DNA of 64,000 nt from contig NZ_KB913037.1 of assembly GCF_000384295.1 (NCBI RefSeq), positions 1,221,975 through 1,285,974 on the forward strand. Direction: 5' to 3'. Of the stretch, positions 1-64,000 are shown in pieces. This DNA comes from Amycolatopsis balhimycina FH 1894. Lineage in GTDB: Bacteria; Actinomycetota; Actinomycetes; Mycobacteriales; Pseudonocardiaceae. The translations under genes and the position numbers were made by a program. The notes beneath the pieces were generated by a model that did not search any database, was not told where the DNA came from, and saw only the letters and a program-made list of their open reading frames with translations. The stretch's first letter is position 1. Each line of letters begins with the position of its first letter.

Positions 1-303
1 GAGCACCTGCTCGGGTACGAACTCTCCCAGCACGCCCTGCGCCAGCCGGGTCAGGAGGACTTGGCGCACCGGCAGTACCGGCACTACCTCAAGGTCCACG
101 AGGACCTTCTCACCGACGCCGCCGCCAAGACCGGGATCCAGTGGACGGTCCCCGTGCCGGTCCTCGCCCGCTACCTGAACTCGGTACTGGACGGGCTGAC
201 GATGACCTGGCTGACCGACCGCGACAGCGAACACAGTCGTGAAGTCCTCCGGCTCACCGGCGAGCACCTGCTGACTCTCGCCACCCAACCCGCGCAGAAC
301 TGA
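1..303 (+). CDS. TetR-family regulator, C-terminal part (5' end outside window)
   Basis: The frame is open from the first base, so the gene starts upstream; 100 codons are visible. The residues form amphipathic helices (HYLKVHEDLL, VPVLARYLNSVLDGLTMTWL, LRLTGEHLLTLA) typical of the ligand-binding and dimerisation half of TetR/AcrR repressors. The helix-turn-helix would lie before the window, so the family call rests on this C-terminal pattern only. The gene ends 186 bases before a convergent decayed GAF-ANTAR gene. Target genes cannot be judged. A methionine-like TTG at 61 is internal to the continuing frame and not a credible start. Confidence 0.6.
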   Translation, partial: EHLLGYELSQHALRQPGQEDLAHRQYRHYLKVHEDLLTDAAAKTGIQWTVPVPVLARYLNSVLDGLTMTWLTDRDSEHSREVLRLTGEHLLTLATQPAQN

Positions 304-489
304 GATCCGGCTCGTCCTTTGGTGATCCGGTCCCCCAGCGGCCGGAACCGGAACCCGCCGGCCGGCAAGCCGGAGATTTGCTCACGCACCGTCCGCGCCG
401 GGCCGCCGTCGCGGATTCTTCCGCCGGCTCGCAAAGCCCGTGCCGGCGGCGATCCGGGGCCTTGTCTCACGACTCGGCGCCGACGCCGG

Positions 490-831
490 TCATGATGTGT
501 GGTCGCGCCGGGGCAGCAGCAGGGCCGGGTCGAGCTTCCGCTCCGCGAGCGCGCGGGCGACGTTGCCGAGCATGAGGTTGTGGCTCCGGGCGTAGGCACG
601 CAACGCGGTGAAGGCGTCGTTCATGCTGAGCCCGCCGGTCACGGCGAGGACACCTTTCGCCTGCTCGATGGTCACCCGGCTGTTCAGGGCCGTCTGCAGC
701 TGCTCGGACAGCGTCTCCCCGTGCCGGACCGCCCGCTCCTGCAGGATGCCGATCGTGGCCGTGTCGGCCAGCCCCTGCGAAACGACAAGGTCCGGATCAG
801 CTCCGCCACCGCGGGTGCGTTCCCCCGGACT
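490..831 (-). pseudogene. GAF-ANTAR regulator remnant (ANTAR end only)
   Basis: Read on the minus strand, the frame gives the end of a GAF domain (VSQGLADTATIGILQER) running into a classic ANTAR start (LNSRVTIEQAKGVLA). ANTAR proteins bind hairpins in nascent RNA and act as antiterminators, with the GAF domain sensing the signal. The frame is closed by a TAG at 832-834, and no ATG, GTG or TTG lies between it and the domain. A GTG at 675 would start inside ANTAR and give only 61 residues. Intact relatives carry about 140 more N-terminal residues; nothing resembling them is visible in any frame upstream. I read this as a 5'-truncated gene; a CTG-started ANTAR-only protein is less likely. Confidence 0.65.
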
Positions 832-955
832 CTAGCGCGGACCGGCGCCGCCGCGCGGCCGTCGAGGCTACGATGAAGAGTCCGGCAGCCGAGACCGGCG
901 GAGGACCGATGACCACTGCGACATCTCGATACCCCAGCTCTCCACCCGCGGCCCC

Positions 956-1147
956 GTGCCGATGAGGCGCCCCGCGGCACCCCCGCTCGAGCAGACCGGG
1001 ACCGAGCTCACCCGCGACCAGCGCTACCACGGTGCCCGGGTGGTGGCGTCGGCGGCGATCGACGCCGACGACTGCGCGTTGCTGCTCGCCGTGCTCGGGC
1101 TCGAACCCGCCGACGGCATCGCCACCCGCTCCGGACCGCGCTCGTGA
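956..1147 (+). CDS. Small actinobacterial protein of unknown function (63 aa)
   Basis: A GTG-started frame with strong third-position GC. The middle (RYHGARVVASAAID) and end (DDCALLLAVLGLEPADG) look like a folded helical mini-protein, and the CALLL-VLGL pattern resembles short uncharacterised proteins of Pseudonocardiaceae, as far as I remember them. No signal peptide, membrane segment or metal-binding set is visible. It runs towards the convergent carboxyethylornithine synthase-like gene, 28 bases away. Function unknown. A GTG at 956 or the ATG two codons later could be the start. Confidence 0.45.
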   Translation: MPMRRPAAPPLEQTGTELTRDQRYHGARVVASAAIDADDCALLLAVLGLEPADGIATRSGPRS

Positions 1148-1175
1148 GGCCGGGCCGGTCACGGCCGAACAGCAC

Positions 1176-2327
1176 CTAACGACGCCGGTGGGGGTATTCC
1201 GGCGAGCGGTGCTGGAACGACAGGATCGCGGGGTTGCAGACCGTGCCGTCCCGGATCTCGATGGCACGCCGGACGGTTTCGTTCCTGTCCCATGTGGATT
1301 GTCCGGAGAGGACAGACCGCAGGTGGGGCAGCAGCGCTTCGCTGATCTCCCAGGTCGCCGAGTTCCACAGGTACGAGGGGCTGTGATCGACGCCGTAGTA
1401 GGTGAGGCCGTCGCCGATCGGGAAGGCCGGCCGGGTGAACGTCGTGGGCCGGGCCCAGCTGAAGCCCATGCCTTCGTCGCAGGAGACGTCGACGATGAGG
1501 CTGCCGGGGGCGAAGGCGGCGAGGTCCTCCTCGATGAGGAACGTCAGCGGTGCGGCGGTGTCCTGCAGCACGCAGTTGACGACGATGTCGTGCTCGGCGA
1601 GGAACCCGGCCAGCGGGACCCGGCCGTGGTCGGTGATCGCGTGGCTGCGGCGGAGGTCGCCCGGGTTGTTCACGTCGTGGTCGATGTGCACCATCGTCGC
1701 CGAGTGGATCGGCGAGCTGACCGCGCTGAGACCGCGGGCGGTGAGGACGTCGACGTCGTGGATCCCGTGGGCGTTCAGCGCGGTCACCGAGCCGCGCGCG
1801 GTCGCGCCGAAGCCGATCACCACGGCCCGCAGCCGGCGGCCGTAGTCGCCGGTCGACCCGATCAGCTGCAGGGCGTGCAGCACCGAGCAGTAGCCGGCCA
1901 GTTCGTTGTTCTTGTGGAAGACGTGCAGGTCGAACGAGCCGTCGCGCCGCCAGTGGTTCATCGCTTCGAAGGCCATCACGGTCAGCCGCCGGTCGATGGC
2001 CAGCTGCGTCAGCTCGACGTCCTGCACGCAGTGCGGCCAGCCCCACAGCACCTGGCCTGCCCGCAGTTCGGCGACGTCCTCCCGAAGCGGCTTGGCCAGC
2101 AGCAGCACGTCGCACTCGGCAATGAGCTGCTCGCGCGTGCGCATCCCCGCGACGACGCCCGCCAGTTTCCCGTCGGGGACGCCGAACGGTTCGCCGTAGC
2201 CGTGTTCGAGGTAGATGGTTTCCCGGAGATCAGCGGCGATCCGGTCGAAGTGGTGCGGGTGGATCGGCAACCGTCGTTCGTTCTCCTTGCGTGAACGCGC
2301 GATGACGCCGAGACTGAGCTGGTCCAC
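1176..2327 (-). CDS. N5-(carboxyethyl)ornithine synthase-like / alanine dehydrogenase-PNT family enzyme
   Basis: 383 aa, the length of the family. The N-terminus (LGVIARSRKENERRLPIH) carries the Arg-Lys-Glu substrate pocket of the alanine dehydrogenase/transhydrogenase superfamily, and a nucleotide-binding fold starts near residue 168 (VVIGFGATARGSV). Later segments (DVSCDEGMGFSWA, YYGVDHSPSYLWN) match carboxyethylornithine synthases, which condense pyruvate with the side-chain amine of ornithine or lysine using NADPH. The gene is monocistronic as far as can be seen and has no biosynthetic neighbours, so the substrate is inferred from sequence only. A simple alanine dehydrogenase is less likely, given these C-terminal motifs. 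Confidence 0.75.
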   Translation of the reverse strand: MDQLSLGVIARSRKENERRLPIHPHHFDRIAADLRETIYLEHGYGEPFGVPDGKLAGVVAGMRTREQLIAECDVLLLAKPLREDVAELRAGQVLWGWPHCVQDVELTQLAIDRRLTVMAFEAMNHWRRDGSFDLHVFHKNNELAGYCSVLHALQLIGSTGDYGRRLRAVVIGFGATARGSVTALNAHGIHDVDVLTARGLSAVSSPIHSATMVHIDHDVNNPGDLRRSHAITDHGRVPLAGFLAEHDIVVNCVLQDTAAPLTFLIEEDLAAFAPGSLIVDVSCDEGMGFSWARPTTFTRPAFPIGDGLTYYGVDHSPSYLWNSATWEISEALLPHLRSVLSGQSTWDRNETVRRAIEIRDGTVCNPAILSFQHRSPEYPHRRR

Positions 2328-3199
2328 GAGGGCCCCTTTGCTAGAACACCAGTCTTAACACACTCAGCGCAGCCGTCGTGTACGCTGGGTGTTGTCCGAG
2401 AGCATCTCGTGCGCGAGTGATCGAACCTGCGCCGTCCTCGGCTCCAATCCGGTCGTCCGGCTCGAGGGATTCCGGTCGCAGCACCCCGGCACCCTGTCGG
2501 TGATCGGCTGGGACCGGCTCCGGCTGACCTGCTGGTCGTCCCGCCGGAAACGGGTCCCGACGCCGCGGAGCGCGCCCTCGCGGCCGCCGCGGACCGGGAC
2601 AGCACCGGCGACGGGTCCCTGCCCGCCGCAGCGCAGGCCGAAGCCGCCGAAGCGCTGCCCGCCTGAACCGCGCCACCTCCGGTGGCGTCCACGAAAGGAA
2701 ATCCCGATCAGTAGCCTCACCTCGGACAGTTCGCTGTTCAGCCACCCCGTCATCGAGGAACCCCATCCCGGAGCGCTCACCGCGCCCCAGGAGCACCGGT
2801 ACGGGAGCCTGTTCCTCCAGCCGGTGGGCACGGCGGCACCGCCGTCCGGCGGCAACGCCGGCTCCGGTCCGCAGCGACGGCCGCGCGCGGCGAACCCGCG
2901 GGCACACGACCCGTCCGGACGCCGCGCCCGATGACACCGGCGACGTTCCGAGCCGACCTGACGGAGGCCGACCTGACGGGGGCCGACCTGACGGGAGCCG
3001 ACGTGCGACCGGGCCGCGCCGGTACGGAAACCGGCGCCACGGCCGGAGTTGCGTGTGCGGCCTGCTCCCATGCCCAGAGCTCACACGATTCGATCGCCCG
3101 CCGTTTCTGCACAGCCACCACGGCGGGTGGGTTCAACCGCGGCTGCGTCTGCGTCGGCGACCCGGCGAACAGCTGAACGCGGCCTCGGCTCGACCGGCG
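2328..3199. other. About 870 bases without a convincing gene; possible decayed coding debris
   Basis: Several overlapping frames are open here but none has a start with a ribosome site, a recognisable domain and a sensible length together. One plus-strand stretch ending at a stop near 2666 is Ala/Glu-rich and looks coding-like but has no start. Another, from about 2701 to 2934, has a good Shine-Dalgarno-like AAAGGAAA but no start codon after it. The stretch 2935-3005 encodes a short pentapeptide-like run. I interpret the region as an intergenic area with gene remnants. Confidence 0.4.
2952..3005 (+). repeat. 15-bp tandem repeat encoding pentapeptide-like units
   Basis: The 15-base unit GCCGACCTGACGGRG occurs about 3.6 times in a row. 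In the plus-strand frame it reads ADLTE-ADLTG-ADLTG-ADV, the A(D/N)LXX pattern of pentapeptide-repeat proteins. The run is only about four coils long, whereas functional pentapeptide proteins usually have many more. It is therefore a fragment or a chance local expansion. An 81-aa frame (2931-3176) contains it but has no ribosome site. Confidence 0.45.
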
Positions 3200-4774
3200 T
3201 CAGGGCACCGGAACCGTCCACATCAGACGGGTGCCACCGCCGGCCGGGCGCTCGACCCGGAAGGACCCGCCCGCTTCCGCGGCGCGCCGTTCGAGGTTGC
3301 GGAGCCCGCTGCGCACCGCGGCTTCCGGCATCCCGATCCCCGTGTCCGAGACTTCGACGAGCAGGTCACCGTCCAGGGACACGGTGACCGCCAGTTCGTC
3401 GGCCCGCGCGTGCCGCAGGACGTTGGTGACGGCTTCCCGGACCACCGCCTCGGCGTGCTCGGCCAGGCCGGCGGGCACCCGGTCGAACGAGCCCGCCAAC
3501 CGCACCGTCGTGCGGATCGCCGAGTCTGCGGTCGTGTCGATGACCGCGTTCTGCAGGCGTGCGCGCAGCCCCCGCCCGGCTCCCGGTTCGGCGTGCAGGT
3601 CGAAGATCGCGCCCCGGATCTCCTCGATGACGTCCTGGAGCTGATCGATGTGCCGGGCGAGCCGGACGGTGACCGCGGCTGAGCCGCTCCGGCGGCGGGT
3701 GCCCTCGATGCTCAGGCCGACCGCGAAGAGCCGCTGAATGACCTGGTCGTGCAGGTCGCGGGCGATCCGGTCACGGTCCACCATGACGTCCAGCTCACGC
3801 CGGGCGGCCTGGCTTTCGGCGTCCCGGAGCGCCAGCGCGGCCTGGTCGGCGAAGGCGGACACGATCTGGAGCTCGTGCTCCTCGAACAGCGGCGCCCCGC
3901 GCGGACGAATCGCCAGGAGCACACCCGAACTGGACTCGGTGGACCGCAACCGCACCGCCAGTGCCGGCCCGAGGTCCACGCCGTGGCCCAGGTCGAACGC
4001 GAGGCTCGGCACGCTGCGCGGCACGTGGTCGTCCAGCACCGCGCCCGAGGTCGATCCGCCGAGCGGGATCCGGCGGCCGGTCAGCACGTCGGCGTCCGGT
4101 CCGGCGCACACCGTGACGACCAGCACCCCACCGGGTTCCGCGGGCAGCGCGATGAGGACGTCCTGGGCACCGGTGAGGCCGGCGGTCCGGCTCGCGATCA
4201 GGCGCAGCACCTCGTGGACGTCGGCGCCGCCCAGCAGCTCGGCGGAGATCTCGCCAGTGGCCTCCAGCCACCGTTGCCTGCTCCGGGTTTCCCCGTACAG
4301 CCGCGCGTTGTCCACGGCGATCCCGGCGGCCGCCGCCAGCGCCACGATCGCCCGCTCGTCGGCAGCGGTGAAGGGGTGCTCGCCACCGAGGTACAACCGT
4401 CCCAGCACGGCACCCCGCACCACGAGCGGGACACCGAGGAAGCTCCGCGTCGACGGGTTGCCCGGTGGAGAGCCCAGGTCGGCCAGGCGCACCGGATCCC
4501 GGCCGGTCACGAACGCGCCGAGCAGCTCGTGGCCGGCCGGTGGTGGCCCGATCCGGCCTCCTGTGGCGTCGTCGACGCCGGTGACGGCGAGCCCGGTCGT
4601 CCGGCCGTCGTCGTCGAGCAGGGCCAAGGCGCCGTAGCGGGCGTCGACCAGGTCGGCGGCGGCGGTCACGATCCGGTGCAGCGTCGTCTCGAGCTCCAGA
4701 CCGGCGGAGAACGCGAGTACGGCCGCGAGCAGCGCGTCCATCCGGTCCCGGCCCGAAGCGGCATCTTCGGGCAT
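3200..4774 (-). CDS. GAF-GAF sensor histidine kinase, DevS/DosS-like
   Basis: 524 aa from the ATG at 4774. The longer frame to 5110 would run through the divergent promoter, and its extension has no domain. Two GAF-type regions (about residues 25-170 and 185-330; the first contains SFLGVPLVVRGAVLGRLYLG) precede a HisKA_3 helix with the phospho-accepting His near residue 341 (RIARDLHDQVIQRLF). A HATPase domain follows (EAVTNVLRHARADE, VEVSDTGIGMP). No membrane segment is present, so it is cytosolic. In mycobacteria such kinases sense O2, NO or CO through haem in a GAF domain; haem binding is not shown here. The close response regulator at 5809-6489 and an Acg-type nitroreductase support a dormancy-type circuit. 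Confidence 0.85.
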   Translation of the reverse strand: MPEDAASGRDRMDALLAAVLAFSAGLELETTLHRIVTAAADLVDARYGALALLDDDGRTTGLAVTGVDDATGGRIGPPPAGHELLGAFVTGRDPVRLADLGSPPGNPSTRSFLGVPLVVRGAVLGRLYLGGEHPFTAADERAIVALAAAAGIAVDNARLYGETRSRQRWLEATGEISAELLGGADVHEVLRLIASRTAGLTGAQDVLIALPAEPGGVLVVTVCAGPDADVLTGRRIPLGGSTSGAVLDDHVPRSVPSLAFDLGHGVDLGPALAVRLRSTESSSGVLLAIRPRGAPLFEEHELQIVSAFADQAALALRDAESQAARRELDVMVDRDRIARDLHDQVIQRLFAVGLSIEGTRRRSGSAAVTVRLARHIDQLQDVIEEIRGAIFDLHAEPGAGRGLRARLQNAVIDTTADSAIRTTVRLAGSFDRVPAGLAEHAEAVVREAVTNVLRHARADELAVTVSLDGDLLVEVSDTGIGMPEAAVRSGLRNLERRAAEAGGSFRVERPAGGGTRLMWTVPVP

Positions 4775-4946
4775 GTCACCACACTGGCACAGCGCTCCGG
4801 CCCGCAGCGGGATCCGGGCGAACCGCACCGTGTTCGCAACCGACGACCTTCGCCGGGACGTCCGAGGCCGTTCGGCACTTGGCCGGGGGCCTGTTCGGGC
4901 GGACGGTGGGCACGAAGCGAAGTCCGGCGAACCTCGGAGCTGTCTC

Positions 4947-5849
4947 ATGAAGACCGGTGTCATGCCCGTGGGTCCGCTCAGCGCGAGCCAGGTGCGATCC
5001 GTCCTCCTCACGGCGACGGCTCCCTCGCCGTTCCGGATCGCCCGGCCCTGGCGGTTCCAGTGCACGCCGGACGCCATCGAGCTGTACACGGACGTCCCCG
5101 CCGCGAGCACCGACAGCGATCAGCGGGAACGGCTCCTGAACTGCGGGGTGGCCCTGCTCAACCTCCGGCTGGCGATCAAGGCGCAGGGCAGCCATCCCGA
5201 CGTCCACCTGTTCCCCACGGCCGACCGGCCCGACCTGCTCGCCGTCGTGCGGCCGCAGGGACACGAGACGAACGCCCCGCACGACCAGACGCTGGCGGAC
5301 ACCATCGCCGACCAGCGGAGCAACCGCCGGCCGTTCACCGCCGCCGTCGTGCCTCCTTCGGTCCAGCGGCAGCTCCGGCGCGGCGCCGAGATCGAACGCG
5401 GGTGGCTGGCCACGATCACCGCCGAGCAGGTTCCGGCGTTGCGGGAGATCATGCGCCGCGCGGAAGTCCCGCCGGCGACACCCGGTCCCGGCGGCGGGAC
5501 GGACCTCGACCTCGAGCCCGACCGGCTGGTCGTGGTCGTCGGCACCCTGCACGACACCGCCCTCGCCCGGCTCCAGGCCGGCCAGGCCATGCAGCGGGTC
5601 CTGCTGACCGCCGGCGCCGCCGGGATCTCGGCGGCGCTCTCCTCGCAGGCCATGGCTGTACCGGCGACCCGGCGTGAACTGCGGCAGCTGCTCGGCGGCG
5701 GGATCTGGCCCCAGATCATGCTTCGCCTCGGCCACGGCACCGCGGTCGCGTCCCCCGCGCACGCGCTGCTCGAAGACGTCGTGATCAGCGACGAACACCC
5801 CTTCGACGCTAGGAGCCCGGACGGCGTTGCGCGTCGTGGATCCCGGTGA
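4947..5849 (+). CDS. Acg-type FMN-binding nitroreductase family protein
   Basis: 300 aa starting at ATG 4947 (an in-frame ATG at 4962 is also possible). The N-terminal RIARPWRF and [15 protein letters not shown], central [10 protein letters not shown] and C-terminal [10 protein letters not shown] are typical of the Acg/Rv2032-like branch of the nitroreductase fold. These proteins bind FMN but often lack normal reductase activity and may store the flavin. In mycobacteria such genes belong to the DosR dormancy regulon. Here the gene is divergent from the GAF kinase and its last 41 bases overlap the convergent response regulator gene, which supports the same role by inference. Confidence 0.75.
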
Positions 5850-6489
5850 CCAGCACGGCCGCCTGGGACCGCCGCTCCAGCCCGAGCTTCGCCAGCAGCC
5901 GGGACACGTAGTTCTTGACGGTCTTCTCCGCCAGGAACATCCGCTCGGCGATCTGCCGGTTCGTCAGGCTTTCCCCGAGCAGGTCGAGCAGGACGAGCTC
6001 CTGCTCGCTCAGCCCCGCCAGCGGGCTCGGCTTCCCGGTCTTCGCCCGCAACTCGGCCACGAGCGCGGCGACCGCGCGGCCGTCCAGCAGGGTCTCGCCG
6101 GACCCCACCCGGCGGATGGCGTCGACCAGCTGCAGCCCCTTCACGTCCTTGATCACATACCCCTCGGCGCCGGCCAGCACCGCTTCGACCATCGAATCCT
6201 CGTCGGTGAAGGAGGTCAGCATCAGGCACCGCAGGCCGGGCAGCGCCGCGCGCAGGTCGCGGCACAGCTCCACCCCGTTGCCGTCGGGAAGCCGGACGTC
6301 CAGCACCGCCACGTCCGGGCGCAGTGCGGGCACCCTGGCCAGGGCCTCGGCCACCGAAGAAGCCTGCCCGACGACCGTCAGGTCGGGTTCGTCGTCGACG
6401 AGTTCGGCGACCCCGCGCCGCACGAGTTCGTGGTCGTCGACCAGGAAGACCGTGATGACGTGCGGGTCGTGCCGCGTGCTGTCATCCAC
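5809..6489 (-). CDS. NarL/DevR-type response regulator
   Basis: 226 aa. The receiver domain has the acidic pair Asp18-Asp19 (LVDDHE), the phospho-acceptor Asp64 ([10 protein letters not shown]) and the conserved Lys (YVIKDVKG). The C-terminal LuxR-type helix-turn-helix is intact ([22 protein letters not shown], then [12 protein letters not shown]; about residues 155-215). It is the probable partner of the GAF kinase at 3200-4774, being the only receiver protein nearby. Its start overlaps a 78-aa frame that follows the phosphoribosyltransferase gene, so the three may be co-transcribed. The 3' end overlaps the nitroreductase gene by 41 bases. Confidence 0.9.
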
Positions 6490-6718
6490 CGCCCCAGGCT
6501 ACGCCCGCCCGCGCCGAACGACCCCGCAACAGAGGTCCGGCGACTCCAGGCCGCGCGGCGCGGGAGGGCCACGGTAAGGGAACCACCGCGAAGCCACCTG
6601 CCGCGCGGTCGCCGGGGATCAGCGGAGTGCGGGACCCGATCACGCTGCGGCCTTCGACGAGGATCGTACCGCCACCGATCAGCTCGTCCGTGACCTCGAC
6701 GTCCATTGTGGACTTCAC
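6482..6718 (-). CDS. Small coupled ORF of unknown function (78 aa)
   Basis: The GTG at 6718 overlaps the TGA of the phosphoribosyltransferase gene (GGTGA), a typical translational-coupling arrangement, and the frame ends 8 bases inside the response regulator gene. The first 40 residues ([30 protein letters not shown]) look like a small folded beta-rich segment; the rest is basic and low in complexity. No family is recognised. An internal ATG at 6706 is an alternative start. The coupling supports a real gene more than the composition does. Confidence 0.4.
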
Positions 6719-7377
6719 CAGGGGACCTCCGTCGGCAGGCGGGGTTCGTGGTGGAGGAGTTCGAGCGCCTCGGCGTCGGCGACCACGGCGAACTTCCGGT
6801 AGCTGTTGCGGACCGCCTGCAGCCAGGGCAGTGAGCGAAGACAGACGATCTGGTCCACCTCGCGGGCGAGCCGGTCGAGGACGCTCGCCTGGGCGACCGG
6901 AACCGCGAGCACGATCCGGCCGGCCTGGCGGGCACGCAGGACGCGGATCGCCGTGTGCGCGGTCGTGCCGGTGGCGGCGCCGTCGTCGGCCAGGACGACC
7001 GTCCGGCCCGCGATCGGCACCGGCGCCACGGTCTGCCGGTAGACGCCGACCCGCCGCGCAAGCTCGGCACGCGCCCCGCCGGTGAGCCGGGTCAGTTCCT
7101 CCGGCGCGATGTCGGAACGGCGGATGGCGGTGTGGTCCCACACGAGCAGCCCGCCCTCCCCGACCGCGCCGAACGTCGCCGCGGGTGGTCCGGCGACCTC
7201 GATCCGGCGGGTGAGCAGGATGTCCAGCGGCGCACCGAGAACGTCGGCGATCCGGCCCGCGACCACGAGCCCACCGCCGGACAGCCCGAGAACCACGGCT
7301 CGATCGCCGCGGAGCGGACGCAACCTGAGGGCCAGTCGTTCGCCGGCTTCCCGTCGATCGCGGAACCGCATGGCCAC
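6715..7377 (-). CDS. Type I phosphoribosyltransferase-domain protein
   Basis: 220 aa; the ATG at 7377 or at 7371 (MRFRDRREAG) may be used. The PRPP-binding loop is clear (VVLADDGAATGTTA), and the N-terminal part (VLGLSGGGLVVAGRIADVLG) matches stand-alone phosphoribosyltransferase-like proteins often found in actinobacterial dormancy regulons. Family members use PRPP, but the acceptor base for this branch is not known to me. Its position with the DevR-like regulator, STAS and HPF genes suggests a stress role. The upstream region holds two TGGTCACCAC repeats 32 bases apart. Confidence 0.8.
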   Translation of the reverse strand: MAMRFRDRREAGERLALRLRPLRGDRAVVLGLSGGGLVVAGRIADVLGAPLDILLTRRIEVAGPPAATFGAVGEGGLLVWDHTAIRRSDIAPEELTRLTGGARAELARRVGVYRQTVAPVPIAGRTVVLADDGAATGTTAHTAIRVLRARQAGRIVLAVPVAQASVLDRLAREVDQIVCLRSLPWLQAVRNSYRKFAVVADAEALELLHHEPRLPTEVPW

Positions 7378-7445
7378 TCCCGTCCGGTGGTGCCTCGACG
7401 ACCGCCTCCAGCATCACCGAGCCGCCCAGGGGACACGAGGGCCGT

Positions 7446-7487
7446 TGGTCACCACGCGACGGACCGTTCGGCACCACTGGTCACCAC
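7446..7487. promoter_or_regulatory. Two direct TGGTCACCAC repeats upstream of the phosphoribosyltransferase gene
   Basis: TGGTCACCAC occurs at 7446-7455 and 7478-7487, 32 bases (three helical turns) apart, about 70-110 bases upstream of the phosphoribosyltransferase start. Between them lies CCGTTCGGCAC (7464-7474), which also occurs at 4868-4878 between the divergent kinase and nitroreductase genes. TTCGGCAC resembles a half of the mycobacterial DosR box (TTSGGGAC) with one mismatch. Regulation by the local DevR-like protein is an inference. Confidence 0.35.
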
Positions 7488-7527
7488 AGGGCAAGGCGCG
7501 CACGACCCGCCACCCGCACCGAGGTGG

Positions 7528-8013
7528 TCAGCGGGCGTCCGCGACCGGCCGCCGCGGCGCCGCGAGGGCCGCTGCCCGCGAGGCGTGCACGGTCAGTCGT
7601 TCGCATTCCCGGGCGAGCTGCAGCGGGCGCCGCGTCGCGCGTGTCGTCGCCACCAGCCTCAGGTCGATGCCCGGCCCGGCCCGGCGATGAGCGTCGAGCA
7701 GCACCTCCAGGCCGGCGGAATTCAGGAACAGCACGAGCGACAGATCCACGACGACCCGCCGCGGCGCCTGGCTCAGCGCCGCGTCGAGCGCGTCGCGGAG
7801 CATGGGTGCGGTGCTGAGGTCGACGTCGCCGGCCACGGCGACGACCAGCGCCCAGCCTTGCCTCTCCACGGTGATCGTCAGGTCCTGGTACCGGTGGGCC
7901 GATGGTTCGCGGCCCCCGGAGGCCGGCTCCCCGCCCGGTCCGGGCAACGGCGGCGGAACGGATTTGAGGAGCGGGCGGCGGGGGCGCGGAAGGTCGGAGA
8001 CGAACGATTTCAC
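7528..8013 (-). CDS. STAS-domain protein (anti-sigma factor antagonist-like)
   Basis: 161 aa from the GTG at 8013, chosen for its AGGAGA ribosome site; the longer frame upstream crosses the HPF-like gene. After about 60 Pro/Arg-rich residues comes a STAS domain (WALVVAVAGDVDLSTAPML, then VVVDLSLVLFLNSAGLEVLL). The Ser of NSAG is at the position phosphorylated by anti-sigma kinases in RsbV/SpoIIAA proteins. It may release a stress sigma factor. A candidate ATPase partner lies far away at 50627-51064, so pairing is open. Confidence 0.75.
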   Translation of the reverse strand: MKSFVSDLPRPRRPLLKSVPPPLPGPGGEPASGGREPSAHRYQDLTITVERQGWALVVAVAGDVDLSTAPMLRDALDAALSQAPRRVVVDLSLVLFLNSAGLEVLLDAHRRAGPGIDLRLVATTRATRRPLQLARECERLTVHASRAAALAAPRRPVADAR

Positions 8014-8053
8014 GATGGGATCTCCTCGGAATGTGGCGTCGGCGCCGGGGGCG

Positions 8054-8410
8054 TCACGGTCCGGCGTGCCCGTCCTGGTGCCGGATGGAATCCCCGCCCT
8101 TGTGGTGATCGGCCCGGCCGTACACGCTTTCGAGCACGCTCTCGAGTTTGTGCGTGGCACCCCGGCACGCCTCGGCGACGGAACCCGCGCGATGGCTGAC
8201 GGCCACCGCCCGCCGCCCGGCCGGCCGGGCCTCGAGCACGCAGCGCCGGTCCAGTCCGTCGTCGGTGGTGGCTTCTTCGCTGAAATGGACTTCCAGCCGC
8301 GTGATGTGGTCGCTGAACCGCGCCAGCCTGGCGGCGAGCTCCGACTCGAAGTGCCGGACCAGCTCCTCGCCGCCGTGCATGGTCCGGTCCGTGCTGATCT
8401 GGATCAGCAT
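8054..8410 (-). CDS. HPF/RaiA-like ribosome-binding domain protein
   Basis: 118 aa from ATG 8410, preceded by GAGAGGA. The pattern MLIQISTDRTMHG, LARFSDHITRLEVHFSEE and CVLEARPAG fits the short sigma-54-modulation/S30EA domain that sits in the ribosomal decoding centre and silences or stabilises idle ribosomes. It lacks the C-terminal dimerisation domain of long HPF, so it is a single-domain type. It forms a minus-strand group with the STAS gene (40-base gap), consistent with a hypoxia or starvation island. Confidence 0.75.
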   Translation of the reverse strand: MLIQISTDRTMHGGEELVRHFESELAARLARFSDHITRLEVHFSEEATTDDGLDRRCVLEARPAGRRAVAVSHRAGSVAEACRGATHKLESVLESVYGRADHHKGGDSIRHQDGHAGP

Positions 8411-8771
8411 GCGTTGTGTCCTCTCGACGACCTGTGGCCCGGGGCCCGTGCGAAGCGGACGTTCCGGATGGCCACCGGCCTCCGGCCATCCTGCGCGCCG
8501 GCGTCGCCGGCTGCCCAGGGTCACACGTCCTCTGTCCGGGGGCCGAAGGAAACCTTTGCCCGGCACGCGGCGTCCCGGCGGCCACGGCGAGTATCCGGCC
8601 GCCGGTTCAGGGCGTAGGATGAACCACACGCTCCGGACCCTGGCGACACCGACCGAAGTCGATGGCGAAGGCCAATCCTGGTGGCACCACAATCAGCGGC
8701 TTCAGTCAGGCGGGAACTCGCGCCGCGGCTGCTCTGCCGCGGTGGCCTGCCGGAGCGGAGAGGCCGATCAG

Positions 8772-8930
8772 ATGAGCACCGAAGCCACCTACATTTCCCG
8801 GTACGACCAGCGCGTCAAGCTCGTTCAGGGCGTGCTCGGAAAAGACACGGAACTCACGGGCAAAGCGACCCGCGCGCTCGCGGTCCGGGTGTTGCACACC
8901 TTGGACGCCATTCCCGAAAAAGTGCGCTGA
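8772..8930 (+). CDS. Very small conserved-looking protein (52 aa)
   Basis: ATG at 8772 with GGAGAGG upstream. The sequence (YISRYDQRVKLVQGVLG, ATRALAVRVLHTLDAIPEKVR) is a compact amphipathic helical protein. It resembles what I remember as the DUF6307 family of about 50-residue actinobacterial proteins; that match is from memory. Function unknown. Longer in-frame readings upstream have no ribosome site and odd composition. A desaturase fragment follows directly. Confidence 0.6.
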   Translation: MSTEATYISRYDQRVKLVQGVLGKDTELTGKATRALAVRVLHTLDAIPEKVR

Positions 8931-8955
8931 GCCAGCACTCCGAAACGACTTCGCC

Positions 8956-9105
8956 ATGGCAGAAAAAGAAATCATCACCCCGGCACCCGCTTTCGTGACG
9001 ACCCTGGGGATCACGGTCGGCTACCACCGCTACTTCCCCCACGGCGCGTTCACCGCCACCCGCCCGGTGCGGATCGCGCTCGCCGTGGCCGGGGGCTGGC
9101 CGCCG
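8956..9105 (+). pseudogene. Fatty-acid desaturase remnant
   Basis: Between about 8990 and 9095 the frame reads TTLGITVGYHRYFPHGAF and TRPVRIALAVAG, the first histidine-box region of membrane acyl-CoA desaturases (consensus GVTVGYHRYFTHGSF). The preceding membrane segment and everything after AVAG are missing, and the frame then runs into sequence antisense to a SnoaL-like gene. Intact enzymes are about 300 residues or longer. This is an internal fragment and cannot be catalytic. Confidence 0.65.
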
Positions 9106-9123
9106 ACCCGTACATCCGCCGAC

Positions 9124-9342
9124 GGGCGCCAGTTCGAAAGTACCTTCGCTGACGGTCATCATTCCGCCGATCATGTCCCCGACCACGCGGCTACCGCGGT
9201 GGGTGCCGGAGAACCGGTTGCCGCCGGGCTGATGCCAGACGACGTCATCGGCGAACAGGCCGGCCACCGTGGCGAAGTCCTTGGCAGTCAAAGCGTCGAA
9301 GTACTTGTACACCACTTCGAGCGGCGTGGGCGATTCGGCCAT
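9124..9342 (-). pseudogene. SnoaL/NTF2-like protein, truncated at its 3' end
   Basis: From the ATG at 9342 the first 72 residues are a normal SnoaL-like half domain (LEVVYKYFDALTAKDFATVA, ADDVVWHQPGGNRF, THRGSRVVGDMIG). After about residue 73 the frame continues to 8854 in sequence that is antisense to the desaturase fragment and the 52-aa gene, losing all similarity. Complete members are about 120-140 residues, and the missing half contributes pocket strands. The break lies between 9095 and 9124, next to the desaturase break. Confidence 0.65.
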
Positions 9343-9506
9343 CGAGCATTTCCTTTCCGGGTTTCTTGCTACCCCCAGGCTGCCCGATCGTTGCCGGTTA
9401 CCTCAACGTAACCAATGTGGCAGACTGACGCGATGTCAGAAATGTCGAGCGATGACGCCCGGTAGAGGGCATTGAGGTGTCTTGCGTGCACAGCATCGGA
9501 GACAGG

Positions 9507-10373
9507 ATGGCCGACCTCGCCAACCTGCCGTCGCCTCTGGTGGAGCTGCACGACGAGCGGCTCGAGCGCCGTGGTGTCCACCTCCGGCTCAAGCGCGACG
9601 ACCTCATCGGCCCGGACCTGCCCGGGAACAAATGGCGGAAGCTGCGCTACAACCTCGAAGCAGCCCGGCAACAGGGCTTCACGCGGCTCCTGACCTTCGG
9701 CGGCGCGTACTCGAACCACATCCGCGCGACCGCGGCCGCCGGCCACCACCTGGGGTTCGAGACAGTCGGGGTCATCCGCGGCGAAGAGCATCACCCGCTC
9801 AACGACTCCCTTGCCCACGCCCGTGCGCACGGGATGACACTGACCTATTTGGACCGCGCGACCTATCGCCGCAAGGCCGAACCGGACGTGATCGCCGAGC
9901 TGACCCGCGAGTTCGGGCCTTGCTACGTCCTGCCCGAGGGAGGCAGCAACGGCCTTGCCGTGCGCGGTACCGCCGAACTGGCCGGCGAAATCACCACCGG
10001 CTTCGACATCATCTGCTGCGCCACCGGAACCGGCGGAACCCTGGCCGGGATCGCGGCCGGCTTGCGGGGCCCGCAACGCGCGCTCGGCTTCGCCGTGCTG
10101 AAGGGCGGCCGGTTCCTTGACGACGAAGTTCGCCGCCTCCAGCTCGAGGCGCTCGGCACCGTCACCACGAACTGGGACGTCGACGCCGACTTCCACTTCG
10201 GCGGCTACGCGAAGCGTCGCCCGGCGCTCGACAGCTTCATCGAAGACTTCGGCGACCGGCACGGAATCACCCTCGACTGGGTGTACGAGGCAAAGATGCT
10301 CTACGGGCTCTTCGAGCGTGCGGAAGCCGGCTGCTTCAGGCCGGGCACTCGAGTCGTCGCGGTACTGAGCTGA
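9507..10373 (+). CDS. PLP-dependent D-cysteine desulfhydrase / ACC deaminase family enzyme
   Basis: 288 aa from ATG 9507 (GGAGACAGG upstream); a start at 9477 is possible but less well supported. The PLP lysine lies in GNKWRKLRYNL, followed by FGGAYSNHIRATAAAG, which binds substrate and cofactor phosphate, and CATGTGGTLAGIAAG in the phosphate-binding loop. The family includes D-cysteine desulfhydrase and 1-aminocyclopropane-1-carboxylate deaminase. Which activity applies cannot be told from these motifs. A GNAT gene follows after 11 bases, probably in one transcript. Confidence 0.85.
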   Translation: MADLANLPSPLVELHDERLERRGVHLRLKRDDLIGPDLPGNKWRKLRYNLEAARQQGFTRLLTFGGAYSNHIRATAAAGHHLGFETVGVIRGEEHHPLNDSLAHARAHGMTLTYLDRATYRRKAEPDVIAELTREFGPCYVLPEGGSNGLAVRGTAELAGEITTGFDIICCATGTGGTLAGIAAGLRGPQRALGFAVLKGGRFLDDEVRRLQLEALGTVTTNWDVDADFHFGGYAKRRPALDSFIEDFGDRHGITLDWVYEAKMLYGLFERAEAGCFRPGTRVVAVLS

Positions 10374-10384
10374 GGGGGAGCGGA

Positions 10385-10849
10385 ATGACCACACCGGTGC
10401 GCCTGGTCGAAATCACCGACGACAACCGCGACGAGGTGTGCGGCCTGCGCGTGCGGCCCGGCCAGGAACGGTTCGTCGCTTCGGTGGCGAAGTCGCTGGA
10501 GGACGCCGTGACGACGCCCGAGGGTGAGCCCTGGTACCGGGCCGTCTACTCGGGCGGCGAGCCGGTCGCGTTCGTGATGCTCAGCTGGAACGTGCCACCC
10601 GGCAGGCCCGGCATCCTCGGGCCCTACTTCCTGTGGCGGCTGCTCGTCGACGGGCGGCACCAGGGCCGCGGGATCGGCCGCGCGGTGCTGGACGAGGTCG
10701 TCGCGCTGGTGCGGGCCGACGGCGGGCAGGAACTGCTCACGAGCCACCAGCCCGGCGACGACGGACCGGGCGCCTTCTACCGGAAGTACGGCTTCTCGCC
10801 GACCGGGGAGATCGACCACGGGGAGGTCGTGCTGCGGCTCGGGTGGTGA
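10385..10849 (+). CDS. GNAT-family N-acetyltransferase
   Basis: 154 aa with ATG at 10385 and GGGGGAGCGG just upstream. The acetyl-CoA loop is clear (LLVDGRHQGRGIGRAVLDEV), with the late GAFYRKYGFSPTGE motif. The N-terminal VRLVEITDDNRDEVCGL and the shape resemble the spermidine/diamine acetyltransferase branch. The substrate is not proven. It follows the PLP enzyme closely, so both may act on a toxic amino compound; that is inference. Confidence 0.8.
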   Translation: MTTPVRLVEITDDNRDEVCGLRVRPGQERFVASVAKSLEDAVTTPEGEPWYRAVYSGGEPVAFVMLSWNVPPGRPGILGPYFLWRLLVDGRHQGRGIGRAVLDEVVALVRADGGQELLTSHQPGDDGPGAFYRKYGFSPTGEIDHGEVVLRLGW

Positions 10850-10982
10850 TTGCCGTCAGGGTCGGCGCAACCGGTTGCAGGGGCTAAGCGATACCTCTTT
10901 TCCTCGCGTAGCGTTTGAGCTGTTTCGCCCCGGCCTCCGTGTTACGGGCATGGTGGTCGGATAGGGAAATGCGGGGTAGACG

Positions 10983-11657
10983 ATGAAACATCCGGGGCCT
11001 TTGTTCACACTGCTCGCCGGTGTCGTGCTCGCCGGCGGGATCGGAATCGTCAACCTGGCGACCGGGACGGGCGTCGCCCCCGTCGCCGGAGCCGCCAACG
11101 CGGCCGCGAGCACCACGGCAGCGCCGTCCAAGACGTCCGAAGCGCCGAAAACCGAAGCACCCCACACGGAAGCGCCCGCACGGGCGGACTACGCGGGGCG
11201 CGTCACCGGCGGCGGCGCGTCCGTGGCGGTCTCGGTGCGCGACGGCCACGCGATCGCCTACCTCTGCGACGGCAAGAAGGTCGAAGCCTGGCTGCAGGGC
11301 GTGACGGCCGATGGGAAGCTCGATCTCAAAGGAGCGAAGAACTCCAGCCTGACGGGTAGCTTCGACGCCGGTTCGGTCACCGGCACCGTGACGGCGTCCG
11401 GCAAGACCTGGCAGTTCACCGCGCCCACGGCGAAGAAGCCCGCGGGGCTCTACCGTGCGGCGCCGAAGGTCAAGGGCAAGACGGCGAAGGTCGGCTGGAT
11501 CGTGCAGCCCGACGGCAGCCAGGTCGGCATCCTCACGACGGACGAGGACTCGGCGGCCGCCCCCGCGCTCGACGCGGCGGCCGGCACCGCGGCCGTCGAC
11601 GGCACGCCCGTCACCGCCGAGCCGGTCAGCGGCCTGACCGGGGCGGGTGACTTCTGA
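10983..11657 (+). CDS. Membrane-anchored or secreted protein, first gene of a DUF6529/Rieske operon
   Basis: 224 aa. A signal or anchor segment (LFTLLAGVVLAGGIGIVNLA, residues about 7-26) precedes an Ala/Thr/Pro/Lys linker and a beta-rich domain (GGGASVAVSVRDGHAIAYLC, ASGKTWQFTA). No enzyme motif is visible; an extracytoplasmic beta-sandwich role is likely. The TGA overlaps the ATG of the DUF6529-like membrane gene (TGATGA), and a Rieske protein follows, so the three probably form one membrane redox unit. Function otherwise unknown. Confidence 0.7.
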   Translation: MKHPGPLFTLLAGVVLAGGIGIVNLATGTGVAPVAGAANAAASTTAAPSKTSEAPKTEAPHTEAPARADYAGRVTGGGASVAVSVRDGHAIAYLCDGKKVEAWLQGVTADGKLDLKGAKNSSLTGSFDAGSVTGTVTASGKTWQFTAPTAKKPAGLYRAAPKVKGKTAKVGWIVQPDGSQVGILTTDEDSAAAPALDAAAGTAAVDGTPVTAEPVSGLTGAGDF

Positions 11658-12202
11658 TGACCACGGCGGGCAACCGCGCCGCGGCCGCGCTCCTCGTGCC
11701 GCTGGTCGTCGGCGCCGTCGTCTCGGTGGTGCTCGGCGTCTACGGCAACCTGCACACCCCGACCGGCGTCGCGGTGAACGTCGCCGGCTTCTCCAGCCCG
11801 CAGTCGGTGAAGGCGTGGCTGGCCACGGTCGTCGTCGTGCTGGCCGTCGTGCAGCTGCTTTCGGCGCTGGCGATGTACGGCAAGCTCGGGCGCGCGGTGC
11901 CCGCGTGGATCGCGCCGGTGCACCGCTGGTCGGGACGGCTGGCGTTCCTCGTGTCGATCCCGGTGGCGCTGCACTGCCTCTACGCGCTCGGGTTCCAGTC
12001 GTTCGACACGCGTGTCCTCCTGCACTCCCTGCTCGGCTGCTTCTTCTACGGCGTGTTCGTCGCGAAGATGCTGCTGCTGCGCAAAGACGGCGCGCCCGGC
12101 TGGTCGCTCCCGCTCCTCGGCGGGCTCGTGTTCACCGCGCTCGTCGGGCTCTGGCTCAGCGCGTCGCTGTGGTTCTTCACCCAATCGGGCTTGACCTTCT
12201 AG
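11657..12202 (+). CDS. DUF6529-like integral membrane protein
   Basis: 181 aa with about five hydrophobic helices, starting at residues 11 (LVPLVVGAVVSVVLGVYG) and 52 (LATVVVVLAVVQLLSALAMYG). Conserved His residues lie in PVHRWSGR and PVALHCLYALGF, and another in LLHSLLGCFF. Such His pairs on neighbouring helices could ligate haem b, as in ferric-reductase-like or cytochrome b561 folds. The gene sits between a secreted domain protein and a Rieske lipoprotein, which suits a membrane electron-transfer module. The family name is from memory; haem binding is inferred. Confidence 0.7.
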   Translation: MTTAGNRAAAALLVPLVVGAVVSVVLGVYGNLHTPTGVAVNVAGFSSPQSVKAWLATVVVVLAVVQLLSALAMYGKLGRAVPAWIAPVHRWSGRLAFLVSIPVALHCLYALGFQSFDTRVLLHSLLGCFFYGVFVAKMLLLRKDGAPGWSLPLLGGLVFTALVGLWLSASLWFFTQSGLTF

Positions 12203-12211
12203 GGGGCGGTA

Positions 12212-12634
12212 GTGGGCAACGACGACACGGACCCGGCGGTCACCCGCCGGACGGCGATGGCGATGGCGGCAGCCGGCGCGGGCCTGGTGGCGGGCTGCAG
12301 CACCTACGGCGGCAGCGCGGCCACGCCGGCGCCCGCGGCGCCCGGTGGCACCGAGCTGGGCGCGGCGGGCGACGTCCCGGTCGGCGGCGGCAAGGTGTTC
12401 GCGGACAAGCAGGTGGTGGTGACCCAGCCGGCGGCGGGCACGTTCGCGGCCTTCTCGGCGATCTGCACCCACCAGGGCTGCACGGTCGACACCGTCGCGA
12501 ACGGCACCATCAACTGCCCGTGCCACGGCAGCAAGTTCAAGATCGCCGACGGCTCGGTGGCGAACGGCCCGGCGGCGAAGGCCCTCGAAAAGAAGACGGT
12601 CACCGTCGCGAACGGCAAGATCACGCTGACGTAG
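12212..12634 (+). CDS. Rieske [2Fe-2S] protein, Tat-exported lipoprotein
   Basis: 140 aa, GTG start with GGGGGCGG upstream. The N-terminus has a twin-arginine motif (VTRRTAMAMA) and a lipobox ending in Cys (AGLVAGC), so the protein is probably Tat-exported and lipid-anchored outside the membrane. Both cluster motifs are complete (CTHQGC, then CPCHGSKF), giving two Cys and two His ligands. It is shorter than respiratory bc1 Rieske subunits and matches actinobacterial stand-alone Rieske proteins. It follows the DUF6529-like gene by 9 bases; an electron-transfer partnership is inferred. Confidence 0.88.
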   Translation: MGNDDTDPAVTRRTAMAMAAAGAGLVAGCSTYGGSAATPAPAAPGGTELGAAGDVPVGGGKVFADKQVVVTQPAAGTFAAFSAICTHQGCTVDTVANGTINCPCHGSKFKIADGSVANGPAAKALEKKTVTVANGKITLT

Positions 12635-12761
12635 GCGCAGGCCTTCGCGACCGTCGACCCCACGACAGTCCACAGTGGACCCGAGGTGGCCCGGCCGAAT
12701 CCCTGCCCGACCTGACGCAGGTCCGGCCCAGGTGACCCGTCAGCCGAACGCGGCCGGTCAG

Positions 12762-13963
12762 TCACCCCAGCCGCGCGGCGCGGGTCAGGAGGTGGCGCTT
12801 CTCGGGTTCGCTGGTGGTGCGCCGGGCTGCCTCCTGGTAGCCGGCGCGGGCCGCGTCGTGGTCGCCGGCCATCTCCAGCAGGTGGGCTCGCACCGACACC
12901 AGGTGGTGGGAGGCCGAGATGCGCTCGTCGGCCGAGAGGGTGTCGAGCAGGGCCAGCCCGGCCGCGGGTCCGTGCACCTCGGCCACCGCCACCGCCCGGT
13001 TGAGCGTCACCGCCGGGTTGGGGGCCACGCGCTCCAGAACCGTGTAGAGGGCCAGGATCTGCGGCCAGTCGGTGACCTCGGCGGTGGGTGCCTCGTCGTG
13101 GACGGCGGCGATGGCGGCCTGGAGCTGGTACGGGCCGACCGGGCCCCTCGCCAGGGTGTCGGTCACCAGTGCCACGCCCTCGGCGATGGCGTCGGTGTGC
13201 CAGAGCGTCCGGTCCTGCTCGCTCAGCGGCACCAGCGACCCGTCCGGGGCCGTGCGGGCCCGGCGGCGGGCGTCGGTCAGGAGCAGCAGGGCCAGGAGCC
13301 CGGCCACCTCACCCTCGCGGGGGACCAGCCGGTGGAGCTCGCGGGCCAGCCGGATGGCCTCGGCCGTCAGCTCGGCCCGCACCAGCCGTGTCCCCGACGT
13401 GGCCGTGTAGCCCTCGTTGAAAATGAGGTAGACCACCTGGAGCACGACGCCGAGCCGCTCCGCCTGCTCGGCCGGCGGCGGCAGCCGGAAGCCGGCTCCG
13501 GCCGCCTTGATGCGCTGCTTGGCCCGGCTGATGCGCTGGGCCATGGTCGCCTCGGGCACGAGGAAGGCCCGGGCGATCTCGGCGGTCGACAGGCCGCCGA
13601 CGGCCCGCAGGGTCAGCGCGACCTGCGACGAGGGCGTCAGCGCCGGGTGGCAGCACAGGAACAGCAGCGTGAGCGTGTCGTCGCCCGCGTGGACATCGCC
13701 ACCGGCGGGCGGGGTGCGGAGGGCGTCGGCCTCCTCCCGCCGTCGGCGGGCCGCGTCGCTGCGTACCTGGTCGGCGAGGCGGCGCGACGCCACCGTCACC
13801 AACCACGCCCGGGGGTTCTCCGGCCACCCCCGCACCGGCCACTGGGCCGCGGCCTCCGCCAGCGCCTCCTGGACGGCGTCCTCGCAGGCGTCGAACTGGC
13901 CGTAGCGGCGCACCAGCACGCCGAGCACCTCCGGGACCAGCCGCCGGACGGCCTGCCAGCCGG

Positions 13964-13967
<4 letters not shown>
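12762..13967 (-). CDS. ECF-type RNA polymerase sigma factor with C-terminal extension (ECF42-like)
   Basis: 401 aa from the GTG at 13967, which overlaps the TGA of the YCII gene by four bases (GTGA). Sigma region 2 (FDACEDAVQEALAEAAAQW, NPRAWLVTVASRRLADQVR) and region 4 (LTLRAVGGLSTAEIARAFLV, TMAQRISRAKQRIKA) are followed by about 220 residues with helical repeats (LQAAIAAVHDEA, LALYTVLERVAPNPAVTLNRAVAVAE). This long TPR-like tail is typical of sigma factors paired with DGPF/YCII proteins instead of an anti-sigma factor. Confidence 0.88.
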
Positions 13968-18018
<4,051 letters not shown>

Positions 18019-18320
18019 TCGGTAGCGGATTCACGACTCACTGTAGCCACGCCGTGACCCGGGCGTCGCGAGCGGTTCACCGCCGTGCTCGCCGCGTCCG
18101 GGCATGGGCGTCGTGGACGGCAGGGCGCCTGCCGTAGGGGCCGGTCCCCCGCCGACCCGACGAAGGTCGGGATGTTCGGGACGGCGTGTCAGAAACCCGG
18201 CCCGTCAAGCAGTTTCGCAGTGGTGCCGACACCTCGTGGCTTCTTCACTGTCACCGTGTCGTCGCCGTGCTCCCGCAGGGTGATGGCGCATTCCCGGTCC
18301 CCACGCGGAAGGAAACTCCG
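18019..18320. other. 302-base intergenic region after the cellulase
   Basis: No gene is supported here. A small hairpin, CCCGAC-GAAG-GTCGGG at 18156-18171, could act in termination of the cellulase transcript, but it has no T-rich tail. The end of the region carries GGAAGGAAACTCCG, the ribosome site of the next gene. Confidence 0.4.
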
Positions 18321-18857
18321 ATGCGCCGTGCCGTTTTTCGCGCTTGCGCCACGCTCGCCGTCTTGACCACGTCCCTCGGCCTGGCCGACGTTCCCGCACA
18401 CGCCACCGCCGCGGTCGCGGCCGCCGCGTCGTGCTCGCAGGCCGATCTGCCGCTGCCCGACCCGGCCTGCACGCCGGGCGCGAAGAACCCGGACGTCACC
18501 CAGTCCACCATCGGCTCGACGATCTGCGTGTCCGGCTGGACCGCGACGATCCGCCCGTCCACCAGCTACACCAACGGCTTGAAGAAGCAGGGCATCATCG
18601 ATTACGGCTACTCGGACACGAGCTTGTCCGACTACGAGGAGGACCACTTCCTCCCCCTCGAACTCGGCGGCGCCCCGAAGGACCCGCGCAACCTCTGGCC
18701 CGAGCCGCACTCCGGTGACCAGAACTCCGCCACCAAGGATTCCGTCGAGAACGCGGTCAAGAAGGCGGTGTGCGCCGGCCGGGCCACCCTCGCCGCCGCC
18801 CAGAACGCCATGCTCGACGATTGGACCACCGCCAAGTCCGTGCTCGGCATCGGCTGA
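18321..18857 (+). CDS. Secreted protein with HNH-nuclease-like signature
   Basis: 178 aa; ATG 18321 after GGAAGGAAA. A signal peptide (RACATLAVLTTSLGLADVPAHA) is followed by a Cys-containing domain with YEEDHFLPLELGGAP and NLWPEPH, the D-H...N...H pattern of the HNH/His-Me-finger fold. Four Cys residues in the mature part may form disulphides, fitting an exported protein. It may degrade extracellular DNA or be only a structural relative. It sits between two glycoside hydrolase genes but has no recognisable operator. Active-site geometry was judged by eye only. Confidence 0.65.
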   Translation: MRRAVFRACATLAVLTTSLGLADVPAHATAAVAAAASCSQADLPLPDPACTPGAKNPDVTQSTIGSTICVSGWTATIRPSTSYTNGLKKQGIIDYGYSDTSLSDYEEDHFLPLELGGAPKDPRNLWPEPHSGDQNSATKDSVENAVKKAVCAGRATLAAAQNAMLDDWTTAKSVLGIG

Positions 18858-18922
18858 CCGCATTCGCGTCGCCGCAAGGTGAAGGCGACGAAAATGTAAG
18901 TTTCACGGCGGCGGGCCGCGAC

Positions 18923-18938
18923 TGTGTTAGCGTTCACA
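18923..18938. promoter_or_regulatory. LacI-type operator upstream of the GH27 gene
   Basis: TGTGTTAGCGTTCACA is an imperfect palindrome centred on a CG step, the usual geometry of LacI-family sites. A near-identical sequence, TGTGTGAGCGTTAACA, lies at 21625-21640 in the expansin/GH44 intergenic region. It lies 33 bases before the alpha-galactosidase start and differs from the CebR box. The regulator is not in the window. Confidence 0.55.
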
Positions 18939-18971
18939 TCTCTGCCACAGTCCGGCTCGCCGTCAACGCTG

Positions 18972-20645
18972 ATGGGGGTTCCGTTGTCGCACGAACATGT
19001 CGCGTCGCCACGCCGTCTCGGTCCTCTGTGGACGATCTGCGCACTGGTCGCCGCCTTCTTTTCCCTCGCGACGCCGTCGAGCGCCGCCCCATCGGCGGCG
19101 GCGCCGATCACCAAGCCGCCGATGGGATGGAACTCCTGGAACTCCTTCGCCGGGACGATCGACCACACCGTCATCGAGCAGCAGGCGGACGCGATCGTGG
19201 CCTCCGGCATGAAGGACGCGGGCTACGAGTACGTCAACATCGACGACGGCTGGTGGACGGGCGCCCGCGACTCGGGCGGAAACATCACCGTCGACACCGC
19301 CAAGTGGCCGGGCGGGATGTCCGCCATCACCGCCTACATCCACAGCAAGGGCCTGAAAGCGGGCATCTACACCGACGCCGGCCGCAACGGGTGCGGGTAC
19401 TACTACCCGACCGGGCATCCCGCCTACCCCGGCACGGGCGCCGAAGGCCATTACGACCAGGACTTCCTCCAGTTCTCCCGCTGGGGCTTCGACTACGTGA
19501 AGGTCGACTGGTGCGGCGGTTCGGTCGAGAAGCTCGACGCGCGCGCCTCCTACACCGCGATCAGCGACGCCATCACGCGCGCCACCGCCCAGACCGGGCG
19601 CCCGATGGTGTTCTCCGTCTGCGAATGGGGCGGCAACCAGCCGTGGAACTGGGCGCCGGGCATCGCCAACCTCTGGCGGACCAGCGGCGACATCATCTAC
19701 TGGGGCGAGCGGCCGGCGATGTCGCGCGTGCTGGCCAACTTCGACGCCGCGCAGCACGCGAGCGCGCAGAGCCCCGGGCACTACAACGACCCCGACATGC
19801 TCGTCGCCGGCCTGTCGGGTTTCTCCGACGCGCAGAACCGCACCCACCTGAGCCTGTGGGCGATCTCGGGCGCCCCCCTGATCGCGGGCAACAAGCCCAG
19901 TGACATGAGCGCCGCCACCCGCGCCGCGCTGACCAACCGTGAGATGATCGCCGTCGACCAGGACCCGCTCGGGCGGCAGGGCACGAAGGTCGCCGAGGAC
20001 GCTTCGGGACTCCAGGTGTACCAGAAGGTGTTGTCCGGCACGGGCCGCCGGGCCGTCGTGCTGCTCAACCGCACCGGCTCGGCCGCGACCATCACCGCGC
20101 GGTGGTCGTCGCTCGGCCTGACGGGTTCGGCCACCGTGCGCGACGTCTGGGCCGGCGCCGACCGCGGCACCTTCGCCTCGAGCTACGCCACGTCGGTCCC
20201 GGCCGGGGAGGCGGTCCTGCTCACGGTCACCGGAGGCGACGGCACGCCCCCGGCCGGCGGGGCGATCACCGGCAAGCAGTCCGGTCGCTGCCTCGACGTG
20301 CCGAACGGGACCTCGGCGAACGGCACCCAGCTGCAGCTGCAGGACTGCCAGGGCACGCCCGGCCAGACCTGGACCCGCACGGCGAGCCGCCAGCTGACGG
20401 TCTACGGCACCAAGTGCCTCGACGCGTCCAACCAGGGCACGGCGAACGGGACACCGGTGGTCATCTGGGACTGCAACGGCCAGGCCAACCAGCAGTGGAC
20501 GGTCACCGCGAACGGCACGATCACGGGTGTCCAGTCGAACCTCTGCCTGGACGCGAACGGCCAGGGAACCGCGAACGGCACCAAGGTGATCCTCTGGTCC
20601 TGCAACGGCCAGCCGAACCAGCAGTGGACGGCGCCCGCGGCGTGA
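18972..20645 (+). CDS. Secreted GH27 alpha-galactosidase with ricin-type lectin domain
   Basis: 557 aa from ATG 18972. After a signal segment (WTICALVAAFFSLATPSSA) comes the GH27 barrel: PPMGWNSWNSF, the nucleophile Asp in YVKVDWCGG, CEWGGNQPW, and the acid/base Asp in NDPDMLVAG. A beta-sandwich follows, then from about residue 429 a ricin B lectin module with three QxW-type repeats (GQTWTR, NQQWTV, NQQWTA) and CLD motifs. It should release alpha-linked galactose, or possibly arabinose, from galactomannan-like polymers while held by the lectin. The LacI-type site upstream suggests sugar control separate from CebR. Confidence 0.93.
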   Translation: MGVPLSHEHVASPRRLGPLWTICALVAAFFSLATPSSAAPSAAAPITKPPMGWNSWNSFAGTIDHTVIEQQADAIVASGMKDAGYEYVNIDDGWWTGARDSGGNITVDTAKWPGGMSAITAYIHSKGLKAGIYTDAGRNGCGYYYPTGHPAYPGTGAEGHYDQDFLQFSRWGFDYVKVDWCGGSVEKLDARASYTAISDAITRATAQTGRPMVFSVCEWGGNQPWNWAPGIANLWRTSGDIIYWGERPAMSRVLANFDAAQHASAQSPGHYNDPDMLVAGLSGFSDAQNRTHLSLWAISGAPLIAGNKPSDMSAATRAALTNREMIAVDQDPLGRQGTKVAEDASGLQVYQKVLSGTGRRAVVLLNRTGSAATITARWSSLGLTGSATVRDVWAGADRGTFASSYATSVPAGEAVLLTVTGGDGTPPAGGAITGKQSGRCLDVPNGTSANGTQLQLQDCQGTPGQTWTRTASRQLTVYGTKCLDASNQGTANGTPVVIWDCNGQANQQWTVTANGTITGVQSNLCLDANGQGTANGTKVILWSCNGQPNQQWTAPAA

Positions 20646-20653
20646 GCGAGAGC

Positions 20654-21544
20654 TCAGTGCTGGGCGAACTGCCGGCTCGTCGGCTGGACGACGTCGGGCT
20701 TGACCGGCAGCGGGTCGATGACCAGCCGTTCGCCGTAGATGTCGGTGACCGCGACGGACCCGCCGCACCCGGCGCCGTTCTCGGACAGGAAGTAGTTGTA
20801 GTCGGTGCGCTGCAGCTGCTTCCAGGCGCCGCCCGCGCGGACTTCCAGCCGGGCCACCGGGTTGCGGTGGTCGATCACCTGGATGCCGCACCAGTACTGG
20901 GACGAGCCGGTCTTGTAGCGGAGGGAGATCCGCTTCGCCGTCGGCGGGTTCACCAGCTTCCAGGTGACCGGGATCTCCCCGAGGTTGCGCGCCCCGAGGT
21001 GGTCGAACGCCTTCGGGTTCAGGTCCAGCTGCCCGACCCGGCACGGCGCCGGACACAGGTTGGTGATCCGCACCGTCACGCTCGCGCCGCCGGCCGCCTG
21101 GACCTGGACGTAGGCGCCGCACGCCTGGGAGCCTTCGAAGTCGGCGACGTTCATCGCCGCGTTCAACGGGTCCGGGCTCGCGTCGTACCCGCACGCGCCG
21201 GTGCCGTCCGTGTCGTAGAAGGTGGCCACTCCGGAGCGGGTGACCCCCGGCTTGATCTTCCCGGCGAGCGGCGCGTCGCCCGACGCGGCCACCGGGGCGG
21301 CCGCGGACGTCGAACGCGTGACGCCGGCCGACGCGGCGGTCGTCGTCGTGGTCGCGGCCGAACTCGACGGCGTGCTCACGGACGGGGCGGTGACGGCAGG
21401 CTCGATCGCGGGGGCGCTGGTCGGCGCATTCGCCGCTTCGGCGGCGTCCGTTCCGTTCGCCCGGATCGCGACCAGGGTGACGACGACCGCCACGGTCACC
21501 ACGAACAACGCCACCACCGACACGATCACCCCGCGTCTGGGCAC
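20654..21544 (-). CDS. Membrane-anchored expansin (EXLX1-like)
   Basis: 296 aa from GTG 21544 (CAGGAGGTGCG upstream; the ATG at 21607 has no ribosome site and lies at the operator region). An N-terminal anchor (VIVSVVALFVVTVAVVVTLVAI) and a Ser/Thr/Ala linker of about 70 residues precede the double-psi barrel (SGVATFYDTDGTGACGYD, with the key Asp in VRITNLCPAPCRVGQLDLN) and a C-terminal CBM63-like domain (VARLEVRAGGAWKQLQRTDYNYF). Expansins loosen cellulose-xyloglucan contacts without hydrolysis. The gene is convergent with GH27 and divergent from GH44; the shared intergenic region carries two sugar operators. Confidence 0.9.
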   Translation of the reverse strand: MPRRGVIVSVVALFVVTVAVVVTLVAIRANGTDAAEAANAPTSAPAIEPAVTAPSVSTPSSSAATTTTTAASAGVTRSTSAAAPVAASGDAPLAGKIKPGVTRSGVATFYDTDGTGACGYDASPDPLNAAMNVADFEGSQACGAYVQVQAAGGASVTVRITNLCPAPCRVGQLDLNPKAFDHLGARNLGEIPVTWKLVNPPTAKRISLRYKTGSSQYWCGIQVIDHRNPVARLEVRAGGAWKQLQRTDYNYFLSENGAGCGGSVAVTDIYGERLVIDPLPVKPDVVQPTSRQFAQH

Positions 21545-21624
21545 CGCACCTCCTGACCACGACCTGGATTGGTGGTCCACAGTAGACAGGCACCACAGGC
21601 ACGTCAACGACGGTCCGGCTGAAT

Positions 21625-21640
21625 TGTGTGAGCGTTAACA
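21625..21640. promoter_or_regulatory. LacI-type operator between expansin and GH44
   Basis: TGTGTGAGCGTTAACA matches the site at 18923-18938 in 14 of 16 positions and has the same palindromic layout. It lies 81 bases upstream of the expansin start on the minus strand and 139 bases before GH44, so it most likely controls expansin together with GH27. Confidence 0.55.
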
Positions 21641-21741
21641 TACCGACCGTGACGGGCTGGTGCCCGGCCTCGCACTTCGCCACGGAGCACGGCCACACGT
21701 CCGATCGACCGATTGACGACCCGCGCCCTGCGGGTAGCGTA

Positions 21742-21755
21742 TGGGAGCGCTCCCA
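21742..21755. promoter_or_regulatory. Perfect CebR-type operator upstream of GH44
   Basis: TGGGAGCGCTCCCA is a perfect 14-base palindrome and the exact core reported for CebR repressor sites in streptomycetes. The flanking T...A extends the symmetry to 16 bases or more. It ends 23 bases before the GH44 start codon. With the variant at 15310-15323 it ties the two cellulolytic genes to cello-oligosaccharide control. Confidence 0.85.
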
Positions 21756-21778
21756 TACATCGACGTCAGGAGTCTCCG

Positions 21779-23419
21779 ATGGCCGGTCAGCGACGACGTC
21801 ACCTCCGGCCGGGCACGGCGAGTGGCTGTGTCCTGGCCGCGTTGCTGACCACGCAGGCCGTTGCGGCGCCACCGGCTTCCGCCGCCGGGCTCAGCCTGTC
21901 CGTGGACCTGTTCGCGGCCCGGCACGCGATCAGTCCCGACATCTACGGGATGAACGGCGGCGATCCCGCGCTGGTCGCCGAGCTCGGCACCCCGGTCTCG
22001 CGCTGGGGCGGGAACGCGAGCAGCCGGTACAACTTCAAGAACCACACCTACAACACCGGCAGCGACTGGTACTTCGAAAACATCGTGGCCGGGCCGGACA
22101 ACACCCTCGAGGCCTACGTCCAGCGGAACCGCGACCACGGGATCAAGCAGGTGGTCACCGTGCCGATGTCCGGCTGGGTGGCCAAGGACTCACCGTCGTC
22201 GCCGCACGCCTGCGGTTTCCCGGCCACCCGGTTCCCGGCCCAGGACTCGTTCGACCAGTGGGACGCCAACTGCGGCAACGGCAGGCTGAACAACACGAAC
22301 CTCACCGGGGCCGAAGCAGGCGACACCTCCGTCCCGGCGGACGCGTCGTTCGCGGGCGAGATGGTGTCGCACCTGGTCGGCCAGTTCGGCCTGGCGACGC
22401 GCGGCGGTGTGCCGATCTACGAGCTGGACAACGAGCCGGTGCTGTGGAGCTCCACCCACCGCGACGTGCACCCGCAGCCGGTGACCGACGACGAGCTGGG
22501 CGGCAAGAGCACGGCGACCGCCACGGCGATCAAGGCGGCCGATCCGCGGGCGGCGGTGCTCGGCCCGTCGGGCTGGGGCTACTGCGAGTGGGTCGCCTCC
22601 GGGCTGGACGGGTGCGCGCCGGGAGCGGACGCCGCCGCCCACGGCGGGCTCAACCTGTCCCAGTGGTTCCTGAAGAACATGAAGGACGCGAGCAGCGCCG
22701 CCGGCAAGCGGCTCCTCGACTACTTCGACCAGCACTACTACCCCCAGATCAGCGGCGACAAGACCCCCGAAGCCAACGCGCTGCGGCTGCGGTCGACGCG
22801 CTCGCTGTGGGACCCGGACTACGTCGAGGAGTCGTGGATCGGACCGAGCGGGGTCAACGCTCCCCCGCTGCAGTTCATCCGCACGATGAAGAAGTGGGTC
22901 TCGCAGTACGCCCCCGGCACCAAGACCGCGATCACCGAGTACAACTGGGGCGCCTTGGACGACATCAACGGCGCACTGGCCGAGGCCGACGTCCTCGGCA
23001 TCTTCGGCCGCGAGGGCCTCGACCTGGCCACCATCTGGGGCGAACCGAAACCGGCCGACCCCGCCGCGTACGCGTTCCGGATGTACCGCAACTACGACGG
23101 GGCCGGGAGCCGGTTCGGCGACGTCAGCGTGTCGGCCGCCAGCAGCGACCAGGGACAGCTCGCGGTCTACGGCGCGCAGCGCCGCTGCGACGGCGCCCTC
23201 ACCCTGATGGTGATCAACAAGACCGGCACCGAACTCAGTGCCCCATTGTCGATCGCGGGTGCCGCCGGCAGCGCCAAGGCGCAGCGGTTCACCTACAGCC
23301 CGGCCGATCTCTCCTCGATCGTGCGGGGTGCGGATCTCGCCGTGAACCACGGCCGCGTCACGACGACGTACCCGGCGAACTCCATCACCCTGCTGGTCGT
23401 GCCGCAGCACCGGAGCTGA
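21779..23419 (+). CDS. Secreted GH44 endoglucanase/xyloglucanase
   Basis: 546 aa from ATG 21779. A signal peptide (GCVLAALLTTQAVAAPPASA) is followed by the GH44 fold: ISPDIYGMNGGD, RWGGNASSRYNFKN, the acid/base Glu in IYELDNEPVLW, FDQHYYPQ, and the nucleophile Glu in TAITEYNWGALDD. The C-terminal beta-domain (LAVYGAQRRCDGALTLMVINK) is part of the family. No carbohydrate module is attached, unlike many GH44 enzymes. Typical activity is on beta-1,4-glucan and xyloglucan, which suits the neighbouring GH9 and expansin. Control by CebR is inferred from the perfect operator. Confidence 0.92.
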   Translation: MAGQRRRHLRPGTASGCVLAALLTTQAVAAPPASAAGLSLSVDLFAARHAISPDIYGMNGGDPALVAELGTPVSRWGGNASSRYNFKNHTYNTGSDWYFENIVAGPDNTLEAYVQRNRDHGIKQVVTVPMSGWVAKDSPSSPHACGFPATRFPAQDSFDQWDANCGNGRLNNTNLTGAEAGDTSVPADASFAGEMVSHLVGQFGLATRGGVPIYELDNEPVLWSSTHRDVHPQPVTDDELGGKSTATATAIKAADPRAAVLGPSGWGYCEWVASGLDGCAPGADAAAHGGLNLSQWFLKNMKDASSAAGKRLLDYFDQHYYPQISGDKTPEANALRLRSTRSLWDPDYVEESWIGPSGVNAPPLQFIRTMKKWVSQYAPGTKTAITEYNWGALDDINGALAEADVLGIFGREGLDLATIWGEPKPADPAAYAFRMYRNYDGAGSRFGDVSVSAASSDQGQLAVYGAQRRCDGALTLMVINKTGTELSAPLSIAGAAGSAKAQRFTYSPADLSSIVRGADLAVNHGRVTTTYPANSITLLVVPQHRS

Positions 23420-23685
23420 GGGAGCCGCCGCAGGCGAGCATGCGGGCCGCCTGGCGGGAGAGGGAGAGCCGGGCACTGGAGCACGAGCGACCCGGTACGC
23501 GCCGCGGAAACCGGCGGAGGTGGCCCGCGAGCAGTGCACGCTCGCGGGTGCGCACGCGGGCCTACCGTGCCTACGGCCGTGGCTGTTCCGACCGGATCCA
23601 CGCTTTCGCCCGCTCCGGGTGACGACCGGGCCGCCGGGAAGCGCGACTGTGGGCTGGCCGCCGCTCGTCTCCGGAGGGGATTCGC

Positions 23686-24915
23686 ATGGTGCGAGCCACG
23701 CTCACCGATTTCCCGGCTCACCGGTTCCGTAAGCCCCAGCGGAACCGGTCCGCGGCCGCGGACCGGCGGGAGAGCCGCTCCGCCCGGCACCCGTTCCGGG
23801 GACTCGCCGACCGGTTCGGCGCCGGCGCGCAACCGCCGCCGGTCCCGTGGCCGCCCGAGCGCGACCCCGGGACCGGCGGCACCCCCTTTCCCCGCGCGCT
23901 GGTCGTGCTGCTGGGCGCCGCCGCCGCGGTCGTCGTGCTCGCCGGCATCCAGAGCGTCGCCTGGCTCGTCGGCCCGGTCTTCCTCGCCCTCGTCGTCGTG
24001 ATCACCCTCGATCCCGTGCGGAAGTGGCTGCGGGACAAGGGAATGCCGCGCTGGCTGACCGTCACCGTCCTGGTGGTCGCCGTCTACGCGGTGCTGCTCG
24101 CCTTCTTCCTCGTCGTCGTGGTGTCCGTCGCGCAGCTGTCGGTTCTGGTCCCCCGCTACGCCGGGCGGGTCGACGAACTGACGCACGACGGGCTGACCGT
24201 GCTCGGCCGGTTCGGCGTCGGCGAACCGCAGCTGCGCGCCATGCTGTCGTCCGTCGACGCGGGGAAGCTGGTCGGCCTGGCGGGTTCGCTGCTCGCCGGC
24301 GTCGGCGGGCTGGTCACGAACCTGGCCTTCCTGTTCGCCCTCCTGCTGTTCCTCAGCGCCGAAACGGCGTGGGCGGGGCAACGCCTCGGCCGGATCGCGC
24401 AGGACCGGCCGTGGATCTCCGCGGCGCTGCGCGGCTTCGCCTCGGGGACGCGCCGGTACCTGCTCGTGACGACCGTGTTCGGCGGCCTCGTGGCGGCGCT
24501 CGACACCACCGCGCTCGCCCTGCTCGGCGTGCCGGGCGCCCTGCTGTGGGGCCTGCTCGCCTTCGTCACCAACTACATCCCCAACGTGGGCTTCGTGATC
24601 GGGGTGGCCCCGCCCGCGGTCATCGCCCTGCTCGACGGCGGCTGGCGCGACCTGCTCGTGGTGCTCGTCGTCTACGCCGTGCTGAACTTCGTGGTGCAGT
24701 CGCTGGTCCAGCCCCGGTTCGTGGCCGGCTCGGTCGGACTGTCCACTTTGGTCACCGTGCTGGCGCTCGTGTTCTGGACCTGGCTGCTGGGCCCGCTCGG
24801 CGCGATCCTCGCCGTGCCGGCGACCCTGCTGGCCAAGGCGCTGCTGGTGGACGTCGACCCGCGGGCCCGCTGGGCCGACGCACTGCTTTCCGCCCCACGC
24901 CGCGACGAACGGTGA
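23686..24915 (+). CDS. AI-2E/TqsA-family membrane transporter
   Basis: 409 aa with ATG 23686 and GGAGGGGA upstream. A basic, disordered N-terminus of about 65 residues is unusual. It is followed by about eight membrane segments, including ALVVLLGAAAAVVVLAGIQS, WLTVTVLVVAVYAVLLAFFL, and the family-typical TNYIPNVGFVIGVAPPAVIAL and GPLGAILAVPATLLAKALL. Family members export autoinducer-2 in some bacteria or serve as Na+/H+ antiporters in others; the substrate here is unknown. The stop lies 5 bases from the convergent LAL regulator gene. Confidence 0.88.
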   Translation: MVRATLTDFPAHRFRKPQRNRSAAADRRESRSARHPFRGLADRFGAGAQPPPVPWPPERDPGTGGTPFPRALVVLLGAAAAVVVLAGIQSVAWLVGPVFLALVVVITLDPVRKWLRDKGMPRWLTVTVLVVAVYAVLLAFFLVVVVSVAQLSVLVPRYAGRVDELTHDGLTVLGRFGVGEPQLRAMLSSVDAGKLVGLAGSLLAGVGGLVTNLAFLFALLLFLSAETAWAGQRLGRIAQDRPWISAALRGFASGTRRYLLVTTVFGGLVAALDTTALALLGVPGALLWGLLAFVTNYIPNVGFVIGVAPPAVIALLDGGWRDLLVVLVVYAVLNFVVQSLVQPRFVAGSVGLSTLVTVLALVFWTWLLGPLGAILAVPATLLAKALLVDVDPRARWADALLSAPRRDER

Positions 24916-24920
24916 GGGGC

Positions 24921-27467
24921 TCAGGTCAGGCCGTGCTGGCGGGCGACCACGACGGCGGAGCGCCGGTTGTTGACGCCGAGCTTGCCGTAGATGGCCCGCA
25001 CGTGGGTCTTCACCGTGTTGACCGAGACGGTGAGGTCGGAGGCGATCTCGTCCAGCGAACGCTGGGAAGGCAGGCGTTGCAGCACCACCTGTTCGCGATC
25101 GGTCAGGCTGCTGGGCGGGGTGTGCGGGACGAGCCGGCCGTGGACCGCCTGCGCGAACCGGTCGAGCGAGCCGAACCCGCCCGAGTGGTCGATCAGCAGG
25201 TGTCCGACCCGCGGTTCGGCGAGCGCGAACGGCCGTACCAGCCCGTTCGGCCGGGCGAGGGCGAGCGCGCGATCGAGTGCGTGCAACGCCTTGGTCCGCC
25301 GGTGCGACCGCAGCGCGAGCGCGGTTTCGGCGAGGCATCGCTCGACCGGGGTGGCGGGCAGCAGCGAGGTCGCCGACGCGGTCTCCCGCAGGACCGTTTC
25401 GGCCGCGTCGGTTTCGCCGGCGGCGAGGTGGGCGCGGATCCGCAGGACCGCCAGCTCGCCGCTGCCGGGCAGCCGCTCGTGTCCCCAGGCGAGCACCTCC
25501 GCCGCGTGCAGGCCCTCGCGGAGGGCGAGTGCCGCGTGGTACTCGGCGACCGCGCAGACGCCGACGAGCTCGCGCGGCAGCTCCAGGACGGCGAGCCGGT
25601 GCCGCGCCGCGCGCATGACCTGCGAGCCCGCCGTCCGGTCGCCGTCGTCGAACCGGACCATGCCTTCGAAGAACTCGCGCAGCGGCCCCAGCAGCGGCAT
25701 GCCGCCGGGCACCTCCGCCGAGGCCGCTTGGGCCAGTTCCCTGGCCGCGGCGACCGGCTCGGCTCGCATCAGGTCGTCGTAGGCCAGCAGCAGGTGGCAC
25801 TCGGCCACGCCCGGGACCCGGCGCCGGCCGTGCCGTCGCGCGACGGCGAGGGCGCCCGTGCACGCCCGCCGCATCGCCGGGTAGTCGCCGCCGACGGCGG
25901 TGGCGACGGCCAGCACCAGCCTGCTGTGGAGCACGAGATGTTCCAGCCGCTCGCCTTGGGCCAGCCGCAGGGCTTCCTGTGCCTGGGTGACGGCGTGCCG
26001 CCGGGCACCGCGGCGCAGTGACCGGCACGCGCGGTCGAGGTTCACCCAGGCGTCGAGCTCCAGGGGCCGCGGCGCCGGGGTTCCGGTCTCCGGCGGGCGC
26101 GTGCCGGTCACGAAGGCGAAGTGGCGGGCGGCGAGGGGCCACCAGCCGCCGTCCGGCGCGCCGAGGTCGGCCGCGGCTTCGGCGAGCTGCCCGCGCTGGA
26201 TGTTCTCCAGAGCCGACGCCAGCCGCAGCGGCGGGCTCGCGGCGACCGTCTCGGCGCCCAGGTAGGTGAGCGCGACGCGCACCGGTTCCCCGTCGCCGGC
26301 GAGGACTTGCCGCACCGCGTGGTCCCGGGCCAGGGTGAGGACGCGCCGCCGGTCCCGGCCGGCCACGGCGTGCCGGAGTGCTTCCCCGAACCGGCCTTCG
26401 CCGGCGTACCACCGCGCGGCGATCCCGTGCAGCCGCGGCACCCGCCGTGGGTCCCGCCGGGCCAGGTCCGCACGCAGGAAGGCGCGCAGCAATGGCGGGA
26501 GCCGGTAGGTGCCGGCCGGGGTGCGCGTGACGAGCCCCATCGCCCGCTCGAGGTCGTCCAAGCGCGCCCCGGCCTCCGGGCAGCCCGAGAGGCGGACGGC
26601 GAGGGCCGCGCTCGCCGTGTCGCAGACACTGAGGCACCGCAGCAGATCCGACGTCGGTTCGGGCAGTCGCGAAAGCACTTCGTCCGCGAAGAACCGCGCC
26701 ACGGCGCGATCGTCACCGGTGACGGAAGCGACGAGCGCGTCGGCGTCGTCCGCTTCGCGCGCCGACACCGCGGCCCAGCCGAGGGCGGCGGCCCAGCCGG
26801 CCGTGCGTTCGGTGAGCTCGCGGAGGCGGTCGTCGGCCACCACGGCGCCCGTGGCCCGCAGCAGGCTCGCCGTTTCCCGGGTGGTGAACCGGAATTCGCC
26901 CGCCTCCACCCGGGAGAGGCGGCCCTCGACGTGCAGCCGGGCCAGCCGCAGCCGCGGCTCGACCCGGGTGGCCAGCACCAGCCGAAGCCCGGCGGGCAGC
27001 TGATGTGCCAACGCGGCCAGCGCTTCCAGCGGTTCCGGGCGGGAGATCTCCTGGAGGTCGTCCAGCACCAGCCGGACCGGGTGGTCCAGACCGGCGAACG
27101 CGTCCTCCAGGCCGGCCAGGAAGGCCCGCCGCCGCCCGGGCGGCGGCGGGCGGAGCCGGTGCGCGGGGACCCCGGGACAGCGGCGCAACGCACCGAGGAT
27201 CCCCGCCCACAACCGGGACTCGTCGTTGTCTTCCTCGTCCAGGGACAGCCAGGCGACGTCGCGGCCGTCGCCGGCCCAGCCGGCCAGCGCGGTGGTCCGG
27301 CCGGCACCGGCCGGCGCCCGGACCACCGTGACGGGCCGGGCGGTGGCCCGGTCGAACAGCGCGTTCAGCCGCGAGCGGGGGACGAAGATCCCCGGCAGCC
27401 GCGGCACCGCGACCTTGGGCCCGGGAACCGGCCGGAACGGAGTCGTCTTTCGATCGGGCACGTCCAC
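24921..27467 (-). CDS. LAL-family LuxR regulator (MalT-like) with altered Walker A
   Basis: 848 aa. An NTPase module at the N-terminus has the P-loop APAGAGRTTAL near residues 51-61, in which the invariant Lys is Arg57. Walker B is normal (VRLVLDDLQEI). A long helical TPR-like region follows, then a LuxR helix-turn-helix at the C-terminus (LTDREQVVLQRLPSQRSLDEIA, VNTVKTHVRAIYGKL). Such proteins sense an inducer through the ATPase and TPR parts. The other LAL at 31202-33859 keeps GFGKT. The Lys-to-Arg change should weaken ATP hydrolysis. Neighbours are membrane and stress proteins; targets are unknown. The GTG start at 27467 is the first available. Confidence 0.88.
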   Translation of the reverse strand: MDVPDRKTTPFRPVPGPKVAVPRLPGIFVPRSRLNALFDRATARPVTVVRAPAGAGRTTALAGWAGDGRDVAWLSLDEEDNDESRLWAGILGALRRCPGVPAHRLRPPPPGRRRAFLAGLEDAFAGLDHPVRLVLDDLQEISRPEPLEALAALAHQLPAGLRLVLATRVEPRLRLARLHVEGRLSRVEAGEFRFTTRETASLLRATGAVVADDRLRELTERTAGWAAALGWAAVSAREADDADALVASVTGDDRAVARFFADEVLSRLPEPTSDLLRCLSVCDTASAALAVRLSGCPEAGARLDDLERAMGLVTRTPAGTYRLPPLLRAFLRADLARRDPRRVPRLHGIAARWYAGEGRFGEALRHAVAGRDRRRVLTLARDHAVRQVLAGDGEPVRVALTYLGAETVAASPPLRLASALENIQRGQLAEAAADLGAPDGGWWPLAARHFAFVTGTRPPETGTPAPRPLELDAWVNLDRACRSLRRGARRHAVTQAQEALRLAQGERLEHLVLHSRLVLAVATAVGGDYPAMRRACTGALAVARRHGRRRVPGVAECHLLLAYDDLMRAEPVAAARELAQAASAEVPGGMPLLGPLREFFEGMVRFDDGDRTAGSQVMRAARHRLAVLELPRELVGVCAVAEYHAALALREGLHAAEVLAWGHERLPGSGELAVLRIRAHLAAGETDAAETVLRETASATSLLPATPVERCLAETALALRSHRRTKALHALDRALALARPNGLVRPFALAEPRVGHLLIDHSGGFGSLDRFAQAVHGRLVPHTPPSSLTDREQVVLQRLPSQRSLDEIASDLTVSVNTVKTHVRAIYGKLGVNNRRSAVVVARQHGLT

Positions 27468-27566
27468 CTCTCGGCTGTCGGGAGAGTTCGCCCCGGTTCC
27501 GCGGTCGACGCCGGACGGAGGCCACGACTGTACTGATCACCGGCGTCCCACCGGGACGCCGGGGGG

Positions 27567-28028
27567 TCACCAGATTTCGTAGGTGGCTTCGTCTCCGTGC
27601 ACGATGACGGCCCAGATCACGAGGACGTCGAGAGCGATCACGATGACGCCCCAGAACGGGTACGCGGACAGGAAAGCCAGCTGTGCCAGTGCGTTGAACC
27701 CGGCCAGCGCGACCGTGACGACCCTGGCCCACTGCGCGCCGGTGAGCAGCGCGATGCCGGTGAGCACGACGAGCACGCCGACGACGAAGTGGAGCCAGCC
27801 CCATCCGGTCAGGGTGAAGACGAGCAGCCCGGACGGGCCGACGACGTAGTAGTCCTTGTCGAACAGCGCGACCAGGCCTTCGATCACGTTGAACAGTCCG
27901 GCCAGGACGGTGATCGCCCCCGCGAACCAGATCCAGCCGACCCGCCGCGACCGGGCGACGGCCGGCTCCGGCGGGAGGGGTGCCCTGGCACCGGTCGTTC
28001 CGGCCCGGGGGTGCATGGGTTCGGTCAT
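27567..28028 (-). CDS. DUF7144-like four-helix membrane protein
   Basis: 153 aa from ATG 28028 with GAAGAGAGATC upstream. Four hydrophobic helices follow a Pro-rich N-terminus (WIWFAGAITVLAGLFNVIEG, LLVFTLTGWGWLHFVVGVLV, a third around TGAQWARVVTVALAGFNALA, and GVIVIALDVLVIWAVIVHG). This is the layout of small actinobacterial DUF7144 proteins, a name recalled from memory. Function is unknown; homologues often lie among stress and universal-stress genes. It is divergent from the DUF1269 gene and may share its control region at 28029-28232. Confidence 0.78.
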   Translation of the reverse strand: MTEPMHPRAGTTGARAPLPPEPAVARSRRVGWIWFAGAITVLAGLFNVIEGLVALFDKDYYVVGPSGLLVFTLTGWGWLHFVVGVLVVLTGIALLTGAQWARVVTVALAGFNALAQLAFLSAYPFWGVIVIALDVLVIWAVIVHGDEATYEIW

Positions 28029-28232
28029 GATCTCTCTTCCTCGTTCGTCGACGGGGCTGCGGACCCGGGCGATCATGGTCGGTGGCCCGTCCGCCGGTCC
28101 TCGCCCGCCCGAGGTGAGATCGGGTCGCCCGATCGCCGGAGGTCAGCGGCTCACACGACGTGGGCGATGCCGCGCTCCGGCGTCCGGGAAACAGTGCGGC
28201 GTGACCACCGATCCCGGACTGAGGAGGACGTC

Positions 28233-28739
28233 GTGTCCACGTTGACCGTCTGGCGGTTCCCGACCGTCGAAGGTGCCGAAAACGCACTAGATCTGCTCAA
28301 GCAGCTGCAGAAGCAGCAACTGATCTCGATCGCCGACGCGGCTTACGTGACGTGGCCGGAGGGACGGAAGAAGCCGAAGACCAAGGATCTCGGCTCCCTG
28401 ACCGGTGCCGGCGCCCTCGGCGGGGCCTTCTGGGGCCTGCTGTTCGGCCTGATCTTCCTCGTCCCGCTGCTGGGCGTGGCCGTCGGCGCGGCGATCGGGG
28501 CGCTGACCGGGTCGCTGAGCCACGTCGGGATCGACGAAGAGTTCATCGAAACCGTCCGGGCCCAGGTCACCCCCGGGACGTCCGCGCTGTTCGTGATGTC
28601 CCAGGACACCGTGCTCGACCGGGTCGTCGAGCCGTTCAAGGAAACCGGCGCCACGTTGCTGAACACCAACCTGTCCGACGTGGAGGAGGCCCGGCTGCGC
28701 GACGCCTTCGGCGAGTCCCCGCAGCCGGAACCGCGGTAG
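28233..28739 (+). CDS. DUF1269 membrane-associated protein
   Basis: 168 aa from GTG 28233 after GAGGAGGACG. The opening LTVWRFPTVEGAENALDLL and the Gly/Ala-rich double hydrophobic stretch (GALGGAFWGLLFGLIFLVPLLG, with VAVGAAIGALTGSL) are diagnostic. The end (PGTSALFVMSQDTVLDRVVE) is also typical. The fold resembles glycine-zipper membrane proteins of unknown function that are often stress-induced. It is probably independent of the genes behind it. Confidence 0.85.
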   Translation: MSTLTVWRFPTVEGAENALDLLKQLQKQQLISIADAAYVTWPEGRKKPKTKDLGSLTGAGALGGAFWGLLFGLIFLVPLLGVAVGAAIGALTGSLSHVGIDEEFIETVRAQVTPGTSALFVMSQDTVLDRVVEPFKETGATLLNTNLSDVEEARLRDAFGESPQPEPR

Positions 28740-29086
28740 CGCACGGGAAAGTTCCGCGGGCCGGACCGCGGCGGCGCCCCCGAGCGCCGCCGCGGCCACC
28801 CTGCGGGAGGCCGGCCCGCCCCGGTCGCTCCCCCGAGAGCGCCACGGGGCAGGCCTGGCTGATGGCGAAGCGAGGCGCCGAGCACGCGGCGGACGCCACC
28901 GGGAAGATCCCCCGTGACCCACCCACCGGGACGCCGCGGCCACTCGCCGTCCCCTTCGTCATCACCGCACCTCCACGGCTCACCCTGCGGCTCGCGCCGC
29001 TCCCGGTCGTCACCCGCGGTGGATGACTCCCGCTTCACCCCCGGCGGGCGACGCCCCGGCGGGTTTCGCGGCCGACGATCCGTCGC
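28740..29086. other. 347-base region without a well-supported gene
   Basis: A plus-strand frame at 28862-29026 (54 codons, starting MAKRGAEHAADATGKIPRDP) has a plausible basic N-terminus but no clear ribosome site, and its second half is low-complexity Pro/Leu/Arg. Minus-strand frames here are shadows. No hairpin or operator stood out. Confidence 0.35.
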
Positions 29087-30460
29087 ATGCCTCTCACCGA
29101 CCAGAAGACCGACCAGAAGACCGTGGCGCCCGACGTACGGATCACCCGGGCCCGCGCCGCCCGCGCCGCCGTGCCCCTCGCCGGCCACGCGGAGTTCCCC
29201 AGCCCCGTCCGGCGCGCCGATCCCCTCACCCTGCTGGCCCGGCAGGACACCGGCCGGGTCCCGGAACTGCGGCCGCTGCGCTACGGCCGGATGGCCGCCT
29301 CACCACTGGCCTGCTTCCGCGGGGCCGCGCTGCCGGCGGCGGCCGACCTGGCGCTGACCCCGCGCACCGGATTCACGGTCCAGGCCTGCGGAGACGCCCA
29401 GCTGGCCAACTTCGGTCTGTCCACCGCCCAGGGCCGGCGGCTGGTCTTCGACTTCGCCGACTTCGGCGAAACCCTGCCCGCGCCCTGGGAATGGGACGTC
29501 AAACGGCTGGCCGCGAGCTTCGAGGTCACCGGCCGGGAGTGCGGGCACCCGGCGGCACAGCGCCGGCGCGCGGTGCTCGCCGCGGTCGAGTCCTACCGCC
29601 TGGCGATGCACGACTTCGCGCGCCGCACGTCGCTCGACATCTTCTTCGCCCCGGCCGACGCCCGGACGCTGCGCGTGGTCGCGGCCCACCGGCTCGGACC
29701 CGCGAGACGCCCCGCCCCGGGCGCGCACCTCACCGAAATCCGTGACGGCCACCTGCGCCTGGCCGCCGGTGGTCCGCTGGTCGTGCCGGCGGGCCGGCTC
29801 GCCGGTGACGGCGACCCGGCCACGCTCACCGACCGCCTGGGCGCCGTGCTCTCGCGGTACCGCCGCACTCTCGGCCCCGCGCGGCGGGCCTTGCTGGACC
29901 GCTACCGGCTGGCCGACGCGGCACGCACGGCCACCGGGCCGGGCGACGCCGGCACGCGGTGCTGGGTGGTGCTGCTCGTGCGGACGGGCACCGGGGATCC
30001 GCTCTTCCTGCAGCTGAAGGAGGCCGGGCCGTCGGTGCTGCAGGAGTACACCGGCGCCGCGGTGCCGGGCGGGCCCGGGCGGCGCGTGGTCGCCGGGCAG
30101 CGCCGGATCCAGGCCATCGGGGACGTCTTCCTCGGCTGGGCCCGCGCCTCGGGTTTCGGGGGCGGGGACCGCGAATTCCACGTCCGCCGGCTGCGTGACG
30201 GGCGCGACGCCGTCGACGTCACGACGATGACGCCGGACATCCTGCGCGCCCACGCCCGGCTGTGCGGGTGGACGGTGGCCCGGGCGCACGCGCGCACCGG
30301 GGACGCGCTCGCGATCGCCGCGTACCTCGGGTCGGGTCCGGCGTTCGCCGAAGCCGTCCGGGAGTTCGCGGTGTCCTGCGCCGACCAGAACGAACGCGAC
30401 CACGCCGCGCTGCGCCAGGCGATCCGGCTCGGCCGCGTGTCGGCGGCGGCCGGCTCGTGA
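29087..30460 (+). CDS. DUF2252 protein (kinase-like fold)
   Basis: 457 aa. It has FPSPVRRADPLTLLARQDTG-like N-terminal segments, then VQACGDAQLANFGL and LVFDFADFGETLPAPWEWDVKRLA, the HGD-N and DFxDF hallmarks that make DUF2252 resemble aminoglycoside-phosphotransferase-type kinases (here CGD replaces HGD). Later PLFLQLKEAGPSVLQEY and GQRRIQAIGDVFLGW are also conserved. The biochemical activity of the family is not established to my knowledge. It is a cytosolic protein. The start lies directly after a GC-rich gap with no obvious ribosome site, so the first few residues are uncertain. Confidence 0.85.
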   Translation: MPLTDQKTDQKTVAPDVRITRARAARAAVPLAGHAEFPSPVRRADPLTLLARQDTGRVPELRPLRYGRMAASPLACFRGAALPAAADLALTPRTGFTVQACGDAQLANFGLSTAQGRRLVFDFADFGETLPAPWEWDVKRLAASFEVTGRECGHPAAQRRRAVLAAVESYRLAMHDFARRTSLDIFFAPADARTLRVVAAHRLGPARRPAPGAHLTEIRDGHLRLAAGGPLVVPAGRLAGDGDPATLTDRLGAVLSRYRRTLGPARRALLDRYRLADAARTATGPGDAGTRCWVVLLVRTGTGDPLFLQLKEAGPSVLQEYTGAAVPGGPGRRVVAGQRRIQAIGDVFLGWARASGFGGGDREFHVRRLRDGRDAVDVTTMTPDILRAHARLCGWTVARAHARTGDALAIAAYLGSGPAFAEAVREFAVSCADQNERDHAALRQAIRLGRVSAAAGS

Positions 30461-30477
30461 GCGGCCGCGCGGTCCCG

Positions 30478-30750
30478 TCACGCGGTCGCGCCGTCCACCG
30501 ATCGGGGGAGTTCCCGGACCCGATGGACGGACTCCACGTGCATCCCGAGTGTCTCGAGCCTGCGCAAAATCTCCGGAACGTCCCGGGAGTCCGCCACCGT
30601 ACCGAAAACTATCGTCTCGGGCGGAACGGGCACGACGAGCACGCCGCGGATATCGGCGACCCCTTCGGCGGCCCGATCCGGAATGGCACCGCAGCCCCGG
30701 AAGACGTAATTCGCCCCGGCCCCGAAGCCGAGGACGTCCGCCCGGCTCAC
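30478..30750 (-). CDS. Small protein of unknown function (90 aa), coupled to upstream membrane gene
   Basis: The GTG at 30750 overlaps the TGA of the upstream gene by four bases. The product (ADVLGFGAGANYVFRGCGAI, VLVVPVPPETIVFGTVA, VPEILRRLETLGMHVESVHR) looks like a small alpha/beta domain with convincing hydrophobic alternation. No known family is recognised. The stop is 17 bases from the convergent DUF2252 gene. Confidence 0.5.
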   Translation of the reverse strand: MSRADVLGFGAGANYVFRGCGAIPDRAAEGVADIRGVLVVPVPPETIVFGTVADSRDVPEILRRLETLGMHVESVHRVRELPRSVDGATA

Positions 30751-31085
30751 CGGGTGCCCTCGTCCCGCCGGGACCGGCCCGCCGAATACCACGCGCGGGC
30801 GACGATCGCGACGTCGAGCAGCAGCAGCACCGCCGACCACCCGCGTGACGGCAGGAAGACCAGCCGCGCGACGAGGTCCGCACCGGCGCGGACACCCGTT
30901 CGCACCTCGCCCACCGGGGTCAGGGCAGAGAGGGCGACGGCCAGCCACAGCAGCACCGACCCGATGCCGATCCGGCCGGTCCGGAGCACGTCGAGGACGA
31001 CGACCTCGCCCGGCCCGAGCCAGCAGAACTGCGTGACGGCGAATCGGCGGCGACCACTTCCCGATGAATTCCTGAGAATTTTCAC
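30747..31085 (-). CDS. Small two-helix membrane protein (start uncertain)
   Basis: Two hydrophobic segments (IGSVLLWLAVALSALTPVG and LPSRGWSAVLLLLDVAIVARA) are followed by a basic tail. The GTG at 31085 is used here, but GTG codons further in (about 30989) or the start at 31157 are equally possible, because no ribosome site is clear. The last bases overlap the next small gene (GTGA), which argues for a genuine two-gene unit. It is divergent from the LAL regulator at 31202, and the two may share control. Function unknown. Confidence 0.42.
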   Translation of the reverse strand: MKILRNSSGSGRRRFAVTQFCWLGPGEVVVLDVLRTGRIGIGSVLLWLAVALSALTPVGEVRTGVRAGADLVARLVFLPSRGWSAVLLLLDVAIVARAWYSAGRSRRDEGTR

Positions 31086-31201
31086 CCGGCACACGTTTCT
31101 GTGTCCGGCCGTCGTTTTCCTCGCCCGCAGCGGGTGAGCCGCACAATTCCGTGACAAGATCCGCCGAGATTATCCGGAACGACCGCGAAGGAGAATTACG
31201 C

Positions 31202-33859
31202 ATGCGCCAGTGCCGCGATATCACGTCCCGAAGACAGGTACCGAGAACGAAGATCACCGTTCCCGGGCCCCTGGCGGATCTCGTGCCGCGGCCGCGTCTG
31301 CTCACCCTCCTCGACGGAGCGGCCGAAGCGGCCATGGTGTTCGTCGGCGCCCCGGCCGGGTTCGGCAAGACCGTGCTGCTCGCCGAGTGGGCGCGGCGCC
31401 GGGACCGCGGAGCGGTCGCCTGGCTGTCCGCGGACGCCGACGACAACGACGACCGGCTCTTCTGGTCCGCGGTCCTCGAAGCACTCGGCCGGTGCGACCG
31501 GATCCCGGACGGCAACCCGCTGCGGCTGCTGGCGGTGCCGGAGGCCCCGAGCACCGACCTCGCCTTCCTGGCCGGGGTCGCCGACGCGCTCGACACGCTG
31601 AGCGAACCCGTCGTGCTCGTCCTCGACGGCGCTCAAGAGATCACCGCCCCCGGCCCGTGGCACGGGCTGCGGGCGCTGGTCCGCCACCAGCCGGCCGGAC
31701 TGTGCCTGGCGGTCTCGAGCCGGCGCGAACCACCGCTGCCGCTGGGCCGGGCCCGGTTCGCGGACCAGCTCGTCGAGATCGGCGCCGCCGGGCTGCGGTT
31801 CACCGCCGACGAAGCGGACGCCTTGTTCGCCACGGCCGACGTGGCGATCCCCCGGGACGAGGTCGCCCCGCTCGTCGCCCGGACCGGCGGCTGGCCCGCC
31901 GGGCTGCGCCTCGCCGCGGCGTCCGCGACCCGGCACGGGAGCCTGCGGGAGTTCGACACCGGGCGCGACGCCGCCGTGCTCGACTACCTGACCGACGAGG
32001 TGCTGGCCCCGCTCACCCCGGCGCAGTGGGAGCTGCTGCGGACGATCAGCATCTGCGACGAGCTCCCGGCCGGGCTCGCGCCGGTGCTCAGCGGCCGCGC
32101 GGACGCCGAAGCGATGCTCCGCGAGCTGGGCGAGCCCGCCGCCCGGGTGGTCGACTCCGGTGGCACGCCGCCGCACCACCGCGTGACCCCGCTGCTGCGG
32201 ACCTACCTGCGGGCCGAACTGCAACGCCGGGCGCCGGACCGGGCGCGGTCACTGCACGCGGCGGCGGCCCGCTGGTTCGCCCGGCACGACCGGCCGGCGC
32301 CTGCCCTGCTGCACAGCGTCCGCGCGGGCGATCCCGCCCGGGTCGGCGAACTGCTGCGCGAGCACGCCGTGACGCTGTTCCTCGCGGGGGAACACCACGT
32401 CCTGCGCCTGGCGCTCGCCATGATCGAGGACCGGCGGGTGCCCGCCGACTCCCTGGCCGCGCTGATCTCGGCGGCGCTCTGCCTGGAGGCGGCCGAGACG
32501 TCCGCGGCCGGCCTGCAGCTGGCCAAAGCGGAGGCGGCGTGGCCGGACCGGCCGGCGGCGGAGCTGACCGTCCTGCGGCAGCTGGCGTATGCCCGGCTCG
32601 CCCAGCTCGACCGCGCCCCGGCTCAGGCCCGTCGCGCGGCCGAAGCGGTCGACGAGCGGCTGGCCGGCGGCACCGCGCTCGACGGCCTCGTGATCCTCCA
32701 CCGCGCCGGCCTCCTCCTCTCCCGCGAGCAGGCCCGCGAGACCCTGGTGCGGCTGCTGGGCACCGCCGAGGAGCTCCGGCAGGACTTCACCGTCGCCCAG
32801 TGCCTCACCGCGCTCGCCGAGCTGGCCGGTTACGACGGCGACTACCGGGTGATGGAGACGCTGGCCCGCCGGGCGGAAGCCCGCCGTCCGCGTCAGGAGT
32901 CCGTGCGGTCCGTCCAGGGCGCCCAGGCCAGTGCCCTGCTGGCCTACGGCGCCCTGTTGCGGGGCGAACCCGCCGAATGCCTCAAGCACGCGAAGGGCAT
33001 CCGGCCCCTCCTGGGTGACGCCCCGGCGCGAACGGCCCGCGATCTGCGGCTGCTCACGGAGACGCTGCACGGCGCCGCCGAGTTCGAGCTCGGCGGCTGG
33101 CACTCGGGACTGCGGCGCATGCGCCGGGCCCGCAACCGGCTGGGGGCCGGACGGTCTTGCCCGGCCGGGTACGCCGCCCTGTGCGCGGTGCTGGAACAGC
33201 GCGCGGCCCTGCGGCTCGGGGCGGCGGGCCAGGCCAGGGAGACCGTTCGCTGGGCGCTGTCGGTCCTGTCCGGATCGGGTGAGCTGCTGCTGATGCGCGC
33301 CCGGACCCAGCTGCGCCTCGGCAGGCACCACGCGGCGAGCACCGTGCTGCGGTCACTGGCGGACGACGAAGTGCCCATGGAACTGTCGTGGGCCGCGATC
33401 GAGGCGTCGCTGGTCGGTGTGCAGGCCGCGCTGGCGGCCGGCGCGCGGGAGCGGGCGGCCCGCTTGCTGGACGACGCGTTGCGCGCGGCCGAGCCCACCG
33501 GCGTCCGGTTCCCGTTCGTCTTCGCCCCGCCCGAGCTCATCGGGTTCCTGACCAGCAGGCTGGGTGGGCTGGGCACCGGCGAACGGTTCGCGGGCGAGAT
33601 CCTCGCCGTCCGGCGCCGCCTGCGCACCCCGCCGATGCCGGCCCCGCTGACCGACCGCGAACGCGGCGTCCTGCGCCTGCTGCCGACCCAGCGGTCGATC
33701 GAGGAGATCGCCGAGGACCTGACCGTCTCGCCCAACACCGTCAAGACCCACGTCCGCGGGATCTACGCGAAGCTCGACGTCCGCAGCCGGCGCGAAGCCG
33801 TGGCGATCGCGCAGGAACGCGGGCTGCTCGACACCGAAGTCGCCGACTTCACGGTCTGA
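31202..33859 (+). CDS. LAL-family LuxR regulator (MalT-like), intact P-loop
   Basis: 885 aa from ATG 31202 (AAGGAGAATTACGC upstream). P-loop GAPAGFGKTVLL with Lys56, Walker B near VVLVLDGAQEI, a winged-helix and TPR-like middle, and a C-terminal LuxR domain (LTDRERGVLRLLPTQRSIEEIA, NTVKTHVRGIYAKL). It is closely related in layout to the LAL at 24921-27467, sharing the KITVP-type start and the THVR-IY-KL recognition helix, so the two are likely paralogues. Inducer and targets are unknown; the surrounding SHOCT, ion-channel and DUF2252 genes suggest a membrane or stress regulon. Confidence 0.9.
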   Translation: MRQCRDITSRRQVPRTKITVPGPLADLVPRPRLLTLLDGAAEAAMVFVGAPAGFGKTVLLAEWARRRDRGAVAWLSADADDNDDRLFWSAVLEALGRCDRIPDGNPLRLLAVPEAPSTDLAFLAGVADALDTLSEPVVLVLDGAQEITAPGPWHGLRALVRHQPAGLCLAVSSRREPPLPLGRARFADQLVEIGAAGLRFTADEADALFATADVAIPRDEVAPLVARTGGWPAGLRLAAASATRHGSLREFDTGRDAAVLDYLTDEVLAPLTPAQWELLRTISICDELPAGLAPVLSGRADAEAMLRELGEPAARVVDSGGTPPHHRVTPLLRTYLRAELQRRAPDRARSLHAAAARWFARHDRPAPALLHSVRAGDPARVGELLREHAVTLFLAGEHHVLRLALAMIEDRRVPADSLAALISAALCLEAAETSAAGLQLAKAEAAWPDRPAAELTVLRQLAYARLAQLDRAPAQARRAAEAVDERLAGGTALDGLVILHRAGLLLSREQARETLVRLLGTAEELRQDFTVAQCLTALAELAGYDGDYRVMETLARRAEARRPRQESVRSVQGAQASALLAYGALLRGEPAECLKHAKGIRPLLGDAPARTARDLRLLTETLHGAAEFELGGWHSGLRRMRRARNRLGAGRSCPAGYAALCAVLEQRAALRLGAAGQARETVRWALSVLSGSGELLLMRARTQLRLGRHHAASTVLRSLADDEVPMELSWAAIEASLVGVQAALAAGARERAARLLDDALRAAEPTGVRFPFVFAPPELIGFLTSRLGGLGTGERFAGEILAVRRRLRTPPMPAPLTDRERGVLRLLPTQRSIEEIAEDLTVSPNTVKTHVRGIYAKLDVRSRREAVAIAQERGLLDTEVADFTV

Positions 33860-33967
33860 CGCCGCTCGCCCCACCCGCGGCGGGTGAGGCGGGCGCACCC
33901 CGGATCCGGTCGAGTGGGCCGGGCACGCCCGAGCGTGCCCGGCCCCGATCCCGGACGAGGAGATGTC

Positions 33968-34372
33968 ATGGCCCTGGCGAGCACGGAGTACCCCTTTCTC
34001 AGTCTCATGTGGACAATGCTGGTGTTCTTCTGCTGGATCGCCTGGTTCTGGCTGCTGTTCATCGCCTTCGGCGACCTGTACCGCCGAAGCGACGTGTCCG
34101 GCTGGGCCAAGGCCGGCTGGACGGTGCTGGTGATCGTGCTGCCGCTCCTCGGCGTCCTGCTCTACTTCGGCACCCAGGGCAGGCACTTCGTCGAGCGGGA
34201 GCGGGCGCGCGAAACGGCCTCGCGGCACCGGTTCGACGACTACGTGCGGTCGGTGTCCACATCGGACACGACGGGCGCGGCGCAGATCGCCGAAGCCCGG
34301 CGGCTGCTCGAGGAGGGCGTCATCGACGACGCGGAATTCCAGTCGCTCAAGCGGAAGGCCCTCGCGCGTTGA
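33968..34372 (+). CDS. SHOCT-domain membrane protein
   Basis: 134 aa; ATG 33968 preceded by GACGAGGAGAT. Two membrane helices (LMWTMLVFFCWIAWFWLLFI and AGWTVLVIVLPLLGVLLYFG) form a PLDc_N-like unit. They are followed by a soluble linker and a C-terminal SHOCT motif (AEARRLLEEGVIDDAEFQSLK). SHOCT segments are thought to mediate oligomerisation. The TGA overlaps a TTG that can start the K+ channel gene. Confidence 0.88.
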   Translation: MALASTEYPFLSLMWTMLVFFCWIAWFWLLFIAFGDLYRRSDVSGWAKAGWTVLVIVLPLLGVLLYFGTQGRHFVERERARETASRHRFDDYVRSVSTSDTTGAAQIAEARRLLEEGVIDDAEFQSLKRKALAR

Positions 34373-35397
34373 CCGCGGCACCTCGGTGGCGGTTCGTCCA
34401 CCTCGCCGTGCTCCGGCCCCTGCTGACGGTGACCGCGCTGGTCTGCCTCTACTACCTGCTGCCGGTCGACCAGGTCCTGCGGCCGTGGACGGCGGCCGTC
34501 TTCACCGCCGGCCTCGCCGTCGTGGTGCTGCTGGTCGTCGGCGAGGTGCGGATGATCCTGCGGTCGCCGTTCCCCGCCTGGCAGGGTGTCCAGGCGCTCG
34601 CCCTGATCGTCCCGGTGTTCCTGCTGCTGTTCGCCGACGGCTACTACGTGCTGGGCCAAGACCGTCCGGGCTCCTTCGCCACGGGCTTGACGCGAACCGA
34701 CGCGTTGTACTTCGCCGTCACGGTGTTCACCACCGTCGGCTTCGGCGACATCACCCCGGTGTCCACCGCCGCGCGGGTGCTGGTGACCCTCCAGATGGTC
34801 GCGGACCTGGTGGTGCTGGGCGTGGTGCTGCGCGTGATCGTGACGGCGGTACGGCACCGCCGATCGTCCACAGGGGACGGATCAGTCCGGGGCAGGCAGC
34901 AGCAGCGCGGCGACCAGCCCGGCCACCGCCACGACGACCAGGGTCGTGAGAGCGAGCGCGAAGGACCGCCCGCCGAGGTCCGGCGTCCCGGCCAGGACGG
35001 ACCCGGCCAGCGCGGTCCCCACCGACGAGCCGAGGTTGGACACGCTGCGCGACACCCCGGAAATGTCGCCCTGGGCGGAGTCCGGGAAGCGGGACTGCAC
35101 CAGGTTCACCGACGCCGTGAGCATGATCCCGACCCCGGCACCGAGCAGGAAGAGGCCGGGCACGGCGCTCGCCACGCCGGAACCGGCCCGGACCAGCAGC
35201 AGCACGAGGACCAGGCCGGCGACGGCGAGGACGAACCCGGCGCGGACGAGGCCACGCTGCGAATGCCGGCGCGCCATCCGCCCGGCGGCCGCCGAAGCGC
35301 CCAGGATGCCGGCCGTCGCGGGGGTCAGCATCAGCCCGGTTTCGATCGCGTCGTAGCCGCGGACCTGCTGCAGGAACACGGCGATCACGAAGAATGA
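34369..35397 (+). CDS. Two-pore-type K+ channel protein; frame runs 516 bases into the antisense MFS gene
   Basis: From the TTG at 34369 the first about 170 residues form a membrane protein: LAVLRPLLTVTALVCLYYLL, ALALIVPVFLLLFADGYYVL, a pore loop with selectivity filter TTVGFGD, and VLVTLQMVADLVVLGVVLRV. No cyclic-nucleotide or RCK domain follows. After VRHRRSS, where such channels end, no stop occurs until 35397. The extra 170 residues are Gln/Arg/Gly-rich and lie antisense to the MFS gene, so they are probably not native. A lost stop or a small frameshift is likely. The overlap with the SHOCT gene implies coupling. Confidence 0.7.
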   Translation: MTAAPRWRFVHLAVLRPLLTVTALVCLYYLLPVDQVLRPWTAAVFTAGLAVVVLLVVGEVRMILRSPFPAWQGVQALALIVPVFLLLFADGYYVLGQDRPGSFATGLTRTDALYFAVTVFTTVGFGDITPVSTAARVLVTLQMVADLVVLGVVLRVIVTAVRHRRSSTGDGSVRGRQQQRGDQPGHRHDDQGRESEREGPPAEVRRPGQDGPGQRGPHRRAEVGHAARHPGNVALGGVREAGLHQVHRRREHDPDPGTEQEEAGHGARHAGTGPDQQQHEDQAGDGEDEPGADEATLRMPARHPPGGRRSAQDAGRRGGQHQPGFDRVVAADLLQEHGDHEE

Positions 35398-36282
35398 CCC
35401 CTGCAGGACCAGCCACTGCACGTGCTGGGTCGCCAGCCCGAGTCCCGCGACGCGGTCGCGGAAGAGCCCGGACGGCACCAGCGGTTCCCGGCCCGCCCGC
35501 TCCCGCGCGCGGACGTGCCGGAAGAACACGGCCAGGAACACGGCACCGATCCCGGCGAACAGCCACACCGGCGAAATCCCCCCGGCGGGCAGTACCACCA
35601 CCCCGCCGACGGCGAAGTCGGCCCGGGAGACCAGCCAGCCGTAGGTGCCCGCCTGCAGGACTCCGAAGACCACGAAGAACAGGCCCGCCGCGGAAAGGAC
35701 CGCACCCACGACGTCGAACCGCTTCTCGCGCGGCGGCCCGGGCGGCTCGGTGATCCGGAAGGCCGCCAGGACGATCACGACCACCAGCAGCACCTGCAGG
35801 AGGAAGGACGCTCGCCAGCCGAGCCACGTGGTGACCAGGCCGCCGATGAGCGGGCCGGCCGCGGCCCCGAGCGCGCCCGCTCCGCTGACCACGCCGAAGG
35901 CCCGCGCGCGGGCCGTGAGGTCGCGGCTGGTCACGGTGACCAGGATGTAGATCGGCGGGATCATCAGCGCCGACCCGATTCCCTCCAGCACCGAGTACCC
36001 GAAGACCAGCAGCCCCGGCCCCTGCGCGGCCGAAGCCAGGAGCGCGCCGGTGCCGTAGACCGCCAGCCCGGCCAGGAAGCAGCGTTTGCGGCCCAGCAGG
36101 TCGCTGAGCTTGCTGCCCGGCACCATGAGCGACGCCATGGTGAGGGTGAACACGGTGATCGCCGTCTGCACGCCGATCACCGTGGTGCCGAGGTCCGCGG
36201 CGATGGCGCTGACGGCCACGGTCATGGTGGTGGCCGCGTAGCTCGCGACGAACTGGGCGAGGGCCAGGGGCAGCACGGTCAT
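34882..36282 (-). CDS. MFS multidrug-type transporter (14-TM, DHA2-like)
   Basis: 466 aa. The first helix (LPLALAQFVASYAATTMTVAVSAIAADL) and the motif-A loop (GSKLSDLLGRKRCFL) identify the major facilitator superfamily. Motif C-like GAGALGAAAGPLIGG and the length fit proton antiporters with 12-14 helices, such as EmrB/QacA relatives. The likely role is efflux of a lipophilic compound; the substrate cannot be told. It is divergent from the GH15 gene and convergent with the K+ channel gene, whose frame overlaps it. No local regulator is attached. Confidence 0.88.
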   Translation of the reverse strand: MTVLPLALAQFVASYAATTMTVAVSAIAADLGTTVIGVQTAITVFTLTMASLMVPGSKLSDLLGRKRCFLAGLAVYGTGALLASAAQGPGLLVFGYSVLEGIGSALMIPPIYILVTVTSRDLTARARAFGVVSGAGALGAAAGPLIGGLVTTWLGWRASFLLQVLLVVVIVLAAFRITEPPGPPREKRFDVVGAVLSAAGLFFVVFGVLQAGTYGWLVSRADFAVGGVVVLPAGGISPVWLFAGIGAVFLAVFFRHVRARERAGREPLVPSGLFRDRVAGLGLATQHVQWLVLQGSFFVIAVFLQQVRGYDAIETGLMLTPATAGILGASAAAGRMARRHSQRGLVRAGFVLAVAGLVLVLLLVRAGSGVASAVPGLFLLGAGVGIMLTASVNLVQSRFPDSAQGDISGVSRSVSNLGSSVGTALAGSVLAGTPDLGGRSFALALTTLVVVAVAGLVAALLLPAPD

Positions 36283-36421
36283 CGGCGGGCCTTCCTGCTC
36301 GGGTGCCGCACACGGTGGCCGGGCCGCGGCCCGGCCACCTCACCCGGCGTGGATGAGGCAACCGGCCCCGGTCCCGGAGACGGTGCAGGCGAGGAGATCC
36401 CGGTGCCCCGATGGAGGAACG

Positions 36422-38236
36422 ATGACCGAGACCACGATCGCCGAGCACGCGCTGATCGGTGACCTGCAGACCGCCGCGCTCGTGACGACCGACGGGTCGA
36501 TCGACTGGTTCTGCGCGCCGCGGTTCGATTCGCCGTCGGTCTTCGGCGCCCTGCTCGACGACGAGCGCGGTGGCCGGTTCCGCGTCCGCCCGGCCGGCGC
36601 CTGCGCGAGCTCGCAGATGTACCACCCGGACACCGCGGTGCTGATCACCCGGTTTTCGGGGCCGGACGGCATCGGCGAGGTGGTCGACTTCATGCCGCCG
36701 TGCGGCACCACCGCCACCACCGAGCACCGGATCGCCCGGCTCGTGCGCTGTGTCCGCGGGCGGATGACGTTCGAGGTGGTCGTCGCCCCTCGCTTCGACT
36801 ACGGCCGCCGCCCGCACCGGGCGCTGCTCGTCGCGAACGGCGCCGTGTTCACGGCGCCCGGGACGTCGATCGTGCTGCACGCGGTCCGGGAGCCCGGCGA
36901 CGAGCACCTCGCCGAGGCGCGCGTCGAGGGCGAGGACGTGCACCTGCGGCTCGCCCTCACCGCCGGCCAGGTCCGGGGCGTGGTGCTCGAGACCGACGCC
37001 GCGGAGCCGCCGCGCGAGATCCGCGTCGCCGAGTTCGAAGACCTCTTCCGGGCCACCGTGGACTGGTGGCGCGCGTGGCTGGCCCGCTCCACCTACCGCG
37101 GCCGCTGGCGGGAGATCGTGGCCCGCTCGGCGATCACGCTCAAGCTGCTCACGTACGCGCCGACCGGCGGGCTGGTCGCCGCGCCCACGCTCGGGCTGCC
37201 CGAGCAGCTCGGCGGGGAACGCAACTGGGACTACCGCTACACCTGGGTGCGGGACGCGTCGTTTTCGGTCTCGGCGCTGCTGGCGCTGGGGTTCGCCGAG
37301 GAGGCCGCCCGGTTCGGGAACTGGCTGGGCGACCGGATCCGCGAAGGCCACGCCGGGGCCGGCGGGCCACTGGCCGTGCTGTACCGCGTGGACGGCACGA
37401 CGGATCTGCGGGAGGAGAGCCTCGCGCACTGGTCCGGGTACCGCGGGTCGAGCCCGGTCCGGATCGGCAACGACGCGGCCGGGCAGCTGCAGCTGGACAT
37501 CTACGGCGAAGCGCTCGACAGCGTCTTCGCCGCCGACCGCGCCGGGTTCGAGCTCTCCCACCGGGGCTGGACCGCGCTGCGCGCCGCCCTCGACTGGCTC
37601 AGCGAACACTGGGACCAGCCCGAAGAAGGCATCTGGGAGACCCGGGGCGGTCGCAAGCGCTTCACCTACGGCCGCCTGATGAGCTGGGTCGCGTTCGACC
37701 GCGGCATCCGGCTGGCCACCACCCACGGCAGGCCCGCCCCGGTCGAGGACTGGACCTGGCAGCGCGACAGCATCCACGGCCAGCTCCTCGCCCGCGGCTG
37801 GCACCGGACGCGCAACGCCTTCGTCCAGCACGACACGGGCGACGAGCTGGACGCGTCCCTGCTCCGCATGCCCCGCACCGGGTTCCTCCCGGCCAAGGAC
37901 CCGCTGTGGCTGTCGACGCTCGACGCGATCCAAGCCGGGCTGGTGACCGACAGCCTCGTCTACCGGTACGACCCGGCCGCGTCCCCGGACGGCCTCGCCG
38001 GCTCCGAAGGCACGTTTTCGTTGTGCAGCTTCACCTACGTCGACGCACTGGCACGAGCGGGCCGGCTGGAGGAAGCCCGCACGGCGTTCGAGAAGATGCT
38101 GACCTACGCCAACCACGTCGGCCTGTACGCCGAGGAAATCGCGCCGACCGGCGAACAGCTCGGGAACTTCCCGCAGGCGTTCACGCACCTGGCCCTCATC
38201 GATGCGGCGGTCACGCTCGACGCGGCACTCGGCTGA
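36422..38236 (+). CDS. GH15 glucoamylase/trehalase-type enzyme
   Basis: 604 aa with ATG 36422 after GGAGGAAC. The N-terminal beta-sandwich (IAEHALIGDLQTAALVTTDGS, DWFCAPRFDSPS) leads to an (alpha/alpha)6 barrel with NWDYRYTWVRDASFS and the catalytic Glu pair region (GIWETRGGRKRF and late YAEEIAPTGEQLGNFPQAF). No signal peptide is seen, so the enzyme is cytosolic. In mycobacteria and Streptomyces such proteins hydrolyse trehalose or maltooligosaccharides. The product likely feeds glucose into metabolism during stress recovery. It stands alone, divergent from the MFS gene. Confidence 0.9.
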   Translation: MTETTIAEHALIGDLQTAALVTTDGSIDWFCAPRFDSPSVFGALLDDERGGRFRVRPAGACASSQMYHPDTAVLITRFSGPDGIGEVVDFMPPCGTTATTEHRIARLVRCVRGRMTFEVVVAPRFDYGRRPHRALLVANGAVFTAPGTSIVLHAVREPGDEHLAEARVEGEDVHLRLALTAGQVRGVVLETDAAEPPREIRVAEFEDLFRATVDWWRAWLARSTYRGRWREIVARSAITLKLLTYAPTGGLVAAPTLGLPEQLGGERNWDYRYTWVRDASFSVSALLALGFAEEAARFGNWLGDRIREGHAGAGGPLAVLYRVDGTTDLREESLAHWSGYRGSSPVRIGNDAAGQLQLDIYGEALDSVFAADRAGFELSHRGWTALRAALDWLSEHWDQPEEGIWETRGGRKRFTYGRLMSWVAFDRGIRLATTHGRPAPVEDWTWQRDSIHGQLLARGWHRTRNAFVQHDTGDELDASLLRMPRTGFLPAKDPLWLSTLDAIQAGLVTDSLVYRYDPAASPDGLAGSEGTFSLCSFTYVDALARAGRLEEARTAFEKMLTYANHVGLYAEEIAPTGEQLGNFPQAFTHLALIDAAVTLDAALG

Positions 38237-38451
38237 GTTCCAGCACTGTCCACAATAGACGTTTTCGGCTTTGGTACGGACCACCGGGAGCAGTGGTCCA
38301 GGCAACGAAAGGGCAGAATCCAGGGCCGTCAGTACCCCACCCGGGCCGCCGGATCTTGACCCCGCCGGAACGCGAACCTACCGTCCGGTCACCGTTTCCG
38401 GCGGACGCGGGCCGACCGCTCGCGAAATCCGCCCGTTTCCGAGGAGGTGCC

Positions 38452-40092
38452 ATGCTGTCGAGGCGTACCTTCGTGACCGCGGGCCTGGTGGCCGCGGCGA
38501 GCGCGCCGTTGTGGTCCGCCGTCACCGCGCCGCGCGCGCGGGCGGCCGCGGCCTTGCCGTTGACGCTGAAGAACAATTCGGGCAGCGGCACCGTGTACGC
38601 CTACGTCAGCGGCGCGGACACCTCGGGCCGTCCCGGGTTCGTCACCGCCGACGGCCGGTTCCAGCCGCTGCCGAACCCGTCTTCGCCGGTGACGCCGATC
38701 CCGGACTACGCCATCCCGCTCGGCGGCTCCGGATCCCAGCGCACCGTGACGCTGACCGACTACCTCATCGGCGGCCGGGTGTGGTTCTCGGTCGATCAGA
38801 AGATCCAGTTCTTCGTCAACCCCGGACCCGGCCTGGTGCAGCCCGGCTTCACCAGCTCGGACCCGAACTGGCAGACGAACTGGACGTTCTGCGAGTTCAC
38901 CTACAACAGCGCCAACCTCTACGCGAACATCAGCTACGTCGACATGGTGGCGCTGCCGGTGTCGATGGCCACCACGGGCGCGGCGGGCTCGCAGTCGGTC
39001 AGCCCGCTGCCCGGCGGCGCCCTCGGGAGCATCGCCGACGGGCTGCGCGCGCAGCACAACACCGACGGCGCGCCGTGGGACCGGCTGGTCGTCACCGACT
39101 CGTCCGGCAAGGTGGTGCGGGTGCTCGCCCCCGGCCACTCCCCCGTCGACTTCGGCGGCTACTGGACGAACTACCTCAACGCCGTCTGGGACCACTACCG
39201 CTCGACGCCGCTGACGATCAACGGGCAGGGCGCGATCGGCTCCTACACCGGCACGGTCAGCGGGGACGCGATCGTGTTCGCCGGCCTGAACACCAACGGC
39301 GTGCCGTTCACCAAGCCGAGCGCGGTGGACATCTTCGGCTGCGCGAGCGGGCCGCTGTACAACTCCGGCAGCGACGCGCGCGGTGCCGTCGCCGCCCGCC
39401 TGGCCGCGGCGCTGAACCGAAGCAGCCTGCTGGTGGCCGGCGGCAACAACCAGCCCGACGGCGTCGCACCTTCGCAGTACTACCGGGACGCCACGACCAA
39501 CCACTACGCCCGCCTGGTGCACCAGTACGCGTCGATCGGCTACGCCTTCCCGTACGACGACGTGGGCCCGACCGGCGCCCAGCCCGTCGACGGCCACCTC
39601 CAGGACCCGGCCCCGACGTCCTGGACGGTCTCGCTCGGCGCGGGCGCGGGCGGCGGCACGCCCCCGCCCGGACCCGGCGGCACGAGCGCGTACTCGACGA
39701 TCCAGGCGGAGGCCTACAACGACCAGAGCGGCACCCAGAACGAGTCGTGCGGCGACACGGGCGGCGGGGTGGACGTCGGCTGGCTGGCGAACGGCGACTG
39801 GCTGAAGTACGCCCGCGTCGACTTCGGGACGAGCTCGCCGAACCAGTTCGTCGCCCGCCTCGCCTCCGGCGCGCCCGCCGGGGTGAGCGGCGCGATCAAG
39901 GCCCGCCTGGACAGCGTGTCGGGCCCGGTCATCGCCGAGATCGACTTCGCGAACAACGGCGGCTGGCAGCAGTGGCAGACGGTGCCGGCCAACATCGTCG
40001 CCCCGGCCACCGGCGTGCACGACCTCTTCCTGACGTTCTCCGGAAGCTCGTCGGACTTCGTCAACGTCAACTGGTTCACCTTCACCCGCTAG
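38452..40092 (+). CDS. Secreted GH64 beta-1,3-glucanase with CBM6
   Basis: 546 aa from ATG 38452 with GAGGAGGTGC upstream. The Tat-type leader (LSRRTFVTAGLVAAASAPLW) is followed by the GH64 domain (LPLTLKNNSGSGTVYAYVSG, FCEFTYNSANLYANISYVDM, VDFGGYWTNYLNAVWDHY, SIGYAFPYDDVG), which releases pentasaccharides from laminarin. After a Gly/Pro linker a CBM6 starts at about residue 413 (YSTIQAEAYNDQSG, WLANGDWLKYARVDFG). It may lyse fungal cell walls. No sugar operator is visible upstream. Confidence 0.93.
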   Translation: MLSRRTFVTAGLVAAASAPLWSAVTAPRARAAAALPLTLKNNSGSGTVYAYVSGADTSGRPGFVTADGRFQPLPNPSSPVTPIPDYAIPLGGSGSQRTVTLTDYLIGGRVWFSVDQKIQFFVNPGPGLVQPGFTSSDPNWQTNWTFCEFTYNSANLYANISYVDMVALPVSMATTGAAGSQSVSPLPGGALGSIADGLRAQHNTDGAPWDRLVVTDSSGKVVRVLAPGHSPVDFGGYWTNYLNAVWDHYRSTPLTINGQGAIGSYTGTVSGDAIVFAGLNTNGVPFTKPSAVDIFGCASGPLYNSGSDARGAVAARLAAALNRSSLLVAGGNNQPDGVAPSQYYRDATTNHYARLVHQYASIGYAFPYDDVGPTGAQPVDGHLQDPAPTSWTVSLGAGAGGGTPPPGPGGTSAYSTIQAEAYNDQSGTQNESCGDTGGGVDVGWLANGDWLKYARVDFGTSSPNQFVARLASGAPAGVSGAIKARLDSVSGPVIAEIDFANNGGWQQWQTVPANIVAPATGVHDLFLTFSGSSSDFVNVNWFTFTR

Positions 40093-40137
40093 CCGGGCGG
40101 TCCGAGGTGCGTTGACGGCGCGGCGGCGAGCGCGAAC

Positions 40138-40190
40138 GTCTTGAATGACTCATTCGGGTCTTCGGAGGTCCTGAATGAGTCATTCAAGAC
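40138..40190. repeat. Palindromic hairpin element, copy 1
   Basis: The arms GTCTTGAATGACTCATTC (40138-40155) and GAATGAGTCATTCAAGAC (40173-40190) are perfect 18-base inverted repeats. Each arm also contains the smaller palindrome TGAATGA-C-TCATTCA or a near version of it. The centre carries CTTCGG, so a transcript could fold with a UUCG tetraloop. A second copy lies at 51302-51354. The element sits between the GH64 gene and a response regulator gene that lacks its 5' end. There is no coding capacity of its own. It could be a MITE-like mobile element or a bidirectional terminator. Confidence 0.8.
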
Positions 40191-40334
40191 CTTTGGTCCG
40201 GGCTATCGAGGCAGCTCCTCGCGGGGCCTGGCCACCGTGGGCACGGCCGGGCCCGCGCGGGGCATGATGGCGGCCATGCCATCCGGGAGTCGCTCGTCAG
40301 GGCCCTCGACCTCGAGGGCTACCACGTCACCGAG

Positions 40335-40934
40335 GTGAACGACGGCGTCAGCGCGCTGGCCACGGCCCGGCGGGACGAGTTCGACGTGCTGATCCTCGAC
40401 GTCATGATGCCCGGCGTCGACGGCCTCGGCGTGTGCCGGGTGCTGCGCGCCGAAGGGGATCCCACGCCGATCCTCATGCTCACCGCCCGCGTCGAAACCC
40501 CCGACCGGGTGGCCGGGCTGGACGCCGGGGCCGACGACTACCTGCCCAAGCCGTTCGAGCTCGACGAGCTCCTCGCGCGGCTGCGGGCCCTGCTGCGCCG
40601 CACGTCACCCGAACCGGAGGCGCGGCGCCCGGTCCGGCTCGGGGAGCTCGCGGTCGACCCGGCGGCCCGGCGGGTGTGGTGGCAGGGCACCGAGATCACC
40701 CTGTCGAAAACCGAGTTCGACCTGCTGGAACTGCTCGTGCGCAACGCCGGGATCGTGCTCGACCGGGCCACGATCTACCAGCGCATCTGGGGCTACGAGT
40801 TCGGCGCGGACTCCAAGAACCTCGCCGTCTACATCGGCTACCTGCGGCGCAAGCTCGACCAGGCCGGCGCCGCGGAGCTGATCCACACCGTGCGCGGGGT
40901 GGGCTATTCCGTGCGGCAGGCGCGGCCGGCGTGA
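40335..40934 (+). CDS. OmpR/PhoB-type response regulator lacking the start of its receiver domain
   Basis: 199 aa from GTG 40335. The phospho-acceptor region ([12 protein letters not shown]), TAR and [18 protein letters not shown] are intact, and the winged helix is normal ([39 protein letters not shown]). The N-terminal strand with the acidic DD pair is absent. Upstream in frame, residues like [18 protein letters not shown] extend the receiver to about 40286, but no ATG, GTG or TTG precedes them and no VLVVDD segment appears in any frame. The gene looks 5'-truncated. The GTGA overlap with the kinase gene is retained. Confidence 0.75.
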
Positions 40935-42310
40935 ACCTGCGCAGCAAGCTCGCCATCGCCTTCGCCGGCGTCGGTGCGGCGGCGGCGATCCTCGTCGGGG
41001 TCTTCAGCTACCAGGCCGCGTCCCAGCGCATCAACGCCGAACTCGACCGGTCGCTGCTCACGACCTCGGCGGAAATCGCGGCCGGGGCGACGCAGGTGCT
41101 CGCGCCGAGCCCGGTCACCCGCGGCCCCGATGACGACGACCACGACGAGGCCCAGCCGATGGTGGCGCAGGCGATCGCGCCGGACGGGACCGTCCGCCAG
41201 CTCGGCGGCCGCCCGGTGCCCCTCCCCGTCGGCGGCGACGACCGGACGCTGGCCGCGGCCGGCGTTCTCGCCGACCACCGCTACACGAACTTCACCGCCG
41301 GGCGCGACGACTACCGGGTCATCACCGTGGCCCTCGGGCCCGGCCGCGGCGCCGTCCAGCTCGCCGTCGACGTCGACGAGTCCCGGTACGTCCTGAAGGG
41401 ACTGGCCGCCCGGATCACCGGCGTCAGCGCGCTGGTACTGGCCGTCGCGGCCCTGGCCGGCTGGCTGCTGGCCCGGCAGATCACCCGGCGGCTGGTCCGG
41501 CTGACCGACGTCACCGAACAGGTCAGCGACGGCCGCCTCGACGACGTCGCCGTGCCCACCGGCGGCCGTGACGAGGTGGGCAGGCTCGCCACGTCGTTCG
41601 ACCGGATGCTGGGCCGGCTCGCCGACGCCCGCGCCGACCAGGACCGCCTGGTCCAGGACGCCGCCCACGAGCTGCGGACGCCCCTGACCAGCCTCCGCAC
41701 CAACGCCAGCGTCCTGCGCCGGTTCGCCGAGCTCACCCCCGAATCGCGGGCCCGCCTGCTCGACGACGTCGACGGGGAGACCCGCGAGCTGACCCACCTG
41801 GTCGACGAACTCGTCGAACTGGCCACCCGCCGCTACGAGGCCGAGGAACCGGCGCCGGTGGAGCTGGGCGAGATCGTCGACCGCGCCGCCGAACGCGTCC
41901 GGCGGCGGTGGGGACGCGCCGTCACGGTCGAAACCGACGCGTCCACGCTGACCGGCCAGGCGAAGGCGCTCGAGCGCGCGGTGACGAATCTGCTGGAAAA
42001 CGCGGTCAAGTTCGCGCCCGGCGGCCCGATCGAAGCCGTCGTGCGCGACGGCCGCGTGGAAGTCCTCGACCGCGGCCCCGGCATCGGCGACGACGACGCG
42101 CCCCGGGTGTTCGACCGCTTCCACCGTGCCGACGGCGCCCGCGGCCTGCCGGGTTCCGGGCTCGGGCTGGCCATCGTGCGGGAAATCGCGCTCGCCCACG
42201 GCGGGTCCGTCTTCGCCGGGCCGCGCCCGGGTGGCGGCGCCGTGGTCGGGTTCACCGTCGGTGCCGATCTTCTCTTACCGAACTCTCACCCGGGTCACGT
42301 CGACGGCTAA
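40931..42310 (+). CDS. Sensor histidine kinase (HAMP type)
   Basis: 459 aa from GTG 40931, overlapping the regulator stop by four bases. TM1 ([20 protein letters not shown]) and TM2 ([20 protein letters not shown]) flank an extracytoplasmic sensor part with an acidic DDDDHDE stretch that might bind a cation. HAMP, HisKA ([18 protein letters not shown]) and HATPase motifs ([37 protein letters not shown]) are complete. Its partner is the regulator just upstream. The operon-like arrangement with a ferric-reductase-like protein suggests redox or metal sensing, which is inference. Confidence 0.9.
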
Positions 42311-42357
42311 CCGGGCTCCGGAAGGGTGGATTCCGTAAAGCCATCCCGAGGAGCCCG

Positions 42358-43737
42358 ATGTCCGCCACCGTCGTCACCCGCCGCGCCGCCCGGCCCGCGG
42401 TGCGGGTGTGGTGGCGCGACGCCGCCGGGCTCACGGCCTGGTTCAGCGTGCTGTTCGTGGTCGCGCTCTGGGTGTCCGGCCGCGGCCTGCAGGATCTCGG
42501 CACCGGCTTCTTCACCTCGGCCGGGCGGCTCGCCGGGTTGCTGTCGGCCGACCTCCTGCTCCTGCAGCTGCTGCTCATGGCGCGGATCCCGTGGGTGGAA
42601 CGCGGCTACGGCCAGGACCGGCTCGCCCGGTGGCACCGGATCGCCGGCTTCACGTCGATCACGCTGCTGGCCGCGCACCTGGTGCTCATCACCCTCGGCT
42701 ACGCCGTCACCGACCGGTCGGACGTGCTATCCGAGGCCTGGGCGCTGGTGACGACCTATCCCGGCATGCTCCTGGCGGCCGCCGGGACCGCCGCGCTGGG
42801 CATGGTCGCCGTGACGTCGGTGCGCGCGGCCCGGCGGCGGCTGCGCTACGAGTCCTGGCACCTGCTGCACCTCTACGCCTACCTCGGCGCCGGTCTCGCC
42901 CTGCCGCACCAGCTGTGGACGGGCGCCGACTTCACGGCCTCACCGGTCGCGACCGCGTTCTGGTGGACCGCTTACGCCGCCGCGGCCGGCGCCGTGCTCG
43001 TGTTCCGCGTCGGACGGCCGGTGTGGCTCAACGCGCGGCACCGGCTCGTCGTCGAGCAGGTCGTGCCCGAAGGCCCGGGCGTCGTGTCGGTGTACCTGCG
43101 CGGCCGCGACCTCGACCGGCTGCCCGTCGCGGCGGGCCAGTTCTTCGTCTGGCGGTTCGCCGGGCCCGGCTGGACGCGCGGCAAGCCGTTCTCGCTCTCG
43201 GCCGCGCCGGACGGGCACCGGCTGCGGATCACCGCGAAGGACCTCGGCGAGGGCAGCCGCCGGCCGGCCACCCTGCGCCCCGGCACGCCCGCGCTGTTCG
43301 AAGGCCCGTACGGCCGGCTGACCGAAACTGTCCTCAAAGGACACAAGGTCGCCCTGTTCGCGTCCGGGATCGGGATCACGCCGCTGCGCGCGCTCCTCGA
43401 CGAACTCCCCTACCGCCCCGGTGACGCGGTGCTGTTCCACCGCGCCGGCCGCCCGGAGGACCTGCTCTTCCGCGACGAACTCGAAGAACTCGCCGCCCGC
43501 CGCGGCGTCCGCATCCACTACCTGCTCGGCCACCGCTCGCCCGGCCGCGCGTCCTGGCTGCCCGCCGGGTACGCCCCCGTGCCCGACGAGCAGGTGCTGC
43601 GCCACCTGGTGCCCGGCATCGCCGACCACGACGTCTACGTCTGCGGCCCGGACGGCTGGACCGGCGCCGTGGTCGACAGCGCACGCCGCGCCGGCGTCCC
43701 CGCCGGCCGCGTCCACTCCGAGCGGTTCGCCTGGTAG
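42358..43737 (+). CDS. Ferric-reductase-like flavohaem oxidoreductase
   Basis: 459 aa from ATG 42358 (CCCGAGGAGCCC upstream). The N-terminal half has about six helices with His residues suited to two haems (WHRIAGFTSITLLAAHLVLI, and ESWHLLHLYAYLGAGLALPH). The C-terminal half is a ferredoxin-NADP reductase module: FAD site RGKPFSLSAAP, NAD(P) site FASGIGITPLRALLDEL, and VYVCGPDGW. It should move electrons from NAD(P)H through FAD and haem across the membrane, as in ferric reductases and NADPH oxidases. The next gene encodes an FMN-binding protein that could accept them outside. Confidence 0.9.
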   Translation: MSATVVTRRAARPAVRVWWRDAAGLTAWFSVLFVVALWVSGRGLQDLGTGFFTSAGRLAGLLSADLLLLQLLLMARIPWVERGYGQDRLARWHRIAGFTSITLLAAHLVLITLGYAVTDRSDVLSEAWALVTTYPGMLLAAAGTAALGMVAVTSVRAARRRLRYESWHLLHLYAYLGAGLALPHQLWTGADFTASPVATAFWWTAYAAAAGAVLVFRVGRPVWLNARHRLVVEQVVPEGPGVVSVYLRGRDLDRLPVAAGQFFVWRFAGPGWTRGKPFSLSAAPDGHRLRITAKDLGEGSRRPATLRPGTPALFEGPYGRLTETVLKGHKVALFASGIGITPLRALLDELPYRPGDAVLFHRAGRPEDLLFRDELEELAARRGVRIHYLLGHRSPGRASWLPAGYAPVPDEQVLRHLVPGIADHDVYVCGPDGWTGAVVDSARRAGVPAGRVHSERFAW

Positions 43738-43751
43738 GAAAGGAGACTCCG

Positions 43752-44174
43752 ATGCGCAGGATCGCCATCGCCCTCGCGGCGACCGTGTCCGTCGTCGTGC
43801 TGCTGTTCAGCTACCGCACCAGCACGGACTCCACGCCCGTGGCCACGAGCGGTCCGGCCGAGCCGTCCGGCACCTCGTCCGGGACTTCCGCCGGCGGCGA
43901 CGGGACGTTCACCGGCGACGCCGCCGACACCCGCTACGGACCGGTCCAGGTCCGGATCACCGTCGCCGGCGGCAAGATCACCGACGCCCAGGCCATCGAA
44001 TATCCCCAGGAAAGCGGCCGCGACGTCCGGATCAACTCCACCGCCGTGCCGGCGCTGAACCAGGAGACGCTGCAGGCCCAAAGCGCGCAGATCGACACCG
44101 TCAGCGGCGCCACCTACACCTCCGAGGGCTACCGGCATTCGCTGCAGTCGGCGATCGACCAGGCCCACCGCTGA
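43752..44174 (+). CDS. Exported FMN-binding domain protein
   Basis: 140 aa, ATG 43752 with AAAGGAGACTCCG. A signal anchor (IAIALAATVSVVVLLFSYRT) and a Ser/Thr/Gly linker precede an FMN-binding domain with GPVQVRITVAGGKITDAQ and the flavinylation signature SGATYTSEGYRHSL, where the Thr can carry covalently bound FMN. It follows the ferric-reductase-like gene by 14 bases. Extracytosolic flavin-transfer relays of this type are known. FMN attachment would need an ApbE enzyme, which is not in the window. Confidence 0.9.
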   Translation: MRRIAIALAATVSVVVLLFSYRTSTDSTPVATSGPAEPSGTSSGTSAGGDGTFTGDAADTRYGPVQVRITVAGGKITDAQAIEYPQESGRDVRINSTAVPALNQETLQAQSAQIDTVSGATYTSEGYRHSLQSAIDQAHR

Positions 44175-44201
44175 CCACTTTAACCCTCCACAAAGGACAC
44201 C

Positions 44202-44702
44202 ATGACGACCGTCGACGGCCTGCCCGCCCACATCCTGCTCGTGCACGCGATCGTCGTGCTGCTGCCCCTTTCCGCCCTGCTCCTGGTGCTCACCGCCCTG
44301 TGGCCGGCCGCGCGCGCCAAGCTCGCCGGGCCGAACGCGATCCTGGCGGTGCTGGTGGTGGTCCTCGTCCCGATCACCACCGACGCGGGTGAATGGCTCG
44401 AACGGCGGGTCGCGCGGTCGCCGTTGGTGCGCACCCACACCGAACTCGGCGACACCGCGATCTGGGTGGCGATCCCGGTGGCCGTGCTGGCCCTGCTGGT
44501 GTGGTGGCGGCAGCGGGAGACCGGGACGAAATCCCGCCGCACGTTCCTCGGTCCGGCGTCGAAGGCGGTCACGGTGGTGCTCGCGGTGCTGTCCCTCGCG
44601 GCCGCCGGGGCGGCGGTCTTCGACATCTACCGCATCGGCGACTCCGGCGCCCAAGCCGGCTGGGAGGGCCAGTTCAGCAGCGCACCGGCGGCGGGCCGCT
44701 GA
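44202..44702 (+). CDS. DUF2231-like membrane protein
   Basis: 166 aa from ATG 44202, after a 27-base gap. Helices at VHAIVVLLPLSALLLVLTAL, NAILAVLVVVLVPITTDAGE, a third near TAIWVAIPVAVLALLVWW, and VTVVLAVLSLAAAGAAVFDI. The start LPAHILLVHAIVVLLPL with conserved His is typical of DUF2231 proteins, which may bind haem. It completes a possible four- or five-gene redox operon with the kinase, oxidoreductase and FMN protein. Confidence 0.8.
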   Translation: MTTVDGLPAHILLVHAIVVLLPLSALLLVLTALWPAARAKLAGPNAILAVLVVVLVPITTDAGEWLERRVARSPLVRTHTELGDTAIWVAIPVAVLALLVWWRQRETGTKSRRTFLGPASKAVTVVLAVLSLAAAGAAVFDIYRIGDSGAQAGWEGQFSSAPAAGR

Positions 44703-44817
44703 GCTCGCCGGGGGTTACGGTGGTCGAGCCCGGTCGCGGCCCCGCCGTCGGTGCCCGGCGCGGCGAGGACTTCGGGATTTGCTGGCTCAGGGCCTCGCTC
44801 AAGCGCCTGGCCCCGGC

Positions 44818-45396
44818 TCAGACCCCCTTGATCCGTTCGACGAGCTCGTCGCGGTACTCCCGCACCGCCTGGAACTCCGGTTCGTCGCCGGTCGCCCGCT
44901 TCAACGCGCCTTCCAGGATCTTCAGCCCCTGGCGTTCGTCGCCGCGCGCATCAGCCTGCCTCGCGGCGTTCTCCATGGCTTTGGCGAGCTTGGTCCGCGC
45001 CTCGGGTTCCTTGGCGGCCTTGTGGATCCGGATCCAGTTGCCGCCCGGATCGACGACGGTGAACCCGGTGTACCGGTCGTTGCGCAGCCGCGGCCGGGTC
45101 ATGCGCGGGATGCCGGAGACGAGGAGTTTCCCGTGCACGGACCGCATCCCCGCCGCGAAGGCCTCGAACAACGCGCCGGTGTCCGCCACGATGACCAGGC
45201 ACGTGCTGTACGACTGCGCCGGGTCGTAGCCGTCCATCCCGAAGAAGTGCAGGTTGAGGTCTTCCCGTCGCACCGCGACGTGCGGGTTCGGCCGCGTCTG
45301 CCGATAGGTGATCTCGAAGCCGAGCATCTCGTAGAACGACGCGATCTCGTCGATGGAGGGACAGGGCAGGAGCGGAATGGTCAGTTCGTTCGCCAT
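44818..45396 (-). CDS. VOC-family (glyoxalase/bleomycin-resistance-like) protein
   Basis: 192 aa, with the VOC fold in the first 125 residues: MANELTIPLLPCPSIDEIAS, FYEMLGFEITYRQ, LNLHFFGMDG, and FTVVDPGGNWIRIHK. Metal-ligand-like His and Glu residues are partly present. The C-terminal 65 residues are helical and charged (KLAKAMENAARQADARGDER, FQAVREYRDELVERIKGV), an extension not usual in simple VOC proteins. The substrate is unknown; antibiotic binding or a dioxygenase role are both possible. It is monocistronic on the minus strand. Confidence 0.8.
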   Translation of the reverse strand: MANELTIPLLPCPSIDEIASFYEMLGFEITYRQTRPNPHVAVRREDLNLHFFGMDGYDPAQSYSTCLVIVADTGALFEAFAAGMRSVHGKLLVSGIPRMTRPRLRNDRYTGFTVVDPGGNWIRIHKAAKEPEARTKLAKAMENAARQADARGDERQGLKILEGALKRATGDEPEFQAVREYRDELVERIKGV

Positions 45397-45471
45397 GGCC
45401 CGAAGCTAAGCCCGGACATGCCGAAACGACACCGAGCTATTTGCTCATGCGAACAGCATGGACGCCACCCG

Positions 45472-45512
45472 CCGGCCGCGCCACCCGGGCTGACGCCGGG
45501 TAGCGCGGCCGG
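45472..45512. terminator. Strong GC-rich hairpin downstream of the peptidoglycan-binding gene
   Basis: A 17-base stem with one mismatch (CCGGCCGCGCCACCCGG at 45472-45488 against CCGGGTAGCGCGGCCGG at 45496-45512) encloses a 7-base loop. It lies 63 bases beyond the stop of the minus-strand gene at 45576 and before the VOC gene. There is no T-tract, as is common for terminators in this GC range. It could also insulate the VOC promoter. Confidence 0.5.
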
Positions 45513-45575
45513 ACCCCCATGAGAGCCGGCCTTACGGCACGGCACGCGATTTCGCTCAGCCGGCGGGCGCCGCGA

Positions 45576-45977
45576 TCACTGGAAGACGCTCGACGCGGGC
45601 GGGCACAGGTTCAGCCAGCGGCCGGTGTCGTTGAAGAGGTCCGTCTCGCCCGTCTGCCTCGCGATACGGCGGACGTTGTTGACGTCCTGGAACATCACGT
45701 GACCGGTGATCGGGCCCACCCGGCCGTCGTCGTCGACCCCCATCCGCCGCTGGTAGGTCTTCACGCCGCGCTCGGTGTTGCCGCCGAAGTCCGAGTCCTC
45801 CCCTTTGGGACCGACGCTGATCCCGTTGTAGGTGTGCACGACGTGCTGGACACACCACACCGCTTGTCCGTTGTTCCCCCGCACGATGTCCGCGAACGCG
45901 GCCGTGGCGGAAACCGCCAGCATCCCGGCCGCGAGGACCCCGATCGTCGCTCCCCGTCCGGCCTGCCTCCACTGCAT
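45576..45977 (-). CDS. Secreted peptidoglycan-binding-domain protein
   Basis: 133 aa from ATG 45977, with AAAGGGGAGAG upstream. A signal peptide (GATIGVLAAGMLAVSATAAFA) precedes a single PG_binding_1-like domain (GNNGQAVWCVQHVVHTYNG, FGGNTERGVKTYQRRMGVDDDGRVGPIT). Two or three Cys residues may form disulphides. No catalytic domain is attached, so it may be a wall-binding or inhibitory protein. It is divergent from the STAND regulator at 46182. Confidence 0.8.
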   Translation of the reverse strand: MQWRQAGRGATIGVLAAGMLAVSATAAFADIVRGNNGQAVWCVQHVVHTYNGISVGPKGEDSDFGGNTERGVKTYQRRMGVDDDGRVGPITGHVMFQDVNNVRRIARQTGETDLFNDTGRWLNLCPPASSVFQ

Positions 45978-46181
45978 GACTCTCCCCTTTCGTTGCGGCG
46001 ATTGCGGCATCGGAAGATTGCCGGCACCCAGCCTCCGACGGCGTGCCGGGCGCCGGGGCGATTCCGACCGAACCCGAACGCGGGGTCAGGGCGTCTGGCT
46101 GCGCGAAGGACACGGGGAGGACGGCCGGGTGACGGGCCCGGTCATCGTCGTCCCCGACACGACGACGTGGGGGCGGACACC

Positions 46182-48782
46182 ATGGACGAACCGGCCAGAG
46201 ACGGGTATTCCGCGGTCACCTTCACCGCGCCACCCGCCCCGGGCGCCGCCACCACCCTCGACGAGCTCGTCGACCGGTTGCGGCTGCTGAAGTCCTGGGC
46301 CGGTTCCCCGTCCTACGAGACCATCAAGGAGCGGGTCAACCAGGAGTGGACCGCCTCGGGCCGGCCGGCGAGCGAGCTGGCGGGCAAGACCACCGTCGTG
46401 GACCTCTTCCGGTCCGGCCGGCGCCGGGTGAACACCGATCTGATCGTGGCGGTGGTCCGGGCACTGCACCCGGACGCGGGCTACGCGGCTCAATGGCACC
46501 AGGCGCTCCGTGTCATCGGCGGGGAAAGCACGGCGGCGGCCCAGGTCCGGGTCCAGGACGCCCTGCCGCGGGACATCGCCGAGTTCACCGGCCGCGCCGC
46601 CGAGCTCGAGGAGCTCGGCCGGCTCCTGGGCGACCAGGACGGTGGCGCGGTGGTGATCTCCGCGATCGAGGGCATGGCCGGCGTCGGCAAGACGCTGCTC
46701 GCCGTCCACGCCGGCCATCTGCTCAGCCGGCGGCAGCCGTTCGACCGGGTGCTGTTCGCCAACCTGCGCGGCTTCCACCCCGACCCGGCCCAGCCACCCG
46801 CCTCCCCGGCCGCCGTCCTCGACGGCTTTCTCCGCCTGCTCGGCGTGTCCGGGCAGGAGATCCCGCACGCACCGGACGCCCGCCGCACGCTCTACCGCAA
46901 GCTGCTCAGCGGCATCCGCGCCCTGGTCGTGCTGGACAACGCCGCGGACGCCGCCCAGGTCCGGCCGCTGCTCCCCGGCTCCGCCGGCTGCGTCACCCTG
47001 GTCACCAGCCGGCGCAGCCTCGCCGAGCTGCACCCGGCGGTCCACCTCGAAGTGGACGTGTTCGCCCCCGCCGAGGCCGTCCGGTTCCTGCGCCGGGCCG
47101 CACCCCACGTCCCGGTCGGCGACGACGCCCAGGCCGCCACCCGGATCGCCGAACGCTGCGGGCACCTGCCACTGGCCCTCGGGCTCGTCGCCGGGCACCT
47201 GCGCGCCAAACCCGGCTGGACGCTGACCGATCACGCCGACTGGCTCGACGAACGCCACCGGGACCGGCGCCTGGACACCGGCGTCGAACTCGCCCTACAG
47301 CTGTCCTACCGGGACCTGCCGCCCGACCGGCAGCGCCTGCTGCGGCTGCTGGCCCTGCACCCCGGCCAGGACGTGGACGCCTACGCCGCCGCGGCTCTGG
47401 CCGGCACCGGCCTCGGCACCGCCCGCACCCATCTGCGCCACCTGCGCGACGACCACCTGCTGCAGGAGATCACGCCCGGCCGGTACACCTTCCACGACCT
47501 GGTGCGCGTCCACGCCACCACCCGGGCCCACGACGAAGACCGCCCGGCCGACCGCCGCACCGCGCTCACCCGCCTCTTCGACCACTACCTCGCCGCCACC
47601 ACCACGGCCATGAACACCCTGCACCCCGCGCAGGCCCACCAGCGCCCGCGGGTCGCCCCGGCCGGCACCCCGGCCCCGCCGCTGAGCGACCCGGACGACG
47701 CCCGCGCCTGGCTGGACGCCGAACGCCCCACGCTGGTCGCCGTCTCCGCCCACACCGCCACCCACGGCTGGCCGGCCCACACCGTCCGGCTCTCCCGCGT
47801 GCTGCACCGCTACCTCCAGGGCGGCCACCACACCGACGCCGTGGCCGTGCACGGCCACGCCCACCAAGCCGCCCGGCAGACCGGCGACCCGGCCGAGCAG
47901 GCGCACGCGCTGACCGACCTCGGCGTCGCCCACTGGCGACTGGGCAGGCACGAGGAGGCGACCGAGTACCTCCGGCAGGCCATGGAGCTGTTCCGGCGGA
48001 CCACGGACGCGGCCGGCCAGGCCCGCACGCTCAACAGCCTCGGCATCATCGCGGACCTCTCCGGGCACTGCCAGACGGCCGTCGAGCACTACGCGACGGC
48101 GTTGTCCCTGCTGCGCCGGACCGGCGACCGGGACAGTGAAGCCCGCACGCTGACCAACCTCAGCATCGTCGAGGGGCGGCTGGGCCGCCATCGGTCGGCG
48201 GCGGGCCACTGCACCCAGGCATTGGTCCTGGCCCGCCGGATCGGCGACCGGGACAGCGAGGCCCACGCGCTGAACAACCTCGGTGACGTCGAGCTCCGGT
48301 CGGGGCGGGCCCTGCCGGCGGGCCGCCACCTCCGGCAGGCACTGGCGCTCTTCCGGCAACTCGGCAACCGCAGCGGCGAAGCCTGGACGCTGGACCTGCT
48401 CGGGACGTTCCACCTCCGCCGCGGCAAGCAGGCCGAAGCCGCCGAATGCCACGAGCGGGCCCTCGCGATCTTCCGCGACACCGGCGACCGGGACGGCGAG
48501 GCGTCGGCGCTCAACAGCCGTGGCGAAGCCGCGAACACCACCGGCCACCCCGCCGACGCGCTCACCCACCACACGGCCGCCCACGCCATCGCCACCGAGA
48601 TCGACGCGCGCGAACAGCAGGCCCGCGCCCACACCGGCCTCGGCCGCGCCCACCACGCCCTCGGCCGGCCGGACCAGGCCCGTGAGCACTACCGGCAGGC
48701 ACTCGACCTCTACACCGCCCTCGGCACGCCCGAAGCCGACGAGGTCCGTGCCCACCTCGGCACTCTCGCCTCCAGCCGGTGA
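46182..48782 (+). CDS. STAND (NB-ARC) regulator with C-terminal TPR repeats
   Basis: 866 aa from ATG 46182. The N-terminal 110 residues (LDELVDRLRLLKSWAG, TTVVDLFRSGRRRVNTDLIV) resemble the helix-turn-helix-like domain found before NB-ARC modules in actinomycete AfsR-type proteins. NB-ARC follows: P-loop IEGMAGVGKTLLAVHAG, Walker B-like RALVVLDNAADAAQV, and RCGHLPLALGLVAG. From about residue 560 to the end lie six or seven TPRs, several starting with GDRDSEA or GDRDGEA. STAND proteins switch on ATP binding and assemble after signal recognition by the TPRs. Some relatives act in regulation, others in antiphage defence; no effector is fused here. Confidence 0.88.
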   Translation: MDEPARDGYSAVTFTAPPAPGAATTLDELVDRLRLLKSWAGSPSYETIKERVNQEWTASGRPASELAGKTTVVDLFRSGRRRVNTDLIVAVVRALHPDAGYAAQWHQALRVIGGESTAAAQVRVQDALPRDIAEFTGRAAELEELGRLLGDQDGGAVVISAIEGMAGVGKTLLAVHAGHLLSRRQPFDRVLFANLRGFHPDPAQPPASPAAVLDGFLRLLGVSGQEIPHAPDARRTLYRKLLSGIRALVVLDNAADAAQVRPLLPGSAGCVTLVTSRRSLAELHPAVHLEVDVFAPAEAVRFLRRAAPHVPVGDDAQAATRIAERCGHLPLALGLVAGHLRAKPGWTLTDHADWLDERHRDRRLDTGVELALQLSYRDLPPDRQRLLRLLALHPGQDVDAYAAAALAGTGLGTARTHLRHLRDDHLLQEITPGRYTFHDLVRVHATTRAHDEDRPADRRTALTRLFDHYLAATTTAMNTLHPAQAHQRPRVAPAGTPAPPLSDPDDARAWLDAERPTLVAVSAHTATHGWPAHTVRLSRVLHRYLQGGHHTDAVAVHGHAHQAARQTGDPAEQAHALTDLGVAHWRLGRHEEATEYLRQAMELFRRTTDAAGQARTLNSLGIIADLSGHCQTAVEHYATALSLLRRTGDRDSEARTLTNLSIVEGRLGRHRSAAGHCTQALVLARRIGDRDSEAHALNNLGDVELRSGRALPAGRHLRQALALFRQLGNRSGEAWTLDLLGTFHLRRGKQAEAAECHERALAIFRDTGDRDGEASALNSRGEAANTTGHPADALTHHTAAHAIATEIDAREQQARAHTGLGRAHHALGRPDQAREHYRQALDLYTALGTPEADEVRAHLGTLASSR

Positions 48783-48860
48783 CCTGGACGAAGCCTCTTC
48801 CGTCCCTTGCGGACATTCGTGGCGGAGCTCAGGTCCTCTGTGGACGAGCGGCGGATTCCG

Positions 48861-49013
48861 TTACGCCGTCCGGCCCAGCGTCCAAGCCGCCACCGGGCGC
48901 GGTTCGGCGGGCGCGCCGAGCTTGGTGCCTTTGCGATAGCCGCCGAAGATCATGGCGAGCACCAGGATGGCGAGGAAGATCACCAGGACCCACAGCCACA
49001 GGGACTTGCGCAC
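48861..49013 (-). CDS. Single-helix membrane mini-protein (50 aa)
   Basis: GTG 49013 with GGGAGACGTC upstream. One helix (WLWVLVIFLAILVLAMIFGG) is followed by a short basic tail (YRKGTKLGAPAEPR). Very similar 40-60-residue one-helix proteins occur widely in Pseudonocardiaceae as I recall. It is divergent from the DUF4230 gene with a 96-base shared region. Function unknown. Confidence 0.6.
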   Translation of the reverse strand: MRKSLWLWVLVIFLAILVLAMIFGGYRKGTKLGAPAEPRPVAAWTLGRTA

Positions 49014-49109
49014 GACGTCTCCCGTCGTCAGAGAGCTGGCCACGCGGACCAGAGCACCGTACATCCGCCCGCCGCTTAACCCGGCGGCGGTGTGGGTATT
49101 CCTCCCGGC

Positions 49110-49760
49110 ATGGGTGCTTGGGGCAAGCGGCTCGTCGTCATGGCGGTGGCAGTGGTGGTCCTGGCCGCGGCGGTCCTCGTCGCATCGGCCGTTCACCTGT
49201 TACCCCAGCTGCGCAACCCGTTCGCCGAACGGACCGAGGAGCACTCCGGTCCGGTGCTGCTGCAGTCGATCGTCGAGCTCTCGCGCTACGAGGCCGCCAG
49301 CGGCTCGTTCCAGGTGGTCGTCGACATCACGACGAGCTCGGTCCTGCCCAGCTTCCTCGTGGGCAGCGACACGCTGTTCATCGGAGTCGGCACGGAAAAC
49401 GCGTACGTGGACTTCGCCCGGCTGAAGGGCGACGCCGTCAAGGTGTCCGACGACCGCCTGTCCGCCACGATCACCTTGGGCCACGCCCAGCTGGAGCCGG
49501 CGACGCTGGACGTGCACGAGTCCCATGTGTACGCCCAGCAGCAGGGCCTGTTCACCCGGATCAACGACTTCCTCAGCGGGAACCCCAACTCCCAGCAGGC
49601 GCTGTACGAGCTCGCCCAGAAACAGATCGAGGGGGCGGCCGCGAAAAGCACGCTGGTGGCCGATGCGGAGCGGAACACCAGGACGATGCTGATCGGCTTG
49701 CTGCACTCACTCGGCTTCAAGAACGTCACCGTGAACTACGCCGACAACGCCACCGGCTGA
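49110..49760 (+). CDS. DUF4230 protein with N-terminal membrane anchor
   Basis: 216 aa from ATG 49110 (a GTG at 49092 is in frame). The anchor VVMAVAVVVLAAAVLVASAV is followed by an extracytoplasmic DUF4230 domain: VLLQSIVELSRYEAASGSFQ, VVDITTSSVLPSFLVGS, GTENAYVDFARLKGDAV and DAERNTRTMLIGLLHSLGFK. The family resembles SPFH-like or surface-stress proteins but has no known activity. It is followed by the cis-prenyltransferase gene after 59 bases. Confidence 0.85.
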   Translation: MGAWGKRLVVMAVAVVVLAAAVLVASAVHLLPQLRNPFAERTEEHSGPVLLQSIVELSRYEAASGSFQVVVDITTSSVLPSFLVGSDTLFIGVGTENAYVDFARLKGDAVKVSDDRLSATITLGHAQLEPATLDVHESHVYAQQQGLFTRINDFLSGNPNSQQALYELAQKQIEGAAAKSTLVADAERNTRTMLIGLLHSLGFKNVTVNYADNATG

Positions 49761-49819
49761 GCGCCGATACGATGGGCCGCAAACCCGAGCGACACACTCA
49801 CGGCGAACGGAGTGCGCAC

Positions 49820-50602
49820 GTGCTGCCTGTGCTGGTCCAGCGAATCGTCTACGGGATCTACACGCACCGGCTGCGAAAACAGCTCGTGGGCGCCGAACTG
49901 CCGGAGCACGTCGGGATCATCATGGACGGCAACCGCCGGTGGGCGCGCCAGATGGGCATGGCCGACCCGAGCATCGGCCACAAGTACGGCGCCGAACACG
50001 TCGAAACCGTGCTCTCCTGGTGCGAGCGGGCGGGCGTGAAGCACGTGACGGTCTACCTGTGCTCGACCGAGAACCTCGCCCGCCGCGAAGACGCCGAGGT
50101 GTCGTACCTGATGCAGCTGATCGAGCAGGTGATCACCGACAAGCTCGCCCAGCCGGACGCCGGCTGGCAGGTCCACGTCGCCGGCACCCTCGACGCCTTG
50201 CCGGACACCACCGCGCACGCCCTGAAGAACGCCGTCGAAGTCACGCGCGACTGCGGCACGGGCCACCACATCACCCTGGCGATCGGCTACGGCGGCCGCC
50301 AGGAGGTGGTCGACGCGCTGCGCGCCCTGCTGACCGAACACGCCGCCGCCGGGACGCTGGACGAGCTGGCCGGCACCATCACCATGGAGGACGTCTCGCG
50401 GCACCTGTACACCGCCGGGCAGCCCGACCCCGACCTGGTGATCCGGACCAGCGGCGAGCAGCGGCTGTCCAACTTCCTGGTCTGGCAGAGCGCCTACTCC
50501 GAGCTGTACTTCTGCGACACGTTCTGGCCGGCCTTCCGCGAGGTCGACTTCCTCCGCGCCCTGCGCAGTTACGCGCGGCGGAACCGTCGTTACGGCGGCT
50601 GA
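49820..50602 (+). CDS. cis-Prenyltransferase (UppS family, short-chain Z-FPP-synthase-like)
   Basis: 260 aa from GTG 49820, preferred to ATG 49772 because GGAG lies 8 bases upstream and relatives start just before the segment QRIVYGIYTHRL. Catalytic features: VGIIMDGNRRWARQ with the essential Asp and Arg, HKYGAEHVETVLSWCER, VYLCSTENLARR, and DLVIRTSGEQRLSNFLVWQSAYSELYF. The Leu/Arg-rich N-terminus resembles mycobacterial Rv1086, which makes short Z-prenyl diphosphates, more than long-chain undecaprenyl synthases. Product length is inferred, not proven. Confidence 0.88.
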   Translation: MLPVLVQRIVYGIYTHRLRKQLVGAELPEHVGIIMDGNRRWARQMGMADPSIGHKYGAEHVETVLSWCERAGVKHVTVYLCSTENLARREDAEVSYLMQLIEQVITDKLAQPDAGWQVHVAGTLDALPDTTAHALKNAVEVTRDCGTGHHITLAIGYGGRQEVVDALRALLTEHAAAGTLDELAGTITMEDVSRHLYTAGQPDPDLVIRTSGEQRLSNFLVWQSAYSELYFCDTFWPAFREVDFLRALRSYARRNRRYGG

Positions 50603-50626
50603 GCGGGTACTACGTCTCCCCGGCGG

Positions 50627-51064
50627 TCAGCCGCCCGGCTCGGCGCCGGCTCCGTCGCAGGCCACCTCCGCCCACACCGTTTTGCCGCCGGTTTCGCGGT
50701 GTTCCCGGACGCCCCAGGCGGCAGCGAGCTTCTCCACCATCAGCATGCCCCGGCCACCGGGCGTGGTCAGCGACGGGTTCGCCACCACGGGGTGAGCCGA
50801 GCAGCCGTCGTCGACCTCGACCCGGACCCGACAGGGCTGCGGGGTGTAGGCCATCCGGATTTCCGACGGGCCTCGGCCGTGATCGTAGGCGTTGGTGACC
50901 AGCTCGGTGACGACGAGCAGCACGTCGCCGAGGTGAGCGTCGCCGACCCGGTCCAGCGTGCGAGCCGCCCAGCGACGGACCTGGACCAGCACCGGTGCCG
51001 AGGTGCCACGGAGGTCCAGTGACCACGGAGGCGACGTGCTGCTGCCCTCCGTCTCGTCGGGCAT
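50627..51064 (-). CDS. ATP-binding anti-sigma regulatory kinase (RsbW/SpoIIAB-like)
   Basis: 145 aa of HATPase_c_2 type: VLLVVTELVTNAYDHGRGP holds the N-box and VEVDDGCSAHP the G1 box, followed by GGRGMLMVEKLAAAWGV. No transmembrane part. Such proteins sequester sigma factors or phosphorylate STAS antagonists. The only STAS protein in the window is at 7528-8013. The gene is convergent with the prenyltransferase, with a gap of 24 bases. Confidence 0.82.
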   Translation of the reverse strand: MPDETEGSSTSPPWSLDLRGTSAPVLVQVRRWAARTLDRVGDAHLGDVLLVVTELVTNAYDHGRGPSEIRMAYTPQPCRVRVEVDDGCSAHPVVANPSLTTPGGRGMLMVEKLAAAWGVREHRETGGKTVWAEVACDGAGAEPGG

Positions 51065-51380
51065 GACGACATCACCCTTCCCGGGCTTCCGTCCTCACTG
51101 CCGAAGACGTCCGTCTCTGTGCCTTACCCGGGTGGTCCCGAAGCCAAACCGTCCCCCGCCGGGCGGCGAGCTCGAGGATCCACGCGCTCCACGCCGTGTC
51201 GGCGCGCTGACCGGGCGGCGCCGAGGGCGACCAGTGTCGGTTCGGCGCCGTCGAACCGAAGCGGGCGCCCGTCTTGGCGAAGGTGCCGGTGAAGCCGCGG
51301 TGTCTTGAATGACTCATTCAGGTCTTCGGAGGTCCTGAACGAGTCATTCAAGACCTCCGGCGACCACCGCGGAGCCGGCC
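51065..51380. other. 316-base region with a hairpin element and no certain gene
   Basis: A minus-strand frame (51124-51317, 64 codons after the most plausible start) contains TAWSAWILELAARRGTVWLR, which could be part of a small protein, but its start overlaps the hairpin element at 51302-51354, and no family is evident. The sequence between the ATPase gene and the decayed TetR gene appears rearranged. Confidence 0.35.
51302..51354. repeat. Palindromic hairpin element, copy 2
   Basis: GTCTTGAATGACTCATTCAG on the left is mirrored by GAACGAGTCATTCAAGAC on the right, with CTTCGG at the centre. It matches the element at 40138-40190 in nearly all positions; the differences include one base in each arm (AACGAG for AATGAG; TTCAG for TTCGG). 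It begins just downstream of the 3' end of a decayed TetR gene. It is translatable in both orientations as MNDSFRSSEVLNESFKT-like peptides, which I regard as accidental. Confidence 0.8.
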
Positions 51381-51700
51381 TCAGGACCCGACGGGCGCGA
51401 CGACGCGGGCCACGCACTCCCGGAGCAGCGCCCTGCGCTGTTCGTGCACCTCGGCGGGTTCCCCGGCCGTGGCGGCGTAGACGTTGCTGACCGGCGACCA
51501 CGCCATGGACATGGCGATCACCATCGCCATCAGGTCGAAGGGGTCCCCCCGCGCGCACCAGCCCGGCGGCCTGCGCTTCGGAGATCGCTCGCAGCTTGGG
51601 GTGGTCCATCCGCTCGGCGTCGGCCACCAGGTGCCCGGCCGGCCGGCGCTCGAGGCGGGTCCACGTCGCGAGCCGGATGAGGTCACCGGCTGGCTGGCCG
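51381..51700 (-). pseudogene. TetR-family regulator remnant, frameshifted
   Basis: The minus strand encodes the C-terminal half of a TetR protein split over two frames. The first part (DLIRLATWTRLERRPAGH, MDHPKLRAISEAQAAGLVRAG) lies about 51700-51555. The second (DPFDLMAMVIAMSMAWSPVS, EQRRALLRECVARVVAPVGS) is in the next frame, 51545-51381. One base shift near 51548 separates them. The DNA-binding domain is absent, because an alcohol dehydrogenase coding sequence begins at the break, about 51700. Confidence 0.65.
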
Positions 51701-52734
51701 GCGAGAGCGAACCCGCTCTCCGCCGCGCCACCCTGCAGCGACGCGACCTGCGCGACGACGACATCGCGATCCGCGTCGACTACTGCGGGGTCTGCCACAC
51801 CGACTTGCACTCCCTGCGTGCTCCGCGGGACGCCGCGCTCGTGCCGGGCCATGAGTTCACCGGCGTCGTGACCGCCGCCGGTCCCGCCGTGACGCGGTTC
51901 GCCGCCGGGGATCCGGTCGCGGTCGGCAACATCGTCGACTCCTGCGGGAAGTGCTCGATGTGCCGCCGCGGCCAGGAGAACTTCTGCGCCGAGTTCCCGA
52001 CACTCACCTACGGCGGAACCGACCGCCACGACGGCTCGCCCACGCTGGGCGCGTTCTCCCGCGAGTACGTCGTCCGGGACGAGTTCGCCTACCGGCTCCC
52101 CGCGGGCCTCGATCCCGCGGCGGCCGCGCCGTTGCTGTGCGCGGGGATCACCGTGTGGGAGCCGCTGCGCGCCCTCGGCGCCGGGCCCGGCACGCGGGTG
52201 GCGGTGGCCGGCCTGGGCGGTCTCGGGCACCTGGCGGTCAAGTTGTCGGTCGCTCTCGGCGCGGAGACGACGGTGATCAGCCGTTCACCCGACAAGGCGG
52301 CCGACGCGAGCCGGCTCGGGGCGCGGGACCTGCTGGTGTCGACCGACCCGCGGCAGCCGGCCGCGGCCCGCGACCGGTTCGACATCGTCATCGACACCGT
52401 CGCCGTCGCCCACGACATCGGCCCGCACCTGCGGCTGGTCGCCCTCGACGGCACCCTCAGCCAGGTCGGGCACCTCGGCCCGATCACGGTCGAGGCGATG
52501 GACCTGCTGGTGGGCCGCAAGAAGCTGACCTCCGCGGGCAGCGGCGGCCGGGCCGGGACTGCCGCCATGCTCGAGTTCTGCGCCCGCCACGACGTCACCG
52601 CCGACGTCGAAGTCGTGCCGTCGGCGCACGTGAACGACGTGCTGGAACGCTTGGCCCGCAATGACGTCCGCTACCGCTTCGTCCTCGACCTGGCCGACCT
52701 CGACCACGAAGACCCCCCTCAGAAGGCGGTGTAG
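51631..52734 (+). CDS. Zinc-type alcohol dehydrogenase (YahK/AdhA-like), with replaced 5' end
   Basis: The conserved sequence begins about 51703 (EPALRRATLQRRDLRDDDI) and runs to the stop: catalytic Zn ligands in YCGVCHTDLHS and GHEFTG, structural Zn in SCGKCSMCRRGQENFC, Rossmann loop VAGLGGLGHLAVKLSV. It lacks about 10 residues of the usual N-terminus, and the frame upstream lies antisense to a TetR remnant. GTG 51631 is a nominal start; other in-frame starts up to 51484 are possible. The enzyme may still fold but its own promoter is lost. It overlaps the convergent SDR gene by 16 bases. Substrate unknown. Confidence 0.75.
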   Translation: MPGRPALEAGPRREPDEVTGWLAGESEPALRRATLQRRDLRDDDIAIRVDYCGVCHTDLHSLRAPRDAALVPGHEFTGVVTAAGPAVTRFAAGDPVAVGNIVDSCGKCSMCRRGQENFCAEFPTLTYGGTDRHDGSPTLGAFSREYVVRDEFAYRLPAGLDPAAAAPLLCAGITVWEPLRALGAGPGTRVAVAGLGGLGHLAVKLSVALGAETTVISRSPDKAADASRLGARDLLVSTDPRQPAAARDRFDIVIDTVAVAHDIGPHLRLVALDGTLSQVGHLGPITVEAMDLLVGRKKLTSAGSGGRAGTAAMLEFCARHDVTADVEVVPSAHVNDVLERLARNDVRYRFVLDLADLDHEDPPQKAV

Positions 52735-53453
52735 CCGCCGTCGACGGGGAGGACCGCGCCGGTGATGTAGGACGACTCCGGCGAGGCGAGGAAGACGACC
52801 GCGTCGGCGATCTCTTCGGGGACGGCGAGGCGTTGCAGCGGGATCTGGCTTTCGCGCAGCCGCCGGTAGGCCTCGGGGTCCGGCCTCCGCCGGAACGACG
52901 CTTCGATGACGGGGGTGGCGGTCAGGCCGGGAGCGACGACGTTGACGCGGATGTTGCGCGCCGCCCATTCGATCGCCGCCCCCTTGGCGAGCATGATCAG
53001 GCCGCCCTTGGCGGCGGAGTACAGGACTTCCCCTGGCTTGCCGACGATGCCGAGCCGGGAGCCGACGCAGACGAACGAGCCGCCCTCGGGTGGCATCAGC
53101 GGCGCGAAGTGCTTCATCACCAGGAACGCGCTGAGCAGGTTGCTGTGGAGGACGTCCTTCGCGTCGTCGTAGGCCATCTCGGTGAGCGGGCCGCTGACCT
53201 GCAGGCCGTGGTTGAGGACGACGACGTTCACGGTGCCGGCGGACTCGGCGGCCCGGCGGGCCAGCTCCACGACGAACGCCTCGTCGTTGAGGTCCCCGGG
53301 GATGTACACGTCACCGGGCCGGGTGGTGCCGAGCCGCTCCCGGCGGCTCGTGAGCAGCAGCTGGGCGCCCTCACGGCGGAAACGCGCGCTCACCGCCTCC
53401 CCGATGCCGCTGCCGGCGCCGGTCACCAGGGCGGTGACCTTCTCGAGTCTCAT
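52719..53453 (-). CDS. SDR-family oxidoreductase
   Basis: 244 aa from ATG 53453, nine bases after AGGAG. Typical short-chain dehydrogenase: TALVTGAGSGIGEAVSARF, VVVLNHGLQVSGPL (NHG where NNAG is usual), catalytic Ser in FVCVGSRLGIVGK, YSAAKGG, and VVAPGLTATPVI. The SRLG and NHG variants are slightly unusual. It is the last gene of the minus-strand operon HAD-DSD1-like-SDR. It may reduce or oxidise a hydroxy or keto product of the neighbouring PLP enzyme; that is inference. Confidence 0.88.
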   Translation of the reverse strand: MRLEKVTALVTGAGSGIGEAVSARFRREGAQLLLTSRRERLGTTRPGDVYIPGDLNDEAFVVELARRAAESAGTVNVVVLNHGLQVSGPLTEMAYDDAKDVLHSNLLSAFLVMKHFAPLMPPEGGSFVCVGSRLGIVGKPGEVLYSAAKGGLIMLAKGAAIEWAARNIRVNVVAPGLTATPVIEASFRRRPDPEAYRRLRESQIPLQRLAVPEEIADAVVFLASPESSYITGAVLPVDGGYTAF

Positions 53454-53478
53454 GTCGGACACTCCTTCGCGGGGTGGG

Positions 53479-54585
53479 TCAGCCGAGGAAGCCGCGGGCG
53501 TCGACCGGCCACCGGCGCGGCGCGGTGCCCGCGCTGTCGGTGACGATCAGCTCCTCGAAGTTGATGACGACCGGGCAGACGTGGTTGGGCACTACGGGAA
53601 CCACGTCGCCGACGCCGGGGCGGGCGGCGCCGCCGGGCAGCGCGAGGAAACCGTGGTACTCGTTGAGCTTCGAGAGAACGGCCTCCGTGCCGAGGACGGC
53701 GCCGTAACCGCGCCCGGGACTGCCTTCGCGGCCGAGGGCCTTGGTGCCCGCGTCGAGGATGACCTGGCCGGGAACCCAGTCGCTGACCACGGTCGCGGCG
53801 ACGAACAGGGCGATCTGGTCGTCGGTGCAGGCGCCGAGCCTGCTGTTGTCCAGGTCGCCGAAGACGTACTCGCCGGGCCGGATTTCGGTGATCAGGTCGC
53901 CGGTGGAGAACTCGACGGTGGGCGTGGAGCCCGCACTGACCACCTCGGCGGGGATCCCCGCCTGGCCGAGACCGCGGACCGCGGTGGCGAGTGCGGTCTC
54001 CTGGTCCCGCGCGGCGCGCTCGCGGGCGTCCCGGCCGGAGCTGCCGTGCCCCGGATACGTGAAGACGCCCACCGGCACGAGGCCGCGCTTGCGGGCGGCG
54101 AGCGCGAGGTCGCCCGCGAACTCGGGTGGCGCACCGGAACGGCGGGCGCCGCAGTCGACCTCGACCACGACTTGCAGCCGGTCCGGTTCGTCTCCCATCG
54201 CGTCGGCGAGGGCGTCGATCGCCGCGACGTTGTCGACGCCGACCCGCAGCCGGGTGGTCTCGGCGAGCCGGCGGATCCGGGCTCCCTTCGTTCCCGCGGG
54301 CCAGACCGGATAGGCGAGGAAGATGTCGCCGAAGCCGGCCGCGGCGAAAACCTCGGCCTCGCCGACGTTTCCGGCGGTGATCCCGACCGCCCCCGCGGCG
54401 ACCTGACGCCGGCCGATCTCCACGCACTTGTGCGTCTTGACGTGCGGCCTGACGTCGAGGTGGTGCGCGGCCGCGAAGCCCTGCATGCGGTCGATGTTGT
54501 CCTGCATGACGTCGGCCAGCACGACCGGCGCGGGGGTGTCGATCCGCCCGAGAAGACCGTCGAGTACCCGGTGCAGCCGGTTCAC
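53479..54585 (-). CDS. PLP-dependent DSD1/D-threonine aldolase-like enzyme
   Basis: 368 aa from GTG 54585 with CGTGAGGAGCGC upstream. The alanine-racemase-like N-terminal barrel carries the PLP Lys in RPHVKTHK. VVEVDCGARRSGAP, FTYPGHG, SAGSTPTVEF and the C-terminal metal-binding motif PNHVCPVV (His and Cys ligands) point to D-threonine aldolase or D-serine dehydratase-type enzymes, which act on D-3-hydroxyamino acids. The gap to the upstream HAD gene is 10 bases, so they are one transcript. A D-3-hydroxyamino acid or beta-hydroxy-amine in this pathway is suggested. Confidence 0.85.
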   Translation of the reverse strand: MNRLHRVLDGLLGRIDTPAPVVLADVMQDNIDRMQGFAAAHHLDVRPHVKTHKCVEIGRRQVAAGAVGITAGNVGEAEVFAAAGFGDIFLAYPVWPAGTKGARIRRLAETTRLRVGVDNVAAIDALADAMGDEPDRLQVVVEVDCGARRSGAPPEFAGDLALAARKRGLVPVGVFTYPGHGSSGRDARERAARDQETALATAVRGLGQAGIPAEVVSAGSTPTVEFSTGDLITEIRPGEYVFGDLDNSRLGACTDDQIALFVAATVVSDWVPGQVILDAGTKALGREGSPGRGYGAVLGTEAVLSKLNEYHGFLALPGGAARPGVGDVVPVVPNHVCPVVINFEELIVTDSAGTAPRRWPVDARGFLG

Positions 54586-54595
54586 GTCGCGCTCC

Positions 54596-55276
54596 TCACG
54601 GGCGCGGCAGGCCGAACAGCACGGGCAGGTCGGCGATGTCCGTGATCCGCTCGTAGCCGAGCCACGGCTCGTCCTGCTCGAAGCCGCGGTCGACGTACAC
54701 CTTGTGCTCGATGCCCATCACGGCCGCGGGGCGCAGGTCGTACTTCGGGCTCGCCGAGACGTGCACGAGCTCGCCGGGTGCCACGCCGAGCTTGTCCAAT
54801 GTGTACTCGAACGCGCGCAGCCGCGGCTTGTAGGCGCCCATCTGCTCGGCTGTGATCACGACCTCGAACGGGGCTTGGAGGTTCTCCACGAGGCGCGCCG
54901 CGTGCGCGTCGTCGGTGTTCGTCACGATCACCAGCGGAACGGCCTCCGCCAGGCGCGTCAGTGCCGCGGTGACGCCGGGGTACGGGACCCAGGTCGGGAT
55001 CTCTTCGTACACCGCGCGAGCGTCGCTTTCGCGGTACTCCAGGCCGAACCGGCGCATGGTCCGTTCCAGGGAGCAGGCGACGATCCGGTGGAAGGGCTTC
55101 CACTCGCCCAGGCACTCGTCGATCCGGTAGGCGTCGCCGGCCCGCAGGAAGTCGTCGGCGACCTCCGGCGGGAGGCGGTCGCCCAGGACCCGGCGGATCG
55201 CGTCGTTGATGCGGAAGTGGATCAGCGTCCCGTTCATGTCGAACGTGACGAACTTCGGCTTGCTGTCGAAAGCCAC
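54596..55276 (-). CDS. HAD type II hydrolase (dehalogenase-like), paralogue 1
   Basis: 226 aa from GTG 55276 (CTGGAGGATTCC upstream; the longer frame to 55351 crosses the operator). Nucleophile loop VTFDMNGTLI (Asp followed by Asn at the +2 position), motif II LVIVTNTDDAH, motif III Lys in EQMGAYKPRLRAFEY, and late SASPKYDL. The +2 Asp that HAD phosphatases use as acid is absent, as in L-2-haloacid dehalogenases (DxYGT). It shares many residues with the proteins at 59252 and 60785. It leads the operon with the DSD1-like and SDR genes. The reaction is unknown. Confidence 0.85.
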   Translation of the reverse strand: MAFDSKPKFVTFDMNGTLIHFRINDAIRRVLGDRLPPEVADDFLRAGDAYRIDECLGEWKPFHRIVACSLERTMRRFGLEYRESDARAVYEEIPTWVPYPGVTAALTRLAEAVPLVIVTNTDDAHAARLVENLQAPFEVVITAEQMGAYKPRLRAFEYTLDKLGVAPGELVHVSASPKYDLRPAAVMGIEHKVYVDRGFEQDEPWLGYERITDIADLPVLFGLPRP

Positions 55277-55342
55277 GGAATCCTCCAGGCGGTGATCCGG
55301 CGAGCGGTCGGAGTGGCCGCTCAGCACTGAGTGTCGGTCGCG

Positions 55343-55370
55343 AGTCGTCAACTGTCAACAGTTGACGACT
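55343..55370. promoter_or_regulatory. GntR-type operator between HAD 1 and the ROK regulator
   Basis: A perfect inverted repeat of 13-base arms (AGTCGTCAACTGT, two bases CA, ACAGTTGACGACT). The core AACTGTCAACAGTT equals the reverse complement of the core at 60706-60719 (AACTGTTGACAGTT). The TGT-2-ACA centre is typical of FCD-type GntR sites. It lies between the divergent HAD 1 (start 55276) and ROK (55407) genes and could control both. Confidence 0.75.
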
Positions 55371-55406
55371 GGCTGGGTTCCGCTCGCCCGGCTCGCCCGG
55401 GTCGCT

Positions 55407-56582
55407 ATGGTCCATGAGGTGACGAGCAACCCGACACCGCGCGACCACAACAAGGCCTCGGTTCTGGAGGTGGTCCTCTCCCGGGCACCGTTGACGCGCA
55501 ACGAGGTCATCGAACTCACCGGCCTGAGCAAGGCCACGGTGTCGCGAGCGGTCGAAGAGCTCCGCGCGGACGGTTTCGTCGCCGACGGCGGGGTCGACGC
55601 GGCCACCGGCCGGGGCAGGCGGTCGACCTACCTGGACGTGCCCGGCACGGCCGGGCACGTGGCCGGGGTCAGTTTCGGCGTGCTGACCACCTGCGTCCTG
55701 GTCACCGACCTGCGGGGCCGCGAGGTACACCACGTGGTCGTCCCGACCGCGAACCACGATGACGCCGGCGACGCCGCCGAGTGGCTGGCCGGCCTGATCG
55801 AGGAGACCGCCGGAGCCGGGCGGGGTCCCCTGCGCCAGATCGTCGTCGCGGTGCCCGGCCGGGTCCGCGACGGCACGGAGATCTTCAGTCCGGCGCGGTC
55901 GATGAAGATCTTCACGGGTTCCGGCCTCCACCGCGCCGTCGCGGACCTGGTCGACGCACCGGTACTCCTCGACAGTGACGCCAACGCGTCCCTGCTGGCC
56001 ATCCTCGCCGAGGACACCAGCATCGGGAATGCCGCGCTCTTCAATCTCAGCAGCGTGCTGAACTTCGCCGGCTGCACCGGACACGAACTCGCCCGGGGGC
56101 GCACGCCGGCTTTCGGCGGGATCGGCGTCCTCTGCGCCGGAGCCGGCCAGGAGACCCTTGACGACCTGATGAGCACGCGAGGGCTCCTCAAGTTCGCCCG
56201 CGGCCGGGGACTCGGCCTGAAGCGCGTCGAGGACCTCTGGCGAGGCCGGCGGGACGACGAAGCGCACGCCGAGGTCGTGGCCGCCTTCACCACGGCGATC
56301 GTGACCGCCACGAGCGCGGTCGCCGTGACACTGGACCCGGAAACGGTCTACTTCGCGGGCCGGCTGTGCCCCCTCGTCGAGGAGGTTCTTCCCGAGGTGC
56401 GCAGCCGCCTCGGCCGGATCCTCCCGGCGGCGCCCGAGGTCAAGGTCGTGACGCAGGTCGTCGGCCTGTCCACGGCACGCGGAGCGGTGTTCGCCTGCTT
56501 GGCACTGACCCAGGAGCGGCTGCGGGACGCGGCACTCGGGGCGCGCGGCCGGCGCACGGAACAGTCCACACCGGCCTTCTGA
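55407..56582 (+). CDS. ROK-family transcriptional regulator
   Basis: 391 aa from ATG 55407 (or GTG 55419); no clear ribosome site, so the mRNA may be nearly leaderless. A MarR-like winged helix (ASVLEVVLSRAPLTRNEVIE, LSKATVSRAVEELRADGFV) precedes a ROK fold (VAGVSFGVLTTCVLVTDLRG, VVAVPGRVRDG, LLDSDANASLLA). The ATP-loop motif is weak, and the zinc-binding GHxxxx-CxCGxxGC signature is missing (GHELARGRTPAFGGIGVLCAG), so it is a divergent, non-kinase repressor type. It likely controls neighbouring operon 2 or itself; the ligand is unknown. Confidence 0.85.
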   Translation: MVHEVTSNPTPRDHNKASVLEVVLSRAPLTRNEVIELTGLSKATVSRAVEELRADGFVADGGVDAATGRGRRSTYLDVPGTAGHVAGVSFGVLTTCVLVTDLRGREVHHVVVPTANHDDAGDAAEWLAGLIEETAGAGRGPLRQIVVAVPGRVRDGTEIFSPARSMKIFTGSGLHRAVADLVDAPVLLDSDANASLLAILAEDTSIGNAALFNLSSVLNFAGCTGHELARGRTPAFGGIGVLCAGAGQETLDDLMSTRGLLKFARGRGLGLKRVEDLWRGRRDDEAHAEVVAAFTTAIVTATSAVAVTLDPETVYFAGRLCPLVEEVLPEVRSRLGRILPAAPEVKVVTQVVGLSTARGAVFACLALTQERLRDAALGARGRRTEQSTPAF

Positions 56583-56682
56583 AGGCCGGCCCGGCGGTTT
56601 CGTCCACTTGGATGCGCTACCGCCGAAGTGTCCGATATGGACCGACTCGCGGCGTCGCGCACCTTCGATCTCGAACTATTCA

Positions 56683-56719
56683 AGTTTCAGGTTGAAACTG
56701 GAACAAATGATGGTATGGT
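56683..56719 (+). promoter_or_regulatory. Promoter with overlapping palindromic operator for the aminotransferase operon
   Basis: -35 TTGAAA (56692-56697) and -10 TATGGT (56714-56719) are 16 bases apart, 52 bases before the start codon. AGTTTCA-GGT-TGAAACT (56683-56699) is an exact 7-base inverted repeat overlapping the -35 box, so a bound repressor would block polymerase. The local DNA is AT-rich compared with its surroundings. It differs from the GntR-type site; the ROK protein encoded just upstream is the best candidate. Confidence 0.6.
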
Positions 56720-56770
56720 CGGTCGTGCCAGCGAGGAGCACCGACCGAACGAGACCGAAGGTGGCCGCCG

Positions 56771-58120
56771 ATGACTTCGACGTTGAGCCGGGCAATCGCC
56801 AACTACCCCAACCGGTTCGACCCCGGGATGCTGAGCGAGCTCCCGGAAACCCTCCGGGAGACCATCCGCCGTCGCGACGAGGTGCTCGGTCCCGGCTACA
56901 CGCTCATCTACCGGGAGCCGGTCGAGTTCGTCTCCGGGCACGGGGCCCACCTGGTCGACCGCGACGGCAACGACTACCTGGACGCGTACAACAACGTCCC
57001 CTGCGTCGGCCACGCCCACCCGCACGTGGCCCAAGCGGTCTCCCGCCAGGTGGCGACGGTCAACACCAACACGCGCTACGTCCAGGAGGCACTGGTCGCC
57101 TACGCCGAGCGGTTGCTCGCCACCTTCCCCGAAGGACTGAGCAGGCTGAGCCTCGCCTGCAGCGGTTCGGAAGCGAACGACCTCGCGGTACGGGTGGCGA
57201 AGTTCCACACCGGCGGTACCGGAATCATCGTGACCCGGTGGGCCTACCACGGCATCACCAGCGAGGTCGCGAGCTTCTCACCCACGCTGGGTACGGGTTC
57301 GCCACTGGGGCCGAACGTCCGCGTCATCGACCCGCCCGACCCGCGGCTCGCCGCGCCCGGGGTCGATCTCGCCGAGCACATGCGCGGTCAGGTCCGCGGC
57401 GCGATCGACGATCTCGAGCGGCACGGGTTCCGGCTCGCGGCTTTGGTCACCGACGGCGCGTACTCCAGTGACGGGATCTTCACCGACCCGGTCGGGTACC
57501 TCCCGGGCGTCGTGGACGAGGTCCGGGCGGCCGGCGGTGTCTACATCGCGGACGAGGTGCAGGCGGGGTTCGCCCGGCTCGGCGAGACGATGTGGGGCTT
57601 CAGCCGCCACGGCGTGCTCCCGGACATCGTCACCATGGGTAAGCCGATGGGCAACGGGATGCCGATCTCCGGCGTCGTGTTCCGGCCCGAGGTCTCCGAC
57701 GAATTCGGCCGGAGCGTCCGCTACTTCAACACCTTCGGCGGCAGCTCGATCCCGGTGGCCGCCGGTGCCGCGGTGCTGGACGTCTTCGAGGAGGAGAACG
57801 TCCGGCAGCGCGTCCTCGAGAACGGCACCGCTCTCCGGAAAGGGCTCGAAGAGATCACCGGGGACTCCGCTCACGTCGCCGAGGTCCGCGGCAGCGGCCT
57901 GTACGTCGGCGTGGAGATCGTCGGGGACCGGCAGACGAGCGAGCCCGACCGCGCGCGTGCCGAGGACGTGATCAACGACCTGCGCGATCGCCGGGTCCTC
58001 ATCAGCGGCACGGGCAAGGCCGCCAACGTCCTGAAGATCCGTCCTCCCCTGGCTTTCACCGCCGCGGACGTGACCCGGTTCCTGGAGACCTTCGCCGAGG
58101 TCGCCAAGGTCCGCCTGTAA
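56771..58120 (+). CDS. Class III PLP aminotransferase / phospho-lyase-like enzyme
   Basis: 449 aa from ATG 56771. The fold is complete: LVDRDGNDYLDAYNNVPCVGHAHP, LACSGSEANDLAVRVAKFHTG, WAYHGITSEVASFSP, IADEVQAGFARLGETMWGFS and the PLP Lys291 in TMGKPMGNGMP. The NNVPCVGHAHP and YHGIT motifs resemble ethanolamine-phosphate and 5-phosphohydroxylysine phospho-lyases (AGXT2L-type), which eliminate ammonia and phosphate to give an aldehyde. The next gene encodes a kinase of the type that makes such phosphates. A plain transaminase is the alternative. Confidence 0.88.
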   Translation: MTSTLSRAIANYPNRFDPGMLSELPETLRETIRRRDEVLGPGYTLIYREPVEFVSGHGAHLVDRDGNDYLDAYNNVPCVGHAHPHVAQAVSRQVATVNTNTRYVQEALVAYAERLLATFPEGLSRLSLACSGSEANDLAVRVAKFHTGGTGIIVTRWAYHGITSEVASFSPTLGTGSPLGPNVRVIDPPDPRLAAPGVDLAEHMRGQVRGAIDDLERHGFRLAALVTDGAYSSDGIFTDPVGYLPGVVDEVRAAGGVYIADEVQAGFARLGETMWGFSRHGVLPDIVTMGKPMGNGMPISGVVFRPEVSDEFGRSVRYFNTFGGSSIPVAAGAAVLDVFEEENVRQRVLENGTALRKGLEEITGDSAHVAEVRGSGLYVGVEIVGDRQTSEPDRARAEDVINDLRDRRVLISGTGKAANVLKIRPPLAFTAADVTRFLETFAEVAKVRL

Positions 58121-58137
58121 CGGCCCGTCCGGAGGAA

Positions 58138-59214
58138 ATGATCGTGACCACCGCACCGGATGCGAACTTCGCTCAGCGGCTCCTCGAGGAGAGCGGCCTG
58201 GCATCGCCGCACGAGCCCGTGGACATGGCGCTCGTGAGCACCCTCGTCGCGAAGCACTACCACGTCAGCGGCAACCTCGAGCGGCTGGCGACGGAGAAGG
58301 ACGACACCTTCCGGCTCAGGACCGGCTCGGGGAACTACCTCGTGAAGGTCTCCCCGCCGGACGAGCCGGAGGCCGCGGTCGCACTCCAGACCGCCGTGAT
58401 GCGCTTTCTCGAGGACACTGCCCCGGAGCTTCCGGTCCAACGGGTGAAGCTGACAGTCGACGGGAACGACAACGTGGTTCTCGCGGCAGGCGACGGCAAG
58501 ACCCGCGTTCTCCGGGTACTCGGCTTCGTCGACGGCGAGGTCCTGGCGCAAACGCACGCGGAACCCGGTCAGCTCGCCCGCGCGGGCGAGCTGCTGGGCC
58601 ACGTCGACCTCGCGCTCGCGGCGTTCAGCCACCCCGCGGACCGGCGCGGTCTGGTGTGGGACATCCGCCATTTCCACCGGCTGACCGGACTCGCCGAGCA
58701 CACGCCGGACTCCGGGCACCGCCGGCTGGCGCGAGAGGTCTTCGCGCTCTTCGAGGCAGCTGTCGTCCCGGACCTCGACCACCTGGAGACCCAGGTGATC
58801 CACGGTGACTTCAGCCCGCACAACATCGTCGTGGACCGGCGGCACGACGACTTCGTGACGGGTGTCATCGACTTCGGTGACACCCTGCGCACCGCGGTGA
58901 TCTTCGATCCCGCCGTGGCGCTGGCGAACCTGCTCGGCCGGACGCCGGGCAGCCCCTGGCGGGAGGCCTGCGCCTTCGCCGCCGGCTACGACAAGGTGCG
59001 GCCGATCAAGGACGGCGAACTGCCTCTGCTCCCGGTCGCCGCACTGGCCCGGCTCACCCTGCGCGCGCTGCTGACCGACTGGCGTGCGCGGCGTGTCCCG
59101 GAACGGCGCGACTACCTCCTCAGCCACGCCGAGAACGACTGGCTCAACGTGGAGCGTGCGCTGGCCGTGCCGCTCGGCGAAGTCGTCGCGCACCTGGCGG
59201 CAAGGCCGTCATGA
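58138..59214 (+). CDS. APH-fold small-molecule kinase (hydroxylysine-kinase-like)
   Basis: 358 aa; start ATG 58138 after CCGGAGGAA. Kinase loop VIHGDFSPHNIVVD with catalytic Asp and metal-binding Asn, and VIDFGDTL as the DFG equivalent; the N-lobe carries LVKVSPPDEPEAAVALQTAV. Length and the pattern VWDIRHF match hydroxylysine kinase and homoserine-kinase-like phosphotransferases encoded next to class III aminotransferases. It is translated 17 bases after the aminotransferase gene. The likely reaction is phosphorylation of an amino alcohol, giving the substrate of the phospho-lyase. It may instead be a resistance enzyme, but context is against that. Confidence 0.85.
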   Translation: MIVTTAPDANFAQRLLEESGLASPHEPVDMALVSTLVAKHYHVSGNLERLATEKDDTFRLRTGSGNYLVKVSPPDEPEAAVALQTAVMRFLEDTAPELPVQRVKLTVDGNDNVVLAAGDGKTRVLRVLGFVDGEVLAQTHAEPGQLARAGELLGHVDLALAAFSHPADRRGLVWDIRHFHRLTGLAEHTPDSGHRRLAREVFALFEAAVVPDLDHLETQVIHGDFSPHNIVVDRRHDDFVTGVIDFGDTLRTAVIFDPAVALANLLGRTPGSPWREACAFAAGYDKVRPIKDGELPLLPVAALARLTLRALLTDWRARRVPERRDYLLSHAENDWLNVERALAVPLGEVVAHLAARPS

Positions 59215-59251
59215 CCAAGCTCCGGTTCCACCCCATGAAAGGAAAACAGCC

Positions 59252-59920
59252 ATGATCGAGTTCGAGCCCAAGTACATCACGTTCGACATGCACGGGACGC
59301 TGATCCGGTGGCACCTCACGGACCTGACCCGCAAGCTGCTGGCCGACATCGTCCCCGGCGACCGGATGGACGAAGTCCTCCACAGCTTCAAATGGCAGCG
59401 TCTCGACGAGGTGCTGAACCCCTGGAAGCCCTTTCCGGACATCATCCACGACTCGCTGCGCAAGACCCTGGAACGCTTCGACCTGCCGTACCGGAAGGCT
59501 GACAGCCAGGCCATCGTGGACGCGATCCCCACCTGGGGCCCCTACCCCGAGGTGCCCGAAGCGCTGCGGACGCTGGCCTCCCGCTACCCCCTGGTCATCC
59601 TGAGCAACGCAGCCGACGACCAGGTCATGAGCAACGTGGAGAAGCTCGGGGCCCCGTTCCACGCGGTCTACACCGCCGAGCAGGCCCAGGCCTACAAACC
59701 GCGGTACCAGGCCTTCGAGTACATGCTGAGCCGGCTCGGCTGCGGACCGAAGGACATCCTGCACGTCTCCGCCAGCCCGCGCTACGACCTCATGGCCGCC
59801 AACGACCTGGGCGTCACGAACAAGGTCCACGTCAACCGCGGTTTCGAGCCCAGCACCCCCGGCTACGGCTACTACGAAGTCAACCTGCTCTCCCAGGTTC
59901 CCCCGCTGCTCGGCATCTGA
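59252..59920 (+). CDS. HAD type II hydrolase (dehalogenase-like), paralogue 2
   Basis: 222 aa from ATG 59252 (GAAAGGAAAACAGCC). Nucleophile loop ITFDMHGTLI, with His at the +2 position, LVILSNAADDQV, the Lys in EQAQAYKPRYQAFEYML, and LHVSASPRYDLMAANDLG. The phosphatase acid Asp is absent. It closes operon 2 after the kinase gene. A motif shared with the other two paralogues is AIPTWGPYPEVPEALRTL-like. A role on a phosphorylated or halogenated intermediate is unproven. It is convergent with the GntR gene, 17 bases away. Confidence 0.86.
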   Translation: MIEFEPKYITFDMHGTLIRWHLTDLTRKLLADIVPGDRMDEVLHSFKWQRLDEVLNPWKPFPDIIHDSLRKTLERFDLPYRKADSQAIVDAIPTWGPYPEVPEALRTLASRYPLVILSNAADDQVMSNVEKLGAPFHAVYTAEQAQAYKPRYQAFEYMLSRLGCGPKDILHVSASPRYDLMAANDLGVTNKVHVNRGFEPSTPGYGYYEVNLLSQVPPLLGI

Positions 59921-59937
59921 ACCGGGCCGATCCGGAG

Positions 59938-60615
59938 TCACGACCGCGTGCTGTGCGCGGTCTTCTCCGTGAGCGTCTGCAGGTAGTGGAGGTCGAGGGC
60001 GCGGGTGAACGCCGCCTCGTCCCGGGCGGCGAGCGCGTCGACGATGGCCTGGTGTTCCTGGAAAAGCGAGTCTTCGGAGGGGTACCAGCGTTCGAGCCGG
60101 TTGATCGACAGCGACGACTCGGCGATCAGCGTGGAGTAGGCGCGCTGGATCCGCGAGTTGCCGGAGGCGGCCACCAGTGAGCTGTGAAAACGCAGGTCCA
60201 GCTCGACGACTTCACGCCACCGGCCCGACCGCTCCGCCGGGCCGATCTCGTCGACGATCGCCTGCAGTTCGCCCACGGTTCGCTCGAGGACGCCGTCGTC
60301 CGCGGACAGCACCTTCGCGCCGCAGCGGGCTTCCAGCGTCTGGCGGGCCTCGTAGATCTCGGCGATGTCCTCGGGCGTGATGTCGGTGACGAAGACGCCC
60401 CGGTTGGGGATGCGAACCAGCAGTCCTTCCTGCACCAGCCGCTGCAGCGCCTCGCGCACCGGACCCCGTGACACGCCCAGCTGCTTGGCGATCTCGGACT
60501 CCGACAGCGCCTGCGAGGGCTGCAGGGTGCCGCCGAGGATGTTGTTCCTGATCTGGGCGGCGATCGTGCCGGACACCGACTGGTAGTCGATGGCCTGCAG
60601 GTTCAGGTTCTTCAT
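59938..60615 (-). CDS. GntR-family (FCD/FadR type) regulator
   Basis: 225 aa. The winged helix (IRNNILGGTLQPSQALSESE, LGVSRGPVREALQRLVQEGL) is followed by an FCD ligand domain (ETLEARCGAKVLSADDGVLE, LDLRFHSSLVAASGNSRIQRA, EHQAIVDALAARDEAAFTRA) with the three His residues that bind metal and acid ligands. Such regulators sense carboxylates or amino acids. Its gene is divergent from HAD 3, and the region between holds the TGTTGACA palindrome, suggesting autoregulation together with control of operons 1 and 3. Confidence 0.9.
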   Translation of the reverse strand: MKNLNLQAIDYQSVSGTIAAQIRNNILGGTLQPSQALSESEIAKQLGVSRGPVREALQRLVQEGLLVRIPNRGVFVTDITPEDIAEIYEARQTLEARCGAKVLSADDGVLERTVGELQAIVDEIGPAERSGRWREVVELDLRFHSSLVAASGNSRIQRAYSTLIAESSLSINRLERWYPSEDSLFQEHQAIVDALAARDEAAFTRALDLHYLQTLTEKTAHSTRS

Positions 60616-60662
60616 CCGGTTCCCCCTGGTGTGAGACCCACTGTGGTCGTTCGTTCACTGAA

Positions 60663-60675
60663 GACTGTTGACGAT
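60663..60675. promoter_or_regulatory. Partial GntR-type site near the GntR start
   Basis: GACTGTTGACGAT preserves one half and the centre of the AACTGT-TG-ACAGTT motif. It is 48 bases upstream of the GntR start on the minus strand. It may be a weaker second operator for autoregulation. Confidence 0.45.
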
Positions 60676-60704
60676 AACACGAGCCGAAACGCAGCGTTCA
60701 CAGC

Positions 60705-60720
60705 AAACTGTTGACAGTTT
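60705..60720. promoter_or_regulatory. GntR-type operator before HAD 3
   Basis: AAACTGT-TG-ACAGTTT is a perfect 16-base palindrome with a two-base centre, 65 bases before the HAD 3 start. Its core is identical (inverted) to the core at 55350-55363 upstream of HAD 1. It probably binds the adjacent GntR/FCD protein. Confidence 0.75.
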
Positions 60721-60784
60721 ACAGTGACCCGGCTTACGGTCCTTCCCTGCCGGACACCTCCGCTTCACCTGGAAAGGGCACCCT

Positions 60785-61459
60785 GTGATCGACTCAGCCT
60801 TCCGGCCGAAGTACGTCTCGTTCGACTGCTACGGCACGCTCATCGACTTCCAGATCACCCCGGTCACCCGCGAGCTCGTCGGCGACCTGCTCACCCCGGA
60901 GCAGTTCGACCGGTTCGTGATCGACTTCCGCGGGTACCGGTACGACCAGGTCTGCGGGGAGTACTACGACTACCAGCAGGTTCTCCACGACGCCTACGCC
61001 CGGACCTGCGCGAAGTGGGGCCTCGCCGTGGCCGAAGACGCCGGTGAGCGCTTCTCCGACGCCGTGCTGTCCTGGGGCCCGCACGCGGACATCCCCAGCC
61101 CGCTGAAGAAGCTGGGTGAGCACTACCCGCTGGTGATCCTCTCCAACGCCAACACCCGCTACCTCGATGTCAGCGTGCCCAAGCTCGGAGCCGACTTCCA
61201 CGCCGTGTACACCGCCGAGCAGGCCGGCTTCTACAAGCCCCGCTACGCCGCGTTCGAGTACATGCTCGACCAGCTGAACACCCCGCCGGAGCAGTTCCTC
61301 CACGTCTCTTCGCACACCCGGTACGACCTGATGCCCTGCCACGACCTGGGTTTCACGAACACCGTCCTGCTCGACCGCGGCTACGACCCGCCGGCCCCGG
61401 TCTACGGCTACACCAAGGTCGATTCACTCGACGAGCTGAACGGCCTGCTGGGGCTCTGA
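60785..61459 (+). CDS. HAD type II hydrolase (dehalogenase-like), paralogue 3
   Basis: 224 aa from GTG 60785 (GAAAGGGCACCCT upstream). The nucleophile loop VSFDCYGTLID is the classic DxYGT of L-2-haloacid dehalogenases. LVILSNANTRYLD, EQAGFYKPRYAAFEYML and HVSSHTRYDLMPCHDLG follow. This is the paralogue nearest to known dehalogenases, but the SSN-x-D motif of those enzymes appears as SSHTRYD. It leads operon 3 with the FAD oxidase (6-base gap) and aldehyde dehydrogenase. Action on a non-halogen substrate is quite possible. Confidence 0.88.
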   Translation: MIDSAFRPKYVSFDCYGTLIDFQITPVTRELVGDLLTPEQFDRFVIDFRGYRYDQVCGEYYDYQQVLHDAYARTCAKWGLAVAEDAGERFSDAVLSWGPHADIPSPLKKLGEHYPLVILSNANTRYLDVSVPKLGADFHAVYTAEQAGFYKPRYAAFEYMLDQLNTPPEQFLHVSSHTRYDLMPCHDLGFTNTVLLDRGYDPPAPVYGYTKVDSLDELNGLLGL

Positions 61460-61464
61460 GGGCG

Positions 61465-62742
61465 ATGAAACTGACTTCCTACTGGCAGGACACCGCCACC
61501 CCCGCCGGGGACCACCGGCGGACGCCGGTCCCCGAGCGGGTCGACGTCGCGGTCGTCGGCGGCGGGCTCACCGGGACCTCCGCGGCCGTCGAACTGCGCA
61601 AGCTCGGCGCGTCCGTCGCGGTCCTCGAACAGCACACGATCGGCTGGGGAGCGTCGGGCCGCAACGGCGGCATGGCCACCACCGGCCTGGCGATCGGCTT
61701 CGGCACCGCGGTGAAACGCTACGGCGCCGACCGCGCGGTCGCGATGTTCCGGACCTACAACGACGCGATCGACAGCATCGAGAAGCTCGTCGCCGAGCAC
61801 GGGATCGACTGCGACTTCGAGCGCTCGGGCAAGCTGACCCTCGCCCACCGGCCGTCGCACTTCGAGGCGATGGTCAAGACCCGCAAGGCGCTGGAAGAGC
61901 TCGCCGACCACGAGGTCATTACGGTCCCGAAGAAGGACATCCACTCCGAAATCGGTTCCGACTTCTACTACGGCGCCACGGTGGACCCGTACGGCGCGGG
62001 GCTGCACGTCGGCAAGTTCGTGCACGGCCTGGCGAAGGCGGCCGGTGACCTCGGCGCGACGATCTGCGAGAACGCCGAAGTGACCGCGCTGGACCGCAAT
62101 CCGCGCGGCGGGCACACCCTGCAGACCACCCGCGGGCGGCTGCACGCGGACCAGGTGCTGATCGCCACCAGCGGCTACACCGGGAAGGTGACGCCGTGGC
62201 TGCGGCGGCGGGTGATCCCGGTCGGCAGCTTCATCATCGTGACCGAGCCCCTGGCCCAGGACGTCGTGGACCGGATCCTGCCGCACCGGCGGCAGGCGTC
62301 GGACAGCAAGAACCTCGTCTACTACTTCCGGATCACCCCCGACAACCGGCTGCTCTTCGGCGGCCGCGCCCGGTTCGCGATGTCCAGCCCGGACTCCGAC
62401 GTCCGGAGCGGGCAGATCCTCGTCAGGGCGATGACCGAGCTGTTCCCGTACCTGGCGGGCACCCGGATCGACTACACCTGGGGCGGCCTGGTCGACCTGT
62501 CGATGGACCAGCTCGTGCACGCGGGCGAGCGCGACGGCGTCCACTACTCCGTCGGCTACAGCGGCCACGGCGTGCAGATGGCCACCTACATGGGCCAGAA
62601 GATGGCGCGGTTCATGTCCGGGGACGCCGAAGCCAACATCTGGGGCGACGTCAAGTTCCCCGCCGTGCCGGGGCACTTCGGCCGCCCGTGGTTCCTCCCG
62701 CTGATCGGCGGCGGGGCGCGGGTGCTGGACGCGATCTCATGA
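61465..62742 (+). CDS. FAD-dependent amine oxidase (DAO/PuuB-like)
   Basis: 425 aa. The dinucleotide motif VAVVGGGLTGTSAAVELRKL at about residue 28 and the following GWGASGRNGGM mark the DAO superfamily, close to gamma-glutamylputrescine oxidase PuuB. Late YTWGGLVDLSMDQLVHAGER and YSVGYSGHGVQMATYMG are also typical. No Tat signal, so it is cytosolic. It should oxidise a primary or secondary amine to an aldehyde with H2O2 or another acceptor. Its stop overlaps the aldehyde dehydrogenase start (ATGA), a direct hint that the aldehyde is passed on. Confidence 0.9.
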   Translation: MKLTSYWQDTATPAGDHRRTPVPERVDVAVVGGGLTGTSAAVELRKLGASVAVLEQHTIGWGASGRNGGMATTGLAIGFGTAVKRYGADRAVAMFRTYNDAIDSIEKLVAEHGIDCDFERSGKLTLAHRPSHFEAMVKTRKALEELADHEVITVPKKDIHSEIGSDFYYGATVDPYGAGLHVGKFVHGLAKAAGDLGATICENAEVTALDRNPRGGHTLQTTRGRLHADQVLIATSGYTGKVTPWLRRRVIPVGSFIIVTEPLAQDVVDRILPHRRQASDSKNLVYYFRITPDNRLLFGGRARFAMSSPDSDVRSGQILVRAMTELFPYLAGTRIDYTWGGLVDLSMDQLVHAGERDGVHYSVGYSGHGVQMATYMGQKMARFMSGDAEANIWGDVKFPAVPGHFGRPWFLPLIGGGARVLDAIS

Positions 62743-64000
62743 CCACCACGGCTCCGGTGACGGCGTCGTTCGGCCTGCCCGGCGGCGCCCTGGTCGCCGG
62801 CGAGTGGCAGACCGGCGGGCTCACGTCCGGGGTGGCCGACCCCCACGACGGCACACCCGTCGGGTGGGTCGCGCGCAACGACGCGGCCGACGTCGATGTC
62901 GCCGTCCGGGCGGCGGCCCGAGCGGTCGCCGAGCCGTGGCCGCTCTGGCAGCGGCGCGAGGCCCTCGAGGAGGCCGCCCGGCTGGTCCGGGACGAGGCCG
63001 CCTGGCTGGCCGGGATCATCAGCGCCGAGGGCAGCAAGACGATCGCCGAGGCCGAGCAGGAGGTGCGGCGCTGCGCCGAGACGCTGCGCCTGTCCGCGGC
63101 GGCGGGCCCGGTCCTGCGCGGCGAGGTGCTCGAGTTCGACGACAGCGACCGCGGCGCGGGCAAGCGCGGCTGGTTCGTCCGCGCGCCGATCGGGGTCGTC
63201 GCGGCGATCACCCCGTTCAACGACCCGCTCAACCTGGTCGCCCACAAGGTCGGCCCGGCACTGATCGCGGGCAACGGCGTCGTGGTGAAACCCGCCGACA
63301 CGACTCCGCATTCGGCGCTGGCCCTGGCGGCCATCCTGCTGCGGGCCGGGGTCCCGGCGGCCCGGATCTCGGTCGTGTGCGGCGACGGGGAAACCGGGCA
63401 CGCGCTGGTGACGCACCCGGGCGTCGACGTCGTCTCGTTCACCGGCGGCCCGGCCACGGCGGCACGGATCGCGGCGGCGGCCGGGCCGAAGAAGCTCCTG
63501 ATGGAGCTCGGCGGGAACAACCCGGTGATCGTGTGCGGTGACGCGGACCTCGAGAAGGCCGCCGACGCGATCGTGCGCGGCGCGTTCGGGTGCGCGGGGC
63601 AGAACTGCCTGTCCGTCCAGCGCGTCTACGCCGACGCGGCGATCCACGAAGAACTGCTGACCCGGATCACGGCCGGCACCCGCGCGCTGAAGGTCGGCCC
63701 CAAGACCGACCGCACCACCGACGTCGGCCCGATGATCAGCGAGGCCGAGGCCGCCCGCGTCGAGGCCTGGGTCGACGCGGCTTTGGCCGGGGGCGCCCGC
63801 GCGCACACCGGCGCCCACCGCGGCGGCGCCTACTACCACCCGACCGTCCTCACCGACGTGCCCGCGGACGCCGACGTCCTGGTGCGCGAGGTGTTCGGCC
63901 CGGTGGTGACCGTCATCCCGGTCGGCTCCGCCGACGCGGCGATCGCGGCGGCGAACAGCTCGGAGCACGCCCTGCAGGCCGGTGTCTTCACCGGCGTGCT
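62739..64000 (+). CDS. NAD(P)-dependent aldehyde dehydrogenase (3' end outside window)
   Basis: 420 codons are visible, from ATG 62739 to the window end, still open. Cofactor-binding PFNDPLNLVAHKVGPALIAG and VVVKPADTTPHSALAL, the general base Glu in LLMELGGNNPVIV, and the catalytic Cys in GCAGQNCLSVQR are all present; VREVFGPVVTVIPV follows. Full length should be about 470-490 residues. It shares the pattern of lactaldehyde/phenylglyoxal-type ALDHs with FNDPLN in place of FNFPLN. Coupled to the amine oxidase gene, it should convert the resulting aldehyde to an acid. Confidence 0.92.
   Translation, partial: MTTTAPVTASFGLPGGALVAGEWQTGGLTSGVADPHDGTPVGWVARNDAADVDVAVRAAARAVAEPWPLWQRREALEEAARLVRDEAAWLAGIISAEGSKTIAEAEQEVRRCAETLRLSAAAGPVLRGEVLEFDDSDRGAGKRGWFVRAPIGVVAAITPFNDPLNLVAHKVGPALIAGNGVVVKPADTTPHSALALAAILLRAGVPAARISVVCGDGETGHALVTHPGVDVVSFTGGPATAARIAAAAGPKKLLMELGGNNPVIVCGDADLEKAADAIVRGAFGCAGQNCLSVQRVYADAAIHEELLTRITAGTRALKVGPKTDRTTDVGPMISEAEAARVEAWVDAALAGGARAHTGAHRGGAYYHPTVLTDVPADADVLVREVFGPVVTVIPVGSADAAIAAANSSEHALQAGVFTGV

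Follow-up and report, generated by a model that had tools for sequence, protein, structure and literature searches.

Three type II HAD proteins with distinct, putatively nitrogen-removing partners in an Amycolatopsis gene cluster: a putative sister family of L-azetidine-2-carboxylate hydrolase

Introduction

Why would a single catabolic locus keep three related proteins of the HAD superfamily, each in an operon of its own? The question arises from the window considered here, a stretch of 64,000 nucleotides of the genome of Amycolatopsis balhimycina FH 1894. The initial annotation had recognized three operons with one HAD protein each, separated by a ROK and a GntR regulator, and had proposed that the three proteins are duplicates within one catabolic unit that may handle a phosphorylated or halogenated amino alcohol or polyamine. 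No paper on this gene set was found in the open-access papers searched, most subscription journals being outside the coverage of that search. We have compared the genes with Pfam, NCBIfam and solved structures, and related the HAD proteins to their genomic context in other bacteria.

Results

Organization of the gene cluster

Every gene named in the initial annotation is present. The three operons read HAD1-DSD1-SDR, aminotransferase-kinase-HAD2 and HAD3-FAD oxidase-ALDH, with the ROK and GntR genes in between. The first lies on the minus strand and begins with HAD1 (54596..55276; motif I D-M-N; 132.7 bits to TIGR01428, a membership in line with the family alignment), for which a GTG start was judged from relatives, a TTG at 55351 being possible. 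It is followed by a DSD1-like PLP enzyme with a D-serine-dehydratase domain (53479..54585; PF01168 and PF14031; PDB matches 4v15 and 3wqc) and, as third gene, an SDR oxidoreductase (52719..53462; PF13561/PF00106), which is found downstream of DSD1 in several relatives too. Since the latter two genes occupy positions 52719-54585, the operon extends upstream of the region 54596..64000 that had been delimited initially. In enzymes of the DSD1 type the metal motif H-x-C is characteristic of D-serine and D-threo-3-hydroxyaspartate dehydratases, and H-x-D of D-threonine aldolases. The protein in the window carries the dehydratase-like PNHVC, as do 15 of 16 homologues taken from HAD loci, the remaining one having no match to the pattern.

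The second operon, on the plus strand, is preceded by a gene for a ROK-family regulator (55362..56582, plus strand; PF00480 and MarR_2), whose start codon is provisional and whose position next to an aminotransferase-kinase pair recurs among the loci of relatives. The class III PLP enzyme annotated as aminotransferase (56771..58120) is of the phospholyase type: its best PDB matches are the phospholyase 5g4i (362 bits, 3e-107) and the ethanolamine-phosphate phospho-lyase 6tor (292 bits, 6e-86), with the next chain at 163 bits (1e-46), so that its closest solved relatives are phospholyases and not transaminases. A phosphorylated amino alcohol, one half of the substrate proposal in the initial annotation, is therefore likely for this operon. 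The adjoining APH-type small-molecule kinase (58138..59214; PF01636) resembles the kinase part of PRK06148, with 189.8 bits on the N-terminal part of that protein, which is under the whole-protein cut-off. The pair thus recalls the kinase-phospholyase pathway of ethanolamine and 5-hydroxylysine, from which the operon differs by the addition of a HAD gene, HAD2 (59252..59920; motif I D-M-H; TIGR01428 164.4 bits), the AlphaFold model of which has a pLDDT of 94.8.

A GntR/FCD regulator (59938..60615, minus strand; PF00392 and PF07729) separates this operon from the third, which runs on the plus strand from HAD3 (60785..61459; motif I D-C-Y; TIGR01428 146.4 bits) to a FAD-dependent oxidoreductase of the DAO family (61465..62742; PF01266, 225 bits), starting 5 bp past HAD3, and an ALDH (62739..64000) that overlaps the oxidase stop, was recognized by its BLAST likeness to other ALDHs, and continues beyond the window, its open frame running to 64220 once the flank is joined. 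With cut-offs of 1e-5 and 1e-20, the PDB yielded no match to either the kinase or the FAD oxidase. The top NCBIfam match of the GntR regulator, phnR_burk, and the TIGR03329 and AmaA scores of the oxidase are all under cut-off; aminophosphonate catabolism, prompted by the GntR and oxidase names, was rejected as both scores fall far short. Past position 64000 there is an amino-acid ABC transporter, as the initial annotation had suggested looking for, whose binding protein matched three amino-acid-type binders in the PDB, together with a second FAD oxidase, a PucR regulator, an SSADH-like ALDH and an aminotransferase.

The HAD family

HAD1, HAD2 and HAD3 have pairwise identities of 46, 37 and 43%, share the YKPR..AFEY and YDL segments pointed out initially, and all exceed the curated threshold (125.4 bits) of TIGR01428, haloacid dehalogenase type II. 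The 10.86 Mb genome has exactly these three family members (399-415 bits), the next match reaching 31 bits. A recent tandem duplication, as the word duplicates might imply, is ruled out by the tree: the three proteins fall in separate, well supported clades (SH-aLRT 100, 99 and 100), each with orthologues in other Actinobacteria. This tree was a quick one, computed without bootstrap from family rows thinned at 85% identity and with some long branches, and included as controls 11 of 29 other type II HADs, those whose start was found by motif search.

Among 91 aligned copies, the nucleophilic Asp is present in 90 (one row is cut off) and the catalytic Lys in all 91; both were taken as equivalents of D12 and K152, which are mutated in the 8hp PDB entries. 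The third residue of motif I is Y in 60 copies, H in 18, N in 12 and a gap in one, HAD1 to HAD3 having N, H and Y. HAD phosphatases carry the motif I DxD with two Asp residues, the second of which is missing from HAD1 to HAD3. Searched against Pfam and NCBIfam (E <= 0.001), the three proteins matched solely HAD-type families, a YjgF/Rid domain being absent. The family is large: a wider search (E <= 1e-10) scored at least 5670 proteins, some of which are possibly other HADs; among the 120 matches listed, the names given are of the 'haloacid dehalogenase' kind.

Relation to L-azetidine-2-carboxylate hydrolase

On sequence, the nearest relative with a known activity is L-azetidine-2-carboxylate (AZC) hydrolase (3smv, 8ywo; fungal AzhA), which gave the highest PDB score for the HADs, has the type II HAD fold along its entire length, and shares with them a last-motif region of equal spacing and, following the catalytic Lys, an F-x-Y-M stretch. 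L-2-haloacid dehalogenases (1jud, 2no4, ZgHAD 7arp) and cis-epoxysuccinate hydrolases have the same fold and belong to the same type II family, with profile scores about 50 bits lower. The kinship is nevertheless one between families: identity to AZC hydrolase is only 26-29%, the motif I residue of the HADs varies between Y, H and N, and their usual partners are an oxidase, a kinase-phospholyase pair or a dehydratase. In the tree HAD1 to HAD3 are placed outside the clade that 3smv forms with its near relatives (eight rows, SH-aLRT 100). Their own clade (50 rows, SH-aLRT 94) is its neighbour, the two and one control row meeting at an unresolved node. The two families have neighbours in common. 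Some of the 12 loci read for close relatives of AZC hydrolase contain a PRK05965-like aminotransferase, SSADH and TTC (a tartrate/D-malate-type dehydrogenase) as in the HAD loci, and an AsnC regulator is shared as well, joined in one case by an Opp-type transporter.

Genomic context and distribution

The genomic setting of the HAD family points to amine catabolism and its placement is clearly non-random: a FAD amine oxidase, a kinase/phospholyase gene or a DSD1- or EutBC-type gene lies within 1.5 kb of 95 of 111 HAD copies, as compared with none of 29 other type II HADs, while 16 of the 111 have no listed partner within that distance, which is the fair one for comparison since the controls have only 1.5 kb flanks. 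Partner labels were assigned by bit cut-offs set for this analysis. The loci comprise the best 80 of at least 546 confirmed matches, found with a three-HAD profile and ranked on HAD1, and 24 stretches from Actinobacteria; they are not independent events, because many are close rhizobial relatives. Four of these 104 loci (L128, L134, L135 and L136) were left out on account of the low BLAST scores of their HADs (84-97 bits), which leaves 100 loci with 111 distinct HAD copies. In three of the four a distant second-type oxidase lies near the HAD, and one is without any listed partner; L191, counted among the controls, and the weak family-like match in L136 are one gene.

The modules recur together with the HADs, which bears out the view of a coherent catabolic unit. 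Amycolatopsis kentuckyensis has the same modules from SDR through oxidase at 83-95% identity, up to the point where its contig ends. Lentzea, several other Actinobacteria and a conjugative plasmid of Arthrobacter have some or all of them; the plasmid carries four HADs and a kinase relative annotated as hydroxylysine kinase. The expected conservation of the three HAD genes holds for the module set and not for a fixed pairing of HAD lineage and partner. In genome G234 a HAD3 relative stands beside the kinase-aminotransferase pair, and the nearest partner of a HAD2 relative in Lentzea is an oxidase; lineage and partner have thus been partly exchanged between loci, and partners change often along the HAD tree. 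The family itself is patchy. It occurs in 11 of 150 genomes of the bacterial family (E <= 1e-30; G018, G116 and G133 weakly), with 3, 2, 1, 1, 1, 1, 3, 1, 6, 1 and 3 copies, and in 3 of 396 genomes of a phylum sample that includes the present genome (E <= 1e-35), with 3, 3 and 4 copies.

Discussion

These observations can be accommodated, with about an even chance of being right, by a model in which the HADs form a sister family of AZC hydrolase and hydrolyse a C-N bond in an azetidine-type strained ring or a similarly activated amine, after which each operon removes the nitrogen in its own way. We infer the reaction, the substrates and the order of the steps as follows. By the type II HAD route, the Asp would attack carbon, the amine would leave and water would release a hydroxy product. 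The enzyme supplied by each operon would then take the nitrogen from the product of its HAD: the FAD oxidase from secondary (N-substituted) amines, the kinase and phospholyase from vicinal amino alcohols, and the D-serine-dehydratase-type enzyme from beta-hydroxy-alpha-amino acids. The resulting aldehydes would pass to the SSADH-like ALDHs and, where present, to the tartrate/D-malate-type dehydrogenase.

The most serious competitor, although an unlikely one, is that the HADs handle imines or enamines like RidA, protecting or speeding the adjoining enzyme. We know of no HAD with such chemistry. The idea follows from the fact that amine oxidases, PLP phospholyases and PLP dehydratases all release imines or enamines, and it would suit both the frequent partner changes on the HAD tree and the RidA-type gene that adjoins the HAD in several Actinobacteria. 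It does not predict the PRK05965-like aminotransferase, SSADH and TTC shared with AZC hydrolase relatives, and RidA itself is already present in 14 of the 100 HAD loci (best 80 of at least 546 plus Actinobacteria stretches, less four). The Rid imine deaminases (RidA/YjgF) do have the same range of partners, namely PLP dehydratases and FAD amine oxidases, according to PMC4433059, yet they belong to a different protein family, and where RidA genes adjoin HADs they do not replace them. A link to hydroxyectoine catabolism was also weighed, since 6 of the same 100 loci contain EutB/EutC-like genes (PALP and OCD families) together and PMC5924519 depicts a 'haloacid dehalogenase (hadL)' within ectoine clusters.

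It is still less probable that the HADs act as genuine dehalogenases or epoxide hydrolases on a halogenated or epoxide amine, as their passing TIGR01428 and the fold matches to both enzyme classes might suggest. The margin of some 50 bits favours AZC hydrolase, 95 of 111 copies have amine-enzyme neighbours, and pointers to halogen or epoxide are lacking among the neighbours read. The halogenated half of the initial substrate proposal found no support: no sign of halogen emerged, and the closest HAD with a characterised activity hydrolyses a C-N bond. Superfamily membership and the kinase next to HAD2 would fit phosphatases that act on kinase-made phosphorylated amines, a role rejected on motif I and very improbable, given that Y, H or N replaces the second Asp of DxD in all but one of the 91 copies, the exception being a truncated row, and that a kinase is found in only 19 of the 100 loci, sampled as above. 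Equally hard to credit is a chance juxtaposition of unrelated operons; the patchy distribution would allow it, whereas positive genomes are often multi-copy, and clusters of the same modules turn up again in distant genera and on a plasmid.

The C-N hydrolysis model has a more specific and rather doubtful extension, in which the cluster is a mobile island for plant metallophores with an azetidine ring (nicotianamine and the mugineic-acid phytosiderophores). The HADs would then open plain, N-substituted or 3-hydroxylated azetidine rings, and the operons would be interchangeable nitrogen-removal routes to malate semialdehyde, D-malate, aspartate or hydroxyaspartate derivatives.

If the HADs do open azetidine rings, a common misannotation as 'haloacid dehalogenase' would be corrected, and the azetidine reading would explain why one pathway keeps three of them. 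It would also provide a candidate gene set by which bacteria could degrade azetidine amino acids, perhaps among them the plant iron carriers that shape the iron supply around roots.

Gene organization

The initial annotation had read this region as three operons with one HAD protein each, and the gene and domain calls agree with it in substance. HAD1 lies with genes for a PLP enzyme with a D-serine-dehydratase domain (DSD1) and an SDR on the minus strand, from 55276 down to 52719. A ROK gene separates these from the second operon (aminotransferase, kinase and HAD2, plus strand), and a minus-strand GntR gene lies between this operon and the third (HAD3, FAD oxidase and aldehyde dehydrogenase (ALDH), plus strand). 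The close spacing (5 bp from HAD3 to the oxidase, overlapping oxidase and ALDH genes, 10 bp from HAD1 to DSD1) fits operons. Just outside the HAD1 operon, a zinc-type alcohol dehydrogenase gene (51805-52734, plus strand) ends within the 3' end of the SDR gene on the opposite strand.

The genome is a single contig of 10.86 Mb, and the transporter that had been sought beyond 64000 is indeed found: the plus strand 3' of the ALDH end encodes an ABC transporter (family 3 binding protein, permease and ATPase) with a second FAD oxidase. Further on, the minus strand encodes a PucR regulator and an SSADH-like ALDH, and a plus-strand class III aminotransferase gene follows.

The HAD proteins and their partners

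HAD1-3 share 37-46% pairwise identity and score above the cut-off of the type II haloacid dehalogenase model. The genome encodes no other member of the family: these three score 399 to 415 bits, and the next match 31 bits. Among 91 aligned copies the Lys and the last Asp are conserved in all, and the nucleophile Asp and motif Thr in all 90 rows reaching that far. Motif I generally separates carbon-attacking HADs from phosphatases. The position two after the nucleophile is Y in 60 copies, H in 18 and N in 12, and the phosphatase Asp is absent there from every aligned copy, one row being cut off. Because the core residues are conserved and this second Asp is lacking, HAD1-3 look like active carbon-attacking enzymes rather than phosphatases. 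One DSD1-linked HAD outside the alignment (L144:16463-17200) has Leu at this position.

The two best solved relatives of the aminotransferase in the HAD2 operon are phospholyases, far above the other listed matches, and by its sequence it is phospholyase-like. With the adjoining kinase this points to a scheme established for ethanolamine and hydroxylysine, in which a vicinal amino alcohol is phosphorylated and ammonia and phosphate are eliminated to give an aldehyde. The DSD1 protein has the H-x-C form (PNHVC), which recurs in 15 of the 16 homologues from HAD loci; D-threo-3-hydroxyaspartate dehydratase shares this form, whereas D-threonine aldolase has H-x-D. The oxidase falls in the D-amino-acid/pipecolate/sarcosine oxidase superfamily, in which secondary amines are frequent substrates. 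These family assignments suggest that the kinase and phospholyase would serve vicinal amino alcohols, DSD1 beta-hydroxy-alpha-amino acids, and the oxidase secondary amines.

Association and distribution of the modules

The survey covered 104 loci: 80 came from named records (the best 80 of at least 546 matches) and 24 were actinobacterial stretches; four were excluded since their HAD was too distant, leaving 100 loci with 111 distinct copies. A same-strand gene for an FAD amine oxidase, kinase/phospholyase, DSD1 or EutBC-type protein lies within 400 bp of 82 copies, and such a partner within 4 kb of 104. Under one rule for family and controls (partner within 1.5 kb, >80 bits), 95 of 111 family copies have a partner versus none of 29 other type II HADs of the same bacterial family. 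Many of these loci are non-independent, coming from rhizobial kin; we judge that kinship alone would not account for so large a difference, which extends across Actinobacteria and Proteobacteria.

In Amycolatopsis kentuckyensis the genes from SDR through oxidase are present at 83-95% identity, where the contig stops. Within the same bacterial family, four genomes (G007, G140, G127 and G095) show a HAD near DSD1-SDR as well as a HAD near an oxidase; the kinase was seen in all except G095. G127 holds six family copies, one with an internal stop codon. G234 belongs to a different bacterial family; a stretch of about 34 kb contains four HADs, in the modules SDR-RidA-DSD1-HAD, oxidase-HAD adjoining an Opp-type transporter, and ROK-kinase-aminotransferase-HAD. 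The same modules, again with four HADs (about 37 kb), occur on pHiyo8-1, a conjugative plasmid of Arthrobacter sp. Hiyo8, with annotations including 'D-threonine aldolase', 'hydroxylysine kinase', 'ethanolamine-phosphate phospho-lyase', 'probable tartrate dehydrogenase' and 'aspartate ammonia-lyase'. Several genes of this conjugative plasmid island (L150, AP014720.1:143000-192000) are split into neighbouring fragments in the annotation; the D-threonine aldolase gene, for instance, appears as two.

The family is present in 11 of 150 genomes of the bacterial family (three of them weakly) and in 3 of 396 genomes of the phylum sample, our own included. A mobile catabolic island would be expected to show such patchiness, and in the tree HAD lineage and partner type are partly swapped between genomes. 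On Klebsiella pneumoniae plasmid pHNBS12 (L151; typed conjugative, from a retail vegetable), a HAD-oxidase-Opp transporter cluster also includes genes for a GNAT protein, an amidohydrolase, a GABA transaminase and a second oxidase. In Rhizobium leguminosarum WSM2304 (L152) a HAD stands without an adjacent partner near ROK, RidA, SDR and a D-TA family enzyme, adjoining a beta-N-acetylhexosaminidase and an ABC transporter. Three glycoside hydrolases of plant-polymer type, with ricin-type lectin domains, are encoded downstream of the amine cluster of L011 (11316-16912): GH10, arabinofuranosidase B type and GH59.

Relation to azetidine hydrolase

The nearest relative of known activity is L-azetidine-2-carboxylate (AZC) hydrolase (3smv). 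We read 12 loci of its close relatives, out of 27 matching plasmid-collection records; their proteins are 47-62% identical to 3smv and by sequence putative azetidine hydrolases. In five loci there is a class III aminotransferase sharing 52-59% identity with that of the rhizobial HAD loci; a tartrate/D-malate-type dehydrogenase (TTC) occurs in two, a strongly matching SSADH in four and an AsnC-type regulator in seven. This aminotransferase, SSADH and TTC are all missing from five of the 12; a sixth has, of this set, just one weakly matching ALDH. The order in Leisingera is aminotransferase, azetidine hydrolase relative, AsnC, SSADH, TTC. TTC proteins are known as D-malate dehydrogenases, and this arrangement is what the ring-opened product predicts: the route would lead from (R)-4-amino-2-hydroxybutyrate through malate semialdehyde and D-malate to pyruvate.

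Across the 104 HAD loci and plasmid loci L150 and L151, 34 of 37 such class III aminotransferases are more than 45% identical to azetidine-linked ones, reaching 77%, and all three scanned (one HAD locus, two azetidine loci) pass the PRK05965 model. TTC is found in 31 of 100 HAD loci, mostly of one rhizobial cluster type, and above the cut-off in one of 14 control genomes. Two loci are especially telling. In Sphingomonas (L090) a family HAD lies near SSADH-TTC-aminotransferase, with no oxidase found in the locus; in Variovorax (L085) one strand carries, in order, matches to Opp transporter, TTC, SSADH, HAD, kinase, phospholyase and AsnC.

A further HAD, HADb, also occurs in 23 of 34 loci and resembles azetidine hydrolase (36%, 127 bits) more closely than it does the HAD family (74 bits). 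It could be the true partner of the PRK05965-like aminotransferase, which would count against the link of the HAD family to azetidines; 11 of the 34 loci lack HADb within the stretch covered. In L024 (6440-7165) and 23 similar alpha-proteobacterial loci, HADb in many cases sits between that aminotransferase and an Opp-type binding protein. In the L024 copy, which is 36% identical to AZC hydrolase, motif I contains Val (D-V-V). The main rival, which we consider improbable, is that the HADs assist imine- or enamine-releasing enzymes in the manner of RidA. Their neighbour spectrum is that of Rid genes (PMC4433059), and RidA genes adjoin the HAD in several Actinobacteria; TTC, SSADH and the PRK05965-like aminotransferase, however, are not predicted by such a role.

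Proposed role

The neighbours and the azetidine loci together lead us to propose, with about an even chance of being right, that the family HADs are azetidine-type C-N hydrolases. They would open an azetidine-type ring, and the operon partner would be matched to the form of the opened product: a free amine would go to the aminotransferase, an N-substituted product to the FAD oxidase, a hydroxyl beside the amine to the kinase and phospholyase, and a hydroxyl beside an alpha-amino acid to the dehydratase. The resulting products could enter the SSADH-like and TTC enzymes. The single TTC above the cut-off in A. balhimycina is 2.3 Mb away, and the class III aminotransferase past the window end does not match the PRK05965 group; the last steps are therefore less clear here than in Rhizobiales. 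Nicotianamine and the mugineic acids are among the natural azetidines known to carry an N-substituent, and the boldest reading would make these the substrates. If the proposal is true, the three HADs in one island would be explained as three substrate variants.
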